From an uncultured Chlorobiota bacterium (GTDB lineage: Bacteria; Bacteroidota; Ignavibacteria; UBA10030; UBA6906), in contig CAADGV010000026.1 in NCBI GenBank assembly GCA_900696645.1, positions 62,001 through 126,000 of the forward strand: 64,000 nt of DNA. The letters run 5' to 3'. A program made the position numbers and the translations under genes. Under the pieces are notes generated by a model that was not told the DNA's origin, searched no databases, and worked only from the letters and a program-made list of their open reading frames with translations. The number at the start of each line of letters is the position of its first letter. Position 1 is the stretch's first letter. Below, one piece after another: positions 1-64,000 of this stretch.

Positions 1-1301
1 ATTCCCGACAGTCGTACGGATCGTCCTTCTTGCCTCCAATATTCTTCTTTCCATCGTATCCGGCCCTGTTTCGAAATAAATGATGTGAAGAATCTCAGTC
101 TGTCCGGTTCAACATTGCCGTAATTGAACTGAAGCATGCCTGAAGATTCTGTGAAGGAGAGCCTCCTCGGATTTGAAAACACAATCGTTCCGGAGATTTC
201 GGAAGAATTCTTCCAAAAATCACTTGTTACAATCCTGTATCTGTGCGGTCCAGTTGGAAAAAGCGATGTGTTGATGATACCTGCGTTGTCAGTCTGGGGA
301 TGGTGAAAGGGAAGACGGTTGGGTGAGTTCATGTAGAGCTTTGCAATCTTGCCACCTTCCTCTCCAACCAAACCGTAGTCAAAATACAAACCCGACTGCA
401 AGTCGCCGGAAGAAGGAGCCCTGTCGAGCTGCACGGAGTAAATCAACGAATCGTTGAGGAAGACCCTATTGCTGTACACGCCGTTTCGGAATCGCGAATT
501 GTCGATTCTATCCCGAACATCAACAGCAAAGCCGAATAAACCGCTCGCGTAGATCGTGTCACGGATTATGGATATGCCTTGCACGGGATTCTTGAACCGA
601 ATCACATAAGAATCGAACGATCCGTTTACGGCCGATTCTTCTCCGACGGGCGTTACCGCTAAAAGGTAGAAGCTGGGAAAGAGATTGTCGGGAAACGTGA
701 AGTTAGGAGAAAGCAGCGGGTTGACAAAGTTCCTGTTCTGATCGCGTATCTCGAAATGGAGGTGAGGGGAGCCTGTGCCCGTTTCACCGGTGTATGCGAT
801 GAGATCGCCTTTCTTCACGGGAAACTGCATCGGCCCGCAATCAATATCAACCGGATAGCGTTCGAGCCGGAGTTGTTCCTTTTCTACAAATGCATCAAGC
901 GCATCATTGAAGTTTCTCAGGTGTGCGTAGGTCGTCGCAAATCCGTCCGAATGACGAACCCAGAGCATTTTGCCGTATCCGGTAGGACTCACGAGAATCC
1001 GTTCAACATATCCCTCACGCGAAGCGAAAACTCTGAATCCGGTATCATCTCCTGTGCTGACATCAATACCGCCATGGAAATGTGTACTGCGATACTCGGC
1101 AAATACCGACGTGACAAGCCGGCCTGCATCGGTTGGCCACATGTAATCGGAGAAATCCGTGCGGAGAGAATCGTAGAGAAATCTGGCTGGCGACAAGAGG
1201 CGAAGCGCCTCTTCACCGCTGTTCGGATATTCAGTGACGGGGGAACGAATAAGCGAGAGGAAGAAGATGCAGCACAAACACAAAACAAAAAACCTGACCA
1301 T
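1..1301 (-). CDS. Secreted M23 (LytM-type) metallopeptidase, 3' end outside window
   Basis: This frame is open from an ATG at 1301 to the window edge (433 codons), so the C-terminus is missing. The first 20 residues form a hydrophobic signal peptide (MVRFFVLCLCCIFFLSLIRS). The zinc-peptidase motifs of family M23 are all visible: HFHGGID at 74-80 (HxxxxxD), YAH at 125-127 and HLHFEI at 180-185. Family members cleave peptide cross-links in peptidoglycan or act as amidase activators in the periplasm. About 240 further residues follow the catalytic domain; they look beta-rich and I do not recognise them. The gene starts 17 nt after the ParA stop, with a GGGGG stretch just upstream of the ATG, so it is probably the last gene of the FAH-ParA-M23 group. 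Family assignment is secure; the physiological substrate is inferred. Confidence 0.88.
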   Translation of the reverse strand, partial: MVRFFVLCLCCIFFLSLIRSPVTEYPNSGEEALRLLSPARFLYDSLRTDFSDYMWPTDAGRLVTSVFAEYRSTHFHGGIDVSTGDDTGFRVFASREGYVERILVSPTGYGKMLWVRHSDGFATTYAHLRNFNDALDAFVEKEQLRLERYPVDIDCGPMQFPVKKGDLIAYTGETGTGSPHLHFEIRDQNRNFVNPLLSPNFTFPDNLFPSFYLLAVTPVGEESAVNGSFDSYVIRFKNPVQGISIIRDTIYASGLFGFAVDVRDRIDNSRFRNGVYSNRVFLNDSLIYSVQLDRAPSSGDLQSGLYFDYGLVGEEGGKIAKLYMNSPNRLPFHHPQTDNAGIINTSLFPTGPHRYRIVTSDFWKNSSEISGTIVFSNPRRLSFTESSGMLQFNYGNVEPDRLRFFTSFISKQGRIRWKEEYWRQEGRSVRLSG

Positions 1302-1318
1302 GTACCCCCGTGAAGAAG

Positions 1319-2140
1319 CTACGCCTGGCGGCTTAAAGCGATAGGCTCCGCCGCCTTCGGCATTACCGGTTTCGTTGTTGAACTCCGCCCGGATATTTCG
1401 CGGGCAAGGTCAAGATACGCTTGTGCGCCGAGGGAGTTGATGTCGTAGAGCAAGGCCGGCTTTCCATAGAAGCTTGCTTCTGAAAGAGGGGCATTGCGCG
1501 GAATGATGGATTCAAAAACATATTTCCGGTATTTTGCCTGCAACTCACGCGTCGTGATTTCCGTGACTTTCGTGCTTTGTTCGTACATCGTTAGAAGAAT
1601 ACCTTCTATCAAGATCATCTTGTTTGCAACCTCACGAATCCAGTCGATATACTTGAAAAACTTGTCGACTGCATCGAGTGCAAAATGTCCGGATTTGACG
1701 GGCACAAGCACGGAGTCGGCTGCCGTGAGTGCGTTGGTCGTGAGTCCGCGAAGGAACGGCGGGCAGTCAATGAGAACGTAATCATAATCATTCTCAACGG
1801 ATCGAAGCGCATTTTTCAGAATAAGCCGGTTGTCGGCAAGCTTCATCAGCCGCTCTTCACGCAGAAGAGTGTGAACATTTGCCGGTACAACGTGGAGATT
1901 CGGGATTTCTGTCTTGTGAACAGTGTGATTCAGTCCGCTAATGAAGTTGAACACCTCGAACATGCCGGACTTCGTGTTCGCTTCGGTGAAGCCGAGGCCG
2001 AGGCCGGAAGCTCCGGACGTATCAAGATCGATCAGAAGCGTTCGCTGGTCGCAGAAGGCGAGACTGGCGGCGAGATTTATTGCCGTCGTCGTCTTTCCAA
2101 CCCCGCCTTTGGGGATTGCAATTGCAATAACCTTTGCCAT
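1319..2140 (-). CDS. parA: ParA/Soj-family ATPase
   Basis: A 273-aa ParA/MinD-type ATPase. The deviant Walker A KGGVGKTT lies at residues 11-18, the Walker A' LLIDLDTSG at 35-43 and Walker B YVLIDCPP at 121-128. The family binds DNA non-specifically in its ATP form and moves chromosomes, plasmids or protein complexes, usually with a ParB partner. The ATG at 2140 was chosen because MAKVIAIAIPKGG is the canonical ParA N-terminus; the 35 codons upstream overlap the FAH gene and lack family similarity. The stretch after D40 reads TSGASG instead of the common PQGNAT. No ParB gene is visible nearby, so this may be an orphan ParA that positions something other than the chromosome. It sits 28 nt after the FAH gene and 17 nt before the M23 peptidase gene. 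Confidence 0.85.
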   Translation of the reverse strand: MAKVIAIAIPKGGVGKTTTAINLAASLAFCDQRTLLIDLDTSGASGLGLGFTEANTKSGMFEVFNFISGLNHTVHKTEIPNLHVVPANVHTLLREERLMKLADNRLILKNALRSVENDYDYVLIDCPPFLRGLTTNALTAADSVLVPVKSGHFALDAVDKFFKYIDWIREVANKMILIEGILLTMYEQSTKVTEITTRELQAKYRKYVFESIIPRNAPLSEASFYGKPALLYDINSLGAQAYLDLAREISGRSSTTKPVMPKAAEPIALSRQA

Positions 2141-2168
2141 AAGACTGTCATGTAAAATGATGGTGGGC

Positions 2169-2825
2169 TTACTGTATGCCGACCCGCAAAATTCCAACAG
2201 ACTCGAGTTCAGCTTCGAGTTGGTCTCCCGAGACAACTCCCCCAACGCCTTCGGGTGTACCGGTGAAAATCAAATCTCCAACCTCAAGAGTAAAAATCGA
2301 AGAGATGTAAGCAATCATCTCCTCAATCGAAAAAATCATGTTCCGTGTGTTCGAGTGTTGCCGCACAACTCCGTTTACTTTCAGCGTGATGTCGAGATTG
2401 TGCGGGTTAGTGACATGCTCCTTCTCCACTGCGTCCGACAACGGCGCCGATGTGTCGAATCCTTTTGCAACCGACCACGGCAACCCTTTCTTCTTCGCTT
2501 CCGATTGAACATCCCGCAGAGTCATGTCCAACCCGACAGCATATCCGTACACATATTCCATCGCTTCATGCTTCGGGATTCTTGTTCCGCTTTTCCCGAC
2601 CACAACTACCATCTCGACTTCGTGGTGAAGTTCCGACGAGAACCGCGGAATCACAACGCTGCTGCCATCGTGCACGATGGCGGTAGAGGGTTTCAAGAAA
2701 AGCACAGGCGCTTCGGGCGTCTCGGCGTTCATCTCTTTCGCATGCGCCGCATAGTTACGCCCGAGGCAGACAATTTTACCTACTGGGAATTTCTTGTCAG
2801 AATGCCGGAATTGGACCAGAGCCAT
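2169..2825 (-). CDS. Fumarylacetoacetate hydrolase family protein (acylpyruvase-like)
   Basis: A 218-aa protein of the FAH superfamily, which cleaves C-C bonds in acylpyruvates, oxaloacetate or related 2-oxo acids using a divalent metal. The compact length matches single-domain FAHD1/YcgM-type acylpyruvases. Likely metal ligands are E69 and E71 in ELHHEVEM and D100 in GLDMTLRDVQ; the C-terminal TGTPEGVG loop is also diagnostic. I chose the ATG at 2825 (MALVQFRHSD), because GKIVCLGRNYAAHA then falls at the usual distance from the N-terminus. The upstream 16 residues of the longer frame are not conserved-looking. It is the first gene of a minus-strand group with parA and the M23 peptidase, and is divergent from purM across 132 nt. 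The exact substrate cannot be told from sequence. Confidence 0.85.
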   Translation of the reverse strand: MALVQFRHSDKKFPVGKIVCLGRNYAAHAKEMNAETPEAPVLFLKPSTAIVHDGSSVVIPRFSSELHHEVEMVVVVGKSGTRIPKHEAMEYVYGYAVGLDMTLRDVQSEAKKKGLPWSVAKGFDTSAPLSDAVEKEHVTNPHNLDITLKVNGVVRQHSNTRNMIFSIEEMIAYISSIFTLEVGDLIFTGTPEGVGGVVSGDQLEAELESVGILRVGIQ

Positions 2826-2957
2826 CAACAGTGTACGGTAACTCGCTACGGCTGAATATAACGAGCTAAACAACTTTTATCAAGGGAAATCGTGACAAAA
2901 TTGCATTGCTTTTGTCTGCGAGAATCTCTAACATTTTGCCATTCAAGTTCTTCTTCA

Positions 2958-3974
2958 ATGGAAGGGATTAAGTTGGCGCAAACCTATGCAAAAGCCGGCG
3001 TGGATATTGGGAAAGGTGACCGGCTTGTCAAACATATCAAGAAAGCCGTCCGCTCAACATTCAACAAATCAGTAATCGGGGGCATCGGCTCGTTCGGAGC
3101 ATTGTTCGACGGAACGTTCAAGGGATATCAGTCGCCTGTTCTTGTCTCAAGCGTTGATGGCGTCGGCACGAAACTGATGGTTGCTCACATGATGAACAAG
3201 CACAACACAGTCGGGCAGGATTTGGTGAATCACTGCGTGAATGACATTCTTGCTTGCGGCGCACGTCCCCTTTTTTTCATGGATTATTTTGCGTGCGGGA
3301 AGCTTGATCTCACAATAGCGCGAGATGTTATCGACGGGTTCGTCAAAGCATGCAAAGAAAACAGATGTTCCTTGATTGGCGGCGAAACTGCCGAGATGCC
3401 CGGCTTCTACAACGAGAACGAATACGATCTTGCCGGAACGATTGTCGGAGTTGTTGAGAAGAAGAAGATCATTGACGGAAAGAGAATTCGAAAAGGAGAT
3501 GTTCTTGTTGGACTACGTTCGACGGGATTGCACACTAACGGATACTCACTGGCCCGCTCAGTTCTGCTTCCCGTGTTTAGATTGGATCAGCATATCGATG
3601 AACTCGGATCAACGGTCGGCGAGGCATTGCTTGCTGTACACCGATCGTATCTGAAACCTGTGCAAGATGTGATAGGGAAATTTGATGTGAATGGCCTCTC
3701 CCATATTACAGGCGGTGGCCTTGTCGGCAACACAATGCGGATTATACCGAAGAATTTGAAACTGAAGATTGATTGGAGTGCGTGGGATCGTAATGCCATC
3801 TTCAGTCTCATTCAACGTGTTGGCAGCGTTCCTGAAGAAGATATGCGGCAGGCATTCAATCTCGGTATCGGACTAATCATTATCATTCCGCCTGCACAAG
3901 CCGATAGGGTTTTGCGCTTCTTGAAGAGAAGAGGGGAGCTTCCCGTTGTTGTCGGTGAGGTGGTTCGTCGATAA
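2958..3974 (+). CDS. purM: Phosphoribosylformylglycinamidine cyclo-ligase
   Basis: AIR synthetase, the fifth step of purine synthesis, converts FGAM to AIR with ATP in the cytoplasm. Family hallmarks are TYAKAGVDIGKGD at the N-terminus, SSVDGVGTKL (nucleotide loop), GGETAEMPG, GLRSTGLHTNGYSLAR and HITGGGLVGN. From the ATG at 2958 the product is 338 aa, close to the roughly 345 aa of E. coli PurM. The longer frame adds 22 residues (MTKLHCFCLRE...) unlike any PurM, so I discount it. No clear Shine-Dalgarno is seen, which leaves the exact start slightly open. It stands alone, divergent from the FAH gene and convergent with the small lipoprotein gene (5-nt gap). Confidence 0.95.
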   Translation: MEGIKLAQTYAKAGVDIGKGDRLVKHIKKAVRSTFNKSVIGGIGSFGALFDGTFKGYQSPVLVSSVDGVGTKLMVAHMMNKHNTVGQDLVNHCVNDILACGARPLFFMDYFACGKLDLTIARDVIDGFVKACKENRCSLIGGETAEMPGFYNENEYDLAGTIVGVVEKKKIIDGKRIRKGDVLVGLRSTGLHTNGYSLARSVLLPVFRLDQHIDELGSTVGEALLAVHRSYLKPVQDVIGKFDVNGLSHITGGGLVGNTMRIIPKNLKLKIDWSAWDRNAIFSLIQRVGSVPEEDMRQAFNLGIGLIIIIPPAQADRVLRFLKRRGELPVVVGEVVRR

Positions 3975-3979
3975 ATGTT

Positions 3980-4300
3980 TTATGGAGGTGGGATTCGTTT
4001 CATCCTCTCATCAATTCGCCGCAGAACGTTGTCGTAGAATTCCTTCCACACTCGCGTGTCTTTGTTGTACTCTCGCACCGTCGCCCTGAATTGTTCCGCT
4101 GTAACTTCGTGCCGCGCCAGAATTCTCTCCGCAACCGGGCTGACAACTGAATCGGGTTGTGCCTGGACGACAAGCGCGGAATCAACCAACTCGAGATAGA
4201 TCATCTCAAACTTCTTCGAATCGATTACCGCGACAGAAGATTTCCGTTCCGAGCAAGAAACCAGAAATAATAGCAAGGCAAAAGTGACGATTTGTCTCAT
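3980..4300 (-). CDS. Small lipoprotein, DUF4296-like
   Basis: A 106-aa predicted lipoprotein. From the ATG at 4300 the N-terminus is MRQIVTFALLLFLVSCSERK, a short hydrophobic segment followed by a lipobox (LVSC) with the lipidated Cys at residue 16. The mature part is charged and helical, with the pattern TAEQFRATVREYNKDTRVWKEFYDNV. That resembles DUF4296, a short lipoprotein family common in Bacteroidota with no known function. The match is by memory of the pattern, not by a search. The seven residues upstream in the longer frame (MDRRISC) would spoil the signal peptide and are excluded. It is convergent with purM and divergent from the efp promoter. Confidence 0.7.
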   Translation of the reverse strand: MRQIVTFALLLFLVSCSERKSSVAVIDSKKFEMIYLELVDSALVVQAQPDSVVSPVAERILARHEVTAEQFRATVREYNKDTRVWKEFYDNVLRRIDERMKRIPPP

Positions 4301-4387
4301 GCATGATATCCTTCTGTCCAAAGAGTAGTCAATCTGAACATCTTAATCAAGAAATCCTCCCTTGGAATCGCTTCCGCAGCCGTTTTC

Positions 4388-4416
4388 TTGACTTTCAGCG
4401 TCAATGTGGGTATATT
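4388..4416 (+). promoter_or_regulatory. Sigma70-type promoter of efp-accB-accC
   Basis: TTGACT (4388-4393), a 17-nt spacer and TATATT (4411-4416) form a near-consensus housekeeping promoter 67 nt before the efp ATG, in the only sizeable gap upstream of efp. Its form is the general bacterial one, not the TAnnTTTG type of classical Bacteroidetes. Confidence 0.55.
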
Positions 4417-4483
4417 TTTCACCCGTTCTGTTCAGAGTTTCGCCACACTATCTGTTCAATTCATTAAGACAAAATAAGGATTT

Positions 4484-5047
4484 ATGCCCTCGACATCAGA
4501 TTTTCGACCCGGTTTGGTTATCAAATACAATAACGAGCCTTGGACCATTATTGAGTTCCAGCACGTCAATCCGGGCAACTGGCGGGCGTTTGTACGCACG
4601 AAGTTGAAGAATTTGAAGAGCGGCAAAGTCATCGAAAACCGTTTCCGTGCCGGAGAGTCTATTGATATTATTCGCATCGAGCGAAAGCAATTCCAATATC
4701 TCTATCACGACGCCACAGGCTATGTGTTTATGGATCAGGAAAATTATGAGCAGATGGCCGTCCAAAAAGAACAGATCGGCAGCGGGGCTGACTTCCTGAA
4801 GGATGGCATTGTGGTGGATATTCTGATGAACGGCCCTGAAATCACCGGCGTCGAACTTCCCATTACTGTCGAACTTGCGGTTGTTGAGACAGTGCCGGGA
4901 GTGAAAGGCGACAGCGCCAATCCCGGAACAAAACCCGCGAGAGTTGAGACCGGAGCAACGGTTAATGTTCCGCTCTTCATCAATGAGGGGGACGTCGTTA
5001 AAGTCGATACACGAACGGGGCAATACCTCGAACGTGTAAAAAACTAA
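4484..5047 (+). CDS. efp: Elongation factor P
   Basis: A 187-aa EF-P, the usual length. It binds between the ribosomal P and E sites and rescues ribosomes stalled at polyproline. The KOW-like N-domain ([14 protein letters not shown]) and both OB domains are present, with the typical [11 protein letters not shown] end. The tip of the first-domain loop, which contacts the peptidyl-tRNA CCA end and normally carries a modified Lys or Arg, reads PGNWRAF at 30-36. Asn32 therefore occupies the place of E. coli Lys34. It is the first gene of an apparent efp-accB-accC run behind a strong promoter. The start [10 protein letters not shown] matches family N-termini. Confidence 0.96.
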
Positions 5048-5090
5048 ACCTCCTACCCGAACTACTACGTGCCATCAATCAGGAGTCTGC

Positions 5091-5594
5091 ATGGACATTG
5101 AATACGTAACAAAACTCATCGAACTTGTTTCAGAAAGCAAGGTTGACGAGATTGAAATTGAGGAGGATGGAAAGAAGATTCGCATTGCAAAAACTCATCA
5201 ATCGGCTGCCGCTCCGACTCAAACCGTATATCAAGTTGCTCCACCACAGAATTCTTTGCCACAACCATCGGTAATGCCGGTTGCACCCGTTTCACAAACG
5301 CAGGCTCCGGCTGTTCCCGCGGCGCAACCCGCTCCGGCCGCAACAGGCCCGAAGTTCCATGAAGTCAAATCTCCAATTGTCGGGACATTCTACCGTTCCC
5401 CGGCGCCGGAGGCACCGGCATTTGTACAGGTCGGTGGAACGGTTCAAAAAGGTTCAGTGCTCTGCATTGTTGAAGCGATGAAACTGATGAATGAAATCGA
5501 ATCGGATGTGGCGGGAAAAATAGTAGAAATCAAAGTCGAAAACGGCCAGCCTGTCGAATACGATCAGGTGCTCTTTCTGATTGAGCCAGCCTAA
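5091..5594 (+). CDS. accB: Biotin carboxyl carrier protein of acetyl-CoA carboxylase
   Basis: A 167-aa BCCP subunit of acetyl-CoA carboxylase, which starts fatty acid synthesis. The C-terminal biotinyl domain carries the canonical [12 protein letters not shown]; the Lys of AMKLM is the biotin attachment site. Residues about 45-85 form an Ala/Pro/Gln-rich flexible linker, and the N-terminal third ([21 protein letters not shown]) is the conserved assembly region. A Shine-Dalgarno AGGAG lies 6 nt before the ATG. It is 43 nt downstream of efp and 14 nt upstream of accC, so the three are almost certainly co-transcribed. Confidence 0.96.
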
Positions 5595-5608
5595 TTTCGG
5601 GAGAGCCC

Positions 5609-6955
5609 GTGTTCAACAAAGTTCTGATCGCCAATCGTGGAGAAATAGCCCTCCGGATCATTCGAGTCTGTAAGCAGTTCGGAATCAAGACAGTTGCCGT
5701 TTACTCGCAAGCCGACCGCGACTCTCTCCACGTGAAGTTTGCCGACGAAGCTGTCTGTATCGGCCCGCCACCGAGCAAAGAGAGCTACCTCAAGATTCCC
5801 CGTATCATCGCGGCTGCGGAAATCACCGCTGCTGAAGCGATTCATCCCGGCTACGGATTTCTTGCTGAGAATGCCCAATTTGCAGAGATATGTCGAACAT
5901 CGGGCATCAAGTTCATCGGCCCGAACCCTGAGATGATCTCGGCAATGGGTGACAAAGCCCTTGCGAAAGATACGATGAAGAAGGCCGGGGTTCCCGTGGT
6001 GCCTGGCAGTGACGGAGAAGTGGACGACGTGGATGAGGCAAAAAAGGTGGCGAAGGAAATAGGATTTCCTGTCATCATCAAAGCAGTTGCCGGAGGCGGG
6101 GGAAGAGGGATGAGGATTGTGCGCGAAGAGCAGGAACTTGAGAACGCGTTCATGACGGCGCGGCATGAAGCCGAAACCGGATTCAGCAACCCTGCCGTGT
6201 ATATCGAGAAATATGTCGAGCAGCCGCGGCATATTGAAATTCAGGTGTTCGGCGACCAGCACGGGAACGTGATTCATTTCGGCGAGCGTGATTGTTCCGT
6301 CCAGCGTCGCCATCAGAAACTCATCGAGGAATCTCCCTCACCGTTTGTTGATGAAGTTCTTCGGCAGAAGATGGGAGATGCAGCAGTGAAGGGATGTGTG
6401 GCGGTGAACTATGAAGGCACCGGAACAATTGAATTTCTTGTTGATAAGGACAAGAATTTCTATTTCATGGAAATGAACACCCGCATTCAAGTCGAGCATC
6501 CCGTAACAGAGGAAGTAACAGCACATGACCTGATCAAGCTTCAGTTGAGGGTTGCCGCAGGCGAAAAGCTGCCGCGCAGAAAAATCCGCCGCGAAGGACA
6601 CGCAATCGAATGCCGTATCAATGCCGAAGATCCAGCAAACAATTTCCGTCCCAATCCGGGACGTGTAACTGATTTTCATATGCCGGGGGGATTCGGAGTC
6701 CGTGTTGACACGCATTGTTACGCGGGGTATGTCGTGCCGCCGTTCTATGATTCGTTGCTGGCGAAACTTGTCGTGTATGCCCAGACCCGTGAAGGCGCAA
6801 TCCAGAAAATGGCCGGAGCGCTGGATGAGTTTACAATTCAGGGAATCAAAACAACAATTCCGTTTCACAGACAGGTGATGCAGGATTCCCGATTTATCAG
6901 CGGAAAGTTTGATACGAGTTTTCTTGACACGTTCCAGTTCAAACCTGAAGAATAG
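5609..6955 (+). CDS. accC: Acetyl-CoA carboxylase biotin carboxylase subunit
   Basis: A 448-aa biotin carboxylase, full length for AccC. It carboxylates the biotin on AccB using ATP and bicarbonate. The N-terminus [18 protein letters not shown], the glycine-rich ATP-grasp loop [33 protein letters not shown], and [14 protein letters not shown] (metal and catalytic residues) are all intact. The start is GTG at 5609, 14 nt after the accB stop, with GGGAG a few bases upstream. There is no sign of fusion to a carboxyltransferase domain, so the subunits are separate as in most bacteria. Confidence 0.97.
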
Positions 6956-7032
6956 GTTCATAGCATTAAACAGGGGTTTTACTTCTTCACACTACAATCG
7001 TCAATGATCCTTCAATCCTGAAAGGCCCAATC

Positions 7033-7413
7033 ATGAATTTTCCCGCAGATCTCAAATACACAAAAGACCACGAGTGGTTGAAAGTTGACGGCGACACAGG
7101 CACAATCGGCATTACGGACTATGCGCAAGGCGAGTTGGGAGATGTCGTGTTTGTTGAGTTGCCCGCTATCGGCAAGGCGGTCAAAGCGCACGATTCATTC
7201 GGAACCATTGAAGCCGTGAAGGCCGTATCCGATTTGTATGCGCCGGTTTCCGGCTCCATTCTTGAAGTCAACAAAGAACTCGAGAAAAGTCCCGAAACCG
7301 TCAACAAAGATCCCTACGGCGCGGGGTGGATGGTGAAAATAAAACTCTCGAACGCGTCGGAACTGTCCGAACTGCTGGATGCGTCAGCCTACAAAGCGCT
7401 TATCGGCCAGTAA
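7033..7413 (+). CDS. gcvH: Glycine cleavage system H protein
   Basis: A 126-aa lipoyl carrier protein. It shuttles the methylamine group between P, T and L proteins of the glycine cleavage complex. The lipoylation site is the Lys in SFGTIEAVKAVSDLYAPVSG, and the N-terminus PADLKYTKDHEWLKVDGDTGTI is typical. Length matches the family. No gcvT, gcvP or lipoate genes are adjacent. The gap of 77 nt from accC holds no obvious promoter, so read-through from the acc genes is possible, placing two swinging-arm carriers (biotin and lipoate) side by side. Confidence 0.96.
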   Translation: MNFPADLKYTKDHEWLKVDGDTGTIGITDYAQGELGDVVFVELPAIGKAVKAHDSFGTIEAVKAVSDLYAPVSGSILEVNKELEKSPETVNKDPYGAGWMVKIKLSNASELSELLDASAYKALIGQ

Positions 7414-7466
7414 CGTCCGGCGTTGTTCATAAGGGTTTTCGTGTTTCATGAACAGGGGAGAAAAAC

Positions 7467-7955
7467 ATGAACGCTCGTTTTCGTATTGTGCTGGCAACGG
7501 CAGCGGTTTGCATAGGTGTTTCCGTAAGTACCGCACAGGATTTCGACTACGAAATCCGGTTGACAAACGGAGAACGCTATGCCAACGTTGCCCTTGTTGA
7601 ATTGGGCGGCGATACCCTTCATTTCCTCCACAAGAAAAACTTCCCTGATTGGGTTCTTCTCGATTCGCTGACGGAAATCCGGCGTGAACGGACCGGCGCG
7701 ATTTTGCCCGCAACAATTATCGGCGGGGCAGGCGGGGGAGCGATCGGATTTGCGCTAAAGCCCGTTGCACGCGATCAGGAACAAGCGGATATCTACAGCG
7801 CGGCGTTTGGCTTTGTGGTGGGCGGAGTTGCTGGTTTTTTCCTGGGATCGAAGATCCTTCCCGACGAAGTGTATGATCTCGCAACGATGGATCGCGAAGC
7901 CAAAACTGAGACAATGAGCCGAATTACCAAGCCAAAACCGGATCCCGTTCACTAG
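7467..7955 (+). CDS. Exported protein with two glycine-zipper membrane segments, function unknown
   Basis: A 162-aa protein that I do not recognise. Residues 1-23 form a signal peptide ending in VSTAQ. The next part (about 25-75) is beta-like with DYEIRLTNGERYANVALVELGGDTLHF, as seen in small periplasmic domains that begin many FCB-group hypothetical proteins. Two glycine-rich hydrophobic segments follow (about 78-96 and 110-128; GGAGGGAIGFAL and GFVVGGVAGFFLG), suggesting a helical hairpin in a membrane. The tail is charged. A good Shine-Dalgarno GGGGAG lies 6 nt before the ATG. It overlaps the 3' end of the convergent radical SAM gene by 4 nt. Confidence 0.65.
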   Translation: MNARFRIVLATAAVCIGVSVSTAQDFDYEIRLTNGERYANVALVELGGDTLHFLHKKNFPDWVLLDSLTEIRRERTGAILPATIIGGAGGGAIGFALKPVARDQEQADIYSAAFGFVVGGVAGFFLGSKILPDEVYDLATMDREAKTETMSRITKPKPDPVH

Positions 7956-9034
7956 CGTGAGAATAGCTCGAGTTGCTGACGAGGACTTTCAGGGCCGGCA
8001 TTCGTTCGAAAATGTTCTGTCGAAAGCCCGCTCCATCGTTTGTGTAGATTGTACTTGCGCACGTGGATATCGAACAAATTGTTGATCGCCTCCGCAATCT
8101 CGCCTTCTCCTTTCATCCTTTTTCCAAAACAAGAACTGCTCAGCTCTCCTTCACGTGTATCCTTGATTCTGTTTAGAATTTTCCCCGCACGGTTGGGCAA
8201 CTCACGCTTCAGCCAATCGAGAAACAACGGCTTTACGGCTCCGGGCAGGCGCAGCAGAATATAGCCGGCACTTGTGGCGCCATGTTCTTTTGCCGCCTTC
8301 AAGATCGACGGCAACTCCTCATCGGTCAGTCCCGGAATCATCGGAGCGGCGTTTACACCGACCGGAATGCCATTCTTTGCCAGCTCTTCTATTGCTTTCA
8401 ACCGGTTGGCAGGCGTCGAGGTTCTCGGCTCCATCTTTCGGATCAGTTCAGCATCAAGACTCGTAATCGAGATCATGATGTGAATGAGATGCAGCTTTGC
8501 CATCTCCTGAAGAATATCGATGTCCCGCAAGACGAGGGCGTTTTTCGTTACCATACCGACAGGATTTCTGAACTTCAGAAATACTTCAAGACACTGTCTC
8601 GTGAGCTGCAACTTTCTCTCAACAGGTTGATAGCAATCCGTGTTGCCGGAGAAAGCTACCATTTGAGGCTGCCAGCTTTTCTTTCGGAATATTTCTTCAA
8701 GCAAGCGTGCCGCGTTCAACTTCACCATGATCTTCGATTCGAAATCGAGGCCGGCGGAAAAGCCGAGATATTCGTGCGACGGACGGGCGTAACAGTAAAT
8801 GCAACCATGCTCGCAACCGCGATAGGGATTGATGCTGTAGTCAAACGGTAAATCAGGTGAATCGTTCTTTGCGAGAATCGATTTTGACGAATCGGGATAG
8901 AACGTCGTTTGCAGTTGCGGTTCGCCATCTTCATACTCGAGATCTATATCCAACGGTTCGAGATGTGTTTTCTCGAATCTGTTGGGAGTGTTGAAACCCG
9001 AACCTCTTCCTTTTCTCGTTCCGCTATCTCTCAT
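7952..9034 (-). CDS. PA0069-family radical SAM protein (SplB-like)
   Basis: A 360-aa radical SAM enzyme. The [4Fe-4S] motif is CEHGCIYC (CxxxCxxC) in NPYRGCEHGCIYCYARPSHE near residue 73, and downstream ITSLDAELIRKMEPRTSTP is the region characteristic of the Rv2578c/PA0069 and spore photoproduct lyase-related group. The family is widely conserved with no established reaction, so no substrate is assigned. AGGAG lies 7 nt before the ATG at 9034. It follows pheA with a 12-nt gap and is probably co-transcribed with it; I see no functional link between them. Confidence 0.85.
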   Translation of the reverse strand: MRDSGTRKGRGSGFNTPNRFEKTHLEPLDIDLEYEDGEPQLQTTFYPDSSKSILAKNDSPDLPFDYSINPYRGCEHGCIYCYARPSHEYLGFSAGLDFESKIMVKLNAARLLEEIFRKKSWQPQMVAFSGNTDCYQPVERKLQLTRQCLEVFLKFRNPVGMVTKNALVLRDIDILQEMAKLHLIHIMISITSLDAELIRKMEPRTSTPANRLKAIEELAKNGIPVGVNAAPMIPGLTDEELPSILKAAKEHGATSAGYILLRLPGAVKPLFLDWLKRELPNRAGKILNRIKDTREGELSSSCFGKRMKGEGEIAEAINNLFDIHVRKYNLHKRWSGLSTEHFRTNAGPESPRQQLELFSR

Positions 9035-9046
9035 TCATCACTCCTG

Positions 9047-9892
9047 TCACGCTGCTCCATAGAAATTGCCTTTCCCCATCGGATAGGAGCCGAGAAGGCG
9101 GAACAGCCTCGTCTTCTCCCGCACATGCTCGAATGCCTGCGCAACTTTGTTCTGTGCCGGACTTCCGGCAACATCCAGGTAGAACAAATACTCAAACGGT
9201 GTGTCGGGGTCGGGACGTGATTCAATTTTCAATATGTCGATGTTCCGAATGTAGAACAGGCCGAGAATCTTGAACAGAATGCCCGTCTCGTTCGATTGCG
9301 GAGCGAACACGATGCTGCTTTTTGCCTTCACGTTTCGCTTCGGTTGCAAGGGCCTTCTGCCGAGAACGAGAAATCGGGTGTAATTCTGCGCGCTGTTTGA
9401 GATATTTCGCTTCAGGATTTTCAATCCGTAGAGTTTCGCGGCAAGCTCACTTGCGATGGCGGCACACGAAAGGGCGTTTTCATCAACAAGAGATTTTGCA
9501 GCTCCGGCCGTGTCGAAGAAAGGAACCTGCTTAAGTTTTTCGTTTCGCGAGAGGAACGAACTGCATTGCGCCAGCGCCATCGGATGCGAACGGACGTGCG
9601 TGATTTGTTTAAGGGAAGATGAGGGATGGCACATCAATACATGCTCGATGCGGAGATGCACCTCGCCGACGATGTGAAGTTTGCGGGCAAGAAGCAGATC
9701 GTAGTTCTGATGGATGCTTCCTGCAAGCGAGTTTTCTATAGGGATGATGCCCCGGTCGGCACGTTTGCGTTCGACGGCGGCAAATACGTCTTCAAATCGT
9801 TCGAGCGGCAGAGTTGTGCATCTGGCTGAGTAGAATTTTGTTGCAGCGACTTCGCTGTACGCCCCGTGAATCCCCTGAAACGCAACCCGCAT
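9047..9892 (-). CDS. pheA: Prephenate dehydratase
   Basis: A 281-aa monofunctional prephenate dehydratase, converting prephenate to phenylpyruvate in phenylalanine synthesis. The N-terminus RVAFQGIHGAYSEVAATKF, the IPIENSLAGSIHQNYDLLL segment and the NYTRFLVLG motif (the catalytic Thr-Arg-Phe) are clear. A C-terminal ACT domain (about 195-281), with ESRPDPDTPFEYLFYLD matching the ESRP phenylalanine-binding motif, implies feedback inhibition. There is no chorismate mutase domain. It heads a two-gene minus-strand run with the radical SAM gene. Confidence 0.95.
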   Translation of the reverse strand: MRVAFQGIHGAYSEVAATKFYSARCTTLPLERFEDVFAAVERKRADRGIIPIENSLAGSIHQNYDLLLARKLHIVGEVHLRIEHVLMCHPSSSLKQITHVRSHPMALAQCSSFLSRNEKLKQVPFFDTAGAAKSLVDENALSCAAIASELAAKLYGLKILKRNISNSAQNYTRFLVLGRRPLQPKRNVKAKSSIVFAPQSNETGILFKILGLFYIRNIDILKIESRPDPDTPFEYLFYLDVAGSPAQNKVAQAFEHVREKTRLFRLLGSYPMGKGNFYGAA

Positions 9893-9954
9893 GAGATGGT
9901 ATGACGAGATGGAAAGAACGTTGATGAATTCGCATCAAAAGTAATCGATTTCTT

Positions 9955-11604
9955 TTACTTCATCAAGAGCATCTTGCGCGTCGCAGAGAAACTGCCCGTT
10001 GTGAGACGGTAGAAATACACTCCGCTCGGCAGGTTACCGGCCTCAAACTGTACAGAATGCGTACCAGCCTCTTTCAATTCATTTGTCAGCGTCACAACTT
10101 CTTTTCCCAACACATCAAACACCTTCAATGAAACAAATTCGCGATTGGCAATCCGAAATTCGATATTCGTTGTTGGATTGAACGGGTTGGGGTAATTCTG
10201 AAACAACTCAAACGCCTCTGCCCGAGTATGCGGCTGAGGTTGTACGCCGGTAAGGAATCTATAGAAGCCAATGGCAGTTCCATTTTCTCCGACTGCGCAA
10301 CCCAGCCCCGCCGACTGTTCGCCTGTGAGGGAGAGATGATGCAGCTGAACAGTCCCTGCATATCCTTCATACTGAGTAATTGACCATGTCTCGCCGCTGT
10401 TCTGGCTGTTGTAAATATTCGTTCCTGATAGGGCCCAACATTCAGAAGGATACGTAAGTCCGGAAATTCCCATAACTGCCGCGGGGAGTGTTGATGCGTA
10501 CTTGGTCCAGCCAACCCCGCCGTCAGTGGTACGATACACCGAGCCATCGGCCGATCCGGCAAGCCCGTATAAATTGGGAAAGAAATGGATTGCCGTTATG
10601 CCCGAAGAGCCCGGTTGCAGAAATACTTTCGTCCAAGTCGATCCGCCATCGGTTGTTCGATACACTGCATTGTCGCTCGTGCCGAACCAGCCGCGGGTCG
10701 AGTCAATCCACGCGGCGGCGTTGTAAAACCCGCTCTCACCGGCTGTGGCAGGGAGCGGAGGTTGAATGTCGATCCAACTAATCCCGCCATTCGTTGTCTT
10801 CTTCAATACCCAGAAACCGCTAACAGGGTCTCCGATTGCGTAACCTTTATTAGCGTTGACGAATCGGATTGACCTCCAAATGGTGGCGGTTGTGTCAACA
10901 ACACTCCACGTTCTGCCCTCGTTTGTCGTTCTGCTGATTCTCGCACGACCGGACTGCATCACACTTCCTGCGACCGCGGTTCCGGGACCGAACTCTGAGC
11001 CACCTATCGTTATAGTCCGTACATCTCCTTCCAGAATACCGCATACTGTCCAGTGGATACCTATGTCGGTTGTTCTAATGACAATACCGTGTTTGCCGCC
11101 GGCCCAATATTCGGCAAAATATGGGGCATACCGTTTTGTTTGGACCGTATAGAGGGGGATATCCACCTCGCTCACATGAACTGTCCAGCCAATGTAGGGT
11201 CTGACGATGAAGCTCTTCACATCGTACAGTGACGGATTTGATTTCTGCGAGACGCGGATGTGGCAACTGTCGTTGATGGACCATGAGATAGTCCAGTAGT
11301 AGCGTCCCCGGATAATCGATCGGGTGAACTCATCCTCTTCTTCCAGATCTGAGAGAGAACCGGGAGCTTGCAGATTCGAGGGAACGCCCGGCGTTATGAG
11401 ATTCCAAGGCCCACCTATTCCCGATGTCGAATACTCGATTTTCACGGTGTCAACACCGAACGCCGTCCATTTTATCGGGTACGTGAAACCCATACTCCAT
11501 TGCTCACCTCCTTTAGGGGAGATGAGTGTGAGAAATTGTTGCGCAGAGGCTGTTTGAGTCGCCAGAATCAATATACATGTAAGAGCAGCAAGTTGTTTTT
11601 TCAT
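9955..11604 (-). CDS. T9SS-sorted Ycf48/BNR-like beta-propeller protein
   Basis: A 549-aa secreted protein. A signal peptide (MKKQLAALTCILILATQTASAQ) follows the ATG at 11604, preceded by the Shine-Dalgarno GGGGGAG; the 54-codon upstream extension is rejected. A first domain (about 24-135) starts LTLISPKGGEQWSMG, like Ser/Thr-rich GPI-anchored or Kre9-type E-set domains. The middle has repeats of the type (V/I)YRTTDGG(S/V)TWTK, the Asp-box pattern of BNR/Ycf48 propellers. The C-terminus has NYPNPFNPTTNIEF and ends in FSATRKMLLMK, a type-A T9SS sorting domain, so the protein is exported and anchored or released at the cell surface. Ligand unknown. It lies 169 nt downstream of the next cargo gene. 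Confidence 0.82.
   Translation of the reverse strand: MKKQLAALTCILILATQTASAQQFLTLISPKGGEQWSMGFTYPIKWTAFGVDTVKIEYSTSGIGGPWNLITPGVPSNLQAPGSLSDLEEEDEFTRSIIRGRYYWTISWSINDSCHIRVSQKSNPSLYDVKSFIVRPYIGWTVHVSEVDIPLYTVQTKRYAPYFAEYWAGGKHGIVIRTTDIGIHWTVCGILEGDVRTITIGGSEFGPGTAVAGSVMQSGRARISRTTNEGRTWSVVDTTATIWRSIRFVNANKGYAIGDPVSGFWVLKKTTNGGISWIDIQPPLPATAGESGFYNAAAWIDSTRGWFGTSDNAVYRTTDGGSTWTKVFLQPGSSGITAIHFFPNLYGLAGSADGSVYRTTDGGVGWTKYASTLPAAVMGISGLTYPSECWALSGTNIYNSQNSGETWSITQYEGYAGTVQLHHLSLTGEQSAGLGCAVGENGTAIGFYRFLTGVQPQPHTRAEAFELFQNYPNPFNPTTNIEFRIANREFVSLKVFDVLGKEVVTLTNELKEAGTHSVQFEAGNLPSGVYFYRLTTGSFSATRKMLLMK
10114..10165. repeat. CTD coding patch shared with 11933-11984
   Basis: The 25 nt at 10114-10138 are identical to 11933-11957, and the 16 nt at 10150-10165 (AATCCGAAATTCGATA) are identical to 11969-11984. 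Both copies lie inside the sorting-domain codons of neighbouring cargo genes and match at synonymous positions, which suggests recombination or recent duplication of this module. Confidence 0.7.
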
Positions 11605-11773
11605 AGTAACTCCCCCGAGGCATGTTTTTCGGAATGCCTCCAATTTGCAGGCGTAGTAGGAATACGTCAATTGGAAATTGATTAAACTATTTGGAAAGAA
11701 CGGCATATCAAGCGTCAGATGTACACCCAGCCGGTGCACGCAGGCGGGCGAAGACCTTGCAGGCACGCCGGGT

Positions 11774-13339
11774 TTACCTGACCAGCATCATTTTGCGTGA
11801 CTGCATTTGTGAACCTGCCGAAAGCCGGTACACATACACGCCGCTTGAAAGCCCAGATGCATCGAACCGAACCGAATGTTCCTCCGCATTCTTTGCCTCA
11901 TTCACTAAAGTCGCCACCTCCTGACCCAATATATCAAACACCTTCAATGAAACAAATCCGAAATTCGAAATCCGAAATTCGATAGTCGTACTCGGATTGA
12001 AAGGATTGGGGTAGTTCTGGCTCAATGAAAATGCGGTTGGTATTGATCGTCCATCTACGGGAACGGATGTGCTCACGTAATTGGCAATCTCCAACCACGT
12101 TTGAGAGGTGCCGGTGCGTGTATCGGTCCAGATAGTCCAGGACTTGCCACCGAGGGCTGCAATTTCGCTGTTTGTGCTTGGAAAAAGCTGGCCGCCAGGG
12201 ATCCCGATGCTTCCATAAGGCGACCGTACATCGCTGATGATCCACCGTTCCCAGGAATTCCCTCCGTCGGTTGAGCGGGCAGCGTACCGGTTTGTCATGA
12301 AGTTTGTTCCGGCAGAATCCATACTTGAATAACTGACGATGATGTCTCCGTTTGTTTGATCAACCGCAATACCCGGAAGCCATTGTTGCTTCTCGGGAGA
12401 AATAGGATAACTGCTTACCCGAATTGTGTCGCTCCACGTTGTCCCGCCATTGGTTGAGCGCCCTATGTAAACGTTGGACTGACCCAGACTCCGGTCGGGG
12501 TAGCAGATGTAAATCCATCCTCGTCGCGGGCTATTTGAACGGTCGACATCCATGTGTGGGAAGCTGTTGACTCGAGCGCCGTTGAATGCAGCCAAGCCGC
12601 CGTTGGAAATCCTCAAGCCTGATATCGGAAAGGCAACGGCGGGAGTACTGAACGTTGCCCCTGCATCCGTTGATCGTGTGAATCCGAGGCCGACCTCGGC
12701 CGTGCCCGTTGTGTAATGCGCCCACGTAACATTCACTTCGCCATTTGGGCCGACGGCGATGTACGCGCCCTGACCTCGATTTGAGCCTATGCCGAGAGAT
12801 GTTCGTGCGCTCCACGTAACTCCATTATCCGTCGAGCGGGTGAAAACAACCGGTGATCCCGATACATTGAAATCAGTCCAAGCGGCGTACACGTTGTTAG
12901 GATATGTGCCCGAAGGATCTGCCGACGCATGAACGACATCGTTCAGTGTGCTGTTGAGCGGGTCGGCATTTGTGCGGGCACTCCACGTTGTCCCGAAGTC
13001 CGTTGTGCTGACGACATATATCCCGCCGGGATTACCGAGAGCGACATAATAGGCACGACCCCCGACATCAAAAAAACATACGGTGCCTCCATACGAATTG
13101 ATTATCGGCGGTGGCGCTGATTCACTTCCGAACCATGTGTTGCCGCCATTGGTGCTGAAGGCCCAAACTCCAATACCCAAAACAGACATCAGGTTGTCAC
13201 TGTTAGTCCAACTCACGGCCACCCGGGGATTGAATTGATGGCTTGTCGAGGGGAAGAGATGGACGTCGGGGTTGTTCTGCGGCTGTGCGTATGCCGTACA
13301 CGCGACAAGCATTCCACAGAATGTGAGTCGAATGTTCAT
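11774..13339 (-). CDS. T9SS-sorted sialidase-like (BNR/Asp-box) exoprotein
   Basis: A 521-aa secreted protein with a short signal peptide (MNIRLTFCGMLVACTAYAQ). The body carries many Asp-box-like repeats (STNGGNTWFG, STDNGVTWSAR, STDAGATFSTP, STNGGTTWSD, STDGGNSWERW), the signature of a six-bladed sialidase-fold propeller. I cannot identify the catalytic Arg triad or Tyr/Glu pair of true sialidases, so it may be a non-catalytic binding propeller. The C-terminus has NYPNPFNPSTTIEF and ends MQSRKMMLVR (type-A T9SS sorting domain). It begins 8 nt after the stop of the upstream cargo gene, so it is co-transcribed with it. The sorting domain contains a 2 x 14 bp tandem repeat. Confidence 0.82.
   Translation of the reverse strand: MNIRLTFCGMLVACTAYAQPQNNPDVHLFPSTSHQFNPRVAVSWTNSDNLMSVLGIGVWAFSTNGGNTWFGSESAPPPIINSYGGTVCFFDVGGRAYYVALGNPGGIYVVSTTDFGTTWSARTNADPLNSTLNDVVHASADPSGTYPNNVYAAWTDFNVSGSPVVFTRSTDNGVTWSARTSLGIGSNRGQGAYIAVGPNGEVNVTWAHYTTGTAEVGLGFTRSTDAGATFSTPAVAFPISGLRISNGGLAAFNGARVNSFPHMDVDRSNSPRRGWIYICYPDRSLGQSNVYIGRSTNGGTTWSDTIRVSSYPISPEKQQWLPGIAVDQTNGDIIVSYSSMDSAGTNFMTNRYAARSTDGGNSWERWIISDVRSPYGSIGIPGGQLFPSTNSEIAALGGKSWTIWTDTRTGTSQTWLEIANYVSTSVPVDGRSIPTAFSLSQNYPNPFNPSTTIEFRISNFGFVSLKVFDILGQEVATLVNEAKNAEEHSVRFDASGLSSGVYVYRLSAGSQMQSRKMMLVR
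11954..11981. repeat. Perfect 2 x 14 bp tandem repeat inside a T9SS sorting domain
   Basis: AAATCCGAAATTCG occurs at 11954-11967 and again at 11968-11981. On the coding (minus) strand it encodes the EFRISNFGF stretch of the sorting domain, where other cargo proteins have a SIPESG-like beta-turn. Confidence 0.85.
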
Positions 13340-13347
13340 GATTATTC

Positions 13348-14844
13348 TTATTGAATGAGGATCATTTTCTTTGTCGAGACATACATTCCGGCCTCCAACC
13401 TGTAGTAATACACGCCGCTTGAGAGACCAGATGCATCGAACTGGACCGAATACTCACCGGCATTCTTGACCTCATCAACCAACGTGGCAATCTCCCGCCC
13501 CAACACATCAAACACCTTGAGAGTAAGGTGGTTGATGGTTGGCAGTTGATAGTTGATGGTCGTGCTCGGGTTAAACGGATTGGGGTAGTTCTGGTATAGT
13601 GTGAAACCGCCTTCGACATTCGGAACGTCTTCTACTGCTGTTACTTCCGCTCCAAGCCGGAGCAGCCAAACGTCATGTACACCTGCACCTCTTGAAAGAG
13701 TGTGTCCTGTTATGATATATCCCCCATCGGAAGTCCGGTCAAGAGAATGCGCAACATCCGAGGCGGTTCCACCGTAGGTTGCGCTCCATTTCAAAACGCC
13801 CGCGGAGTCTGTCCTGACAATCCACACATCATCACCCCCCGAACCGAACGAAAGCGTGTATCCGGCAACGATGTATCCTCCGTCGGCGGTTTGCTGCACG
13901 GCGTTGCCGTAATCCCTGCCGGTTCCGCCGAATGTTCTTGTCCACTGTTCGTTTCCTGCGCTGTCTGTTTTCACGAGCAACATGTCATCAAGTCCGGCTC
14001 CCGAGGAAGAGGTGTAGCCGGTCAGGATGTATCCTCCATCTGACGTTTGACGGGCGCTCAAGGCTCTGTCCACGTCTGTTCCGCCGAAGGCTTTGTTCCA
14101 TGTTGCGTAACCCAGGGCATCGGTCTTTACGAGCCACGCGTTCCCTACTGCGCCGGGTCCGTAAGAGAATGTCCAGCCTGAAAGGATGAAGCCGCTGTCT
14201 GACGTTGCGGATACCGATCGGGCACCGTCGGAACCGAGGCCCCCGAGGGCACGGCTCCATGTTTCGTTGCCAGAGGCATTCGTCTTGATGAGCCAGGCGT
14301 CTCTGCCGCCGGTGGCGAAGGATGATGTAGCTCCGGCAACAAGAAATCCTCCGTCCGCTGTCTCAAGAACGCCGTAGGCTTCGTCATCCAGAGTTCCTCC
14401 GAACGTGCGTGTCCATTGGGCCGTTCCCACACTATCCGTCTTGATCAGAAAAACATCGTTTCCTCCCATCCCGAAGGATTTTGTGTAACCCGCTATGATA
14501 TATCCCCCGTCGGAGGTTTGTTGCACCGCGTTCGCCTCATCGTCGTTGTTTCCGCCGTACGTTTGGTTCCATTGCTCGGAGCCCGACGGAGAGACTTTGA
14601 TGAGCCAAACATTGCGGCCGCTTGCTGTTCCAAACGAGCGTGTGTATCCGGCAATAATGTAGCCGCCATCCTGCGTTTGCCGGACTGCATGACCAATGTC
14701 GATGTTGGTTCCGCCAAATGTCCGTGTCCAGAGTGTGTCCGGAGATTGGGCGTTGAGAATCGGGAAATCCAACAAAATGATTGATAAGGAAATACCTGCT
14801 ATGAAGGCCTTTCCTGAGATGAAGCGCAGGATGCTTGATTTCAT
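13348..14844 (-). CDS. T9SS-sorted seven-repeat propeller protein
   Basis: A 498-aa secreted protein. From the ATG at 14844 a signal peptide (about 35 aa) ends near LNAQS; the longer frame would overlap the upstream gene. Seven tandem repeats of about 52 aa follow, with consensus W-x-x-x-(F/Y)GG-x-x-x-D-x-A-x-x-V-x-x-T-x-DGG(Y/F)I-(I/V)-(A/T)G-(Y/W)T. They begin WTRTFGG, WNQTYGG, WTRTFGG, WSRALGG, WNKAFGG, WTRTFGG and WSATYGG. Seven such units would close a seven-bladed beta-propeller. The C-terminus has NYPNPFNPSTTINY and ends VSTKKMILIQ (T9SS type A). It starts 19 nt after the esterase gene. Ligand unknown; a binding or adhesive surface role is inferred. Confidence 0.82.
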   Translation of the reverse strand: MKSSILRFISGKAFIAGISLSIILLDFPILNAQSPDTLWTRTFGGTNIDIGHAVRQTQDGGYIIAGYTRSFGTASGRNVWLIKVSPSGSEQWNQTYGGNNDDEANAVQQTSDGGYIIAGYTKSFGMGGNDVFLIKTDSVGTAQWTRTFGGTLDDEAYGVLETADGGFLVAGATSSFATGGRDAWLIKTNASGNETWSRALGGLGSDGARSVSATSDSGFILSGWTFSYGPGAVGNAWLVKTDALGYATWNKAFGGTDVDRALSARQTSDGGYILTGYTSSSGAGLDDMLLVKTDSAGNEQWTRTFGGTGRDYGNAVQQTADGGYIVAGYTLSFGSGGDDVWIVRTDSAGVLKWSATYGGTASDVAHSLDRTSDGGYIITGHTLSRGAGVHDVWLLRLGAEVTAVEDVPNVEGGFTLYQNYPNPFNPSTTINYQLPTINHLTLKVFDVLGREIATLVDEVKNAGEYSVQFDASGLSSGVYYYRLEAGMYVSTKKMILIQ

Positions 14845-14863
14845 GTGTGACACTTCATAACCC

Positions 14864-16315
14864 CTATTTTTGGAGAACAAATTTCTTTGTAATAGAATGG
14901 GCTCCCGCCGTTAACCGATAGAAGTAGGTGCCGCTCGCCAAACCGCTTGCCAAGCCATCTGCTACGAACCGGGCAGAATGTTCTCCGGGTCCTTTCACTT
15001 CATTGACCAGTGTTGCCACCTCTCTGCCGAGTACATCATACACCTTGAGTGTTACTTGGCTGATTGCTGAAAGGCGATAGCTGATTGACGTACCCGGATT
15101 AAAAGGGTTCGGATAGTTCTGGAACAGCGCAAAACCATCCGGAAGCAGGCCTGTTTCTGTCACCGAGACGGGAGTGGCAGGGAAGAACATCTCCAACGCA
15201 TTATCAACGTGAGCCCGCCAGTTGCCCCAACTGTGTCCTTCATGATATTCGTTGTATTGGTAGATGTAGCCCTTCGTTTGCAGTATCGGGATGAAGTTGC
15301 GTACGAGGGGAATCAGTTGGGGAATATCGTACGTGCCGAGGTCGAGATAGAGTTTCAAATCCAATCGCGGATTATTCTGGAATCCTGAGGAAATCGAAGA
15401 GATGATGTTGCTCGACTGAGCGGCGACATTCCCGAACACATTCGAGTGATTGAGTCCGAGCCACAACGCAATGTTTCCTCCGTTTGATGCTCCGAGCGTC
15501 GCTCTGCTTTCAGGATGGCGTCGTGTTCTGTATCGCGCATCGATGTATGGCATCAACTCGTTTACGATGAACGAGGAGAATGCAACCATCTGATTACCCG
15601 CGTACTCAGCAGTCCGGTTTACCGGAGGGACAAACACGCCGATGACCGGCTTGATCCGATTGTGATGGATGAGATAGTCGAGAACGTTGTTTGCCTGGGC
15701 GAGCGTCACGTATTCGAGTCCGTCATGAAACACCATAACGCCGAAACTGTCGGATGATGCTTCATAGCCGGGCGGTGTGTAGATGCGGATTGTTCGTGAG
15801 TTGTTTAGATTGGTTGAAAAGAATGTCGTATCGCGCAGCGTTCCGTGCGGGATATTGGGATAGTAAATGATTTCCGGGGCCGGCACGTAATGAGGCAAGC
15901 GCAGCTCGGAGTTTGGTCCGAACCCGCCCGATACTGTAAACGGATTTCTGGGATCGAGTATCCACGTGCTGCCGTTGAGAACGAACTTGTAATCGAGTCG
16001 TGCATCCGGTTCATACGTTTCCGACCGGTACCACAAATCCGTTGTGGAAAGTCTCGTCATCGGCAGAGCGGAAATTGTCCAGTTGTTGGCGTCGCCCGGA
16101 ACCGTGACAGAACTTGCGGATCCACGATAAACGAAATGCACGTTTGTTGTCCCTTCGATCAAAGGGAACGTTCCAACGGCATTCATGAAGCTATCCACGA
16201 TTGCCGGGCGTTGACCTTCAGGCGCTGAACTGACTCGAAGGATGAAATCCTGAAACGTCTGGGCAAATGACGATACGGATAGGAATAACAGGTTTAGTAG
16301 AATGGCAAATCTCAT
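14864..16315 (-). CDS. T9SS-sorted esterase, Fes/esterase-D-like
   Basis: A 483-aa secreted hydrolase. Signal peptide MRFAILLNLLFLSVSSFAQ; an E-set/CBM48-like domain (about 55-140, FVYRGSASSVTVPGDANNW) as in enterochelin esterases; then an alpha/beta hydrolase domain. The nucleophile elbow is GASNGG (Ser in TLGASNGGNIALWLG), and HEGHSWGNWR supplies the likely catalytic His. The C-terminus has NYPNPFNPGTSISY and ends ITKKFVLQK (T9SS type A). Family relatives hydrolyse siderophore or feruloyl/acetyl esters; which applies here is unknown, though a cell-surface carbohydrate esterase fits the polysaccharide-degrading context. It is the first gene of the four-gene minus-strand cargo run. Confidence 0.83.
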   Translation of the reverse strand: MRFAILLNLLFLSVSSFAQTFQDFILRVSSAPEGQRPAIVDSFMNAVGTFPLIEGTTNVHFVYRGSASSVTVPGDANNWTISALPMTRLSTTDLWYRSETYEPDARLDYKFVLNGSTWILDPRNPFTVSGGFGPNSELRLPHYVPAPEIIYYPNIPHGTLRDTTFFSTNLNNSRTIRIYTPPGYEASSDSFGVMVFHDGLEYVTLAQANNVLDYLIHHNRIKPVIGVFVPPVNRTAEYAGNQMVAFSSFIVNELMPYIDARYRTRRHPESRATLGASNGGNIALWLGLNHSNVFGNVAAQSSNIISSISSGFQNNPRLDLKLYLDLGTYDIPQLIPLVRNFIPILQTKGYIYQYNEYHEGHSWGNWRAHVDNALEMFFPATPVSVTETGLLPDGFALFQNYPNPFNPGTSISYRLSAISQVTLKVYDVLGREVATLVNEVKGPGEHSARFVADGLASGLASGTYFYRLTAGAHSITKKFVLQK

Positions 16316-16465
16316 CTTTCACTTCGCTCCTTTCATGAAAACAATCAAGCCATGTCACAATCTACCAAAATCCCGACAGGCAGACAAGATTGCTTTGACG
16401 TTGCTCCTCCGTTCCTCCATTCGTATATTGAGAGTAGTTTTCAATCACAATTCCTGAATGAACCA

Positions 16466-17107
16466 ATGCAGTGTAAATCGTGTGGCAGCGAGTTGTCCGG
16501 ATCGCCGAAGTTCTGTCCTGTGTGCGGGACGAGCATTCTATTTGACACAGACATCTCCGGACGCAACAAAGCAACGGATAAAGTATCCGTCCGCAAAGTC
16601 GGATTATTTGTTGTTCTACCTGTAGTTGTGGCGGGTATTCTGATTTTTGCCTGGTATCTCGCCCCTTCTGTTCATGCCGTTATCAAAAATCAGCCTGTTG
16701 TCACAAATCCGGTTACTTACGATTCAAACCCCGTGCAAATGTCCACTGTATCCTTTGAAGTAGAAGGAGGTGACCTTGTGTTCTCACTTCCTCAACTCAT
16801 TCAACACCGGCTGATACGATTCGAGTACACGGGCGGACAGACGCCACGCACCGTCATGGCGTACGTCGCGCCGACCGGACAACTGGTAACAGCAATCAGC
16901 ATGAGTGAACACTGCGGCTCGACGGAGTTCACGATCAAAGACAACAAGATTTTCTGTGCACGATGCGCGTCAAACTGGGACATGATGACGATGGAGGCGT
17001 ATGCATGTTGTGCAAAGTACTTTCCCGATCCGATACCAAGTAGAGTTGTTGGAGAGAAGGTGCTTGTTTCCAAGACGATTGTTGAAAGGTGGACGGGAAG
17101 ATTGTAA
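16466..17107 (+). CDS. Zinc-ribbon membrane protein with DUF2318-like domain
   Basis: A 213-aa protein. From the ATG at 16466 it opens with a zinc ribbon, MQCKSCGSELSGSPKFCPVCG (two CxxC pairs). A single membrane helix follows at about 47-67 (VGLFVVLPVVVAGILIFAWY). The C-terminal domain has SEHCGSTEF, IFCARCASNWDMMTM and ACC, resembling the Cys-rich core of DUF2318, a family proposed to bind Fe-S or metal. The first CxxC of that core is reduced to HC here. The 38-residue upstream extension would put unrelated sequence before the ribbon and is rejected. The gene is divergent from the cargo run and isolated. Metal binding is inferred; function is unknown. Confidence 0.7.
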   Translation: MQCKSCGSELSGSPKFCPVCGTSILFDTDISGRNKATDKVSVRKVGLFVVLPVVVAGILIFAWYLAPSVHAVIKNQPVVTNPVTYDSNPVQMSTVSFEVEGGDLVFSLPQLIQHRLIRFEYTGGQTPRTVMAYVAPTGQLVTAISMSEHCGSTEFTIKDNKIFCARCASNWDMMTMEAYACCAKYFPDPIPSRVVGEKVLVSKTIVERWTGRL

Positions 17108-17616
17108 TTACTGTCGGATGTTGAATAAAGAAGATGTGCTGTTCTACGAACATCGGTAAAGGGAATCGGAGAGTCTGAACCGCTTTCTCCGAACCTCTCA
17201 CACTGCTGTGCCCGCTTCCTTTCTCCATGCTGCCGGCTTAAAATCTTTCGCGTGATGTGAACGCCTGTGCGAAACCGGGGCAATCATGATGATCTCTTAT
17301 GCTGTCTGCTTCTCTGACAACATCATTCGGCACATTGTGCTCACAAGAGTGAGCAGCGTTTTTGTGACATGAAGCAACTATTCCGTGCTGCGACTACGCC
17401 GCGCCATGACGACAAGTGAAATTCGTGATTTTGTGTCAGATGGGGTGGATCATCTTCGCAGTCATAGTTGTGAGTCGCAAAAATGTGTGTGTGACCGTGA
17501 TTGAAGTCATTCTGGTAACTTCTTCAATTTACCATATTGATTTGGAGATGCTTCACATTTATCTTCTGATGAGAGCATTCAATCCATCATCAACCACTAA
17601 AAGCAAGGGGGTAAAA
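17108..17616. other. 509-nt intergenic stretch
   Basis: No convincing gene. The long frame upstream of 17617 (from 17416) has no signal peptide or domain and ends in a clear Shine-Dalgarno and real start, so I treat it as untranslated. A short hairpin with a following T-run lies at 17338-17362. The promoter of the cargo gene at 17617 must lie here, but I see no consensus pair I would defend. Confidence 0.6.
17338..17362 (+). terminator. Possible weak intrinsic terminator
   Basis: TGCTCAC / GTGAGCA form a 7-bp stem around an AAGA loop (17338-17355), followed by GCGTTTTT. It lies about 230 nt past the zinc-ribbon gene, and the short stem makes this tentative. Confidence 0.3.
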
Positions 17617-19152
17617 ATGAAGAGTAACCGATTGGTCACAGGTGGGAACCTCTTGGTTATGCTTTGTTTTCTGTTTGTGCCGAGGGTGAATGCCCAGACT
17701 TGGGCTCCGCAGATAACCGGCGTTCCTTCGAATTTTTCTGCCGTGAATTTTCTGGATAACCAGGTTGGGTTTCTCAGTGGTTCATCCGGCGTCATCTTCA
17801 AGACAATTGATGCGGGTGCGAATTGGGTTTTGCAATCGTCGGGCACGGGGGCAGATCTTAATGATGGATTTTTCCTGAGTGCAACAACGGGTTGGGTAGT
17901 TGGCCAGAACGGACTTATCATGAAGACTGTCGATGGAGGGAACACGTGGAACACACAAGCCAGCGGCACAACCGCTGCGTTGAAGTTTGTTTTTTTTAAG
18001 GACGCGCAGCATGGCTGGGCTGGCGGTGAAAACGGAACGATTGCAAGAACAACAAATGGAGGCACGATCTGGCATTTGCAACCATCTCCAACGAATGCCA
18101 CTATCACGAGCGGATTCTTCCCGACTCTTCTGGAGAATTATCTTACCTGTGACAATGGTGTCATGTTGCGTTCCGTGGATGGTGGCGTAAACTGGCAACC
18201 GCAATTCATGAACTACCCTTACAATTTAAGATCGGTTTTCTTCCTCTCTTCGGCCATGGGATGGGCGGTGGGTGCGAATGGCCTTCTCAAAAAGACTCAT
18301 GATGGCGGGACTGTTTGGTACATTCATGATGTCGGAACAACGCAGCAACTGAATGCAGTCTTTTTCGTCAACGCCGATACCGGCTGGATTGCCGGAGACG
18401 GCGGGCTCATCAAGATGTCGACAAACGGAGGGCAGTCGTGGTTCACACAGGCATCGGGTACGACAAATAATCTCCGTTCGCTGTACTTCTGCAACAGTCA
18501 TCATGGTTATGCAGCAGGCGACAACAACACGATTCTGGAGTACTCGCTAATTCACGCGGTTCCCGTCCAGCTTGCGAACTTCACTGCCGCAGTAGTGGCG
18601 AATAGTACTGTCAGACTGAACTGGACGACAATAAGCGAAATCAACAACTACGGGTTTGAAGTTGAGCGTGCACCCGAAGTGCCGCAGGGCTTCGTCACGT
18701 TGCCGGGAAGTTTCATACCGGGTCACGGAACCACGAACGAGCCGCGTCATTATACGTACACGGATAATGCCGCTCCAAACGGGCGCCTGTACTACAGGTT
18801 GAAGCAAATGGATCTTGACGGCACAGTCCATTATACCGATCCGGTTTCGGTTGATGTACTGACGGGCGTGGGCGAAGGTTCGCATCCGGTCGCGTATGTT
18901 CTGAAGCAGAACTATCCCAACCCGTTCAACCCTTCAACAACTATTGAGTTCGAAATCCCGGCCTCGGGTTTTGTTACATTGAACCTGTACGATATTTTGG
19001 GTCGCGAGGTGTCATCACTGGTTGGTGAATACATGAGCGCCGGCAGATATGCGAAGAACTTCTCTGCAGCCGGACTGGCAAGCGGCGTCTATTGGTACAA
19101 GTTGACGGCCGGTAGTTTCTCAGAAACGAAGAAACTCATCCTCTCCAAATAA
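17617..19152 (+). CDS. T9SS-sorted Ycf48-like propeller protein
   Basis: A 511-aa secreted protein. AAGCAAGGGGG lies just before the ATG at 17617, and a signal peptide of about 29 aa ends in RVNAQ. Residues about 30-330 contain some seven Ycf48-type repeats (GFLSGSSGVIFKTIDAGANW, WVVGQNGLIMKTVDGGNTWN, and so on), which form a propeller in the photosystem II assembly factor and in many exported FCB-group proteins. A fibronectin-like linker (LNWTTISEINNYGFEVERAP) is followed by NYPNPFNPSTTIEF and a terminal SETKKLILSK (T9SS type A). A strong terminator follows at 19181. The propeller's partner is unknown. Confidence 0.84.
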   Translation: MKSNRLVTGGNLLVMLCFLFVPRVNAQTWAPQITGVPSNFSAVNFLDNQVGFLSGSSGVIFKTIDAGANWVLQSSGTGADLNDGFFLSATTGWVVGQNGLIMKTVDGGNTWNTQASGTTAALKFVFFKDAQHGWAGGENGTIARTTNGGTIWHLQPSPTNATITSGFFPTLLENYLTCDNGVMLRSVDGGVNWQPQFMNYPYNLRSVFFLSSAMGWAVGANGLLKKTHDGGTVWYIHDVGTTQQLNAVFFVNADTGWIAGDGGLIKMSTNGGQSWFTQASGTTNNLRSLYFCNSHHGYAAGDNNTILEYSLIHAVPVQLANFTAAVVANSTVRLNWTTISEINNYGFEVERAPEVPQGFVTLPGSFIPGHGTTNEPRHYTYTDNAAPNGRLYYRLKQMDLDGTVHYTDPVSVDVLTGVGEGSHPVAYVLKQNYPNPFNPSTTIEFEIPASGFVTLNLYDILGREVSSLVGEYMSAGRYAKNFSAAGLASGVYWYKLTAGSFSETKKLILSK

Positions 19153-19180
19153 GTAGTACCGCGTAAAGGGAAGTCTTTAG

Positions 19181-19209
19181 AAGGCGGGCAGCAAATGCCC
19201 GCCTTTTTA
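19181..19209 (+). terminator. Intrinsic terminator after the Ycf48-like cargo gene
   Basis: AAGGCGGGCA / TGCCCGCCTT form a perfect 10-bp stem with a GCAAA loop, running into a T-tract. It lies 28 nt past the stop at 19152. Confidence 0.88.
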
Positions 19210-19288
19210 TTTGATTCACAGCGGTTTTTTCTCTACACTCTTGCAGAGTTTGTGACATGAAGTTCTTTGACTTTAAGAGGTGAGACGT

Positions 19289-21067
19289 ATGATCCTTCGA
19301 TGTGATATCGTCATCAAAGTCCTTTCCTCGATACTTATTGCGTACGTTGCTCAGGCCGCTCCAGGCGTCCTAAGTGTCTCGCCTTCGTCACAATCACTCA
19401 CAGCAGCCCGCAATTCTCCCGTCACCATTTCGTTTAATGTTCCGCTCGACCCGACAAGCGTGAATGCCTCAACAGTGAGCCTGTTTGGACGATGGACAGG
19501 CGTTGTAACAGGTTCTCTCACTCTCGAAGAAAATAATACCCGCATTCGCTTCATACCCTCGACACTTTTTGCCGCCGGCGATATGATATTGGTAACCGTT
19601 TCCAAGGGAATCAGAGATCAATCGGGCAGCAATATGGTGAACGGTTATTCATGGCAGTTCTGGATCCAAACGTTGCCCGGCAATATCAATCTCACCGAAA
19701 TCGGAAGGGTGAACATCCGTCGTCCGGGCGAAGGCCGTATTCAGGCCTACGGCGCCCACGGTTGTGATTTGAACAAGGACGGGTTTTCGGATTTCTTCGT
19801 TCCCAATGAAATCACAAATGATTGCCGCGTGTTTCTCAACAACGGACAGGGCGGCTATTCTTCTTTTGCCGTTCATCCAATACCAAGCGGTTCAAGGCCC
19901 AGCACGAATGATTGCGCCGACTTCAATATGGATGGCAACCCCGACGTGGCAGTAGGGAATTCAACCGGAGACAGCGTTACGATTTTCCTTGGTGATGGAC
20001 TTGGTGGATTTCTTTCGGTAAGAAACTATCGCGCAGCGGGCGGGATACGCGGACTCTCCGTCGGCGACCTGAACGGAGACGGGTATGCCGATATTGTGAC
20101 AGCAAACCGATCAGGAAACAACATCGCCGTTCTGCTTAATAACGGCGACGGAACGTTTGCTCCGAGGGCATTGATCGAAGCGAACGGCAGCGCCGAAACG
20201 GCTTGTGCATTGGCAGATGCAAATGGCGACGGGATTCTCGACCTCTTCGTCGGTGCGTATGCGAGCAGCGAGATTATTCTCCTGCTCGGAAACGGCACCG
20301 GCGGATTTACGTTCTCAAGCAAAGTAGCGGCAGGCGGCAACGGCCCGTGGATGATTGCTGTTGGCGATATGAATGGAGACGGAAAGGTGGATGTTGTTTC
20401 GGCCAACTCGTCATCCAACAATTGTTCGATTGTTGTTGGGGATGGATTGGGAGGGCTTTCGGCGGCGGTTGCTTACACAACGGGAGGATTTCCGATTGCC
20501 ATTGATGTGGGAGATATTGACGGAGACGGTGATTTGGATTTGGTGACAAGCAACTACTCAGGGCGAAACTGGTCTGTTTTCGAGAACACAGGAAACGGAG
20601 TACTGGTAAGCAGGGGAACTCTGTCTGCCGCGATTGCGGGTTCATGTGCAACGCTTCATGACAGGGACAACGACGGCGATCTGGATATGACAGGAATTGA
20701 TGAAGAAGCCGATCTCATATTCCTTTTTGAGAATTCTCCGGCTGTCTCGGTTCATGAATCCCCGTCGCTGCCATCAGGCTTTGCGCTTCTATCCAATTAT
20801 CCCAATCCATTCAATCCAGAAACAGAGATAGTCTTTAATGTACCGATTGCCGCATCGGTGAACATCGCCGTGTACGACCTTCGCGGAAGCCAGATAAAGA
20901 CTCTTCTAAACGAAAGCCGGTCTGCCGGCCGGTATTCTGTTCGCTGGAACGGCAGGAGCGACTCGGGCACCGAGGTTGCAGGCGGCATCTATCTGTGCGC
21001 AATGACGGCAAAGTCAATGGACCTTCCTGCCTTCAGCGCTGTCACGAAGTTGGTGTTAGTCAGGTGA
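19289..21067 (+). CDS. T9SS-sorted FG-GAP/VCBS-repeat protein
   Basis: A 592-aa secreted protein. AGAGGTGA sits 5 nt before the ATG at 19289; a GTG nine bases upstream is the alternative start. After a signal peptide ending near AQAAP, residues about 24-125 form a bacterial Ig-like (Big_5) domain (VSPSSQSLTAARNSPVTISFNVPLD). Six to seven FG-GAP/VCBS repeats follow, with calcium-loop patterns such as DLNKDGFSD, DFNMDGNPD, DLNGDGYAD, DANGDGILD, DMNGDGKVD and DIDGDGDLD, giving an integrin-like propeller. The end has NYPNPFNPETEIVF, a FlgD-like VRWNGRSDSGTEVAGGIY and VTKLVLVR (T9SS type A). A calcium-dependent adhesive role is inferred. Confidence 0.85.
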   Translation: MILRCDIVIKVLSSILIAYVAQAAPGVLSVSPSSQSLTAARNSPVTISFNVPLDPTSVNASTVSLFGRWTGVVTGSLTLEENNTRIRFIPSTLFAAGDMILVTVSKGIRDQSGSNMVNGYSWQFWIQTLPGNINLTEIGRVNIRRPGEGRIQAYGAHGCDLNKDGFSDFFVPNEITNDCRVFLNNGQGGYSSFAVHPIPSGSRPSTNDCADFNMDGNPDVAVGNSTGDSVTIFLGDGLGGFLSVRNYRAAGGIRGLSVGDLNGDGYADIVTANRSGNNIAVLLNNGDGTFAPRALIEANGSAETACALADANGDGILDLFVGAYASSEIILLLGNGTGGFTFSSKVAAGGNGPWMIAVGDMNGDGKVDVVSANSSSNNCSIVVGDGLGGLSAAVAYTTGGFPIAIDVGDIDGDGDLDLVTSNYSGRNWSVFENTGNGVLVSRGTLSAAIAGSCATLHDRDNDGDLDMTGIDEEADLIFLFENSPAVSVHESPSLPSGFALLSNYPNPFNPETEIVFNVPIAASVNIAVYDLRGSQIKTLLNESRSAGRYSVRWNGRSDSGTEVAGGIYLCAMTAKSMDLPAFSAVTKLVLVR

Positions 21068-21273
21068 GTTGTGGAAAAGGTGACCGCCTTTGTCATATTT
21101 GTTCCCCCATGTAGTAATCATTTCTCATTATTGGGAAGTTGTCTCCGGTAGCTGATGCCCGGCATTCAACTTTACTGCCTAATTCCCCGCTTTTCCGCAG
21201 TTTAGAGCCTCGCAACTTGGCACATAACATGAACTCAACAGGGAGGAGTATTCCACCAACGCCGGAGTAGTAC

Positions 21274-22950
21274 ATGCAAATTACACGCACGATAGCGTTC
21301 CGGCTCTTTCTCATAATCGTCTCGGCTCAGACAATCGTGCTGGGGGTGCTGACGTACGCCGTGGTCAGCATTCAGCATTCGCAGTTGATGGAGCATGTTG
21401 AGCTCAGCGCGCAACGGGTAAGCGACATCATTGCGCGTTCAACGCGCCACAGCATGTTGCTGAACAGAAAAGAAGATGTTCAACATATTGTCTCGGCTGT
21501 GGGCGGCGAGCCGGGAATCGAGGGAATCCGGATCTACAACAAAGCAGGTGAAGTGATCTTTGCCACAACGCTTCCGGATATCCATACCGTCGTTGACTTG
21601 AATGCGGAAGCGTGTGTCAGTTGCCATCCGAACCAGCAGTTGCAGACCCCGCATCCGCCGCAAGAAAAACTCTCACGTCTCTTCACCAATCCCAACGGAC
21701 AACGGGTACTCGGATTTATCACGCCGATAAGTAACGAGAAACAATGCTCGGAGGCCGATTGTCATGCTCATCCTGCGAACAAAACCATTCTCGGTGTATT
21801 GGATGTAAAGATGTCGCTAGTACAGGTGGACCAGAGGCTTGAGGCAAACAAGAAAAACTTTCTCTTGCTTAGTCTGGGAGCAACGTTGATTGTGGCCCTT
21901 GCCTCCGGAGGTTTCATCTGGCTCGTTATCAAGCGACCCGTACAGAAGCTTGTTAACGGTATGCAGATGGTATCATCGGGTAACCTTGAACACCGCCTTG
22001 CTCTGCGCTCGCAGGATGAATTCGGACTGCTGGCAACGACATTCAACAAGATGTCGGAAGAACTCGAACGGGCAAGCGACGAGCTGACGTCGTGGTCGAA
22101 CACGCTCGAACTAAAAGTGAAGGAAAAAACCGCCGATCTTGAAAAAGCCCACCGGCAACTGATGCGGGTGGAGAAACTTGCATCGCTCGGCAATCTCTCG
22201 TCGAGTGTCGCTCACGAATTGAATAATCCTCTTGAAGGCATTCTGACATTCTCGAAACTTCTCATCAAGAGAATCAAGAAATCGGCCCTTTCCGAAAATG
22301 AAAAGAAGAACTACTGCAATGAGTTGCAGCTCATGGCTGACGAAGCACAACGATGCGGAAATATCGTCAAGAACTTGCTCGTATTTGCCCGGCAGTCAAG
22401 CGTCTCGATACAAACAGCCCATCTGTCACACATTGTCGATCGATGCGTTCTCCTCATGTCGCATCATGCGAAGATACAGGGAGTGTCGTTGATCAAGGAT
22501 GAGATGAAGGGTGATGACACTGTGGAATGCGACGCGAATCAACTTCAGCAGGCAGTGCTTGCCCTGATTGGCAATGCGGTTGAAGCAATCACGAGCGCTC
22601 ATCCTGATGAGAATTCAGAAGGCAAAGTGGAAATCAGTCTCGACGGTACGCATCCCGATCAGGTTGTGATCCGCGTGCATGACAACGGAATCGGGATGAC
22701 AGATGAAGTCAAGGCACATATTTTTGAACCATTCTTCACAACAAAATCGGAAGGCAAGGGTGTGGGGCTGGGGCTTTCGATTCTCTACGGCATTATCCAG
22801 CGTCACCATGGAAATGTGGAAGTGGAATCGGAAACCGGAAAAGGATCCACCTTTACCCTGATTCTGCCGCGGAAACAACCCGCCAAGGTCCGTGAAGAAC
22901 GAACAACACCAATCGGAACAACACCAATCGAAGGAGTTGGTCATGGATAA
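21274..22950 (+). CDS. Sensor histidine kinase with two c-heme-like motifs
   Basis: A 558-aa membrane sensor kinase. TM1 is at about 8-31, a periplasmic domain at 32-195, TM2 at about 196-218, HAMP at about 220-272, a short coiled coil, then HisKA with SVAHELNNPL (phospho-acceptor His314) and a complete HATPase domain (N-box GNAVEAI, G1 HDNGIGM, GKGVGLGLSI). The periplasmic domain contains CVSCH (114-118), a standard CxxCH heme c site, and CSEADCH (158-164), a CxxxxCH variant. It therefore probably binds one or two covalent hemes and senses redox, NO/CO or oxygen. The stop overlaps the start of the sigma54 activator gene, so the two form a two-component pair. Confidence 0.9.
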   Translation: MQITRTIAFRLFLIIVSAQTIVLGVLTYAVVSIQHSQLMEHVELSAQRVSDIIARSTRHSMLLNRKEDVQHIVSAVGGEPGIEGIRIYNKAGEVIFATTLPDIHTVVDLNAEACVSCHPNQQLQTPHPPQEKLSRLFTNPNGQRVLGFITPISNEKQCSEADCHAHPANKTILGVLDVKMSLVQVDQRLEANKKNFLLLSLGATLIVALASGGFIWLVIKRPVQKLVNGMQMVSSGNLEHRLALRSQDEFGLLATTFNKMSEELERASDELTSWSNTLELKVKEKTADLEKAHRQLMRVEKLASLGNLSSSVAHELNNPLEGILTFSKLLIKRIKKSALSENEKKNYCNELQLMADEAQRCGNIVKNLLVFARQSSVSIQTAHLSHIVDRCVLLMSHHAKIQGVSLIKDEMKGDDTVECDANQLQQAVLALIGNAVEAITSAHPDENSEGKVEISLDGTHPDQVVIRVHDNGIGMTDEVKAHIFEPFFTTKSEGKGVGLGLSILYGIIQRHHGNVEVESETGKGSTFTLILPRKQPAKVREERTTPIGTTPIEGVGHG

Positions 22951-24289
22951 ACGTGAAACCGGAATTCTTGTTGTCGATGATGAATTGATAGTACGTGAAT
23001 CGCTGACGAAATGGTTCCGCGAAGACGGATTCCGTTCCGAAGCGGCGGAAAACGCCGCCGCCGCGCTGCGCAAGCTGCAAAACAGCAACTGGGATATTGC
23101 CCTGGTTGACATCAAGATGCCCGGCATGGACGGCATTGAATTGTTGCAGCGTATGAAGGAGTTGAAGCCGGATATGTCGGTTATTATTATCACGGCGTTT
23201 GCCAGTGTTGATACGGCCGTGAAGGCTTTGAAGATAGGCGCGTATGACTACATCACCAAACCTATTGATCCGGATTATCTTGATCACCTCATCTCGAAAG
23301 CGTTGAATGAGAGAAATCTGCTTCGTGAAAACCTGAAGCTGAAGGATGTCGTCAGCGAGCTTTCCGAGCAGGATGAAATCATCGGTGAGTCGCCCGAAAT
23401 GCAAAAGGTGATGGAGTTGGTGAAGACGGTTGCGCCGACTGACACCACCGTCATGATCCGCGGCGAAAGCGGAACGGGGAAGGAACTTGTGGCGCGGGCG
23501 ATTCACAATCACAGCACGAGAAAGTTCTTCCCTATTGTCACGGTGAATTGCGGCGCTTTGACCGAAACGTTGCTGGAGAGTGAACTGTTCGGCCATGAAA
23601 AGGGGGCCTTCACCGGTGCGCAGTACCGGCGCAAGGGGAAAGTTGAGCTTGCAGACGGAGGAACCCTCTTTCTTGATGAGATCGGGAATATCAGCCCGAA
23701 AACGCAAATGGATTTGCTGCGTGTTATTGAAACGAAACAGTTCATGAGGGTGGGGGGAAGTGAGATCATCCGCTCGGATTTTCGCATTATTTGCGCGACC
23801 AACCGCGACCTCGAAGTGGCCGTGAAAGATGGAAGCTTCCGGGAAGATTTGTACTACCGGCTCAACGTTTTTACGATTCCCTTGCCGCCGTTGCGGGCAC
23901 GGAAGGGTGATGTTGCCAAACTCGCACACTACTTCCTTGAGAAATACTCGAAGGCAATGGGCAAGCCGAAACACGGTTTCACTGCTGATGCGATGCACGC
24001 GTTGAAAGCATACGATTGGCCGGGTAACGTTCGCGAGCTGGAGAATGCCATCGAGCGGGCGGTTGTAATTAGTGCGTGCCCCACTATCGAAAAGCATGAT
24101 CTTCCCATGCAAACCCGTTCAACTCAGCAGGCGAACGGCAAACGCCTTGAGGATATTGAGAAGAAGCACATTGAGGAAATCCTTAACGAAACCGGCTGGA
24201 ATATCAGCCGCAGCGCCGGGATCCTCGATATCGACAGGGTAACCCTCTACCACAAAATTGAGAAATTCGGCCTGAAGCGGAATCAATGA
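22943..24289 (+). CDS. NtrC-family sigma54-dependent response regulator
   Basis: A 448-aa response regulator. The receiver has the acidic pair D12-D13, phospho-acceptor D56 (ALVDIKMPGMDG) and a conserved Lys in YITKP. The AAA+ domain carries Walker A GESGTGKE and the sigma54-contacting GAFTGA loop. A Fis-type helix-turn-helix ends the protein (NISRSAGILDIDRVTLYHKIEKFGL). The ATG at 22943 has AAGGAG 6 nt upstream and overlaps the kinase stop by 8 nt, a sign of translational coupling; the longer frame inside the kinase gene is rejected. It should activate sigma54 promoters when phosphorylated by the heme-type kinase. Its targets are not visible here. Confidence 0.94.
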   Translation: MDKRETGILVVDDELIVRESLTKWFREDGFRSEAAENAAAALRKLQNSNWDIALVDIKMPGMDGIELLQRMKELKPDMSVIIITAFASVDTAVKALKIGAYDYITKPIDPDYLDHLISKALNERNLLRENLKLKDVVSELSEQDEIIGESPEMQKVMELVKTVAPTDTTVMIRGESGTGKELVARAIHNHSTRKFFPIVTVNCGALTETLLESELFGHEKGAFTGAQYRRKGKVELADGGTLFLDEIGNISPKTQMDLLRVIETKQFMRVGGSEIIRSDFRIICATNRDLEVAVKDGSFREDLYYRLNVFTIPLPPLRARKGDVAKLAHYFLEKYSKAMGKPKHGFTADAMHALKAYDWPGNVRELENAIERAVVISACPTIEKHDLPMQTRSTQQANGKRLEDIEKKHIEEILNETGWNISRSAGILDIDRVTLYHKIEKFGLKRNQ

Positions 24290-24828
24290 GAGCAATCCAT
24301 CTGCTTCCCGTCGGCGATGTGAAGCACGAGTTGATCGTTGATCTGAAGAACCGGTTGCAGATTACCTTTCATGCCGATGCGCTGATTCTGAATTCCGGTT
24401 TCGACGCCCGGCAGTTCTATGACGAACAACGCGGGCAATACAATTCCACCTCAATAATTCGTTATTTGAAGGAAACAACCGGCGGGCACGTCGGGAAACG
24501 CAGCAAAGCGTATCTCGCAATCACCTCGCATGATTTGTTCATTCCGATTCTGACATATGTGTTCGGGGAGGCGGAATTGGCTGGCGGGGTTGCTGTCGCT
24601 TCATACTATCGCCTGCAAAATGAACTCTACGGGCTTCAACCCGACAAGCAACTTCTGATCGACCGGTTGACCAAAGAAGCAATTCATGAACTCGGGCACG
24701 CTTTCGGACTCGTGCATTGCCAAACGCAGGAATGTGTCATGCACACATCAACGTATGTCGAAGATATTGATTTGAAGACTGACGCCTTTTGCCGGGTATG
24801 TTCCACACTCCTCAAAAACTATCGCTGA
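24286..24828 (+). CDS. Archaemetzincin-family zinc metalloprotease
   Basis: A 180-aa predicted zinc protease. The archaemetzincin signature is complete: HELGHAFGLVHC at 134-145 with zinc ligands H134, H138 and H144 and catalytic E135, then C150, M152, and a second zinc site with C145, C150, C169 and C172 (CRVC). Length matches archaeal/bacterial AmzA. No signal peptide is seen, so it is cytoplasmic. Its ATG overlaps the stop of the sigma54 activator in ATGA, so it is translated with the two-component pair. Physiological substrates of the family are poorly known; coupling to a heme-type sensor system is unusual. Confidence 0.92.
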   Translation: MRAIHLLPVGDVKHELIVDLKNRLQITFHADALILNSGFDARQFYDEQRGQYNSTSIIRYLKETTGGHVGKRSKAYLAITSHDLFIPILTYVFGEAELAGGVAVASYYRLQNELYGLQPDKQLLIDRLTKEAIHELGHAFGLVHCQTQECVMHTSTYVEDIDLKTDAFCRVCSTLLKNYR

Positions 24829-24855
24829 AGGAGTCCCGGCAAAGTTGAACCATCC

Positions 24856-25560
24856 CTAACTTCTTCCGTAGAATTCCTCTCCTTCAACATTTTCACCGCG
24901 AGTCGCAACAGTTGACGCGGCCAACTCTTGATTCGATTGTGCCAGATTGGAGATCTTCGCAATCACATCAGTTGGTTCGTGCGGTACGCCGTCGACACCC
25001 GTCATGGACTCGTGTACGATCTTCTGTGCCTGATAGGCTTTGATATCGTTGATGGTCTTGTGAACACGTTGAAGGGACGAGTCAATTCGATCGAGCCAAC
25101 CGGTGGTGTCCGGATCGTTCTCGTACTTGCGGTAGAGGGTTTGAGAACTGACCGAAATGATTGCAAGGGGATTGTTGATGTTGTCTTGCAACAACGAAGT
25201 GATTTCGTCGAGAACCTGCAATTTCGTCCGCTGGCGGTCGAATTCAAGCTGGACCTTCTGCCGGTATTCTTCCTGCTCGCGGACTTGCTTCCGGTATTTC
25301 TGTAATTGGATGACGACAACTGCCGTGATCCACAGGAGAATCATCGAATCGAATTGCAGCACGAAATCGAAAAACCCCGTCGTCGATTCTCTGCTCCGCA
25401 AGAAATTGTATGAACTGAGCAGAAAGTAGAGATAGATGACAACTCCGGAAACGATAATCGAGTACTTGTCGATGAAGACAAGAAATCTCGTGTGAGCGCT
25501 TGCCATGTGTGATTCATATTTCCCCCCCTTTTTGAATTGCGCCAACAGCTCCTTGATCAT
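24856..25560 (-). CDS. Membrane protein with HisKA-like domain lacking the phospho-His
   Basis: A 234-aa protein from the ATG at 25560 (GAGG 6 nt upstream); the conserved core starts at the ATG at 25506. Two membrane helices flank a short loop (FIDKYSIIVSGVVIYLYFLL and FDSMILLWITAVVVIQL), followed by a coiled coil and a segment like the dimerisation helices of histidine kinases. There the usual A-H-E-x-N-N-P-L box reads QDNINNPL, so Asp replaces His. No ATPase domain follows, and the tail is polar. The protein at 30433-30969 is a gap-free paralog over the same core. I infer a pseudokinase-like membrane scaffold or dimer partner. It is convergent with the archaemetzincin gene (27-nt gap). Confidence 0.6.
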   Translation of the reverse strand: MIKELLAQFKKGGKYESHMASAHTRFLVFIDKYSIIVSGVVIYLYFLLSSYNFLRSRESTTGFFDFVLQFDSMILLWITAVVVIQLQKYRKQVREQEEYRQKVQLEFDRQRTKLQVLDEITSLLQDNINNPLAIISVSSQTLYRKYENDPDTTGWLDRIDSSLQRVHKTINDIKAYQAQKIVHESMTGVDGVPHEPTDVIAKISNLAQSNQELAASTVATRGENVEGEEFYGRS

Positions 25561-25666
25561 GGAATGCCTCATTAATGTAACACGTTGTCGATGCTGCAAA
25601 TATAGCAATGGTGAGAAGAAGAAACAACGATTGCGGCGTGAATCTCGAACAGGGAATGTGAAAGGG

Positions 25667-26776
25667 CTACTTAGTTTGTTTTTGTTGAAGTGTAGCGTCC
25701 CAACCAGCCGGCAGCGTGAAGATGATTAGTTTATCGCGGAGATGAACAACCAGTGAATCGGGCGTCGGCGTCTCGGCAACAATCTGAGCAAGGGCTTGTT
25801 CGTCGAGAAGTTGATCGAGATAGAGTGTGATGTGAGTTGTGTTGCCGATCTGCTCGACGCGGGCTGGAACATTCTGTGAACCGACCGCCTGTTGGTGAAC
25901 CTGCGCGGGAGGCAGTGTCTGAATTGGTTGCTGTCTGAATCGGAATTCCATTGACTGTAATCTTGTACGATGTGTCGGATCAGGTTTGGCCACACGTTTT
26001 GCAGCCGCATCAAGTTGGCGTGTTTTGTTCTGTTCTGCTGGTGACTCAACATGTGCCGGTTCAGCATTGCTAACCATTGTCTTTGGACGCGGAACTGCAA
26101 TGCCCTGCAGCCATACTCCGCCTTCGCCCGCCACAACACCGCCCGACTCCACCATTGCAAGATCGCTTTCACCGGAAGTCGCTACCCGACCGGCGCGGGC
26201 CTGCATTTGCAGGCTCTTTGATTCAGCAGCGATTTGCTTTTCATCCTTACTTGTCTTCTCAATGGCTGTGGAGGGAGGTTTCGCGGCTATCGCAGGTCGT
26301 GCCGGCTCGCTTTCCTTATCGCGCAGCGTGCGAGGTTCGGCCCCGGATTGTGGTTGAGATTGAAGTTCAGGCGGCTTGTCCGAAGGCGAAGTACTTTCTG
26401 TGAGCGCTGAATCGGAGGCTGAAGGAAGAACCACCACAACGTCCGTGGAAATCTCAAGCGACTGGAACCAACGATTGTAGATTCCGACGCTTGTAATAAT
26501 CACAACTAACGCGGCCGCGCTGATGATGTGAACCCACGGAGTTCTCGTCTCCGGCAGAGTCCCGACCTTTTGCTTCAGTCGCGCCTTGAATGCCTCACGC
26601 CCGCTCCGACGGATTCCTGCGATAAGCAACTGTTCACGACGAACAGCCTTCTTGCACACTTCACAAATACGAAGGTGATCTTCGAGTTCGTTGCGTTCTT
26701 CGGGATTGAGTTCGTTCAGAATGAAACGCTCGATCAATTCGCCATCATCGGTCCAATGGGTCTCGTCTGTTTGCAT
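25667..26776 (-). CDS. Anti-sigma factor with zinc-binding N-terminus
   Basis: A 369-aa single-pass membrane protein. The N-terminal cytoplasmic region has ELEDHLRICEVCKKAV (HxxxCxxC), the zinc anti-sigma (ZAS) motif. A membrane helix lies at about 84-101 (VHIISAAALVVIITSVGIY). The long outer region (about 110-369) is Ser/Thr/Pro/Gln-rich and low in complexity. A folded C-terminal domain ends the protein, with TTHITLYLDQLLDEQALAQIV and PDSLVVHLRDKLIIFTLP. The start codon overlaps the stop of the ECF sigma gene by 1 nt (TAATG), the typical sigma/anti-sigma coupling. It should hold the sigma factor inactive until an envelope signal arrives. Confidence 0.82.
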   Translation of the reverse strand: MQTDETHWTDDGELIERFILNELNPEERNELEDHLRICEVCKKAVRREQLLIAGIRRSGREAFKARLKQKVGTLPETRTPWVHIISAAALVVIITSVGIYNRWFQSLEISTDVVVVLPSASDSALTESTSPSDKPPELQSQPQSGAEPRTLRDKESEPARPAIAAKPPSTAIEKTSKDEKQIAAESKSLQMQARAGRVATSGESDLAMVESGGVVAGEGGVWLQGIAVPRPKTMVSNAEPAHVESPAEQNKTRQLDAAAKRVAKPDPTHRTRLQSMEFRFRQQPIQTLPPAQVHQQAVGSQNVPARVEQIGNTTHITLYLDQLLDEQALAQIVAETPTPDSLVVHLRDKLIIFTLPAGWDATLQQKQTK

Positions 26777-27342
26777 TACATTCTGCTTTCAACAATCTTT
26801 TGCAGCGCTTTCTTGCATTGGTATTTTTTCGACTTTGCGGTTTGCGCATTTGCAAAGTTCAATGCCGCGGCAATCTGCTCCATCGTCTTTTCCTCCCAAT
26901 AGAAAAGGACAAGCAGGGACTTGCATGGCTCGCCCAGTTCGTCGAGAGCTTCATGTACAATCCTCGCTTCCTCACTTTCCACCATAATGTCCAAGGCCGA
27001 GGCTGATTCAATGTGTCCGGTAGATTCCTCTATGTCAGCGGGTGATTCACGGCGCAGCCGGGCCAGCCGTCGCAGCCACAGATTTTTGACCGTGGCGTAG
27101 ATGAACGTGCCCAAACGTGCATTGTGTTCATACCTGTTTGTTCGAACGCGTTCCCAGAGAATAATCAAGGCTTCCTGCAGCAAATCTTCGGCATCATCAT
27201 GACTGCCGTTGTTACGAGTGACGAATGAAAGTATCGGCCTTCTGTTCGCCTCATACAACATCACGAGTCCCTCGTCATCGCCTTTGCGAATCAGGTCGAG
27301 AATCTTTGCATCGGAATTGAGGAACAAGAAGGACGAAGCCAT
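26776..27342 (-). CDS. ECF-type RNA polymerase sigma factor
   Basis: A 188-aa sigma-70 family ECF factor. Region 2 is clear (MLYEANRRPILSFVTRNNGSHDDAEDLLQEALIILWERV, with DAEDLLQEA in region 2.2), as is region 4 (ALDELGEPCKSLLVLFYWEEKTMEQIAAALNFANAQTAKSKKYQCKKAL, a helix-turn-helix for -35 recognition). The linker between them is acidic. It is co-translated with the anti-sigma factor and divergent from the DUF4139 gene across 127 nt, a common arrangement for an autoregulated ECF system whose first target is the divergent gene. No target promoter could be read with confidence. Confidence 0.92.
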   Translation of the reverse strand: MASSFLFLNSDAKILDLIRKGDDEGLVMLYEANRRPILSFVTRNNGSHDDAEDLLQEALIILWERVRTNRYEHNARLGTFIYATVKNLWLRRLARLRRESPADIEESTGHIESASALDIMVESEEARIVHEALDELGEPCKSLLVLFYWEEKTMEQIAAALNFANAQTAKSKKYQCKKALQKIVESRM

Positions 27343-27469
27343 TTACCTTTCAACTGTTAATGTCATAAATGGAAGCAAGGTGAACAGAAAAAGATAATAA
27401 TTCCCAGCATAAGTTCCTTCATTAGGACACCGGAAGCCGTCACAGTTCAATCTTATCAAGGAGTTCTTC

Positions 27470-28960
27470 ATGAAACACATACTTGCAGTCTTCGCAGTTC
27501 TCACAACATTCATCGGCGATGGGAGTGCCCAACGGGGCAGCGCCGTTGCCATTGGTGAGCGTACATCGGTTGATTTGACCATCTACAATCAGAATCTCTC
27601 GCTCATTCGTGAAGAGCGAACGTTCAGTTTGGCGAGAGGCGTCAGCAGTGTTACCGTTCCCGACATTCCCTCAACAATTGACGGCACGTCCGTGCACTTC
27701 GTCAGCATGACGGATGCTTCGGCCGTCAAAGTGTTGGAGCAAAACTATCAGTTTGACCTTGTGAATCAAGGAAAACTTATGGAGAAATACCTCGGAAAGA
27801 ATATCGAATTTGTGAGATTGGATGAAGCGACAAAGAAAGAGTATACCATAGTCGGCAAGCTTCTTGCCTCCGGCCATCCGACCAATTACGGCAATGTGAG
27901 CTACTCGGGAGGAATGATTGCGGAAATCAACGGCAAGATAGAAATCAATCCTACGGGGAGAGTTATTCTCCCAAGTTTACCGGAGGGATTGATTCTCAAG
28001 CCGCAGCTTGAGTGGCTCGTGTCGAATACGAAGGAAGGGAATCACAAGACTGAACTGAGCTACCTTGCGGGGCAGCTTTCCTGGTCGAGCAACTATGTTG
28101 CTGTGCTTGACAAGAATGATGCACGAATCGATCTGACCGGCTGGGTCACATTGACAAACAATTCCGGTACTTCGTTCAAGAATGCCGGATTGAAGTTGGT
28201 TGCAGGAGATGTGAATATTGTCCGTGATCAGTTTGCACAGGAAGGGAGAATGATGAAGAGTATGACAATGGCAGACGCAGCCCAGCCCCAATTTGCACAA
28301 TCCGAACTGTTCGAGTACAAGTTGTACTCACTTCAGCGCAAAACCGATCTCAACAACAATGAAACGAAGCAGATTGAACTGACGTCGGGCAAGAACGTCA
28401 ATGCAAAGAAAGTCTTCATCTATGACGGGCTTGCGGGCCAATGGCGCTATTGGGCGAACAACTATTCGTACCGCGGGCAGGGAAGTTTCGGGCAACAATC
28501 CAACACGAAGGTTGGTGTGTATGTAACGTTCCGGAATGATTCGAAGTCGGGACTCGGCATTGCGTTGCCGAAAGGAAAGGTACGTGTCTACAAGAAAGAT
28601 GATGATGGCAAGGAACAATTCATCGGCGAGGACCAGATCGATCACACACCAAAGGATGAAGAACTGCGGCTATACCTGGGAAATGCTTTCGACATCGTTG
28701 GCGAGCGGGCGCAAAAGGATTTCAAATCCATCTCCAGCGGCAAAGTTGTGGAAGAGACGATTGAAATCAAAGTCCGGAACCATAAGAACGAATCAGTTCA
28801 AGTACAGGTATATGAACATCCTTGGCGATGGAGCCAATGGGAGATTGTCTCGTCAAACTCCGCTTGGGAAAAAGTAGATCAATCAACGCTGAAGTTTCCT
28901 GTCAAGATCGGGAAAGACGGAGAAAAGGTGGTGAGCTACGCGATTCGGTATTCGTGGTAG
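27470..28960 (+). CDS. Secreted DUF4139 domain protein
   Basis: A 496-aa exported protein with a 20-residue signal peptide (MKHILAVFAVLTTFIGDGSA). The N-terminal SVDLTIYNQNLSLIREERTFSLARG and the central ELSYLAGQLSWSSNYVAVLDKNDARIDLTGWVTLTNNSGTSF belong to the DUF4139 pattern: a beta-rich region of about 300 residues ending in ETIEIKVRNHKNESVQVQVYEHP and YAIRYSW. The family is broadly distributed with no settled function. It is divergent from the ECF sigma gene and 51 nt upstream of the VWA gene, so it may be an ECF target acting in the periplasm or outer membrane. Confidence 0.82.
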   Translation: MKHILAVFAVLTTFIGDGSAQRGSAVAIGERTSVDLTIYNQNLSLIREERTFSLARGVSSVTVPDIPSTIDGTSVHFVSMTDASAVKVLEQNYQFDLVNQGKLMEKYLGKNIEFVRLDEATKKEYTIVGKLLASGHPTNYGNVSYSGGMIAEINGKIEINPTGRVILPSLPEGLILKPQLEWLVSNTKEGNHKTELSYLAGQLSWSSNYVAVLDKNDARIDLTGWVTLTNNSGTSFKNAGLKLVAGDVNIVRDQFAQEGRMMKSMTMADAAQPQFAQSELFEYKLYSLQRKTDLNNNETKQIELTSGKNVNAKKVFIYDGLAGQWRYWANNYSYRGQGSFGQQSNTKVGVYVTFRNDSKSGLGIALPKGKVRVYKKDDDGKEQFIGEDQIDHTPKDEELRLYLGNAFDIVGERAQKDFKSISSGKVVEETIEIKVRNHKNESVQVQVYEHPWRWSQWEIVSSNSAWEKVDQSTLKFPVKIGKDGEKVVSYAIRYSW

Positions 28961-29011
28961 ATGATCTGAAAAGCAAGTATCGATTTTCAACAACACTACA
29001 GGGAGGCAATA

Positions 29012-30349
29012 ATGAAGACTTCAGTTGGATGTATTGTGGTGGCTCTTATGATGGCCGTCTCAACATTGGCAGTAGCGGTGCCGTCAAGCAAGCCGACAAT
29101 TTCATTAGAAGGGAAACTCAACTGCCCGTATATCAGTTCGAGCGGAGGTACGGCGTACCTGCAAATCATCCTCACCACATCCGGCTTTGAAAGACAATCA
29201 CGTGAGCGACGTCCGATGAATCTCTCCGTCGTTCTCGACAGAAGCGGGTCAATGTCCGACCAACAAAAGATGGAGTATGCAAAGGCGGCACTTACGAAAC
29301 TCATCGAACAGCTTGAACGGGATGACATCTTCTCGCTCGTTGTCTATGATGATGTGGTAGATGTATTGCACCCGGCTCAACAGGTCGGCAGCAGCAAGAA
29401 TCGTCTGAAGCAACTTGTGAGCGACATCTATCCTCGTAACAGCACAAATCTTGGCGGAGGCATGATCGAGGGTTTGAAGCAGGTTGAAAAAAATGTGGGG
29501 AAGGAATACGTCAACCGGGTTATCCTTCTTTCCGACGGACTTGCAAACCAGGGAATCACCAGCCCGATTGAATTGAACCACATTGCAAAACGGCATCGGG
29601 AACGATCCATCTCGCTTACAACAATGGGAGTCGGGCTGGATTACAACGAGAACCTGATGATAGGCTTGGCAGAAAGTGGTGGTGGTAACTACTACTTTAT
29701 CGAAAGTCCTTCCCAGCTTGCTTCTATGATGAATCGGGAGTTCAAGTCCGCATCTTCGATTGTTGCACAAAATGTTTCCATCGAACTGCAACTCGGCAAG
29801 GATGTGCGTCTTCTTGACGTTATCGGCTGTGAAACTGTATCCGACCGAAACGCGTACCGCATACCGATCGGCGATGTCTACGCCAATGACATACGGGAAA
29901 TCACTGTTGAGTTGAGCGTTCCGAAAGGAAGCGGAACGGCTACGGTGGCTACAGGCAAGGTTTGCTACGAATCTTCACGCATCTCGTCTCGTCCGTCGTT
30001 CGCTGCATCCGTCATGTACACGTCGGATCTGGTTTTGATAGACAGGAATCGCGACATGGAAATTCAGGCGAAAGCTGATATCGCGGTTTCGACGAGAGAT
30101 GTTGAACGGGCGATGAAGGCCCTGGATGAAGGAAGGATGGAAGAGGCGCAGGCCCAATTACAGTCTGCAAAGGCATTTCTTGGGTCATCGCCGGCTGCGG
30201 CAAGCAGCGGTGCAGGGGGGGATGCAATCCGGGCGCAAGCGGATCGTCTCAACTCGTATGAAGCAACGCTTCGCAACTCCGACATAGAGGCAAGTCAAGT
30301 CAAGAAGGCCATCCAATACGAAAACTATAGAGTGCAGAAAAAGAAGTAG
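29012..30349 (+). CDS. Exported von Willebrand factor A domain protein
   Basis: A 445-aa exported protein. After a signal peptide (about 23 aa), a beta-strand region leads into a VWA domain (about 70-250). The MIDAS is intact: DRSGSM near residue 72, NSTNLGGG (the Thr) and LLSDGLANQG (the Asp). A further beta-rich domain follows, then an alpha-helical tail with IAVSTRDVERAMKALDEGRMEEAQAQLQSA, a TPR-like hairpin. Such proteins resemble the inter-alpha-trypsin/YfbK-type exported VWA family, which binds protein partners through a divalent metal. A Shine-Dalgarno GGGAGG precedes the ATG. It is probably co-transcribed with the DUF4139 gene. Partner unknown. Confidence 0.86.
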   Translation: MKTSVGCIVVALMMAVSTLAVAVPSSKPTISLEGKLNCPYISSSGGTAYLQIILTTSGFERQSRERRPMNLSVVLDRSGSMSDQQKMEYAKAALTKLIEQLERDDIFSLVVYDDVVDVLHPAQQVGSSKNRLKQLVSDIYPRNSTNLGGGMIEGLKQVEKNVGKEYVNRVILLSDGLANQGITSPIELNHIAKRHRERSISLTTMGVGLDYNENLMIGLAESGGGNYYFIESPSQLASMMNREFKSASSIVAQNVSIELQLGKDVRLLDVIGCETVSDRNAYRIPIGDVYANDIREITVELSVPKGSGTATVATGKVCYESSRISSRPSFAASVMYTSDLVLIDRNRDMEIQAKADIAVSTRDVERAMKALDEGRMEEAQAQLQSAKAFLGSSPAAASSGAGGDAIRAQADRLNSYEATLRNSDIEASQVKKAIQYENYRVQKKK

Positions 30350-30370
30350 AGTCGGTTCAAGCCGGCCTCA

Positions 30371-30413
30371 GAAAAAACAATCAGCCTCCGGCTTCGGTGG
30401 AAGTCGGAGGCTG
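30371..30413 (-). terminator. Strong hairpin ending the minus-strand TPR/pseudokinase run
   Basis: A 14-bp stem with one G-T pair (30382-30395 with 30400-30413) has a GGTG loop. Read on the minus strand it is followed by ATTGTTTTTTC. It sits between the convergent VWA and pseudokinase genes and could also stop plus-strand transcription, though no T-run follows in that direction. Confidence 0.78.
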
Positions 30414-30432
30414 TGCGCATTGGTGGTTGGAT

Positions 30433-30969
30433 CTACCGCTGGAGAGATTCGGCAGAAGTCAGGAGTTGTGACTCGCCCACAATCTTTTGTGTTTCGTACG
30501 TCTTGATGTCGTTCACGGTTGAGCGTACGCGGGCAAGGGCGAAGTCAATATGGTCCACCCACGATCGCGTCTCGGGATCTTCGTTGAATTTTGTGCGAAG
30601 GTTCTGCGTTGTGGTCGAAACAACGGCAATAGGTTTGTTGATGCTTTCCTGGAACAACAGCGTTACCTCGTCCAGCAGTTTGAGTTTTGCCCGTTGCCGC
30701 TCCAGTTCCACCTGCACCATTTTCTGATTTTGTTCCTGCTCGCTGCTGAGTATTCGGTACCTCTGTAATTTCACGACGACGAATGCAATAATCCACATAA
30801 GGATCAGTGAATCAAACTGGAGCACGAAATCGAAGAAGGTCCTCTTTGTGCTTGCACTTCCCATCAAGTCGATTGACGTGAGAAGAAAATAGCTGTAAAT
30901 GACAAGGGCCGAGACAAGAATTGAGTACTTGTCGAGAAATTGCAGAGTTGCATTCCAAAGAGATTTCAT
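30433..30969 (-). CDS. Membrane protein with HisKA-like domain lacking the phospho-His (second copy)
   Basis: A 178-aa paralog of the protein at 24856-25560. The two align without gaps over about 165 residues: FLDKYSILVSALVIYSYFLL (TM1), FFDFVLQFDSLILMWIIAFVVV (TM2), a charged coiled coil, then LLDEVTLLFQESINKPIAVV. The position of the kinase phospho-His holds Glu108 (Asp in the first copy), and the NNP motif is NKP. No ATPase domain is present. The longer frame starts exactly at the paralog's core start (MKSLWNATLQ), which supports this start. It lies 5 nt after the TPR/TM protein gene, so it is the last gene of that run. Function unknown. Confidence 0.65.
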   Translation of the reverse strand: MKSLWNATLQFLDKYSILVSALVIYSYFLLTSIDLMGSASTKRTFFDFVLQFDSLILMWIIAFVVVKLQRYRILSSEQEQNQKMVQVELERQRAKLKLLDEVTLLFQESINKPIAVVSTTTQNLRTKFNEDPETRSWVDHIDFALARVRSTVNDIKTYETQKIVGESQLLTSAESLQR

Positions 30970-30974
30970 GGGTT

Positions 30975-31997
30975 TTATTCTGTTATAATCTGAAGTGAAT
31001 CATTGTGTGTTTCTGAACTCTGTGACCGTGTCTGCGCGGGAGATTGTGCGGCGGATGCGCCCTCGTTCACGCGTGATACCGCACTGTTGTGAGCAGGAAG
31101 CGAGATTGATGCATTGCTGCTCTCGGCTCCGGCATCTCCCTGCTCCGAAACGACAAGGTACGATGCCACAATTGCCAGAACAATCAGGATTGCGGATGTA
31201 ATGAAGAAGCGCGATATCTTGCTTCTCTTCTCTGTACTGTCTGGAATCTCTGACCGGGGCGAAGAGGTATGAGTTCGGTGTTCCGAAGCAAAGGATGCCT
31301 GTGCAGCTTGTGACTTTGCAAGAATGTCATCAAAATCAGGCTCCATCATTGTCACCATTTCGTCGAGCGAAATGACAGGGGGGGCGAGCTTCTTTTCTTC
31401 CGGCAGTTGCTGCACTGTGTCGGCGGGAACTGCCGTGCCTGTGTTGCCCCCGGGTTGCGGTGCAGAGCGTAGCTGCAGCAGGTACAGCTCCTCCAACTTC
31501 TGAATGTACTGATGTGCCGAACTATCGGAAGGGTCAAGCAATTGAATGCGCCGGACTTCCGAAAGGGCGTTGTCGAAATCCCCTTTCTTCATCAGATTAT
31601 CTGCATGAGCGAAGTATTGCAGTTTCAGCGATTCAATCGCCTTCTCCCTGTCAGTTTTGCCCGAAGGTTTCTGCGGAACGAATTGCGGACGCATCTTCGG
31701 TCCGCTTTGAATTGATTCGATAGCGCGGTCAAGCAACGGCCCAAGGGATGAGCGGATGGTCGAGGCATCGCTCGCTTGGGCAGCGTCCGCGTCCTGCAGA
31801 CGTACGAGTTGTGTTTCGAGTCCCGCAATGAAGATGTTTCTGGGAGCAACGGTTCTCATTGTACGAATGCGTTCGAGCGATTCCGCAAGGAGGTTCTGAT
31901 CAATAAGAGTACGAATCTCAGCAAGCTGCGGAACGAGGAGATTCAGTGAAGTCTGCTGTTCTTGTGGGGAAACTGTATTCATCTCAATCTCTTTCAC
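30975..31997 (-). CDS. TPR-containing single-pass membrane protein
   Basis: A 340-aa protein (335 if it starts at the ATG at 31982). Helical repeats occupy the N-terminus (about 20-70) and the middle, where LQYFAHADNLMKKGDFDNALSEVRRIQLLDPSDSSAHQYIQKLEEL is a clear TPR pair (about 127-172). An acidic linker with EPDFDDILAKSQAAQ follows. A membrane helix at about 265-283 (FFITSAILIVLAIVASYLVV) and a Ser/Ala-rich outer tail of about 55 residues end the protein. The N-terminus is therefore inside and the tail in the periplasm. It lies 5 nt after the larger TPR gene and 5 nt before the pseudokinase gene. I infer a membrane-linked assembly made by this three-gene run; no function is known. Confidence 0.65.
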   Translation of the reverse strand: MKEIEMNTVSPQEQQTSLNLLVPQLAEIRTLIDQNLLAESLERIRTMRTVAPRNIFIAGLETQLVRLQDADAAQASDASTIRSSLGPLLDRAIESIQSGPKMRPQFVPQKPSGKTDREKAIESLKLQYFAHADNLMKKGDFDNALSEVRRIQLLDPSDSSAHQYIQKLEELYLLQLRSAPQPGGNTGTAVPADTVQQLPEEKKLAPPVISLDEMVTMMEPDFDDILAKSQAAQASFASEHRTHTSSPRSEIPDSTEKRSKISRFFITSAILIVLAIVASYLVVSEQGDAGAESSNASISLPAHNSAVSRVNEGASAAQSPAQTRSQSSETHNDSLQIITE

Positions 31998-32002
31998 GAA
32001 TA

Positions 32003-33220
32003 TTACGCCCGGGCTGCGCGATTGTTTCTGTACACGAGCTTAAGCGGCGACACGGCAGTTCGTTGTTGAGCCTGGCGTACATTACTTTCCATTTGTCGTG
32101 CCTCCGCACTCGTCGGATTAATCAGATACGCTTGAGCGAGTTCATCGAGGGCCCGGTTGAATTGGCCGAGCTTTGCAAACTCCTCTGCCGCGATAACGTG
32201 CATCTGTACCGTCACTGACTTTTGCACACTCTGTCGTTCATCCTCTTCACGCATCCGGGCGTGTTCAAGGCGCGATTGTGTGTCCCACATTTCCTTCTCA
32301 AGTTTTTTAAGTTCTTCATTACTTGGTGCAAGTAGAAGTCCGAGGGCGATTTCGCTGGCCGCCTCTGCCACGCGATCGAAACGAAGCAGTTGCCTGGCGT
32401 TCCGAATGTGCTCGTTTACAGTTGTTGTGTGGCACTCAAAGAGTTGCAGTTCCTGCCACGAGTTGTATGCCGCCGCGATTTCCTCCCGGAGGGCAATGAG
32501 TTCACGGTCGGCAGGAAACTCGTCCAGCGCAGCTTGTATCTCCTCCAGCGCCTTGTTGAACTCCGTCTTTACGAATCGTTCGCGAATTCTGTTGACATAG
32601 TTCCGAAGACGCTGCTCACGATTGAGCGTACCCTGTACTTCTATCTGCTCGAGAATGGCGCTGCGCAGCCACAGCAGTTCCGGATGATTTCCCTCTATCG
32701 CCAGCCCGGTATCAACTTCTTCCAATGCTTCGGCAAATCGCTTTCGTTCGAAGTACCTTTTGGCCACCAGGAGGACTGCATTGACGGAAGCCGAGGTTTG
32801 AAGCGGAGATACGGTCCGTCGTGTACTGACTTTCTGCTGAAGTCGCTGCTCAAGCTCCTGGGCTTCCTCCGCAAAGGGGTTCGCAAGCAGGGCCTGTGTT
32901 ATCTCAGCCATCGCTGTGTCGTACATCTGCTGAGCGAAGAGTTGTTGCGCCTTTGCGAGATGCAGGTCGTACATGGTGCTCGACAGCGGAGCGACATCAC
33001 TTTTTGCTTCATGAAATTGAAGTCCCGCCGGCCCGATCGTATTAAGCCGCTTATCTTCGAGCAACTCGCCAAGCTGAGTGGCCAACGACAAGGCTTCAGT
33101 GTGCGAAGGATCGTGGAGCAGAACAGAGCTGATTTCATTCAACGCGCTTTCGTACTCGCCGTTCGTGATGGCTGTACGGGCCTTGTCTATGAAATTCTTG
33201 ATATGGTCTTCCCTGTTCAT
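32003..33220 (-). CDS. Cytoplasmic TPR-repeat protein
   Basis: A 405-aa soluble helical protein with four or more TPR-like units, each carrying a NGEYESALNEISSVLLHDPSHTEA type pattern: about 10-45, 100-140, 165-205, 220-265, 300-340 and 365-395. The units are separated by charged helices; SAEARQMESNVRQAQQR near the end closes the last unit. No signal peptide or membrane segment is seen. The ATG at 33220 (MNREDHIKNFID) was chosen because the 55 codons upstream look non-coding and contain an inverted repeat. It is the first gene of the minus-strand run TPR, TPR/TM, pseudokinase. Its similarity to the next gene's repeats suggests they interact or arose by duplication. Confidence 0.68.
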   Translation of the reverse strand: MNREDHIKNFIDKARTAITNGEYESALNEISSVLLHDPSHTEALSLATQLGELLEDKRLNTIGPAGLQFHEAKSDVAPLSSTMYDLHLAKAQQLFAQQMYDTAMAEITQALLANPFAEEAQELEQRLQQKVSTRRTVSPLQTSASVNAVLLVAKRYFERKRFAEALEEVDTGLAIEGNHPELLWLRSAILEQIEVQGTLNREQRLRNYVNRIRERFVKTEFNKALEEIQAALDEFPADRELIALREEIAAAYNSWQELQLFECHTTTVNEHIRNARQLLRFDRVAEAASEIALGLLLAPSNEELKKLEKEMWDTQSRLEHARMREEDERQSVQKSVTVQMHVIAAEEFAKLGQFNRALDELAQAYLINPTSAEARQMESNVRQAQQRTAVSPLKLVYRNNRAARA

Positions 33221-33308
33221 TCTGCGCTGTACTCTTATTTGGGTCTCTGCTGTCTGCTCCCCATCACACTTGCGGGATGTGTCCTCCAAATATCGGACAA
33301 ATGCTGCG

Positions 33309-33326
33309 CCAAATGGCCGCATTTGG
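33309..33326. promoter_or_regulatory. Inverted repeat upstream of the TPR run, possible operator
   Basis: CCAAATG-GCCG-CATTTGG is a perfect 7-bp inverted repeat with a 4-nt centre, 89 nt before the TPR start. It could be a regulator site for the minus-strand run. No promoter boxes are clear around it, so this is only suggestive. Confidence 0.3.
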
Positions 33327-33501
33327 AATATTGACAAAAAGCAACGAGAAGAGTGGATAGTTCCTGCGCGTCCAACCTGACACATAGGAATTACAGGGCT
33401 ATTATGAAAATTTTGGATGACAAAGGGCTATATGTGTATACAACATTTCTCTGATGATAGTTTTCGGGATACAGTGGATTGCGGAACAGAAAAACTGTGC
33501 T

Positions 33502-34362
33502 TTAGTGCCGGAGGAGGAAATCGAGGACAAGTGCATTGTACGCTTTTGCGTTGTCAGAATGTATGCCGTGTGAAGCTTCGGGAATTCGTGCACGCTCGGC
33601 GTTGGGCAAGTATGATTCAAGTATGTCGAGAATTGCGCGAAAGATCCGAGGACTTTGATCTCCTTCTACCAAAAGGACGGGACATCTGACATTTCCGATT
33701 GAACTACTTGTGAAGTCTGGTATGTAATTGGTCGATGTGGTTTCCGCTTTCAATTCATCAACATTATCGAGAAATCTCCGGTGTACTGATGCGGGCATTG
33801 CATCGTATGCTCCCTTACCCATTACACCATCGATGAAATACCTGATGCCATCTTCATGTCTATTGTGTTGCAATGCCTCACGGGCAGGGGAAAAAGCGTA
33901 TTGGTTGAACTCGTCAAGCAGATTCTTGTGTCGTGGATCGTGTACGAGCAGAGGGAGAACGGGCGGTTCGCCAAGTATAATTGTCCGCACGAGAGAGGGA
34001 TCAGAGAGGGCAAGCTGCAACGCTACATTTCCTCCCCATGATGCAGTAATGAGATGAGCCGGAGAGTCGGTGAACTTGCGAATCAACTCTGCAAGATCTT
34101 CAGCATGAAGCCCGGCAGAATACTCAAATGTGTCAGCCTTGCGATTCGGGAAATGGTATCGCCTGCTGTAGGCGACAACATGATAGCGTTGAGCGAAGTC
34201 TGTGATCTGTTTCTGCCACGTCCCGTAGTCACCCAGCGTTCCGTGAACGCATACTGCAAGTGTTCCGCTTCCTTCTTCAACATAATGCAGTTCAGTGTCG
34301 TTAACGTGAAGCCGTTTAAGGTGTACCTTCTCACGCATGATGCGTGGCGACAGGATGCTCAC
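33502..34362 (-). CDS. Alpha/beta hydrolase
   Basis: A 286-aa alpha/beta-hydrolase-fold protein (278 from the alternative ATG at 34338). The oxyanion-hole segment is VCVHGTLGDYGTW, the nucleophile elbow TASWGGN (Ser at about residue 110), and the catalytic His lies in EASHGIH near the end; the acid is likely the Asp in LLVEGDQSP. No signal peptide is present, so it is cytoplasmic. The family includes esterases, lactonases and haloperoxidase-like enzymes; the substrate is not readable. It follows the ABC ATPase gene by 46 nt on the same strand, so the two may be co-transcribed. Confidence 0.85.
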   Translation of the reverse strand: MSILSPRIMREKVHLKRLHVNDTELHYVEEGSGTLAVCVHGTLGDYGTWQKQITDFAQRYHVVAYSRRYHFPNRKADTFEYSAGLHAEDLAELIRKFTDSPAHLITASWGGNVALQLALSDPSLVRTIILGEPPVLPLLVHDPRHKNLLDEFNQYAFSPAREALQHNRHEDGIRYFIDGVMGKGAYDAMPASVHRRFLDNVDELKAETTSTNYIPDFTSSSIGNVRCPVLLVEGDQSPRIFRAILDILESYLPNAERARIPEASHGIHSDNAKAYNALVLDFLLRH

Positions 34363-34408
34363 ACGTCAGTGAACTCCGGAGCAAAGCCATTTCCATGAAC
34401 ATCCTGAA

Positions 34409-35512
34409 TCAGATTGCCCGTTCAGTAGCCTTTTCAAAGAAATGAACCTTCGACGTATCGAAGAACATCTCGAATGGTTTACCGACTTCAGGAGGCGTGT
34501 CTGTGGCAATGCGCGCAACGTACTGTGAATCTGTGCCTGTGGAGAAGTAAACAAAAATCTCGTTCCCAACAGGTTCAACTACTTCAACAGTTACTTTGAA
34601 TGACGACACGCTTTCCACACCGGAAGGCCGCTGGGCATAAATATGTTCCGGGCGAATTCCTAATGTGATTTGGGATTTGATATGAGATTTGAGTTTCTGT
34701 TCTTTCCCGGGAACGACAGGTAATGCGAAGTTCGAACGTTCCTGCAGAAACCGCAGCGAGCCGTTCTGGACGATTGTTCCCTGAATGAAATTCATCGTCG
34801 GGCTGCCGATAAAGCCTGCGACGAATTTGTTGGCAGGATGATGGTAGAGGGCAAGCGGCGCATCGACTTGCTGCACGATTCCGTCTTTCATCACAACAAT
34901 TCTATCTCCCATGCTCATCGCTTCGATTTGATCGTGCGTAACGTAGATCATTGTGCTTTGCAACTGGCGATGAAGCCTCGATATTTCCGTGCGCATGTGA
35001 ACACGCAGATTGGCATCAAGGTTACTCAGGGGCTCATCAAACAGAAATACTTTCGGCTGACGTACAATTGCGCGGCCGAGAGCAACACGCTGGCGTTGCC
35101 CGCCGGAAAGTGCTTTCGGTTTCCGTTCAAGATACTGTTCGATGCCGAGAATCTTTGCCGCTTTGCGAACACGTGACTCGATTTCCTGCTTGTCATACTT
35201 TCGCAACTTCAATCCGAAGGCGAGATTCTCATACACACTCATATGAGGGTAGAGGGCATAGTTTTGGAACACCATCGCGATATCCCGGTCTTTCGGTGCA
35301 ACATCGTTCACAACTTTACCGTCGATGCTGATTGTCCCTTTCGAAATCTCCTCCAACCCTGCTATCATGCGAAGTGCCGTGGACTTTCCGCAACCGGAAG
35401 GGCCGACAAGTACGACAAACTCTTTGTCTTGAATCGTGAGATTGACATCCTTCACGGCAGTGACTTTGCCTTCGTAAACTTTGTGTACGTTTTCGAGCTT
35501 CACTTCAGCCAT
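34409..35512 (-). CDS. MsmX/UgpC/MalK-type sugar ABC transporter ATPase
   Basis: A 367-aa ATPase of the carbohydrate importer class (CUT1). Walker A GPSGCGKST, the signature LSGGQRQRVALGRA, Walker B FLFDEPLSNLDA and the switch His in YVTHDQIEAMSMGD are intact. The C-terminal third is a TOBE-type regulatory domain (GIRPEHIY). The ATG at 35512 gives the standard MAEVKLENVHKVYEG N-terminus; 30 upstream codons are rejected. No permease is adjacent. The MalE- and MalF-like genes at 61976 and 63219 lack an ATPase in this window, and MsmX-type ATPases often serve unlinked permeases, so I infer it powers that importer. It is divergent from the LacI gene. Confidence 0.92.
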   Translation of the reverse strand: MAEVKLENVHKVYEGKVTAVKDVNLTIQDKEFVVLVGPSGCGKSTALRMIAGLEEISKGTISIDGKVVNDVAPKDRDIAMVFQNYALYPHMSVYENLAFGLKLRKYDKQEIESRVRKAAKILGIEQYLERKPKALSGGQRQRVALGRAIVRQPKVFLFDEPLSNLDANLRVHMRTEISRLHRQLQSTMIYVTHDQIEAMSMGDRIVVMKDGIVQQVDAPLALYHHPANKFVAGFIGSPTMNFIQGTIVQNGSLRFLQERSNFALPVVPGKEQKLKSHIKSQITLGIRPEHIYAQRPSGVESVSSFKVTVEVVEPVGNEIFVYFSTGTDSQYVARIATDTPPEVGKPFEMFFDTSKVHFFEKATERAI

Positions 35513-35980
35513 TGAAGTACCTTCTGCATAAAGAAATCGGAAAAGCAATCTGAAGAATGATTTTGCGCGCAGAAATATATGAACGCTTTCCATCATGCAC
35601 AAGGTCGATTCAATCTCATTACTTAATCGAACAACCTGTGTGAGAATCTGTTTTGTAATCTCGACGATTGCGGAGAGCTTTTTACAAGTAAAGTTATGAT
35701 AACAGTCGCTGTTTTATTTTGAAGAAATGCATGTCTTGACTTCGCGTTTCACATTCTCTCACCCGAATCAAGTCATCTTCGAAGTTTCCAACTACTTCCA
35801 TTCGAACTTCTCCGAGACACTTAGCGTTCTCAGACTCAAGTCAATTCCTTAGCTATTTTCCAACATTCGGTCAGTTGTCATGAGGTTGGAACCTGAATTT
35901 CCTGCGAAAATAGGGCAATCCAAGGCAAAAAATGAGATTCCTACGATATCTCTTGACAATATCTCTGAATATACCTTATC
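35513..35980. other. 468-nt divergent intergenic region (ABC ATPase / lacI)
   Basis: It holds the lacI promoter at its right end and presumably the ATPase promoter. A small inverted repeat, AACAG-TCG-CTGTT, lies at 35701-35713. I see no copy of the 16-bp LacI-type palindrome on the ATPase side, so control of the ATPase by this regulator is not supported from sequence. No small gene is evident. Confidence 0.55.
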
Positions 35981-35982
35981 TT
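35953..35982 (+). promoter_or_regulatory. Promoter of the lacI-TonB receptor run
   Basis: TTGACA (35953-35958) is followed, after 17 or 18 nt, by TTATCT or TATCTT (35976-35982). The operator palindrome begins 1-2 nt later, over the expected transcription start. This geometry predicts autorepression and recurs at 53015-53043. Confidence 0.65.
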
Positions 35983-35983
35983 G

Positions 35984-35999
35984 TTGGAAGCGCTTCCAA
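35984..35999. promoter_or_regulatory. LacI-family operator, copy 1
   Basis: TTGGAAGCGCTTCCAA is a perfect 16-bp palindrome with the central CG typical of LacI/GalR operators. It sits directly after the -10 box and 38 nt before the lacI ATG. An identical copy is at 53044-53059, before the amylase run. Confidence 0.85.
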
Positions 36000-36037
36000 A
36001 GTTTTCGAGTATTCCATCCACGGCAGACGCCTTCGAA

Positions 36038-37120
36038 ATGGGCATCACGATTTACGACTTGGCGAGAGAGGCAGGAGTTGGGTTGGGGACGGTTTCACGT
36101 TGTCTCAACAACCATCCGAGTGTTTCCGCGAAAACCCGCGAGAAAGTCCTTGCAGTTGCCAAACGTCTCAGCTACCAGCCTCACGCTCACGCCCAGCGCC
36201 TTGCATCCCGAAAAGCCAACACCGTCTCGACAATTATTCCGTTTTTTACGAATTACTTTTTCATCGAAGTACTTCAGGGTGTGCAGGATAAGGCTGCCGA
36301 ACTTGGATTTGATTTGATTTTGTATGGAGTGAACAATCCGTCGCAGGCGGAATATTATTTGCGTCGTTCACTGCATGGCGGGCGAGTTGACGGCGTTATG
36401 TTCTTTTCGATGCAGTTTCCTGAATCGTTCGTGCTGAAGTTCCAACAGATGAAGCTCCCGGTCGTAATCGTGGATTCATATCACGAGAAGTTTGATTCGA
36501 TGTTAGTGAAGAACCACGAAGGCGCAATGCAGGCAACACGGCATTTGATTGGTCTGGGACATCGCAACATCGGCATGATCAACGCAAGCCTTGACACACG
36601 CCCCGCGAAAGAACGTCTGAGCGGATACAAGAAAGCGTTGGAAGAGGCGCAAATTCCATTTGACATGGAACGCGTTGTCATTACCTCAAACGGCAAACAG
36701 GATGGATTCAACCGGGAAGCCGGCTACGAATCAATGAAGGAAATCATCCGTCGAAGTATCGGTCACAATCACATCAGCGCGGTGTTTATTGCGAGCGACG
36801 TGCAGGCGATCGGGGCGCTACAAGCGGCGCGGGAACTTGGCGTTCGTGTTCCCGAAGATATTGCTGTCGTCGGCTTTGATGATATCGAACTCGCGCAGCA
36901 TGCACAACTGACAACGGTTCGCCAACCGATGCATGAAATGGGAACAATCGCGTTGCAGATGCTGGTGGACAGAACAAAGAATCCCGATGCGTCGCCTAAA
37001 CTCTCTACCTTCCTGCCCGAACTCGTGATCCGCCAGACATGCGGGGCAGGCGGAAAAGAAAGCTCCTCAGCTCTCGCATCTCGCGACGGCGGGATTGAAC
37101 TTGAACCTTCAGCAACTTAG
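36038..37120 (+). CDS. LacI-family transcriptional regulator of glucan utilisation
   Basis: A 360-aa regulator. The N-terminal helix-turn-helix is ITIYDLAREAGVGLGTVSRCLN (about 3-24), followed by the hinge (AQRLASRK, about 53-60) and a periplasmic-binding-protein-like effector domain (FIASDVQAIGALQAARELGVRVPEDIAVVGFDDIELAQ). The ATG at 36038 was chosen because the longer frame would begin with a TTG inside the operator. The two identical palindromes before this gene and before the amylase run are its obvious targets. Maltose or malto-oligosaccharide as inducer is inferred from context, as for MalR-like proteins. It is the first gene of the run with the TonB receptor, 37 nt away. Confidence 0.93.
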   Translation: MGITIYDLAREAGVGLGTVSRCLNNHPSVSAKTREKVLAVAKRLSYQPHAHAQRLASRKANTVSTIIPFFTNYFFIEVLQGVQDKAAELGFDLILYGVNNPSQAEYYLRRSLHGGRVDGVMFFSMQFPESFVLKFQQMKLPVVIVDSYHEKFDSMLVKNHEGAMQATRHLIGLGHRNIGMINASLDTRPAKERLSGYKKALEEAQIPFDMERVVITSNGKQDGFNREAGYESMKEIIRRSIGHNHISAVFIASDVQAIGALQAARELGVRVPEDIAVVGFDDIELAQHAQLTTVRQPMHEMGTIALQMLVDRTKNPDASPKLSTFLPELVIRQTCGAGGKESSSALASRDGGIELEPSAT

Positions 37121-37157
37121 TAATGACCTTGATTTAACGTCTACGCATGGAGTGACT

Positions 37158-39887
37158 ATGAAACAACATGTACTACTTGCAGCCCTTCTCTTGACCGTTG
37201 CGATGGGTATAGCATTGGCCGGAACAACCGGTAAGATTGCAGGCGTCGTGAAGGATGACAAGACCGGAGAGGAGATCGTCGGGGCAAATGTCGTGATTGA
37301 GGGGACAACCCGCGGCGCTGCGACAAATGTTGACGGCTACTTCGTTATTCTGAACGTGCCTCCCGGAAAGTACACTCTCGTCGCATCTGCCGTGGGCTAC
37401 AACCGGAAGACGGTCACGAACGTCAGCGTGTCAATCGACCTCACGACTACAATCAACTTCAACCTTCCGTCGGATGTTGTTCAGCAGGAAGAAGTCATTG
37501 TTGTTGCTGAGAAGCCGATTATCCAGAGGGATCTTACAGCAAAAACAGCGGTCATCGGAAATGAACAAATTTCCGCTCTTCCTGTCACAGAAGTCTCGCA
37601 GGTGTTGTCGCTGCAAGCAGGTTTCGTTGCAGGAAGCCTGCGCGGCGGCCGGTCGGGCGAAGTGGCCTACTGGATTGACGGCGTGCCCATTACCGACGTC
37701 TACAACGGCAGCCAGGTTGTGGAAGTTAACAAGAATCTCATTCAGGAATTGCAGCTTGTATCCGGTGCCTTCAATGCGGAGTACGGCCAGGCAATGTCGG
37801 GCATAGTGAATATCGCCACAAAAGAGGGAAGTTCGAAGTTCACCGGAGGAGTCGGTTCGTATATCGGCGATTATGTCAGCAGCCACACGGATGTTTTTCC
37901 CGGCATTGATAAAATCAGTCCGACGGCAATCCGGAATTTCGAAGCCAATCTCAGCGGGCCGATTGTGGGTGATGACTTGACTTTCTTTGCTAACGGTCGA
38001 TACATCTATTTCGACGGCTGGCTGAGCGGTTACCGTCGGTTCAATCCTTCAAACGTTGCATTAAGAGATTCCAACAGCCTGTCACGAGATCCTTCGACAG
38101 GGCTGGGGGATAGCGCCCGCGTTCCTCTTAACGATAGCGAGAGAAAATACGCCCAAGGTAAAATCACCTGGCGTCCCATCGGAACACTGAAAGCAACCCT
38201 GAACTATATCTTTGATAACACGCGATCACGCCCCGGATTTGATGCCGGAAGATACCGCGGATACTTCTACAACCCTGATGGCGTCGGTTATAACTATGAT
38301 GTAAGCAACACGTTCATTTTCCAGATGAGCCATACGCTGGGTGCCCGTACATTCTACACGCTGGGCGGGTCGTATTTCGACAAGAATTCCAAATACTATT
38401 TGTATGAAAATCTGAATGACCCCCGTTACGTCCATCGTGAAGTATTCAATACACGTTTCGATTCGTACAGTTTTGCAACGGGCGGAACCGACAACGGTCG
38501 CTTTGAGCGATCAACAAAAACGTTGCTTGTAAAAGGCGATATTTCCAGCCAGCTAAATGAATCCAATCTCGTAAAGGCGGGAGTTGAATTCAGGAGCCAC
38601 CGGCTATTCTATGAAAGCTATGAACTGATTCCGGTTCTTTCGCAAACGGCTTTTGATCCTCTCAATCCCTACATCCAGACGAGAATTCCTCCGTATACGT
38701 CTCCTTCGTATGAAACATACACACACAAGCCCACGGAATTCTCCGCCTATATTCAGGACAAGATGGAGTTCAAAGACTTCATCCTGAACATCGGCGTGCG
38801 GTTCGACTACTTCCAGCCCGACGGCGTTGTGCTTGCCGATGAAAGCGACCCGAACATCTACGACCCGATCAGAGAAGAAAACAAAGTAAAGACTCTGGAG
38901 GAACGGCGAACGTACTGGTACAAGAAGGCATCCGCTAAATCACAATTCAGTCCGCGTATCGGGGCGTCGTTCCCCATTACTGCGCGTGGTGTTGTTCACT
39001 TTTCCTACGGGCACTTTTTCCAGATTCCGCGGTTCGAGCGGCTGTATCAGCGGCCCGAATTCAAGGTGTTGAATAACGGCGGCGATCAGGGAACGATCGG
39101 TAATGCCGACCTGAAGCCGGAACAAACCATCAACGGCGAAATCGGTATTCAGCAACAACTTGCCGATGACATTTCAGTTGACCTCACGGCATACATTCGC
39201 GACATCCGTAATCTTACCACAACAGGCAACGAGCGGATCAACACATTCGGCGGCGGTTCCCTCTACAGCAAATATCAGAACAAGGATTTCGGCTTTGTGA
39301 AGGGCATTGTGCTGACAGTGGATAAGAGATTTGCGGGAGGTTTTGCCGCGACACTCGACTATACATATCAGGTGGCGAAAGGGAGCGGTTCAAATCCAGA
39401 TGACGCGGCGAATGCCGTCAGGGGGGGCACGCTTCCCGAAGTACAACTCACGCCGCTCGGATGGGATCAGCGCCACACGCTGAACATCACGGCTTCGTAC
39501 AATGGCAACGGATGGGGCGGAAGCTTGATTTCACAGTACGGAAGCGGCACACCGTACACGCCCCGCCGCGTTACCGACATTTCCACACTTTCAACGAACA
39601 GCCAACTCAAGCCGGCATTCTTCAACGTGGACGTGAGGGCGTTCTATGAGGTTCCACTTGATGTTGTCAGACTTGTGGCGTTTGTACGTGTCTTCAATCT
39701 GTTTGATGTCAAGAATGAAACCAATGTGTTCGATGATACCGGCCGTGCAGGCTTCACCACGGACTATGAAAAGGCGCTTCGCGAGAATACGCAACAGCGG
39801 GTCAATTCCGTAGCCGATTGGTTCAGGATACCGGGCAACTACTCCGAGCCGCGACGCATTGAACTTGGACTTAATCTGGAGTTCTGA
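37158..39887 (+). CDS. TonB-dependent receptor with carboxypeptidase-regulatory-like domain
   Basis: A 909-aa outer-membrane receptor. Signal peptide MKQHVLLAALLLTVAMGIALA; then a CarboxypepD_reg-like beta-sandwich (about 22-115, GKIAGVVKDDKTGEEIVGANVVIEG), a plug domain (about 130-240, with YWIDGVPITDVYNG and AFNAEYGQAMSGIVNIATKEG), and a long barrel ending in RRIELGLNLEF with a terminal Phe. This is the SusC/OMP architecture, but no SusD-like lipoprotein gene follows. GGAG lies 9 nt before the ATG at 37158. It lies in the run headed by the LacI gene, upstream of the Asp-rich surface protein (5-nt gap). Uptake of malto-oligosaccharides is inferred from regulation and neighbours. Confidence 0.9.
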   Translation: MKQHVLLAALLLTVAMGIALAGTTGKIAGVVKDDKTGEEIVGANVVIEGTTRGAATNVDGYFVILNVPPGKYTLVASAVGYNRKTVTNVSVSIDLTTTINFNLPSDVVQQEEVIVVAEKPIIQRDLTAKTAVIGNEQISALPVTEVSQVLSLQAGFVAGSLRGGRSGEVAYWIDGVPITDVYNGSQVVEVNKNLIQELQLVSGAFNAEYGQAMSGIVNIATKEGSSKFTGGVGSYIGDYVSSHTDVFPGIDKISPTAIRNFEANLSGPIVGDDLTFFANGRYIYFDGWLSGYRRFNPSNVALRDSNSLSRDPSTGLGDSARVPLNDSERKYAQGKITWRPIGTLKATLNYIFDNTRSRPGFDAGRYRGYFYNPDGVGYNYDVSNTFIFQMSHTLGARTFYTLGGSYFDKNSKYYLYENLNDPRYVHREVFNTRFDSYSFATGGTDNGRFERSTKTLLVKGDISSQLNESNLVKAGVEFRSHRLFYESYELIPVLSQTAFDPLNPYIQTRIPPYTSPSYETYTHKPTEFSAYIQDKMEFKDFILNIGVRFDYFQPDGVVLADESDPNIYDPIREENKVKTLEERRTYWYKKASAKSQFSPRIGASFPITARGVVHFSYGHFFQIPRFERLYQRPEFKVLNNGGDQGTIGNADLKPEQTINGEIGIQQQLADDISVDLTAYIRDIRNLTTTGNERINTFGGGSLYSKYQNKDFGFVKGIVLTVDKRFAGGFAATLDYTYQVAKGSGSNPDDAANAVRGGTLPEVQLTPLGWDQRHTLNITASYNGNGWGGSLISQYGSGTPYTPRRVTDISTLSTNSQLKPAFFNVDVRAFYEVPLDVVRLVAFVRVFNLFDVKNETNVFDDTGRAGFTTDYEKALRENTQQRVNSVADWFRIPGNYSEPRRIELGLNLEF

Positions 39888-39892
39888 GAACT

Positions 39893-42800
39893 ATGAAAAC
39901 TGCAACACGAATTCTCCTCTACGGTATTGCCCTGTGTGTGCCTGCTTCGTTGCTGTTTGCTCAAAGCAGCGACCGTACATACCGGCGAACGGCAATACTC
40001 AACGGCAACCAGGTCCGAACCGTGTTCGGCAACTGGGGCGTAATCGGGCAGCCTGCAGAACAAGGCAAGCGCGGCGCATGGAAAGATGATAACAACGGTT
40101 ACATAGGCGATGTAAGCCCCTTTGTCGGTGCGGAAGTGAAATACAGAGATACGCTCTTTCGAGCGATGATCTTCACGCCAACTGCACGCCCCCAGGCCGC
40201 GCCGCGCAGCGAGGATCCTGTAACAGGTAAGCCGTGGGCCTTCGAACCGGTTCAGGGATACTTCGCTCCCTCGCCAAATCAGAGCATTGCCATCAGCAAC
40301 AATCCCGCATCGTGGCCGCGTGAGTGGCCCGACAAACTGGGTGATCCTTCCGATCCGGGTTGGAGCGGCTCATGGAACGGCTACTTCGGCAAACGCGTCA
40401 GCGCCGATCTTGAAACGTACTTCAAGATGGATGATGCTAACTTCGAGCGCTTTAGTGATTCGACGAACAACGCCCGGCGAATCATGTTCCGGCCCGATTC
40501 ACGCAACCCTGCAAGAAAAGGGCTCGGACTCGAAATGAGTGTTCGCGGACTTCAATGGGCGCAATTTCTTGCACAGGACAATATCTTCTGGTTGTATGAA
40601 ATAACAAACACAAGCAACACGAACTACGATCGTGCCGTGTTCGGAATGCTCGTCGGAACATACGTCGGCGTAACGTCAACAGAAGGTGTCGGCGAGTATG
40701 ACGACGACTGGTCGTTTTATGATGTGAGGGAGAACATTACCTACACGGGCGATTTTGACCGCAACACATCACGGAATCCACGCTGGAATCAGAGATTTCC
40801 CGTCGGCATGGTCGGATACGCATTTCTTGAAAGTCCGGGCAACCCGTTCGACGGAATCGACAACGATGGCGATGCCGACTCGTCGGCAATCGGGCGTCTC
40901 GCAACGCCGTTTGCGGCGAACAGCTTCATCGATACATCGGTGATTATGCCCGGTCAGAGACTTGTGCTGATTCGGGATGACTTCAGCCGCGTGCTGTTCA
41001 CCGTGCCGAACGTTGATTCGGTGAAAGTGAAGACACGGGGAATGCCCGATTCCGTCTGGATTCGTCCGGGCGTGACGAAACGCGTTGCTGAAGGCAATAT
41101 CCAGTTCGATTTTCAGGGAAACCAGTTCGTCAATCCGAATGCGTATGACGGCATCGACAACAACTTCAACGGCTTGATCGATGAAAACTCGTCCATTCAC
41201 TACCGTCAATACAAAGTCAACCGCAATCCTCCTCATCAGGTACTTATTGATATTCTCCGCCCTGTTCGCTACGTGTCGTATCTAACCGGAGCAGGCACAA
41301 GCCCTCTCAGTATGATTGATGAAAAGAGAAACGATCTTGTTGACAACGACAATGATTGGAGCCGCGACAAAACTACCGGACAGCTCTTGTTCGATCCGGA
41401 CGGCAATCTTGTTGATGACGTCGGGCGCGATGGTATCCCGAAAACGAATGACGCAGGTGAAGGAGACGGGCAGCCGACATCAGGGTATCTTGCGAACGGA
41501 ACCGACACCGGACTTCCGGGCGAGCCGAATATCGACAAAACAGATGTTGATGAGTCGGATCAGATCGGCTTGTCGAGCTTCTTCTACTTCACGCCCGCAG
41601 GCGATTTCAGTATGGGGGATGATGAAGGGGCCTGGAGAAAAGTGGCACCGGGATTTTTTGATGTTCCGCTTTCCATCATAAACAACAGGCCTGAACGCGG
41701 GGAGGATGGCGACTTCACGTACAGTTCCGGTTACTTTCCGCTGCTGGCTGGGGAAACCGAGAGATTCTCTCTTGCCCTTGTGTACGGCGGCGGAAAGGGT
41801 GGATCGAGAGAAGATGATATTACCGATCTGCTCCGCAACAAGCGTACGGTGCAGAAAATCTATGATGCTAACTACCAATTTCCGACACCTCCGGATAAGC
41901 CCACGCTGACTGCGGTGGCAGGAGACAGGGAAGTCACGCTGTATTGGGATCGCCGGGCAGAGTTTTCGGTTGATCCTGTTCTGAAGATTAATGACTTCCA
42001 GGGCTACAAAATCTACAAGTCAACCGACCCGAATTTCAGCGACATTTTCACGATTACGGATGGTACCGGGACTCCGCGGGGGTACAGGCCGCTTGCACAG
42101 TTCGATCTCATTGATAGTATCAAGGGGTTCTTCCAGGCAACAGGCGAATTGTTCCAGGCGGCGCAAGGTTACAACATCTACCTCGGCGATGATACAGGGC
42201 TGCAGCACACGTTTGTGGACAGGGAAGTGCAGAACGGACGAAAGTACTACTATGCCGTTGTGGCGTACGACAGAGGAGATGATCTCAACAAAATCTTCCC
42301 GTCGGAAAATACAAAGCAAGTGACCGTCCTTCCATCGGGGATTGAAACGTACGACATTAACGTGGCGGTTGTTGTTCCGAACGCGAAGAGTGCCGGTTAT
42401 ATGCCACCTGCCAATTCCACACAGATGACTCAAACGGCAGGTGTGGGTACGGGTTCCGTCTTCTTCAAGGTCATCGACCAAACCAGAGTAACGGGAAACA
42501 AGTACACGGTTACCTTCCTCGATACGCAGGTTGACACAATCGACAACAACGGTAACGGAATCAAAGACGCAGCCGATTCAACGGAATGGGATCGAAGGAC
42601 GTCGTTCTACTTTGTCCGTGACAACACTGAATACACCGAGCAGTTTGCAATCTCGGATACATTTGTCACGACGCTGAAGCGGAAACACCTCGTTCCTTCA
42701 AGTGTTTTGATCAAGAATGAACAGGGAGGGGTCATTCCTCCATCGGAATACAGAATTGATCAAGAGTTGGGCACCGTCCGTTCGCTTTCGCAGAGTTCCA

Positions 42801-43783
42801 TGCCGACGGGCAGGTACACCATCACATATCAATATCATCCGATATTCAGAAATCCATACATACAAGGAAGTCCGTTCGTAACAGAAACGAAGGATTCGGA
42901 TATTTTCGATGGCGTTCAGTTTTCCTTTAACAACCATTGGAGTACTACCATCATTGACAGTCTTTCGGGATGGAGCAGAGTCAATGCGTATCGCTTCGTG
43001 TTTTCTCAACTCAAAACGCAAGGACTTAACGGTCCGGTTGAGGGTTTCCGGAAGCCTGCCGACTATGAAATTCAATGTGCAAATACGGTTGTGGATACCT
43101 CCGAGATTGATGACGAACTGGGGGTGTTTGACCGTGTTCCGACCTATTTCCGGATTTACAATCTCACCGATAGTGCCTACGTGAAATTCGCGTTTGCCGA
43201 GAATCTCGTGGGCAACCCCCAGAGTATCGGCAGAATCTCTCCGCTTGATGAGATTGTGCTGCTTGAACGCAACCCGCGAGGTACGTTAAGCAGGACATGG
43301 AACATCTCGATTCTCAACAGGCTAAACGACCCGCCGGATACTCTGTATGCCCTCGGTACGGGGGATAATCTGCTGTTCAAAACGAGAAAGCCTTTCCATC
43401 AAGGCGATATGCTTGAGTTCACATCCGTGCTGCCCCGTGTCGATCTGGCGAAGGCAAAAAATGAGCTCGACAAGGTGAAGGTTGTGCCGAACCCGTATGT
43501 GACTGCCTCGGCGTTTGAGCCCCCCTTGCCGCCCGGTATTACGAGCGGCCGCGGGCAACGCAAAATAGACTTCACGCATCTTCCTGCAAATGCCCGTGTC
43601 AGCATCTTTACATCCCGCGGCGATCATGTGATAACTCTTGTGCATGAAGGCAGCATTGAAGATGGCACCGTCTCGTGGAATTTGAAGACTAAGGAAAACC
43701 TCGACATTGCGTTCGGCGTTTACTTCTATGTCGTGGAGTCTGAGGTGGGGAACAAAACCGGCAAGATTGCAATCATTAAGTGA
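39893..43783 (+). CDS. Large Asp-rich surface protein of the glucan locus
   Basis: A 1296-aa secreted protein with signal peptide ending at LLFAQ. No catalytic domain is recognised. Several Asp/Asn-rich loops resemble calcium-binding thrombospondin type-3 or dockerin loops: GIDNDGDADSS, YDGIDNNFNGLIDE, LVDNDNDWSRD and TIDNNGNGIKDAADS. A fibronectin type III-like domain (about 675-820) has PDKPTLTAVAGDREVTLYWDRR and FQGYKIYKSTDPNF. The C-terminus has KVVPNPYVTASAF and a FlgD-like ending GVYFYVVESEVGNKTGKIAIIK, which may be a divergent T9SS sorting domain. Placed directly between the receptor and the PorV-like gene, it is the best candidate for the binding partner that SusD provides elsewhere; this is inference. 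Confidence 0.72.
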   Translation: MKTATRILLYGIALCVPASLLFAQSSDRTYRRTAILNGNQVRTVFGNWGVIGQPAEQGKRGAWKDDNNGYIGDVSPFVGAEVKYRDTLFRAMIFTPTARPQAAPRSEDPVTGKPWAFEPVQGYFAPSPNQSIAISNNPASWPREWPDKLGDPSDPGWSGSWNGYFGKRVSADLETYFKMDDANFERFSDSTNNARRIMFRPDSRNPARKGLGLEMSVRGLQWAQFLAQDNIFWLYEITNTSNTNYDRAVFGMLVGTYVGVTSTEGVGEYDDDWSFYDVRENITYTGDFDRNTSRNPRWNQRFPVGMVGYAFLESPGNPFDGIDNDGDADSSAIGRLATPFAANSFIDTSVIMPGQRLVLIRDDFSRVLFTVPNVDSVKVKTRGMPDSVWIRPGVTKRVAEGNIQFDFQGNQFVNPNAYDGIDNNFNGLIDENSSIHYRQYKVNRNPPHQVLIDILRPVRYVSYLTGAGTSPLSMIDEKRNDLVDNDNDWSRDKTTGQLLFDPDGNLVDDVGRDGIPKTNDAGEGDGQPTSGYLANGTDTGLPGEPNIDKTDVDESDQIGLSSFFYFTPAGDFSMGDDEGAWRKVAPGFFDVPLSIINNRPERGEDGDFTYSSGYFPLLAGETERFSLALVYGGGKGGSREDDITDLLRNKRTVQKIYDANYQFPTPPDKPTLTAVAGDREVTLYWDRRAEFSVDPVLKINDFQGYKIYKSTDPNFSDIFTITDGTGTPRGYRPLAQFDLIDSIKGFFQATGELFQAAQGYNIYLGDDTGLQHTFVDREVQNGRKYYYAVVAYDRGDDLNKIFPSENTKQVTVLPSGIETYDINVAVVVPNAKSAGYMPPANSTQMTQTAGVGTGSVFFKVIDQTRVTGNKYTVTFLDTQVDTIDNNGNGIKDAADSTEWDRRTSFYFVRDNTEYTEQFAISDTFVTTLKRKHLVPSSVLIKNEQGGVIPPSEYRIDQELGTVRSLSQSSMPTGRYTITYQYHPIFRNPYIQGSPFVTETKDSDIFDGVQFSFNNHWSTTIIDSLSGWSRVNAYRFVFSQLKTQGLNGPVEGFRKPADYEIQCANTVVDTSEIDDELGVFDRVPTYFRIYNLTDSAYVKFAFAENLVGNPQSIGRISPLDEIVLLERNPRGTLSRTWNISILNRLNDPPDTLYALGTGDNLLFKTRKPFHQGDMLEFTSVLPRVDLAKAKNELDKVKVVPNPYVTASAFEPPLPPGITSGRGQRKIDFTHLPANARVSIFTSRGDHVITLVHEGSIEDGTVSWNLKTKENLDIAFGVYFYVVESEVGNKTGKIAIIK

Positions 43784-44823
43784 TGACGACCATGAAAACA
43801 AACACTATACACCTGAACAGAATGGTATGGCTCATCCTTGCGATGGCCATCGGTACACTACCGGCAATGACGCAATCAAAGGTTGGCACTACTGCCGGAC
43901 AGTTTCTCGGAATATCAGTCGGGCCACGCGCCATCTCGATGGGCGGCGCATACGTCGCCAACAGTAATGACGCAACAACGCTGTACTGGAACCCCGGTGC
44001 TTTCGCCCAGGCTGCCAAGTCGCAAATTGCGTTTTCGAACACCAACTGGATTGCCGGCACGACATTCCGCTGGGCCGGCGCAATGTTCAATCTTGACGGC
44101 GAAAATGCTGTTGGTGTCAGCTTCACACAACTTGATTACGGTGAAGAAGAAGTTACCACTGTCGCCAATCCCGACGGTACGGGAGAGCGGTGGGCAGCGC
44201 AGGACTTTGCTGTTGGTGTTTCCTATTCAAGAAGGCTTACTGATAGATTCTCTATGGGTGGATCGGTGAAGTATGTGAGTCAGTCGATTTGGAACGAGTC
44301 GGCAAGCACGATCACGTTTGACCTCGGGCTGTTGTTTGTAACCGGGTTCAACGACATGCGTCTCGGCGTGTCCATGTCGAACTTCGGCGGCGATTTGAAG
44401 CTTGACGGACGTGACTTGTTGAACAGGGTAGATATCGATCCCGACAATTCCGGCTCGAACAAGGATCTTGTCGCAACACTCAAAACGGATTCGTGGCCAA
44501 CACCGCTGCTGTTCCGCGTCGGCGTGGCGATGGATGTTGTGAAGAATGACGAATTTGCCGTGACGCTTGCTGCCGATGCATTGCGGCCGAGCGATAATGT
44601 CGAGACCCTGAATCTCGGGGGGGAAGTCGCATGGAATGATATGGTGTTTCTGCGCGGCGGCTATAAGTCCCTTTTCGGAGAAGAAGTACAGGAGGGCTTG
44701 TCGTTGGGCGCAGGGTTGAAGTATAAAGCCGAAGGCTTGGCGCAAATCGAGTTCAACTACTCCTTCAGCAAGTTTGGTCTGTTCGGCAATCTGAATACCA
44801 TCGCGGTTGCCATCGGATTTTAG
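43783..44823 (+). CDS. PorV/PorQ-family outer-membrane protein
   Basis: A 346-aa predicted outer-membrane beta-barrel. After a signal peptide (about 30 aa) comes GTTAGQFLGISVGPRAISMGGAYVANSNDATTLYWNPG, the hallmark N-terminus of the PorV/PorQ (UPF0164) family, which resembles FadL barrels. PorV shuttles T9SS cargo from the translocon to the attachment complex. The barrel strands run to the terminal aromatic residue (VAIGF). The ATG at 43783 overlaps the upstream stop (TGATG), indicating coupling; an ATG at 43792 is an alternative. Placement inside the glucan run suggests a dedicated carrier or channel for this system's surface proteins, rather than the general PorV; that is inferred. Confidence 0.82.
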   Translation: MTTMKTNTIHLNRMVWLILAMAIGTLPAMTQSKVGTTAGQFLGISVGPRAISMGGAYVANSNDATTLYWNPGAFAQAAKSQIAFSNTNWIAGTTFRWAGAMFNLDGENAVGVSFTQLDYGEEEVTTVANPDGTGERWAAQDFAVGVSYSRRLTDRFSMGGSVKYVSQSIWNESASTITFDLGLLFVTGFNDMRLGVSMSNFGGDLKLDGRDLLNRVDIDPDNSGSNKDLVATLKTDSWPTPLLFRVGVAMDVVKNDEFAVTLAADALRPSDNVETLNLGGEVAWNDMVFLRGGYKSLFGEEVQEGLSLGAGLKYKAEGLAQIEFNYSFSKFGLFGNLNTIAVAIGF

Positions 44824-44922
44824 CGCATTAGGAAGAGATGTTTCATAACGGAAGGAGGAATGTCATAGAAGATGCAGGTATCTATAATGCTCCATCAACA
44901 AAATCCACAATTCAAATCATTC

Positions 44923-44928
44923 AGGAGG
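44923..44928 (+). promoter_or_regulatory. Shine-Dalgarno deciding the start at 44934
   Basis: A perfect AGGAGG lies 5 nt before the ATG at 44934, which begins a signal peptide. This rules out the longer frame from 44838. Confidence 0.8.
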
Positions 44929-44933
44929 TCAAC

Positions 44934-46976
44934 ATGAAAAAGCTGCTACTTGTTGCTTTGGTCGCGGCACTGGTGATCGGCTTCATGGCTCCGTCAACAA
45001 CATTGGCGCAGCCGAGGAACGTCACCTTTATCGTGAACACGGCAACCGTTCCGGATACCGTCGGTACCGGATACACTGTCCAATTGCGGGGTAGCCACGC
45101 GCCCCTCACCTGGGGTAACGATACAGGGGGCGGCATGAACCACATCGGTGGTGACTACTGGTCGAAGACCCTTCAATTCAACCAGGGCGATACGGTGTTC
45201 TTCAAGATTTTTGTCGGCAGTGACGGCTGGGAAGCTGACATTGCCAACGTACTTGGTAGTGTCAACAACCGCGTCTATGTCATTGCGAACCGCGACACAA
45301 CGTTGCCGGTTCAGTTCTTCAACAACGTTGGGAACGGAACCGCACAGTATTTCCGTCCGTGGACTCCGGTTGCCGATACGTTTATGAACGTCTATTTCCG
45401 CACGAATATGCTCGGTGTTATCCAGGGTGGATTGTTCGGATTCAACAACAATCTTGATACGGTCGGTATTCGTGGCGGCGGGCCAGCCGGTGGCGACTTG
45501 AACTGGTCGCCTACATTCTATCTCACTCGTGAAAGCCCGGCGGCAAACGGAGGCTCGTTTGGCGTTCCGGCAAACACATTCTGGTCGGGTCGTGTTCGCA
45601 TGCCGAAGAGTGGCGTGAACGTCGGTGAGTCTATTCAGTATAAGTTTTTGATCGGGTATGATTGGGGACGGGATGAATTGCAGGGGCAGCCGAACCGCAA
45701 TTTCGTTGTTCCGACGAACAAACGCGATACCACAGTCTATTTCTCCTACTTCAATAACACGCGTCCCACATTGCGTGTGAACAACTACCAGGCGCGCATC
45801 ACGTATCGTGCAAACCTGCAGCGTGCGCTGAGCACGGGCGGGTTCGCTCACGGCGATACGCTGGTTGTCCGTTCAGGGTACTTCGGAACAACAACGGAGC
45901 CCGGCAAACAGAAAATGATGAGCCGTGTCGGCGTCTCGACTATCTACACCGTTATCGACACTGTTCTTACAGCACAAAACCAGACATTCGACTATCAGTA
46001 CTATCTGATCAAGAATGCTGCCGATGTACGTGAGAACTACTACAACTTCTTCTATAGCGGCGATATTCCGGCGGAAGCTGAACGGCGGCAACTAATTGTT
46101 CCGGGCAACGATTTCGTCATCAACGATACGGCCACAAGTATTACCCAGGCTCGTCGTCAGCCTGTATTCCCCAATACGCGTACACTCGCCCGCAGCGTGA
46201 CTGTAAGGTGGGAAGTGAATATCAAGCCTGCATATTATCAGGTGGCAGCAGGCGACACGCTGTTTGATATACAGGGCAGCTTCCACATTGCGCACAAGGA
46301 TTCAGTGTATCCGGCAGGTACTTGGATTAACGGACTTGCGACCGGTGGCTGGCAAACATGGGGCTTGACGTTGCAGGGCGATACGACCCGCAAGATGTGG
46401 GATGACGGTACACACGGCGATCAGGTGGCAGGCGACTCAATCTTTACGCGTGTTATCTTTGCCTCGCCGGATAGTCTCGGCATTGGCACGAAAGGCCAAG
46501 TCGGGCAAATCTTCAAGTTCGGTTTGAAGGGTGGCGACAATGAAGGTGGCCGCGGCGGTTTCGGAAACAACCACTCGGCCAACATTGATGACAGCGGCCC
46601 GACATTCGTTCTCCGCGATCAATGGGGAAGCATCAATCCCGCGTTCTACAACCGCTGGAACTATGACCTCGGCATTCCCGTCACGAGTGTGACAGAGATA
46701 CCGGGCGTTCCCTACGTGTACGAATTGAAGCAGAACTACCCGAATCCGTTTAACCCGGTTACGAGAATCGAATACTCACTTCCGACGGCATCATTTGTGA
46801 CACTGAAAGTGTACAACATGATTGGCCAGGAAGTGGCAACTCTTGTGAACGAGGATCAGAAGGCTGCGAAGTACGTCGTTCCGTTCGACGGAAAAGGGCT
46901 CGCAAGCGGTGTCTACTTCTACAAACTTAACGCAGGCAAGTTTACCAGCACACACAAGATGGTCTTGCTGAAGTAA
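44934..46976 (+). CDS. T9SS-sorted protein with repeated starch-binding-like modules
   Basis: A 680-aa secreted protein with signal peptide ending at TTLAQ. The body consists of about four beta-sandwich modules, each starting with a strand like NVTFIVNTATVP, MNVYFRTNMLGV, ARITYRANLQRA or VTVRWEVNIKPA. They contain LRGSHAPLTWGN-, GDTVFFKIFVGSDGW- and GTWINGLATGGWQTWG-like segments that resemble CBM20/CBM48/SusE-F starch-binding folds. NYPNPFNPVTRIEY and the ending TSTHKMVLLK form a T9SS sorting domain. It is the last gene of the lacI run, followed by a strong terminator. A role as surface glucan-capture protein is inferred from module type and context; no individual ligand residue is proven. 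Confidence 0.78.
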   Translation: MKKLLLVALVAALVIGFMAPSTTLAQPRNVTFIVNTATVPDTVGTGYTVQLRGSHAPLTWGNDTGGGMNHIGGDYWSKTLQFNQGDTVFFKIFVGSDGWEADIANVLGSVNNRVYVIANRDTTLPVQFFNNVGNGTAQYFRPWTPVADTFMNVYFRTNMLGVIQGGLFGFNNNLDTVGIRGGGPAGGDLNWSPTFYLTRESPAANGGSFGVPANTFWSGRVRMPKSGVNVGESIQYKFLIGYDWGRDELQGQPNRNFVVPTNKRDTTVYFSYFNNTRPTLRVNNYQARITYRANLQRALSTGGFAHGDTLVVRSGYFGTTTEPGKQKMMSRVGVSTIYTVIDTVLTAQNQTFDYQYYLIKNAADVRENYYNFFYSGDIPAEAERRQLIVPGNDFVINDTATSITQARRQPVFPNTRTLARSVTVRWEVNIKPAYYQVAAGDTLFDIQGSFHIAHKDSVYPAGTWINGLATGGWQTWGLTLQGDTTRKMWDDGTHGDQVAGDSIFTRVIFASPDSLGIGTKGQVGQIFKFGLKGGDNEGGRGGFGNNHSANIDDSGPTFVLRDQWGSINPAFYNRWNYDLGIPVTSVTEIPGVPYVYELKQNYPNPFNPVTRIEYSLPTASFVTLKVYNMIGQEVATLVNEDQKAAKYVVPFDGKGLASGVYFYKLNAGKFTSTHKMVLLK

Positions 46977-46996
46977 CGATACGTGATGTTCCGTTC

Positions 46997-47030
46997 AAGG
47001 CGATCCCGTTTTATCGGGGTCGCCTTTTTT
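46997..47030 (+). terminator. Strong intrinsic terminator ending the lacI run
   Basis: A 12-bp stem, AAGGCGATCCCG with CGGGGTCGCCTT (one G-T pair), has a TTTTAT loop and runs into a T-tract, 20 nt past the stop at 46976. It separates the LacI/receptor run from the parvulin gene. Confidence 0.9.
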
Positions 47031-47080
47031 GTATCTTGTTAGCACTCTACATGATGAATTCAGAGTTCGTTTAGCAGAAC

Positions 47081-48904
47081 ATGCAACCCGTTATTCTCTT
47101 GTTGCTTCTCTTCTTTGCCGTGAACAGCTTCGCCCAAACTGATTCGGGATGGGATCGGTACGTGGGGCGGGCCGGGGATGTATACATTTCCGAAAAAGAG
47201 TTCCAGCAGCGGTTCGAGATGCTGCCGGCATTAAATCGTCAACGCAAGTCGCAAATAGATATAGCGAAACGGGAGTTGATGCTGTCGCTTGTCGCCGAAA
47301 AACTTCTTGTGCAGGAAGCCCGGTCGAGGAATCTTGACAGCGATTCACTCTACCAACACGCGATGCTGGAAATCAGAAAGCTGCTCGCCCGCGATCAATT
47401 GTACCGTGAGGAGATCAGTCAGAAGGTATCCGTTGCTCCGCGAGAGATAACGGCAGGCATTCAAGCGGCACGCAAGCAGATTCTTACTGCATTTATTTAT
47501 TTCGATGACGAGGAAGAAGCACGGTTCGTGAGAGAGAGACTGAAACGGCCGGCCGACTTCGACACATTCATTCTCGACTCATCCATGAATGCCTTGCGGG
47601 ATACGGCGTCGATTGTGTGGGGAGAAGCCCTCCCTGCAATTGAACAGGCGGCGTATAAGCTGAGAGCCGGGGAAATATCGCCTGTCGTTCAAGCGGGCGA
47701 AGGATATTATATCCTTAAGTGTATTTCGGTTACGCCAAATTCCTTTTTCTCATCGATGCCGACTCAGTCTCTTCGTGAACGTGTTGTTGAGAGGATTCGT
47801 TCAATCAAAGAGAGGGAACGGGTGGATGAATTTCTTCGAGCAGCGTTCACCGATCAAGTCGCGTATTCCCGCCCTCAACCGTTGAAGGCGCTTGCTGACG
47901 CCATCACCGTAGTATTTTCGGAGCAGCTGCAACCCGTTGATTCTACGGTAGTTATGACGAGTGTTGCCGCAGGGCTTGTTCGTGCAAAAGTGTCGTCAAT
48001 TCTGAATGACACGCTGACGGTTGTCGGCGACACATATTGGTCTGTCGGTTCCGTTATCGAGAGACTCGTGCTGAAGCGCTTCGAAGTAAGCCGCGAGAAT
48101 CTCAATCGCATGTTCCCGCGGTTGAACATCGACATCGGCTTCTGGGCACAGCAAGAGTTGTTGGGACAAGAAGGTGTGCGGCGCGGGCTCGACCGCCGGC
48201 CCGATGTTCAGCGACAAATCGAGGTGTGGGAACATGCAACGCTTGCCGCAATGATGAAAGAATACGCCCGCCGGCAAACACAAGTTACAGATGAGGAAGT
48301 GTGGAAATATCTTCAGCATACGAATAGCGCAGCGCCGATTCCCCACGTACAGATTCGTGAACTACGAACAGGTTCCATCGAGCAGATGCAACAGGCTCTT
48401 GCCGAACTGCAACGAGGTACACCCTTTGCCGAAATCATCAAACGCTGGTCGATTGATGAGAATGCCAAACAGAGCGGCGGCTTGTCGGGGTTCTTTCCCA
48501 TTACAGAACGATCACCAATCGGGACGATTGCGTGGCGGATGGAGCCGGGACAACGGTACGGGCCGATTGGCGTTGCCGATACTGTGAGCTATTTTGAGTT
48601 GGTTGCGAAGAAGGCACAACCCGAACTTGCTGACACATCATTTGCTTCTCGAAAGGAAAGAGCGGCCGGGGAGTTAGCCGAAATGAAACGCAAGCGCATG
48701 CTTACGTTGTTTGTGTCGCAAAGCGCCGCACGCCGGGGATTCGATGTGTATGAAGATAGATTGAAGAAAGTGGAAGTGACCCCTACGCCGATGATGACCT
48801 TCCGTCTGCTCGGATTCGGCGGAAGAATGTTCGAAGTACCATTTGTCGATCCTCAAATGGAGTGGTTGGATACCGAACCGCCGAGTGAAACCATTCTACC
48901 ATAA
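47081..48904 (+). CDS. Periplasmic parvulin-type peptidyl-prolyl isomerase
   Basis: A 607-aa exported folding factor. Signal peptide MQPVILLLLLFFAVNSFAQ; a SurA-like N-terminal helical region (ISEKEFQQRFEMLPALNRQR...LVQEARSRNLDSDS); a first rotamase-like segment with YFDDEEEARFVRERL...LRAGEISPVVQAGEGYYILKC (about 140-220); and a second, clearer parvulin domain with HVQIRELRTGSIEQMQQALAELQRG, FAEIIKRWSIDENAKQSGG and MEPGQRYGPIGVADTVSYFELV (about 425-520). It chaperones outer-membrane or secreted proteins, and probably serves the many exported proteins made nearby. It lies just past the lacI-run terminator and 27 nt upstream of the SGNH-TPR gene. Confidence 0.84.
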   Translation: MQPVILLLLLFFAVNSFAQTDSGWDRYVGRAGDVYISEKEFQQRFEMLPALNRQRKSQIDIAKRELMLSLVAEKLLVQEARSRNLDSDSLYQHAMLEIRKLLARDQLYREEISQKVSVAPREITAGIQAARKQILTAFIYFDDEEEARFVRERLKRPADFDTFILDSSMNALRDTASIVWGEALPAIEQAAYKLRAGEISPVVQAGEGYYILKCISVTPNSFFSSMPTQSLRERVVERIRSIKERERVDEFLRAAFTDQVAYSRPQPLKALADAITVVFSEQLQPVDSTVVMTSVAAGLVRAKVSSILNDTLTVVGDTYWSVGSVIERLVLKRFEVSRENLNRMFPRLNIDIGFWAQQELLGQEGVRRGLDRRPDVQRQIEVWEHATLAAMMKEYARRQTQVTDEEVWKYLQHTNSAAPIPHVQIRELRTGSIEQMQQALAELQRGTPFAEIIKRWSIDENAKQSGGLSGFFPITERSPIGTIAWRMEPGQRYGPIGVADTVSYFELVAKKAQPELADTSFASRKERAAGELAEMKRKRMLTLFVSQSAARRGFDVYEDRLKKVEVTPTPMMTFRLLGFGGRMFEVPFVDPQMEWLDTEPPSETILP

Positions 48905-48931
48905 GCATCTCAACTACGAACGCTTTATTGT

Positions 48932-50875
48932 ATGAGTACATCTCTCAAGAAAACCGTTACCTCGCTGTTACCATATCTCGTTGTTGCGCTGGCGGTTGTC
49001 CTTGCTGAAGTCGGGCTGCGTCTTTGGGCGGAATCGCTTTCCGTGCCGATTGTCAAGGAAGTCCGTTACGATCAGATTGATTGGTATCAGACGAATCGTA
49101 GGTATCTCGTGAAGTACTTTTCGTCCGATACGCCACTCGTTCCCGAGTTCAAAGAGAATCTTTTCAGAAAAGAAAAGAAACCGAATACGTTCCGGGTGTT
49201 TTGCCTGGGTGAATCATCAATGTTCGGGGTTCCTTATCAAATGACGGCGAACATTCCGGGCTTACTTCGGCGGCAGCTACGCAATGCTTATCCCGAAAAG
49301 GAGATCGAAGTCGTCAACTGGGGGGCCTCGGCGATCAACAGCAACGCCATTCTGCACCTCTCAAAGTCTCTTGCGCAATTCGATCCCGATCTCGTGTGCG
49401 TGTATATGGGACATAATGAATTCTATGGTCCGGAAGGAATCGGAGCGGGATTTGTCGAGCGGCTTTTTCCATCTCTCATTTCGCTCAAGTATGACGTCAG
49501 AGACCTCAGGCTTGTGAAGATTCTTACTAACTTGTTTGTGTCAAAAGCAACAACACCTCCTGATGCCAATATGATGCAGCAGGTATCGCAAGGGAGCAAG
49601 GTACCGTTGGAGTCGGAAGATGCTGAATGGGTATTCAGGAACTACGCACGCAATCTCGGCAAGCTGCTTGAATTCTGGAAGGAGAAGGGCGTGCCCGTGA
49701 TTGTTAGTGATGTCACGTCGAATATGATGTTCCCGCCGTTCATTCACGACGAACTTCCTGCAGGGACGGAAGAATCAATCCGCACCATGTATGACGCCGG
49801 CAGACACGATGAACTGATACCAATGTTGGAGAGTCTCAACCATCAGCATCAGGGGAATGCGTTTGTTCAGTACTGGCTGGGAAGAGCAAAACTTACCGTC
49901 CGGCGTTGGGGCGAGGCACGAATTCATCTTGCGATGGCGCGGGATTACGATTTGTTGAAATTCAGAGCCCCGCTGAAAATCAATCTTATTGCGAGAGAAG
50001 TAAGCAAAGAGAAACAGGTTCCGTTCGTCTCGGCGGATTCGTTGTTTGCCGTTCTCAGCCCGGACGACATTCCGGGCGACCAGTTGTTCTGGGAACATCT
50101 GCACCCGAAAGTGAACGGCTATTATGCCATAGCTCGATTGTTCTTCACTGCCATCACACAACATCGTCTTGTCCCCGGCGTGGAAAGCGGCACAGCGCGC
50201 ACGTTCACCCCATACAATCTGGATGATCTTGCCGTATGCTGGCTCGACGAAGCATACGGTGATCTGTCGATTCAACACCTTACCGGGCGTTGGCCTTTCA
50301 CGAACTACACGCGGCAGCCGGCGGTACTGGATTCCGCCGAAGCTGAACCGACGGCTATCGCAAAAGCTGTGTACGAAAGAAGAATGGTGTGGGATGAAGC
50401 CTGCTATGAAACAGCCCTGTATTTCTGGCGCACCGGAAAGCCGGAAAAGGCTCGAACCACGTACGCAGCACTGATTGAAGAGTATCCCTATAACTACTAC
50501 GCACACTACATGCTCGGAAGTCTGCTGACTAAGATGGGTAATCCTGATGAGGCGTTGCGACATCTCGACATCTCGGTAAAATCAAATCCTGACTATCCCA
50601 ACTCACGTCTTGACGCGGGCTTGTTGTTGATTAATCAGGGAGAGTTTAATGCTGCCATCAAGATTTTGCGTGATGCGCTTGATCTGACGAAGGGGGATGA
50701 CAAGAAAGCGTTGCGGGCAAATGTACTGTACGGACTTGCTGCTGCAAATGCCAACAAGGAACAATATGCCGAGGCTATGAAATTGCTGGATGAAGCATTG
50801 ATGCTTGTGCCGCGATATGCCGATGCTATCCGGTTGAAGGAAGGAATTTTGAATCACGTTGGAAGAAAGCGATAG
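48932..50875 (+). CDS. Membrane-anchored SGNH hydrolase-like protein with TPR tail
   Basis: A 647-aa protein. One membrane helix at about 11-32 anchors a periplasmic SGNH/GDSL-type domain: block I is FCLGESSMFG (likely Ser95), block III is GHNEFYGPEG and the end block is WEHLHPKVNGYYA, where the usual DxxH is ExxH. The C-terminal third has TPR repeats (FWRTGKPEKARTTYAALIEEYPYNYYAHYMLGSLLTKMGNPDEALRHLDISVKSNP). Family relatives transfer or remove acyl groups on surface polysaccharides. The paralog at 50882-53005 is convergent, and the two stop codons lie in one 22-bp palindrome. The substrate is unknown; activity is inferred from the blocks. Confidence 0.78.
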   Translation: MSTSLKKTVTSLLPYLVVALAVVLAEVGLRLWAESLSVPIVKEVRYDQIDWYQTNRRYLVKYFSSDTPLVPEFKENLFRKEKKPNTFRVFCLGESSMFGVPYQMTANIPGLLRRQLRNAYPEKEIEVVNWGASAINSNAILHLSKSLAQFDPDLVCVYMGHNEFYGPEGIGAGFVERLFPSLISLKYDVRDLRLVKILTNLFVSKATTPPDANMMQQVSQGSKVPLESEDAEWVFRNYARNLGKLLEFWKEKGVPVIVSDVTSNMMFPPFIHDELPAGTEESIRTMYDAGRHDELIPMLESLNHQHQGNAFVQYWLGRAKLTVRRWGEARIHLAMARDYDLLKFRAPLKINLIAREVSKEKQVPFVSADSLFAVLSPDDIPGDQLFWEHLHPKVNGYYAIARLFFTAITQHRLVPGVESGTARTFTPYNLDDLAVCWLDEAYGDLSIQHLTGRWPFTNYTRQPAVLDSAEAEPTAIAKAVYERRMVWDEACYETALYFWRTGKPEKARTTYAALIEEYPYNYYAHYMLGSLLTKMGNPDEALRHLDISVKSNPDYPNSRLDAGLLLINQGEFNAAIKILRDALDLTKGDDKKALRANVLYGLAAANANKEQYAEAMKLLDEALMLVPRYADAIRLKEGILNHVGRKR

Positions 50876-50889
50876 TCCGGACTATCGCT
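50868..50889. repeat. Perfect 22-bp palindrome spanning two convergent stop codons
   Basis: The 22-bp sequence around AGTCCGGACT at 50868-50889 is fully self-complementary without a loop. Each arm holds one gene's terminal GCGATAG, so the TAG stops of both SGNH-TPR paralogs are inside. It could be a bidirectional terminator stem or a trace of inverted duplication. Confidence 0.8.
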
Positions 50890-53005
50890 CCTCGTTAAGC
50901 TTTGCCAGCAACTCGGCGGCGCGTTGGTGATCGGGCCTGAGCTTAAGGATGTTGATCAACTCCGCTGTTGCTCGCTGCTTCAGGTTTGAGCGGGAAAGGG
51001 CGACCGCAAGCATATAACCGTTGTCAATACGGTCGGCCGGCCCGGAACTGAATGCCAGCGCCTTTTCGTAGTAGGGAATAGCTTCTTCAGGAGCATTTTC
51101 CTCAAGCGCGATATCCCCCAGTGCCCGGTAGGCGAGAATCGTCTTCTCCACTTTGAGTGAGCCGAGCAAGGAAGTTCTTGCCTCCTTCAAATCTCCCAGT
51201 TGTAAAGAAATCCTTGCCAACTTGAGATACGGTTGAACATCAACAAGCGGGAGCTGGTTGATAATCGTTCGGTATTCTTGTCTGGCGGAATTCCAAGCCT
51301 TTCTGGCAAGATAGTAATCCGCAGCAGCGTAATGAGCTTGCAGCCAGTTCCACTGAGCCCGCGTGACGAAGTCCGCAATCTGACCGAGTGTATCTCCCGG
51401 CGCTATCGGATTGACAATCGGTGTCTGATCTTGAAACGGCCACCCTGATGTCAGAATTTCAGTTCTCCGGTGTGCGATCCTTTCATCAATTTCCGTCAAA
51501 CATCGGTTATCCCAAAGTTGTGAATCACTAATTGTGTCGCGTTCCAGCCATTCTTTTCTTGTTGCCAGCAATCCTCCCTCGCGCATTGCCCGGGCATATT
51601 CTTTCGCCATGATAAAGAACCCGCGTGAGTGGGGGTGGAGATGTTCAACAATAAGCCTGTTGCCGATAAGCGAATCGGTTGAATGTGAACGAAATGCTTG
51701 TTCCATATCGACAAAAACCATTCCCCGTTCATCGCTGACGAGTTTCATGGCGCTGTTAAAGTCGCTGCTCATTCTGAATCGGAGCATATCGTAGTCTCTT
51801 GCCTTCATGTAGAGCAGTTCAGCTTCACGCTTGCGTCCGAGATAATCGAGACACCGGGCAAGCTGGTAATAAGCATCGGCCCGCAACGTATCAATTGCAG
51901 AGGCAGCCGTGAAAGCGACAAGCGCCGAATCGACAAGTTTACGATTCCAGAAAACAATTCCCTGTTGAAACAAGGCACGGAATTCACTGTTGCTGTTTAG
52001 CCCTGCACCCGAAGTTGAATCCTCCGAAACAAACGGCGGCATGTCGCGGAGGTTCGATACTTGCGAGCCAAGAAGAACCGATACTCCCGCCTCCGATGCG
52101 ATGTGCGACAGCTCGATGAGATTCTCTTGAAAGGTTGATAACCCGGCCCGGTACAATGTGCTTCCATAAGGAATGTACTGTCCGCGTGCAAGCTTTTCCA
52201 TCATCGTGCTGCCTGCCGGCTGCTTGTCGTTTCCGTTAAACAAACGCGTTACGGACGTTACAGCATCCTGAAGAAGCTGGAATGTTTTGAAGTGAATGAG
52301 CCGCAAGTAGAGTTTCGTCATCCAACGCGATTGTGCAATGGATTCGTGGGATGCAACACCGAGCGCCCCGTAAAACTCATTGTGCCCGTCGTAAACGACA
52401 AACAGATCCGGCTCGTAAAGGACGAGTTCACGCGCCATGTCGTTAACCGTGAAGCTGTTCGTTGCCGTCATTCCGACGTTCACAATTTCGATGTTCCGCT
52501 CAGGGAATATCGCCCGCAATCTATCTCGCAAGAAAGATGAGAACGAGCCATTATACCAATACGGGTAGCCGACGGTTGTCGAGCCTCCGAGGCAGAAAAT
52601 GCGGTACGTGCCTTCGGGTTTTGGCACTGCAAAGTAATCCGGCGATGTTGTTGGATTGAACGGCACGCTGGGGAAATAACGGTTCTTAACAGCCGCATTC
52701 ATCACGTGATATGTCTCGCCGGCGAGTTCTTCAGTGACGAAGAGTGAAAGATCAGGCCCGTATCCGAACAGCCGCAGAGAAATCTCAAGCAAGCCGAAGA
52801 AGAGGAGTGGAAAGAGAAGAACGATGGTGAAAAACGCGCGCTGCTTCTTGGGTGAAAGATGCCCCTGCTTTTGGCGTCCTTGTTGTCTTTTCACTCGGTT
52901 TTGTGAGATGGGTTTCTGGGGATCGACTATATGAAATATAGAATGTTTAAGCTGAATTCCAAAGTAAACAGCTCCCGAAATCTGCTGTAATCTGTTCAAT
53001 TTCAT
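50882..53005 (-). CDS. Membrane-anchored SGNH hydrolase-like protein with TPR tail (paralog)
   Basis: A 707-aa paralog of the preceding protein, with the same order: membrane helix (AFFTIVLLFPLLFFGLLEISL), SGNH-like domain with block I FCLGGSTTVGYPYWYNG, block III YDGHNEFYGALG and end block EHLHPHSRGFFIMA, then TPR repeats (APEEAIPYYEKALAF, LKLRPDHQRAAELLAKL). The start is uncertain: ATG at 53005 or GTG at 52894, the latter placing the helix nearer the N-terminus. The longest frame begins inside the operator and is rejected. It is divergent from the amylase run, so the operator at 53044 could also repress this gene. Block V again has ExxH. Confidence 0.75.
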   Translation of the reverse strand: MKLNRLQQISGAVYFGIQLKHSIFHIVDPQKPISQNRVKRQQGRQKQGHLSPKKQRAFFTIVLLFPLLFFGLLEISLRLFGYGPDLSLFVTEELAGETYHVMNAAVKNRYFPSVPFNPTTSPDYFAVPKPEGTYRIFCLGGSTTVGYPYWYNGSFSSFLRDRLRAIFPERNIEIVNVGMTATNSFTVNDMARELVLYEPDLFVVYDGHNEFYGALGVASHESIAQSRWMTKLYLRLIHFKTFQLLQDAVTSVTRLFNGNDKQPAGSTMMEKLARGQYIPYGSTLYRAGLSTFQENLIELSHIASEAGVSVLLGSQVSNLRDMPPFVSEDSTSGAGLNSNSEFRALFQQGIVFWNRKLVDSALVAFTAASAIDTLRADAYYQLARCLDYLGRKREAELLYMKARDYDMLRFRMSSDFNSAMKLVSDERGMVFVDMEQAFRSHSTDSLIGNRLIVEHLHPHSRGFFIMAKEYARAMREGGLLATRKEWLERDTISDSQLWDNRCLTEIDERIAHRRTEILTSGWPFQDQTPIVNPIAPGDTLGQIADFVTRAQWNWLQAHYAAADYYLARKAWNSARQEYRTIINQLPLVDVQPYLKLARISLQLGDLKEARTSLLGSLKVEKTILAYRALGDIALEENAPEEAIPYYEKALAFSSGPADRIDNGYMLAVALSRSNLKQRATAELINILKLRPDHQRAAELLAKLNEER

Positions 53006-53014
53006 CGAATTAAC

Positions 53015-53043
53015 TTGAATTCGAAGTACGAAAGGTGTATCTT
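53015..53043 (+). promoter_or_regulatory. Promoter of the amylase run
   Basis: TTGAAT (53015-53020), a 17-nt spacer and TATCTT (53038-53043) form the promoter, directly followed by the palindrome at 53044. The layout copies that of the lacI promoter, including the same TATCTT. Confidence 0.6.
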
Positions 53044-53059
53044 TTGGAAGCGCTTCCAA
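53044..53059. promoter_or_regulatory. LacI-family operator, copy 2
   Basis: TTGGAAGCGCTTCCAA is identical to 35984-35999. It abuts the -10 box of the amylase run and lies 36 nt before the amylase ATG, so regulator binding should block transcription start. Confidence 0.85.
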
Positions 53060-53095
53060 TTATCCCTCTTGGTTGACAGGCTGTCGAGCAAATCA

Positions 53096-54586
53096 ATGTA
53101 TCGAGCAGTTACATGGGCGGTTGTATGCTTAACTTTTTTGAGTTCTGAGTCCATGGCACAATCCTTACCGAATACTAATCTTACCGTTGCCAACTCCGTC
53201 GCGTTTACACCAACATGGGTGAAGGATGCAGTCTTCTATCAGATATTCCCCGAACGCTTTGCAAACGGGAACAGAGAACTCGACCCGCCGAATGTTGAAC
53301 CGTGGGGCCGCGTTCCGAAATCAAAAAGTTACTTCGGCGGCGACTTGCAGGGCATCATCAATCATCTTGACTACATTTCCTCTCTCGGCGTCAACTGCAT
53401 CTATCTCAACCCCATCTTCTGGTCCAACAGCAATCACAAGTATCACGCAAAGGATTATCTTCAGATCGACCCGCATTTTGGGGATGAGCAGGTTTTCAAG
53501 CGTCTCGTAGATGAATGTCACGAGCGAGGTATGCGCATCATACTTGACGGAGTGTTCAATCACACCGGTGTCGACTTTTTTGCGTTTGAAGATATCAAGA
53601 GGAACGGCAAGAACTCAAAGTATCTGAACTGGTACAACATTTACAGTTTCCCGGTCGGGCCGCCTTCGAAGCCCAACTATGAATGTTGGTGGAATTTTGG
53701 TGATCTCCCGAAACTGATGACTCACAATCCTGAAGTCCGTGAGTACCTCTTTATGGTCACGGAACATTGGATGAGTTTTGGGATCGATGGCTGGCGGCTC
53801 GACGTACCAAATGAGATTCCCCACCCGTTCTGGATTGAATGGAGGAAGTTGGTGAAAAGGCTGAATCCCGATGCCTATATTGTTGGAGAGATTTGGGACG
53901 ACGCTTCACCTTGGTTGCACGGCGATCAGTTCGATGCAGTAATGAACTACCGCTTCCGACGGACATGTCTTGATTTTTTTGTCGAACAGAAAACAACTCC
54001 ATCGGAATTTGACGCTGCACTTGCAAAAATCCGAAATGACTATTCACCGGACGTTAATCTTGTCATGCAAAATCTCCTCGGCAGTCATGATACAGAACGC
54101 TTACTCACTCTCTGCAAGAACGACAAGGCAACAATGAAGCTTGCCTGGCTTTTCCAGATGACGTACGTCGGCGCCCCGATGGTTTACTACGGGGATGAGA
54201 TTGGAATGACAGGCGGAAAAGATCCCGGTTCCCGTGGCACAATGATCTGGGATGAATCAAAGCAAGACCGGGAGTTGCTGGCAACAATGAAAAGATTGAT
54301 TGCAATCCGGCATCAATACGGGGCTCTGCGGCATGGTGAGTTCGAGTCGTTTCTCACAGATGATGCGCGATCCCTTTTTGGGTTCTTGCGAAAAAGCTCG
54401 GACGGCGAAGAAAATATTGCTGTTATTCTGAACAACGGCACATCAACGCAGACAGTCGAGATTGGTCAGTTGAAGCGCCTGCAGAACATGAGATGGAGAC
54501 AGCTCTGGCCCGAAGAGGGAAGCATGAAGTCGACCACTGTTCAGTTGCCAAGAAACTCAGGACTCATCCTTCATGGAGCATCGTAA
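53096..54586 (+). CDS. Exported GH13 alpha-amylase family enzyme
   Basis: A 496-aa secreted glucan hydrolase. The ATG at 53096 begins a signal peptide (MYRAVTWAVVCLTFLSSESMAQS), and the longer frame would translate the operator. The GH13 regions are intact: DGVFNH (151-156), GWRLD with nucleophile D236, VGEIWD with acid/base E265, and GSHD with D332. The start of the domain, WVKDAVFYQIFPERFANG, is typical of neopullulanase/cyclomaltodextrinase-like amylases (GH13_20-type), though the N-terminal domain of that subfamily is absent. It has no T9SS sorting domain, so it is likely periplasmic. It is the first gene of the second operator-controlled run. Confidence 0.92.
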   Translation: MYRAVTWAVVCLTFLSSESMAQSLPNTNLTVANSVAFTPTWVKDAVFYQIFPERFANGNRELDPPNVEPWGRVPKSKSYFGGDLQGIINHLDYISSLGVNCIYLNPIFWSNSNHKYHAKDYLQIDPHFGDEQVFKRLVDECHERGMRIILDGVFNHTGVDFFAFEDIKRNGKNSKYLNWYNIYSFPVGPPSKPNYECWWNFGDLPKLMTHNPEVREYLFMVTEHWMSFGIDGWRLDVPNEIPHPFWIEWRKLVKRLNPDAYIVGEIWDDASPWLHGDQFDAVMNYRFRRTCLDFFVEQKTTPSEFDAALAKIRNDYSPDVNLVMQNLLGSHDTERLLTLCKNDKATMKLAWLFQMTYVGAPMVYYGDEIGMTGGKDPGSRGTMIWDESKQDRELLATMKRLIAIRHQYGALRHGEFESFLTDDARSLFGFLRKSSDGEENIAVILNNGTSTQTVEIGQLKRLQNMRWRQLWPEEGSMKSTTVQLPRNSGLILHGAS

Positions 54587-54637
54587 GAGTAGAGACGAAA
54601 CGCTTGATACATTGATGTACAAAGAGGAGGGAACGGT

Positions 54638-57370
54638 ATGAAATCGGGATTTATGTTTTTCGGGCTGGCTACTTTGCTGGCATTCTCGGCCTTCGGCCAG
54701 GATAGCGTCGATGTGACATTCCGCTACAACATTGCCGGAACGCCCCCGGGCTTGAGTGTGCCGGGACAATTCAACGGCTGGAACAACACGGCCTGGCCGA
54801 TGTCGTACCAAGGCGGCACCCTCTGGACTCGGAACGCCCGGTTAGCTGTTGGTGGAAATCCGGGCGGCCCGATTGTTGGAGCGTACCAGTACAAGTTTTA
54901 CTACACCGGCGCATCCCCTTGGCCTAATGATCCCCTGAACCATCATGTGAATCCCGGGGACAACGACAATTCGTTTATCATAGTCAAAGATCCGACGATC
55001 TATCATTTTCTTCCAAATCAACGCACGGGAACTGTCAGCACCGCCCGCCCGACGATTTCTGCTTTCATCTTTCCGAAGGTCGGAACACCATTCGATACAT
55101 CCCAGCTTGCGCTGACTATCGACGGCAATACTCTAACCGGAATCGGAAGTTCGTACGATTTTGCATCGAAGCAGATGAACTTCACCGTTCCCACCGATCT
55201 TGCCAACGGCGGGCATACAGTTATTCTGCAGGCAGGATCAACTCGCGACACAGTCAACTTTGTTGTACAAGTTGGCGGGCCGATTTATGCTCAGATTCCG
55301 GCTTATGCAAAGCACGGCGTCACGCTGCCCTCTCAAGCCTCGAATGATTCAGCAACATTTCGTTTGAGGGTTGGAGGGACGAACTTTGTCGCTGTCCGTG
55401 TTGCGCCGCTGGGGCAACCGGTTGCGAGTGAACCGCCCGTTATCATGAGAAAGAATTTGACTTCTGATGATTGGTGGATCAATCTTTCGCTACCGCCCGG
55501 CACGTATGAGTATCAATTCCAAACCGGAAGCGGCAATCCGTTCAACGACCCGTGGGGGAGATTCAACGGCACATACGGAACCCGCTTTACGATCGGGCCT
55601 GCCGGCCTTACTGCTGATGACTACGTCTGGCAATCCACCAACTATCAGCGTCCACCGCTCAATAAACTTGTTATTTATGAAATGAATCTTGCCGAATTTG
55701 TCGGCGGGTATCTCGGGCTTCCGTCAGGACAGATCGGGACGTTCACGCAACTTGCCGGAATGATGGGCTACTTCGATTCGCTCGGCATTAACGCAATCGA
55801 ACTCATGCCGATAAATGACTATGGCTTGATCGGGCGTTCCGGTTTCTCGTGGGGCTACGACGTCAGCCATCACTTTGCACTCGAACCGGCGTACGGCACG
55901 CCGCGTGACCTTAAAGTACTGGTGGATTCGGCACATGCCCGGGGAATTGCAATCATTGTTGATGTGGTATTCAACCACCTGAACGATCCGGGTCCGTTGT
56001 GGGCAATGCAGCCTGACGTAACCCTCAACCCCTACTTCAAGCTCTGTACTGACCTGCGTTTCAACGAAGATCAGCTCTGTTTCTTCCGCGATATGGATCA
56101 TTGGACGAATCAGACGCAGGAGTATGTGTACGAAGTGTTGAAGTTGTGGATTGACGAATACCGCGTGGACGGGTTCCGCTATGATTACACGCAGGGAATC
56201 GGTTGGAATGTGAATGAACCGACGAGAGGAATTCTCGGCTGGGCCAACAGAATTGCTCAAGAGTATCAGGGGCAAATCTACCAAATTGCCGAACATCTTC
56301 CCGAAAGTCCTGCGCTCGTTTTCTACAGCGGAATGACCGGCGGGTGGCACGACAGTTTTCGCGATGAGATTTTTGACGAAGCTCGCTTCCGCAATCGGTC
56401 GCTCATCAATTTCGAGAACCTCGTGATCGATCTCGGCGCGTATTCCGGTAATGATATTCCGGCAACGCCATCATCCTATGCAAACAGAACCGAGCCTGTG
56501 AACGGAACGGTGAACCACGATGAGCAGTCGCTGATTTATGAGATGACGACCTTCCAGAGTGTTTCTCTCCCCGAAGCGTTATTGCGCGACAAGTTGTACG
56601 CGACATTCATGTTTGCTTCGCTCGGCATCCCGATGATATGGGAGGGGATGGAACACAGCGAGTCACGCGGTTGGCAGAATGAAAACCAGAAACTCTCGTA
56701 CAGACCTGTGCAATTCAGTCTGCGGGGCACGCAACGCGGACAGGAACATTACGCGTGGTACTCAACTCTGATACGCCAACGTAAACACAATCCGGCGTTG
56801 TATCAGGGAAATCTCGTTCGTCTCTTCCGCTACACACCTGAGAAGACGCTGGTGTGGGGATTTCAGGATCCGGGCACGAATGCCCGCTTCGTTGCCGTTG
56901 CCAATCTGAGCGGAGCCCAACAGACTATTACAAACGTACCATGGATAGGGTCTGGAACATTCTACGACATTCTCGATCAATCAACGCTCGAAGTCAGCGG
57001 GGCCAACGTGGCAAACATGACAATTCCCGCATATACGGCACGTTGCTACTCGAGTCTGCCGGACAGCGTTTTGCTTGATGTGAAGCCGGTGAACAACGAT
57101 ATCCCGACAGAATTTGCATTGAGTCAGAACTATCCGAATCCGTTCAATCCTTCTACTACAATCAATTTCAGAATCAAGGAAAGCGGATACACCACGCTCA
57201 AGGTATATGATGTGCTGGGCCGTGAGATACAATCGCTTGTACATGGCAACCTTCAGGCGGGGAATTATTCTGTAGAGTTTGCTGCCCGCAATCTTTCGAG
57301 CGGCGTGTATCTGTACCGGCTGACATCGGGTGGATTCAGCGAAATCAGGAAAATGATGTTGACGAAGTAA
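54638..57370 (+). CDS. T9SS-sorted GH13 glucan-active enzyme with N-terminal CBM48-like domains
   Basis: A 910-aa surface enzyme. AGAGGAGGG precedes the ATG; the signal peptide ends at SAFGQ. Residues about 22-118 are a CBM48/CBM20-like module (GLSVPGQFNGWNN), about 133-212 an Ig-like domain, about 228-320 a second CBM48-like domain leading into the barrel. Catalytic GH13 regions are DVVFNH (442-447), GFRYD with nucleophile D516, IAEH with E552 and VNHD with D628. The layout resembles glycogen-branching enzyme and pullulanase-type GH13 members. NYPNPFNPSTTINF and the ending SEIRKMMLTK form a T9SS sorting domain. It should cut or remodel starch at the cell surface; branching versus hydrolysis cannot be told. 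Confidence 0.9.
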   Translation: MKSGFMFFGLATLLAFSAFGQDSVDVTFRYNIAGTPPGLSVPGQFNGWNNTAWPMSYQGGTLWTRNARLAVGGNPGGPIVGAYQYKFYYTGASPWPNDPLNHHVNPGDNDNSFIIVKDPTIYHFLPNQRTGTVSTARPTISAFIFPKVGTPFDTSQLALTIDGNTLTGIGSSYDFASKQMNFTVPTDLANGGHTVILQAGSTRDTVNFVVQVGGPIYAQIPAYAKHGVTLPSQASNDSATFRLRVGGTNFVAVRVAPLGQPVASEPPVIMRKNLTSDDWWINLSLPPGTYEYQFQTGSGNPFNDPWGRFNGTYGTRFTIGPAGLTADDYVWQSTNYQRPPLNKLVIYEMNLAEFVGGYLGLPSGQIGTFTQLAGMMGYFDSLGINAIELMPINDYGLIGRSGFSWGYDVSHHFALEPAYGTPRDLKVLVDSAHARGIAIIVDVVFNHLNDPGPLWAMQPDVTLNPYFKLCTDLRFNEDQLCFFRDMDHWTNQTQEYVYEVLKLWIDEYRVDGFRYDYTQGIGWNVNEPTRGILGWANRIAQEYQGQIYQIAEHLPESPALVFYSGMTGGWHDSFRDEIFDEARFRNRSLINFENLVIDLGAYSGNDIPATPSSYANRTEPVNGTVNHDEQSLIYEMTTFQSVSLPEALLRDKLYATFMFASLGIPMIWEGMEHSESRGWQNENQKLSYRPVQFSLRGTQRGQEHYAWYSTLIRQRKHNPALYQGNLVRLFRYTPEKTLVWGFQDPGTNARFVAVANLSGAQQTITNVPWIGSGTFYDILDQSTLEVSGANVANMTIPAYTARCYSSLPDSVLLDVKPVNNDIPTEFALSQNYPNPFNPSTTINFRIKESGYTTLKVYDVLGREIQSLVHGNLQAGNYSVEFAARNLSSGVYLYRLTSGGFSEIRKMMLTK

Positions 57371-57391
57371 CTTACGGTCAAGAAATCTGAA

Positions 57392-60019
57392 ATGATAATG
57401 AGATTCTATCCTATTTGTTTCGGGCTGCTGCTGTTCGTAAGTTCTGCGGCTCAGCCGCGGGCATCTGCCGATGGAGTAGTGTTCGAACTTGTCGATGCGG
57501 GATATACAGCGGTTTCGGTGGTTGGCGATTTCAATGGCTGGTCAAAAGATGAGACCGTCATGTCGAAAGATGCCCGCAACCGTTGGGTCACGACTCGCAA
57601 AATGCTACCGGGCATCTACCAGTACTTATTCTACGTGAACAGAGACAGATACGTGAATGATCCCGCCAATCCTGTTCTTGTCGACAACTACAATAACTCC
57701 GGCAAGAATTCCGTCTTTGTGTTGACGGAAGAGAACACCATCGAGTTGACTTCGACGCCTCCTGTTCCGAAATCAAATCCGACTGATCAATATCCCAAAG
57801 ACCCGAATCGAAAGTCCGTTTATCTGAATATCATCTGGCATCAGCATCAGCCGCTGTACCTGAACCCCGCAACTGATCAACTTGAGGGCCCATGGGTTCG
57901 TACGCACGCCACGAAGGATTACTTCGACATGACGGCGATGCTGGAGAACTACCCCAACATTCATTGCACGGTGAATCTTACCTCGTCGTTGCTGTTTCAG
58001 TTGCAAGAGTACTACGTGAACAGGCTGAAGCCGTTTGTCGATGTTCGGAGAAACAGAATCAACGTCAGCGCTTTTCTTCGGACATGGAAGGGGAAGACGG
58101 ATCCGTGGATCGATCTTATGCTGACTCCCACATCCCGATTCAGAAAGAAGGAGATTGATGTTCTCATTCACAACACGTGGAATGCATTCGGCATCAGTGA
58201 AGTTCAAATCGGACGGTTTCCTGAGTACGACGCATTGAAGACGAAAATCACGAACACCATGCGCCCCGGCTCAAATCCGTTCAACGAACAGGAAATGCGG
58301 GACATCAAATTCTTCTTCTATCTCGCTCATTTTGATCCTGATTTTTTGAACGGGGCAGTCAAGCTTCCCGATGGTTCTGTGTGTGACTTGAGCAGCTATG
58401 TAGAATTCCGGAAAGACGAACAGAGGTACTATCTCAAAAAGAGAATCACTGAAGCCGATTGTCAGCGCATCGTCGTTGAGGCATACAAGGTGATGGCGAA
58501 CGTCATCCCGATTCACAAGAAGCTGGCGTACAATCCGCAACGGCATACCGGACAGATTGATGTGATCACGACTCCGTATTATCATCCGATTCTACCGCTA
58601 ATTTACGATACCGAGCTTGCGCGCATCTGCCAGCCCAATGATGAACTTCCTGCTCGCTTCTCGTACCCGCAGGATGCGAATGCCCAAGTGGTAAAGGCAG
58701 TGAAGTTCTACAACGAAACCTTCGGCATTGCCCCGACCGGCATGTGGCCTGCTGAGGGATCTGTTGCGCAGCCGGTGTTAAGTATCCTGAGAAACAATGG
58801 TATTCTCTGGACTGCAACGGATGTCAAGGTTCTGCAGCGATCCGAGCCTGCCAATCAACCCAATACCACGCCGTATCGTTTCGATGCCGGAGTCGATGCA
58901 TCGGGTGGGAAACTATCAATGGCAATTGTGTTCAGGGATACTGACCTGTCTGATAGGATCGGATTCAAGTATCAGAATTACCGGGGCGAGGAGGCTGCCG
59001 AGGATTTCGTGCGTACAGTTCTTGCGATGGCGCCGCAAAAAGACGAACCCGATGTGATGATTACCGTAATCCTTGACGGCGAAAATGCCTGGGAGTGGTA
59101 CAGAAAAGATATTGATGCGAAGGAATTTCTGCATGCATTCTACCGCAAGCTCAGCAAGTTGTATGAGACGAATCAAGTTATCACAACCACAATGTCGGAG
59201 TATCTGTACGGAAATCCGAAGAGGGGCATTGCAGCACATCCGCTTGATGAACTTCCTGCTATGACAACACTCTGGCCCGGCTCGTGGATCAACGCAAACT
59301 ACGATACGTGGATCGGAGAAAAGGAAGAAAATATTGCGTGGGAGTATCTCTTGCAGGCCCGCCGTGATCTCGAACAGAGTGGATTGAAACAGCCTGATCC
59401 GGCAGCAAAGCCGCCAAAGAAGCACTCTAAGGCGTGGTACACATACATGGCGTACGAGGCAATGTATGCTGCTGAGGGCTCGGATTGGTTCTGGTGGTAC
59501 GGAGATGATCAGTCGGCGCCTGCCGGAGACAAGCCGTTTGATGATGCGTTCCGTACTCATCTTAACAATGTGTACAAGTTTGCGCAACAGGCGGGAGCAA
59601 AAATCACTTCGCCCGGATTCGACCCGATTATTGTTGAAGAGCGGAGCGGAGGGCAGGGAGTTATGGCGCAAAGCAGAGCCGAGCAACAGCGGGTATTGTT
59701 TACGGTTGATGCCGCGTCTGTTACAGTAACCGATGCAATCTACATTGTGGGGAATTTGCGGGAGTTGGGTGAATGGACGCCCAATTCCGTAAGGATGTAC
59801 GACGATGGAACACACGGCGACGTTACGGCGAGCGACGGGGTATGGTCGCTTGAGGTCGAGGTTCCTATCGGAATTCAGGTACAATACAAATACACAAACA
59901 GCGGCAGAAAGGGCGAGTGGGTTCCGAGTGAGGAATTTCCTTCTGCGCATCGTTCGTTGCGCATCAACGAGCAATCAAGTTCTGCCACCATCATTCAAGA
60001 CATTTTCGGAAAGCAATAG
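57392..60019 (+). CDS. Exported GH57 glucan-active enzyme with CBM48- and CBM20-like ends
   Basis: An 875-aa secreted enzyme. After a signal peptide (about 23 aa), a CBM48-like module (about 27-112, VSVVGDFNGWSKDE) precedes a GH57 catalytic domain. Region 1 is HQHQP (150-154), region 3 is MWPAEGS with likely nucleophile E455, and region 4 is LDGENAW with acid/base D562. The C-terminus (about 755-875) is CBM20-like (IYIVGNLRELGEWTPNSVRMYDDG). GH57 enzymes include alpha-amylases, amylopullulanases and 4-alpha-glucanotransferases; they are rarer outside thermophiles. No T9SS tail is seen. It lies 21 nt after the GH13 gene and 3 nt before the next gene, so it is co-transcribed. Confidence 0.9.
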   Translation: MIMRFYPICFGLLLFVSSAAQPRASADGVVFELVDAGYTAVSVVGDFNGWSKDETVMSKDARNRWVTTRKMLPGIYQYLFYVNRDRYVNDPANPVLVDNYNNSGKNSVFVLTEENTIELTSTPPVPKSNPTDQYPKDPNRKSVYLNIIWHQHQPLYLNPATDQLEGPWVRTHATKDYFDMTAMLENYPNIHCTVNLTSSLLFQLQEYYVNRLKPFVDVRRNRINVSAFLRTWKGKTDPWIDLMLTPTSRFRKKEIDVLIHNTWNAFGISEVQIGRFPEYDALKTKITNTMRPGSNPFNEQEMRDIKFFFYLAHFDPDFLNGAVKLPDGSVCDLSSYVEFRKDEQRYYLKKRITEADCQRIVVEAYKVMANVIPIHKKLAYNPQRHTGQIDVITTPYYHPILPLIYDTELARICQPNDELPARFSYPQDANAQVVKAVKFYNETFGIAPTGMWPAEGSVAQPVLSILRNNGILWTATDVKVLQRSEPANQPNTTPYRFDAGVDASGGKLSMAIVFRDTDLSDRIGFKYQNYRGEEAAEDFVRTVLAMAPQKDEPDVMITVILDGENAWEWYRKDIDAKEFLHAFYRKLSKLYETNQVITTTMSEYLYGNPKRGIAAHPLDELPAMTTLWPGSWINANYDTWIGEKEENIAWEYLLQARRDLEQSGLKQPDPAAKPPKKHSKAWYTYMAYEAMYAAEGSDWFWWYGDDQSAPAGDKPFDDAFRTHLNNVYKFAQQAGAKITSPGFDPIIVEERSGGQGVMAQSRAEQQRVLFTVDAASVTVTDAIYIVGNLRELGEWTPNSVRMYDDGTHGDVTASDGVWSLEVEVPIGIQVQYKYTNSGRKGEWVPSEEFPSAHRSLRINEQSSSATIIQDIFGKQ

Positions 60020-60022
60020 TTT

Positions 60023-61966
60023 ATGGGGAAAACCTACTCCGGGGCGAACGCCCTGGATTTGTTGGAAGAAGCTCTACTGAAGAAGAGAAGAGAGACTGAG
60101 AAGAAGAAGTTCAAGTACACGGTACCATCTCTGTGGTTGTCGGATGAAGGGACTCCAAAGAGAGTTGCTGTTAGTCCATTCGATTTCTTCCTCGATGCGG
60201 TCCGTAAAGCGAAGAAGGCAAAACAACCTCCGAAACCAAAGGCAACGGGCGGTGAGTGGAGCAGGAATGCAGTCATCTACAACATGTTCGTCCGGACGAC
60301 GACGGCGTTCGATCATGATGGAAACGGAAAACTCGACCTGCCTGCCAATAGTCAGGGCTTTCGGGAAACGGGAACATTCCTGAAAGCGATTGCCATGCTG
60401 CCGTACATCAAACGGCTGGGCGCAAACACGATCCATCTTCTTCCCATAACATCAATTGGGCACGACGGCAATAAAGGAACCCTCGGATCGCCCTATGCCA
60501 TTCGTAATCCATACGAACTCGACGAGAACCTGTCAGAGCCTGCGTTGGGGCTCGATGCCAAAACGGAATTCAAGGCGTTTGTCGAAGCGGCGCACAATAT
60601 GGGGTTTCGTGTGGTTGTAGAATTCGTTTTCCGAACGGCGGCAAAAGACGCCGATTGGGTAAAGGAACATCCCGAATGGATGTACTGGATTAAGGAGGAA
60701 ATCCAGTTGCGTGACTCGTCACATCATGATGAATCGCGCTACGGTTCGCCGATATTTACCAGTCAGGAGTTGGATCACATTCACCATCAGGTACGCGAGC
60801 ATCGCTTCGATAATCTGATTCCTCCGCATCAGGTGTATCGGGACTTTTTCACACCCCCTCCTCATCCCGATCATGTTGCAAAAGAGAACGGTCGCTACAT
60901 CGGCGTGCTGCCCGACGGCAAGCGCGTGAAAATCCCCGGAGCATTCGCCGATTGGCCGCCTGATGACAATCAGCCGCCGTGGGGCGACGTGACGTACCTG
61001 CGCATGTATGAACATCCGGAGTTCAACTACATAGCGTACAACACAATCAGGATGTACGACACGCGGCTTGCCCAGCCCCAGTATATCAATCGCCCTTTGT
61101 GGGACCGGATTGTGGGAATCATTCCCTACTACCAGCGTGAGTTTCATATTGACGGCGTGATGATCGATATGGGACATGCTTTGCCGATGGCACTGAAAAA
61201 GGAGATGGTTGACACGGCGCGCACGAACGATCCTGACTTTGCATTTTGGGATGAGAATTTCGCAATCTCGCGCCACAGCAGGGAGGAAGGATACAATGCC
61301 GTTTTCGGATTTCTATGGATCGACGAACATCATCCTTCAAAAATCAAAGCATTCTGCCGCCGCGCAGCGAGTGAAGGGTTTGCAGTTCCTTTCTTTGCAA
61401 CTCCCGAGAATCACAACACGCCACGGGCAGCTTCACGTCCGGGCGGACTTGCATACTCGAAGTGGGCGATTGTTGTCAACAGCTTTCTGCCCGGCATTCC
61501 ATTCATACATTCGGGCTACGAACTCGGCGAGACATATCCTATCAATACGGGTTTGGATTTTACGTTCGAACAACTCAAGCAGTTGCCGTCGGAGAAGCTT
61601 CCACTCTTCAGTGAGTACGCGTATAACTGGCTCAACAAACACCATATCTCGGCATGGGTTGCGAAGGTACTTGCAATACGGAAGAAGTACGAACACTTCA
61701 TTGTCGATGACAATCCGCAGTCGTTCACGATGTTGCATGATCATAACGAGCATATTCTTGCGTTTGCGCGGGTCGCAGAGAAACCCGCGCAACGGGTTGC
61801 AGTTGTGACGAACACTAACTATCATGGGTCAGAACACGCGACACTGAAACTGGACACATCAAAGAAGTCGGTCAGTGATTTACTCTGCTCAGGCAAATAC
61901 GGTGTGCATGACGGTCATGTTCGTGTGACGCTTCAGCCCGGACAGTGCCTCGTGTTCGAATACTGA
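60023..61966 (+). CDS. Cytoplasmic divergent GH13 enzyme, maltosyltransferase/GlgE-like
   Basis: A 647-aa protein with no signal peptide, so cytoplasmic. The GH13 barrel is recognisable, with nucleophile D382 in HIDGVMIDMGH and E411 in FAFWDENF. Other usually invariant residues differ: region I reads EFVFRT (no DxxxNH), the Arg two before the nucleophile is Met380, and region IV reads PENHN (Asn465 instead of Asp). The segment DADWVKEHPEWMYWI resembles the GlgE and Thermotoga maltosyltransferase group, where an Asn also occurs in region IV. I therefore infer a glucan-transferring enzyme acting on imported maltodextrins, not a plain amylase. It starts 3 nt after the GH57 stop. Confidence 0.78.
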   Translation: MGKTYSGANALDLLEEALLKKRRETEKKKFKYTVPSLWLSDEGTPKRVAVSPFDFFLDAVRKAKKAKQPPKPKATGGEWSRNAVIYNMFVRTTTAFDHDGNGKLDLPANSQGFRETGTFLKAIAMLPYIKRLGANTIHLLPITSIGHDGNKGTLGSPYAIRNPYELDENLSEPALGLDAKTEFKAFVEAAHNMGFRVVVEFVFRTAAKDADWVKEHPEWMYWIKEEIQLRDSSHHDESRYGSPIFTSQELDHIHHQVREHRFDNLIPPHQVYRDFFTPPPHPDHVAKENGRYIGVLPDGKRVKIPGAFADWPPDDNQPPWGDVTYLRMYEHPEFNYIAYNTIRMYDTRLAQPQYINRPLWDRIVGIIPYYQREFHIDGVMIDMGHALPMALKKEMVDTARTNDPDFAFWDENFAISRHSREEGYNAVFGFLWIDEHHPSKIKAFCRRAASEGFAVPFFATPENHNTPRAASRPGGLAYSKWAIVVNSFLPGIPFIHSGYELGETYPINTGLDFTFEQLKQLPSEKLPLFSEYAYNWLNKHHISAWVAKVLAIRKKYEHFIVDDNPQSFTMLHDHNEHILAFARVAEKPAQRVAVVTNTNYHGSEHATLKLDTSKKSVSDLLCSGKYGVHDGHVRVTLQPGQCLVFEY

Positions 61967-61975
61967 TACTTCACC

Positions 61976-63208
61976 ATGCGTCAATCACTCCTTTCATTCA
62001 TATGCTTTGCCGTTCTGCTTGCATCCTTGTTCGGCGGATGCAGGAGGGAGCCCGACCTGAACCGCATCGTCATCTGGCACCAGATGCGTGTAGATGAACG
62101 TGTGATTCTTGAAGATCAGATGAAGCAGTTTATGGCGGCGAATCCGGGCATCTCTGTCGAGGCGATTTACAAGGAGACGGAGGAACTTCGGTCGGGTTTC
62201 ATTGTGGCCGCAATTGCGGGGCAGGGGCCTGACCTTGTCTACGGACCATCCGACCAGGTCGGGCCGTTTGAAGTGATGGAGATTATCGAGCCGCTGGAGT
62301 CTTTCTTTGAACAGGAGTATCTCGACAAGTTCATTCCGAAGGGTTTGACATACTACAACGGCCATCTTTATCAAATTGCGGACAAGCTTGGCAATCATCT
62401 TACACTCGTCTACAACAAGAATCTTCTTACAACACCGCCGCAAACGGATGAAGAGTTGATCGAAACCGGCAAGAAACTCACAATCAGCAAAGGTGGGAAA
62501 ATCGTTCAGTACGGCTTGTGCTGGAACTACACAGAGCCGTTTTTCTTTATTCCCTTCATGACAGGGTTTGGCGGTTGGGTGATGACGGACGACGGCGTTC
62601 CGACGCTTGATTCTCAAGGAACGATTGACGGGTTGAAGTTCATTCAAGATTTGCGTGACAAGTACAAGATCATTCCGGGCGAAGCCGATTACAACATTGC
62701 CGATGCGTTGTTCAAGGACGGCAAGAGTGCAATGATTATCAACGGCGATTGGTCGTGGGCAGGGTATAAGAAGGCGGGAATCAACATCGGCGTGGCGCCG
62801 CTTCCGAAGATCGTCAGTACAGGGTTGTGGTGTGCACCGATGATTTCACCGAAGGGTTTCTCTCTCAACACGAACGTCCCCAAAGGGAAACGTCCTCTCG
62901 TTATTTCGCTGCTCAAGTTCCTGATGCAACCGGAACTTCAACTCCAAACTGCAAAGCAACTGAACACAATGCCGACTCGCGTTGAAGCCGTGAATTCTCA
63001 TTTTGTACAGAATGACGATATTCTGAGGAACTCTGCATTGCAGATTGAGCGTGGCAGGCCGATGCCTGTGGTGCCCGAGTTGCGGGCTATCTGGGACGCG
63101 ATGAGGCCGAGTTATCAGGCCGTTCTCGGCGGCTCAAAAACTCCCGAACAGGCTGCACGGGACATGCAGGCACTGGCGCTCCGAAAAATCAAAGAATTGA
63201 ACGAGTAG
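61976..63208 (+). CDS. MalE-like sugar-binding lipoprotein of an ABC importer
   Basis: A 410-aa solute-binding protein of the CUT1 class. The signal peptide ends in a lipobox (SLFGGC, lipidated Cys22), so it is membrane-anchored. The family pattern is clear: IVIWHQMRVDERVILEDQMKQFMAANPGISVEA, GPDLVYGPSDQVGPF, KSAMIINGDWSWAGYKKAGINIGVAPLP and a C-terminal helical region ending ARDMQALALRKIKELNE. Malto-oligosaccharide binding is inferred from the adjacent glucan enzymes. It lies 9 nt after the maltosyltransferase-like gene and 10 nt before the permease gene, so it is co-transcribed. Confidence 0.92.
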   Translation: MRQSLLSFICFAVLLASLFGGCRREPDLNRIVIWHQMRVDERVILEDQMKQFMAANPGISVEAIYKETEELRSGFIVAAIAGQGPDLVYGPSDQVGPFEVMEIIEPLESFFEQEYLDKFIPKGLTYYNGHLYQIADKLGNHLTLVYNKNLLTTPPQTDEELIETGKKLTISKGGKIVQYGLCWNYTEPFFFIPFMTGFGGWVMTDDGVPTLDSQGTIDGLKFIQDLRDKYKIIPGEADYNIADALFKDGKSAMIINGDWSWAGYKKAGINIGVAPLPKIVSTGLWCAPMISPKGFSLNTNVPKGKRPLVISLLKFLMQPELQLQTAKQLNTMPTRVEAVNSHFVQNDDILRNSALQIERGRPMPVVPELRAIWDAMRPSYQAVLGGSKTPEQAARDMQALALRKIKELNE

Positions 63209-63218
63209 CGGGATTCAC

Positions 63219-64000
63219 ATGAATCGTCTTCAACACAAATTCTTCATAGCATTTCTTGTTGTCCCTTCGTTCCTGATTCTCTTCGCCGTCGTCTTCTATC
63301 CGTTCGTGTACAATGTGGTAATTTCGTTTTCGAACATGAATCTCCGCCACATAAAGGATTGGTCAATTATCGGCCCGCAGCAATATATCAAAGTCTTTAC
63401 CGAACCAACCCAGCCGAACTTCTACGTTGTATTTTTGAAGACGATCATCTGGACGGTTGTCAACCTGACCTTCCATGTGGTGATTGGTGTTTTCCTTGCT
63501 CTGCTCTTGAATCAGCGGGAGGTGAAAGGGAAACCGCTTTTCCGTACACTGTTAATTTTGCCGTGGGCAATTCCGCAGTACATTGTTGCGTTGACGTGGA
63601 GGGGAATGTTCAATTACGAGTACGGCTCGATCAATCTCATCATCACGAAATATCTGAATTTGCCCGCGGTTGAATGGCTCAAGAGTCCGACGGAGGCTTT
63701 CATCGCCTGTATTCTTACGAACGTCTGGCTCGGGTTTCCGTTTATGATGGTGATTGCATTAGGGGCGTTGCAGAGTATTCCTCACGAATTGTACGAGGCG
63801 GCGGATATTGACGGCGCCTCGTGGTGGCACAAGCTGAAGAATATCACGCTGCCACTCATCAGACCCGTTATGATCCCGGCGATTACGCTCGGAACCGTTT
63901 GGACATTCAACAACTTGAACATCGTCTGGCTCGTAAGTAATGCCGGCGAGCCGTCCGATCAGACTCATATTCTTGTATCGTTCGTTTACAAGGCGGCGTT
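63219..64000 (+). CDS. MalF-like ABC sugar permease, 3' end outside window
   Basis: An inner-membrane permease of the CUT1 class; 260 codons lie in the window. I translated it from the ATG at 63219. TM segments are visible at about 9-32 (FFIAFLVVPSFLILFAVVFYPFVY), 75-98, 108-122 (LLILPWAIPQYIVAL) and 160-185. The EAA loop that docks the ATPase is EAADIDGASWWHKLKNITLPLIRP (about 190-213). The expected partner MalG should follow outside the window. Together with the binding protein it imports maltodextrins; the ATPase is most likely the MsmX-type gene at 34409. Confidence 0.92.
   Translation, partial: MNRLQHKFFIAFLVVPSFLILFAVVFYPFVYNVVISFSNMNLRHIKDWSIIGPQQYIKVFTEPTQPNFYVVFLKTIIWTVVNLTFHVVIGVFLALLLNQREVKGKPLFRTLLILPWAIPQYIVALTWRGMFNYEYGSINLIITKYLNLPAVEWLKSPTEAFIACILTNVWLGFPFMMVIALGALQSIPHELYEAADIDGASWWHKLKNITLPLIRPVMIPAITLGTVWTFNNLNIVWLVSNAGEPSDQTHILVSFVYKAA

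Follow-up and report, generated by a model that had tools for sequence, protein, structure and literature searches.

An aspartate in place of the phospho-histidine in an order-wide family of ATPase-less membrane DHp proteins

The two genes and their surroundings

The window (the whole 64,000-nucleotide stretch of DNA that was analysed) carries two paralogous genes for small membrane proteins. Copy 1 (24856..25560, minus strand) encodes P0001, of 234 amino acids, for which an alternative upstream start is possible at a TTG at 25608; copy 2 (30433..30969, minus strand) encodes P0002, of 178 amino acids. Copy 1 ends a putative operon that opens with the gene of an ECF-type sigma factor (26776..27342, minus strand; Pfam Sigma70_r2), and between these two lies the gene of a 369 aa zinc-finger anti-sigma-like protein (25667..26776, minus strand; Pfam zf-HC2). 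Upstream of copy 2, and in the same putative operon, lies a gene for a TPR-repeat protein (32003..33385, minus strand; Pfam TPR). The gene at 30975..31997 (minus strand), whose product has no Pfam match, stops 6 bases short of the copy 2 start and adjoins copy 2 in each of the three genomes of the genus; judged from its sequence, the product has one hydrophobic stretch near its C-terminal third. On the opposite strand, between the copies, are genes for a DUF4139 protein (27470..28960, plus strand) and a VWA-domain protein (29012..30349, plus strand), neither of which shows any sign of belonging to the system. The two copies do bracket the sigma/anti-sigma pair and the DUF4139 and VWA genes, as the first-pass annotation had it. 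Neither copy in the window has a receiver gene directly next to it; the closest is an NtrC-like one on the other strand (22892-24289).

P0001 and P0002 align over 167 residues with 53% identity and 72% similarity (E=1e-63). The alignment is gapless through the layout that both copies have in common, namely two membrane helices, a coiled coil and a HisKA-like (DHp) segment predicted to form a hairpin, which agrees with what had first been described. By its hydropathy peaks each protein has two membrane segments, and helices span residues 34-58, 63-145 and 150-190 in AlphaFold models of P0001. Two further claims of the first reading also held: no HATPase_c or other ATPase domain was detected in either protein with Pfam or NCBIfam, both reading frames stopping shortly past the DHp, and the phospho-His is replaced by an acidic residue, Asp126 in P0001 (codon 25183-25185, minus strand) and Glu108 in P0002 (codon 30646-30648, minus strand). 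The two copies are not equivalent. P0002 additionally lacks the Asn found four residues further on in P0001 (+4), and the His of the second DHp helix (His167; codon 25060-25062, minus strand); it has Lys and Arg at these places. Between sister genomes dN/dS is 0.08 and 0.05 for the two copies, which is purifying selection, and neither therefore resembles a decaying pseudogene. It is close to certain that both proteins are of a kinase-dead, ATPase-less membrane DHp class.

HisKA homology and the phospho-His site

A profile comparison with HisKA, as had been proposed, identified the segment as a true HisKA relative, since PF00512 was matched by 42 of the 45 family members (best 1e-9) and the family profile matches solved histidine kinases. 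Against whole P0001 the Pfam HisKA model scored 25.3 bits (1.5e-5), slightly below the gathering threshold of 26.9, and in the genome-wide domain search P0001 scored 28.7 bits, above the cut-off. P0002 by itself gave no HisKA match in the Pfam search; it joins the HisKA family by its identity to P0001.

By profile alignment to ThkA (3a0r), Asp126 occupies the place of the phospho-His. Structural alignment of residues 103-183 of the P0001 model on residues 225-304 of CpxA (4biy_B) gave a Z of 7.8 over 80 residues at 2.6 A, and Asp126 falls at CpxA 248 provided that the helix-1 offset of this alignment holds; the phosphoacceptor of CpxA is His248 (PMC3904827). Along with CpxA and FixL, the structural aligner listed helices of ESCRT, BAR and ABC-transporter proteins, so that unrelated helical hairpins score equally high, and Foldseek gave no match with E < 1. 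The fold evidence was used solely for placing Asp126.

Relatives with an intact His shifted by a few residues had been named as the finding that would tell against a replacement. We looked for these, and the His of the H-type relatives (see below) lies at exactly the same position in 41 of 41, which supports the homology. One single member (L010/L098) has its His one residue earlier. A phospho-accepting His in helix 1, which marks HisKA and Spo0B/ChpT-type proteins, is absent from both window copies.

An order-wide family of two types

P0001 and P0002 do not form the special pair for which they had been taken, but are two members of a family of ATPase-less membrane DHp proteins that is present in 70 of 98 genomes of one Bacteroidota (Ignavibacteria-type) order and was seen only there. 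The search for other copies that the first-pass annotation had suggested thus brought up further members. Outside the order, the search of the phylum returned only DHp segments of other proteins, at 36-46 bits. With a single sequence as query the genome contigs gave no match, and an alignment-based search of the contigs gave 24 loci.

In the family tree one branch, with an SH-aLRT of 100, separates an H-type from a D-type, to which P0001 belongs, with one change at the site. The H-type has His at the phospho-His position (41/41) and the D-type has Asp (32/33) or Glu (1), an acidic residue in every case. The phospho-His was replaced by Asp once, and this Asp has then been strictly kept in the D-type. 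Asn at +3 and Asn at +4 are each found in 33 of 33 D-type sequences, and the pair is also retained in the H-type. An acidic residue at +1 occurs in none of the 33 D-type sequences versus 18 of the 41 H-type ones (Fisher 3e-6, the rows not being independent). The helix-2 His is present in 29 of 32 D-type and none of 41 H-type sequences, and none of the genome's other aligned DHps with a letter at this column has His there. Asp126, Asn129, Asn130 and His167 rank with the best-conserved D-type positions. The helix ends of the P0001 models put residue 126 level with 169, and the sites of Asp126 and His167 would thus lie at the same height of the hairpin. In two clades the Asp is retained without the helix-2 His, which is Gln in L038/L040 and Asn in L052/L151. 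Within the genus of the window, copy 2 has Glu at the site in two of three genomes and Gln in the third (G002).

A sister family of receiver-DHp proteins served as control. One of its paralogues has His at the site in 32 of 32 sequences, and in the other, which lost the His, the residues are Q, D, K, N, S, G, A and H (Fisher 5e-9). Since the site drifts at random in this paralogue, Asp is not what decay generally produces, and the D-type Asp looks actively kept. The idea that the D-type occurs together with the receiver-DHp family was given up, as G009 and G012 seem to carry the D-type without the His paralogue.

With its His present, the H-type could qualify as a DHp-type phosphotransfer protein of the Spo0B or ChpT kind as regards the phospho-acceptor; the SPOB_a model gave a weak match to 3 of 45 family members. 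The H-type has a receiver-DHp(Asn)-ATPase protein as a neighbour. Its loci further hint at split kinases, with the His on a membrane part and the ATPase domain on a second part that has no His.

Gene neighbourhoods across the order

Family members lie beside response-regulator genes more often than at distant positions, and are sometimes translationally coupled to them. Receiver genes are adjacent to family genes at 21 of 127 positions versus 18 of 351 further away, the test being weak for the D-types alone (p=0.08). In each of the four named records checked for f2 D-type loci, a single-domain receiver gene stands immediately upstream, overlapping by 4 bases or 10 bases away, and D-types of f5/f6 adjoin hybrid kinases (L056, L060, L118). 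No coupled receiver was found in f3, the most uniform D-type group, whose neighbours vary (PriA-like, EVE-like, dienelactone-hydrolase-like and DUF971-like, as named by eye from sequence). The ECF sigma/anti-sigma cluster lies upstream of the f1 family gene in five genomes. The commonest neighbours of the H-type are tadA, prfA and prmC-like genes; a shared-operon function was rejected and no functional link is drawn, because this is housekeeping synteny. A linked ATPase-only gene downstream was likewise discarded, the neighbour of 153-163 aa being tadA.

Possible functions

Our tentative reading is that P0001 is a kinase-dead membrane DHp which binds, and probably dephosphorylates, a response regulator; we give the phosphatase mechanism a probability of about 0.4. 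P0001 would dimerise through its two membrane helices and coiled coil and present a DHp four-helix bundle to the cytoplasm, on which the regulator may dock as on a normal kinase. Having neither the phospho-His nor an acidic +1 residue, it would neither accept nor pass phosphate. The +4 Asn might promote dephosphorylation of the regulator, and the new Asp might supply the acid, by analogy with the acid-plus-amide pairs of CheZ (DxxxQ) and CheX (ExxN). P0002, presumably a later duplicate, may pair with P0001 in heterodimers or vie with it for one regulator, and so tune the activity of P0001; on this reading it would be a catalytically emptied partner or antagonist of P0001. Both proteins probably act to switch off partner signalling proteins, or to hold them, and not to switch them on.

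An Asn or Thr at His+4 marks HisKA phosphatases, and it is present in P0001 as Asn130. Of the CrdS residues, the acidic one at +1 is required for kinase activity alone and the Asn at +4 for phosphatase activity alone, and CrdS H371A retains strong phosphatase activity, the half-life of CrdA~P being 2.6 min versus 0.7 with the wild type and 53.5 without CrdS. As the D-type has kept the +4 Asn and lost the acidic +1 residue, a phosphatase or response-regulator-binding role fits at least as well as phosphomimicry. Several points count against a phosphatase. In HisKA kinases the phosphatase reaction draws in part on the His, and the DHp is more active with the ATPase domain (PMC3510030). The Asn pair, being kept in the H-type too, may serve helix geometry. 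With no Asn at +4 in P0002, the two copies cannot both work in this way. The neighbourhoods also weigh against it, with no receiver directly adjoining the window copies, none coupled in f3, and the D-type p value given above.

A possible but doubtful alternative is a regulatory pseudokinase resembling RocA. Such a protein would be catalytically inactive itself and would use its membrane helices, coiled coil and DHp to pair with a genuine sensor kinase, whose balance of kinase and phosphatase activity it would shift. RocA, a pseudokinase of the membrane, binds CovS; its H246A mutation is without effect, and a truncated RocA without the CA domain complements on overexpression (PMC7028121). The hybrid kinases beside the f5/f6 D-types speak for this, and P0002 retains the whole scaffold with every catalytic residue lost. 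Such a role leaves the strong conservation of Asp126, Asn129, Asn130 and His167 in the D-type unexplained, and what the f2 members are coupled to is a single receiver, not a kinase.

Less probable is a phosphomimetic scaffold, in which the acidic side chain would fix the DHp in a state like that of a phosphorylated kinase, constantly binding a response regulator or downstream partner. The acidic residue in all D-types and the Glu of most second copies in the genus are consistent with this, and DesK H188E, treated as a phosphomimetic in laboratory work, captures a kinase-regulator complex (PMC5231405). The DesK effect was seen with the ATPase domain present, however, which P0001 and P0002 do not have; Asp is shorter than phospho-His, the G002 second copy has Gln at the site, and the new helix-2 His is not expected from mimicry.

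We consider it improbable that the D-type DHp has a rebuilt two-helix active site, made of the helix-1 Asp and helix-2 His, in place of the classical phospho-His; this would be either a phospho-acceptor relocated to helix 2 or a new acid-His catalytic pair that acts on phospho-receivers. Slightly less probable is the form of it in which His167 is the new acceptor or half of an Asp-His pair and P0001 a phosphotransfer protein fed by phospho-receivers. The confinement of the His to the D-type, its absence from that column in the genome's other DHps and the equal height of the two sites in the models point this way, but the Asp persists without the helix-2 His in two clades, and the Asp switch and the gain of the His are a single co-occurring event in the tree. 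Very unlikely is a structural membrane coiled-coil protein with a function outside two-component signalling and kept for the sigma/anti-sigma system, which would suit the f1 genes behind the sigma cluster and the f3 members among unrelated genes, but runs against the HisKA homology, the conservation of the DHp active site and the adjacency to receivers or kinases in several clades.

Comparison with known systems

HisKA proteins that lack an ATPase domain are usually classed as incomplete kinases or as phosphotransfer proteins. In the family described here the phospho-His is intact in one subfamily and strictly Asp in the other, with a control for random decay in the same genomes, and the residues for kinase activity (His, acidic +1) are naturally separated from the one for phosphatase activity (Asn +4). 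Because these residues are separated between paralogues, the idea of a stand-alone membrane DHp as a dedicated regulator phosphatase becomes testable by swapping a few residues.

P2CS classes HisKA proteins without HATPase as 'possible incomplete histidine kinase' or 'phosphotransfer protein', and nonenzymatic proteins like histidine kinases are found in archaea (PMC5847659, PMC2716373). The window family resembles these in having a HisKA/DHp without an ATPase domain. The described proteins retain the conserved His, whereas the D-type and P0002 lack it, and the archaeal ones have PAS/GAF sensor domains in contrast to the two membrane helices and very short outer loop of the window family. Phosphotransferases of the Spo0B/ChpT type use the DHp hairpin without kinase activity, but require the phospho-His and carry an ATPase-like domain, both of which are absent from the window proteins. 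In DivL of Caulobacter the phospho-His is replaced by Tyr, and the ATPase and PAS domains are retained. It is thus like the D-type in having lost the phospho-His, although to a different residue, and its combination of a non-His phospho-site with a retained ATPase domain is not shared by the window proteins. DivL is a kinase-like protein repurposed as a response-regulator sensor (PMC4211667). CheZ, CheX and CheC, as well as the DxxxQ of HisKA_3, have an acid-amide pair 3-4 residues apart, comparable to the Asp at 0 and Asn at +3/+4 of the D-type (PMC3510030); the D-type has a predicted HisKA hairpin fold, and its motif is alike by pattern only. RocA of group A Streptococcus is, like the window proteins, a membrane protein with a DHp, and acts without phosphorylation; unlike them it has six membrane helices, a degenerate CA domain and a His that is present though dispensable (PMC7028121).

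The window pair

Both open reading frames lie on the minus strand, at the coordinates that the first-pass annotation had given, P0001 (copy 1) at window 24856-25560 and P0002 (copy 2) at 30433-30969, and their gapless alignment was confirmed over 167 residues at 53% identity. Each carries two hydrophobic segments. In the models, made for P0001 only and as monomers (pTM 0.41 and 0.48, a moderate confidence), a long helix and then a hairpin lie C-terminal to these segments; a dimer is assumed from the DHp fold. Of the two copies reported to have a HisKA-like segment, P0001 matched HisKA; P0002 gave no HisKA match on its own. P0001 scored 25.3 bits as a whole protein, just under the curated 26.9, and 28.7 bits, above it, in a domain-wise genome search. 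No ATPase domain was found in either protein, and the phospho-His position is occupied by an Asp in P0001 (Asp126) and by a Glu in P0002 (Glu108), both as had been proposed. This column aligned with the His of ThkA (3a0r) in the family profile alignment. Structural alignment placed P0001 103-183 on CpxA 225-304, and Asp126 would fall on 248 provided that the offset does not change along helix 1; the phosphoacceptor of CpxA is His248 (PMC3904827). Between the two nearest genomes dN/dS was 0.08 for P0001 and 0.05 for P0002, so on this one species pair both are under selection.

Family distribution and phylogeny

The window's order was searched first using P0001 as query and afterwards using a 45-row profile. 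Of its 98 genomes, 70 carry the family, for the most part as one or two copies; the genomes of the relatives are drafts or metagenome assemblies, with mechanically assigned start codons. Pfam HisKA matched 42 of the 45 members scanned. Beyond the order, the hits in a 296-genome phylum sample were limited to DHp segments belonging to other proteins, which scored 36-46 bits as against about 190-237 bits for typical full-length members. The named records are Ignavibacteria, Ignavibacteriae and Bacteroidota metagenome-assembled genomes. A class of proteins with HisKA but no ATPase domain is already recognised (PMC5847659, PMC2716373), and this family is a variant that is membrane-anchored, order-specific as far as searched, and cleanly split into members with His (H-type) or Asp (D-type) at the phospho-His site.

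In a tree of 77 distinct members, built with the two trait columns excluded, one branch (100 SH-aLRT) parts 41 H-type rows from the 36 others, with a single change of label. On this tree, which is not rooted by test, the change probably ran from His to Asp, since ordinary kinases have His. H-type members are restricted to families f5 and f6 of the order, while D-type members occur in f1 (that of the window genome), f2, f3 and part of the f5/f6 genomes; several f5/f6 genomes carry both. The f1, f2 and f3 rows each form a supported clade, matching the prediction of vertical descent. All three genomes of the window's genus carry a duplicate with Glu or Gln at the site (the P0002 type), which is sister there to copy 1 (support 95).

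Active-site residues and function

Counting from the phospho-His site, the 41 H-type rows have His at the site throughout, an acidic +1 in 18, Asn at +4 in 40 and His at the helix-2 site (His167 in P0001) in none. The 33 D-type rows, with the P0002 clade left out, have Asp (32) or Glu (1) at the site, no acidic +1, invariant Asn at +3, Asn at +4 and Pro at +5 (33/33 each), and His (29), Gln (2), Asn (1) or a gap (1) at the helix-2 site; Fisher values throughout this analysis are descriptive, related rows not being independent. The ten best-conserved D-type positions include Asp126, Asn129, Asn130, Pro131 and His167. Among the D-types seen, a shifted His occurs only in L098/L010 (genome G006), which carries Glu at the site and His at the preceding residue (LHETMNNPL).

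Published work on four HisKA kinases, CrdS among them, shows that kinase activity requires the acidic residue that follows His, whereas phosphatase activity does without it, and that Asn/Thr at +4 is required for phosphatase activity but not for kinase activity; the His of CrdS is largely dispensable for phosphatase activity. The D-type has lost the kinase set (His, acidic +1) and kept the phosphatase residue (+4 Asn). Because exactly this set was lost and the other kept, our leading reading, at a probability of about 0.4, is that D-type proteins may be membrane-anchored regulator phosphatases. This is an inference, since the H-type keeps the +3/+4 Asn too and the window shows no coupled regulator. 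By the defining tests, the family is neither a histidine kinase nor a DHp phosphotransferase; its sequence agrees with what is expected of a HisKA phosphatase.

The tentative second choice is a RocA-like protein that modulates a genuine kinase: hybrid kinases adjoin some D-type genes in f5 and f6. P0002 lacks both the +4 Asn and the helix-2 His, yet is under selection, and the role that would fit it best is that of a partner or competitor.

An ATPase-less receiver-DHp family of the same order, matched in 80/98 genomes and usually with two paralogues, is a natural control. Its proteins of about 225 aa include L205 (G000:C7:357496-358167, the same protein as in L004) and L003 1129-1812 (G000:C33). 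One paralogue strictly keeps His (32/32; VCHEFNNPLAAIKIST); in the other, where the His is gone, eight different residues occur at the site across 20 sequences. Loss of His thus led to drift there and to a fixed Asp in the D-type. The first-pass suggestion that the acidic residue could mimic phosphorylation might draw on this fixity, and we consider it rather unlikely. Less likely still is a phosphosite relocated to helix 2: in its favour, the helix-2 His is absent from all other alignable DHps of the window's genome; against it, a few D-type rows have Gln or Asn there. Beside an H-type gene, L076 7883-8620 encodes a 245 aa receiver-DHp protein (VTDKIGNPL), apparently an independent instance of His to Asp with +4 Asn kept.

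Gene neighbourhood

Receiver-domain genes occupied 21/127 positions adjacent to family genes versus 18/351 at four or more genes away, as counted with a crude ORF caller; taken by subfamily, the H-type shows this adjacency clearly, and in the D-type alone it is no more than suggestive (p=0.08). Beside this adjacency, a function outside two-component signalling is improbable, the least likely of the readings. Neither window copy adjoins a receiver gene. Copy 1 comes after an ECF sigma factor and a zinc-finger anti-sigma protein in five f1 genomes, that of the window among them, and copy 2 comes after a TPR protein and a second protein in the three genomes of the window's genus. In f2, a single-domain receiver with intact phospho-Asp motif lies upstream of the D-type gene in 4/4 named loci examined, with a 4-base overlap or a gap of about 10 bases.

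At four H-type loci (L067, L074, L079, L089) the next gene, as read from the sequences, encodes a protein of ~370 aa that combines a receiver, a DHp in which Asn stands in place of His, and an ATPase-like domain. It complements the membrane protein, which bears the His but has no ATPase domain. The two could possibly form a split histidine kinase; split kinases are known, as in CheA3/CheA4 (PMC3591291).

Directly after a helix-turn-helix-like receiver protein, L203 1372-1716 (G000:C30) encodes 114 aa with little beyond the DHp hairpin (IAHEINNPLGV). The sensor part of a sensor kinase at window 21274-22950 has a CVSCH motif (CxxCH, which may be a haem c site). After this kinase come an NtrC-like regulator and a small M54 peptidase, and near the H-type gene in L085 a kinase, a regulator and a peptidase are arranged in a similar order.
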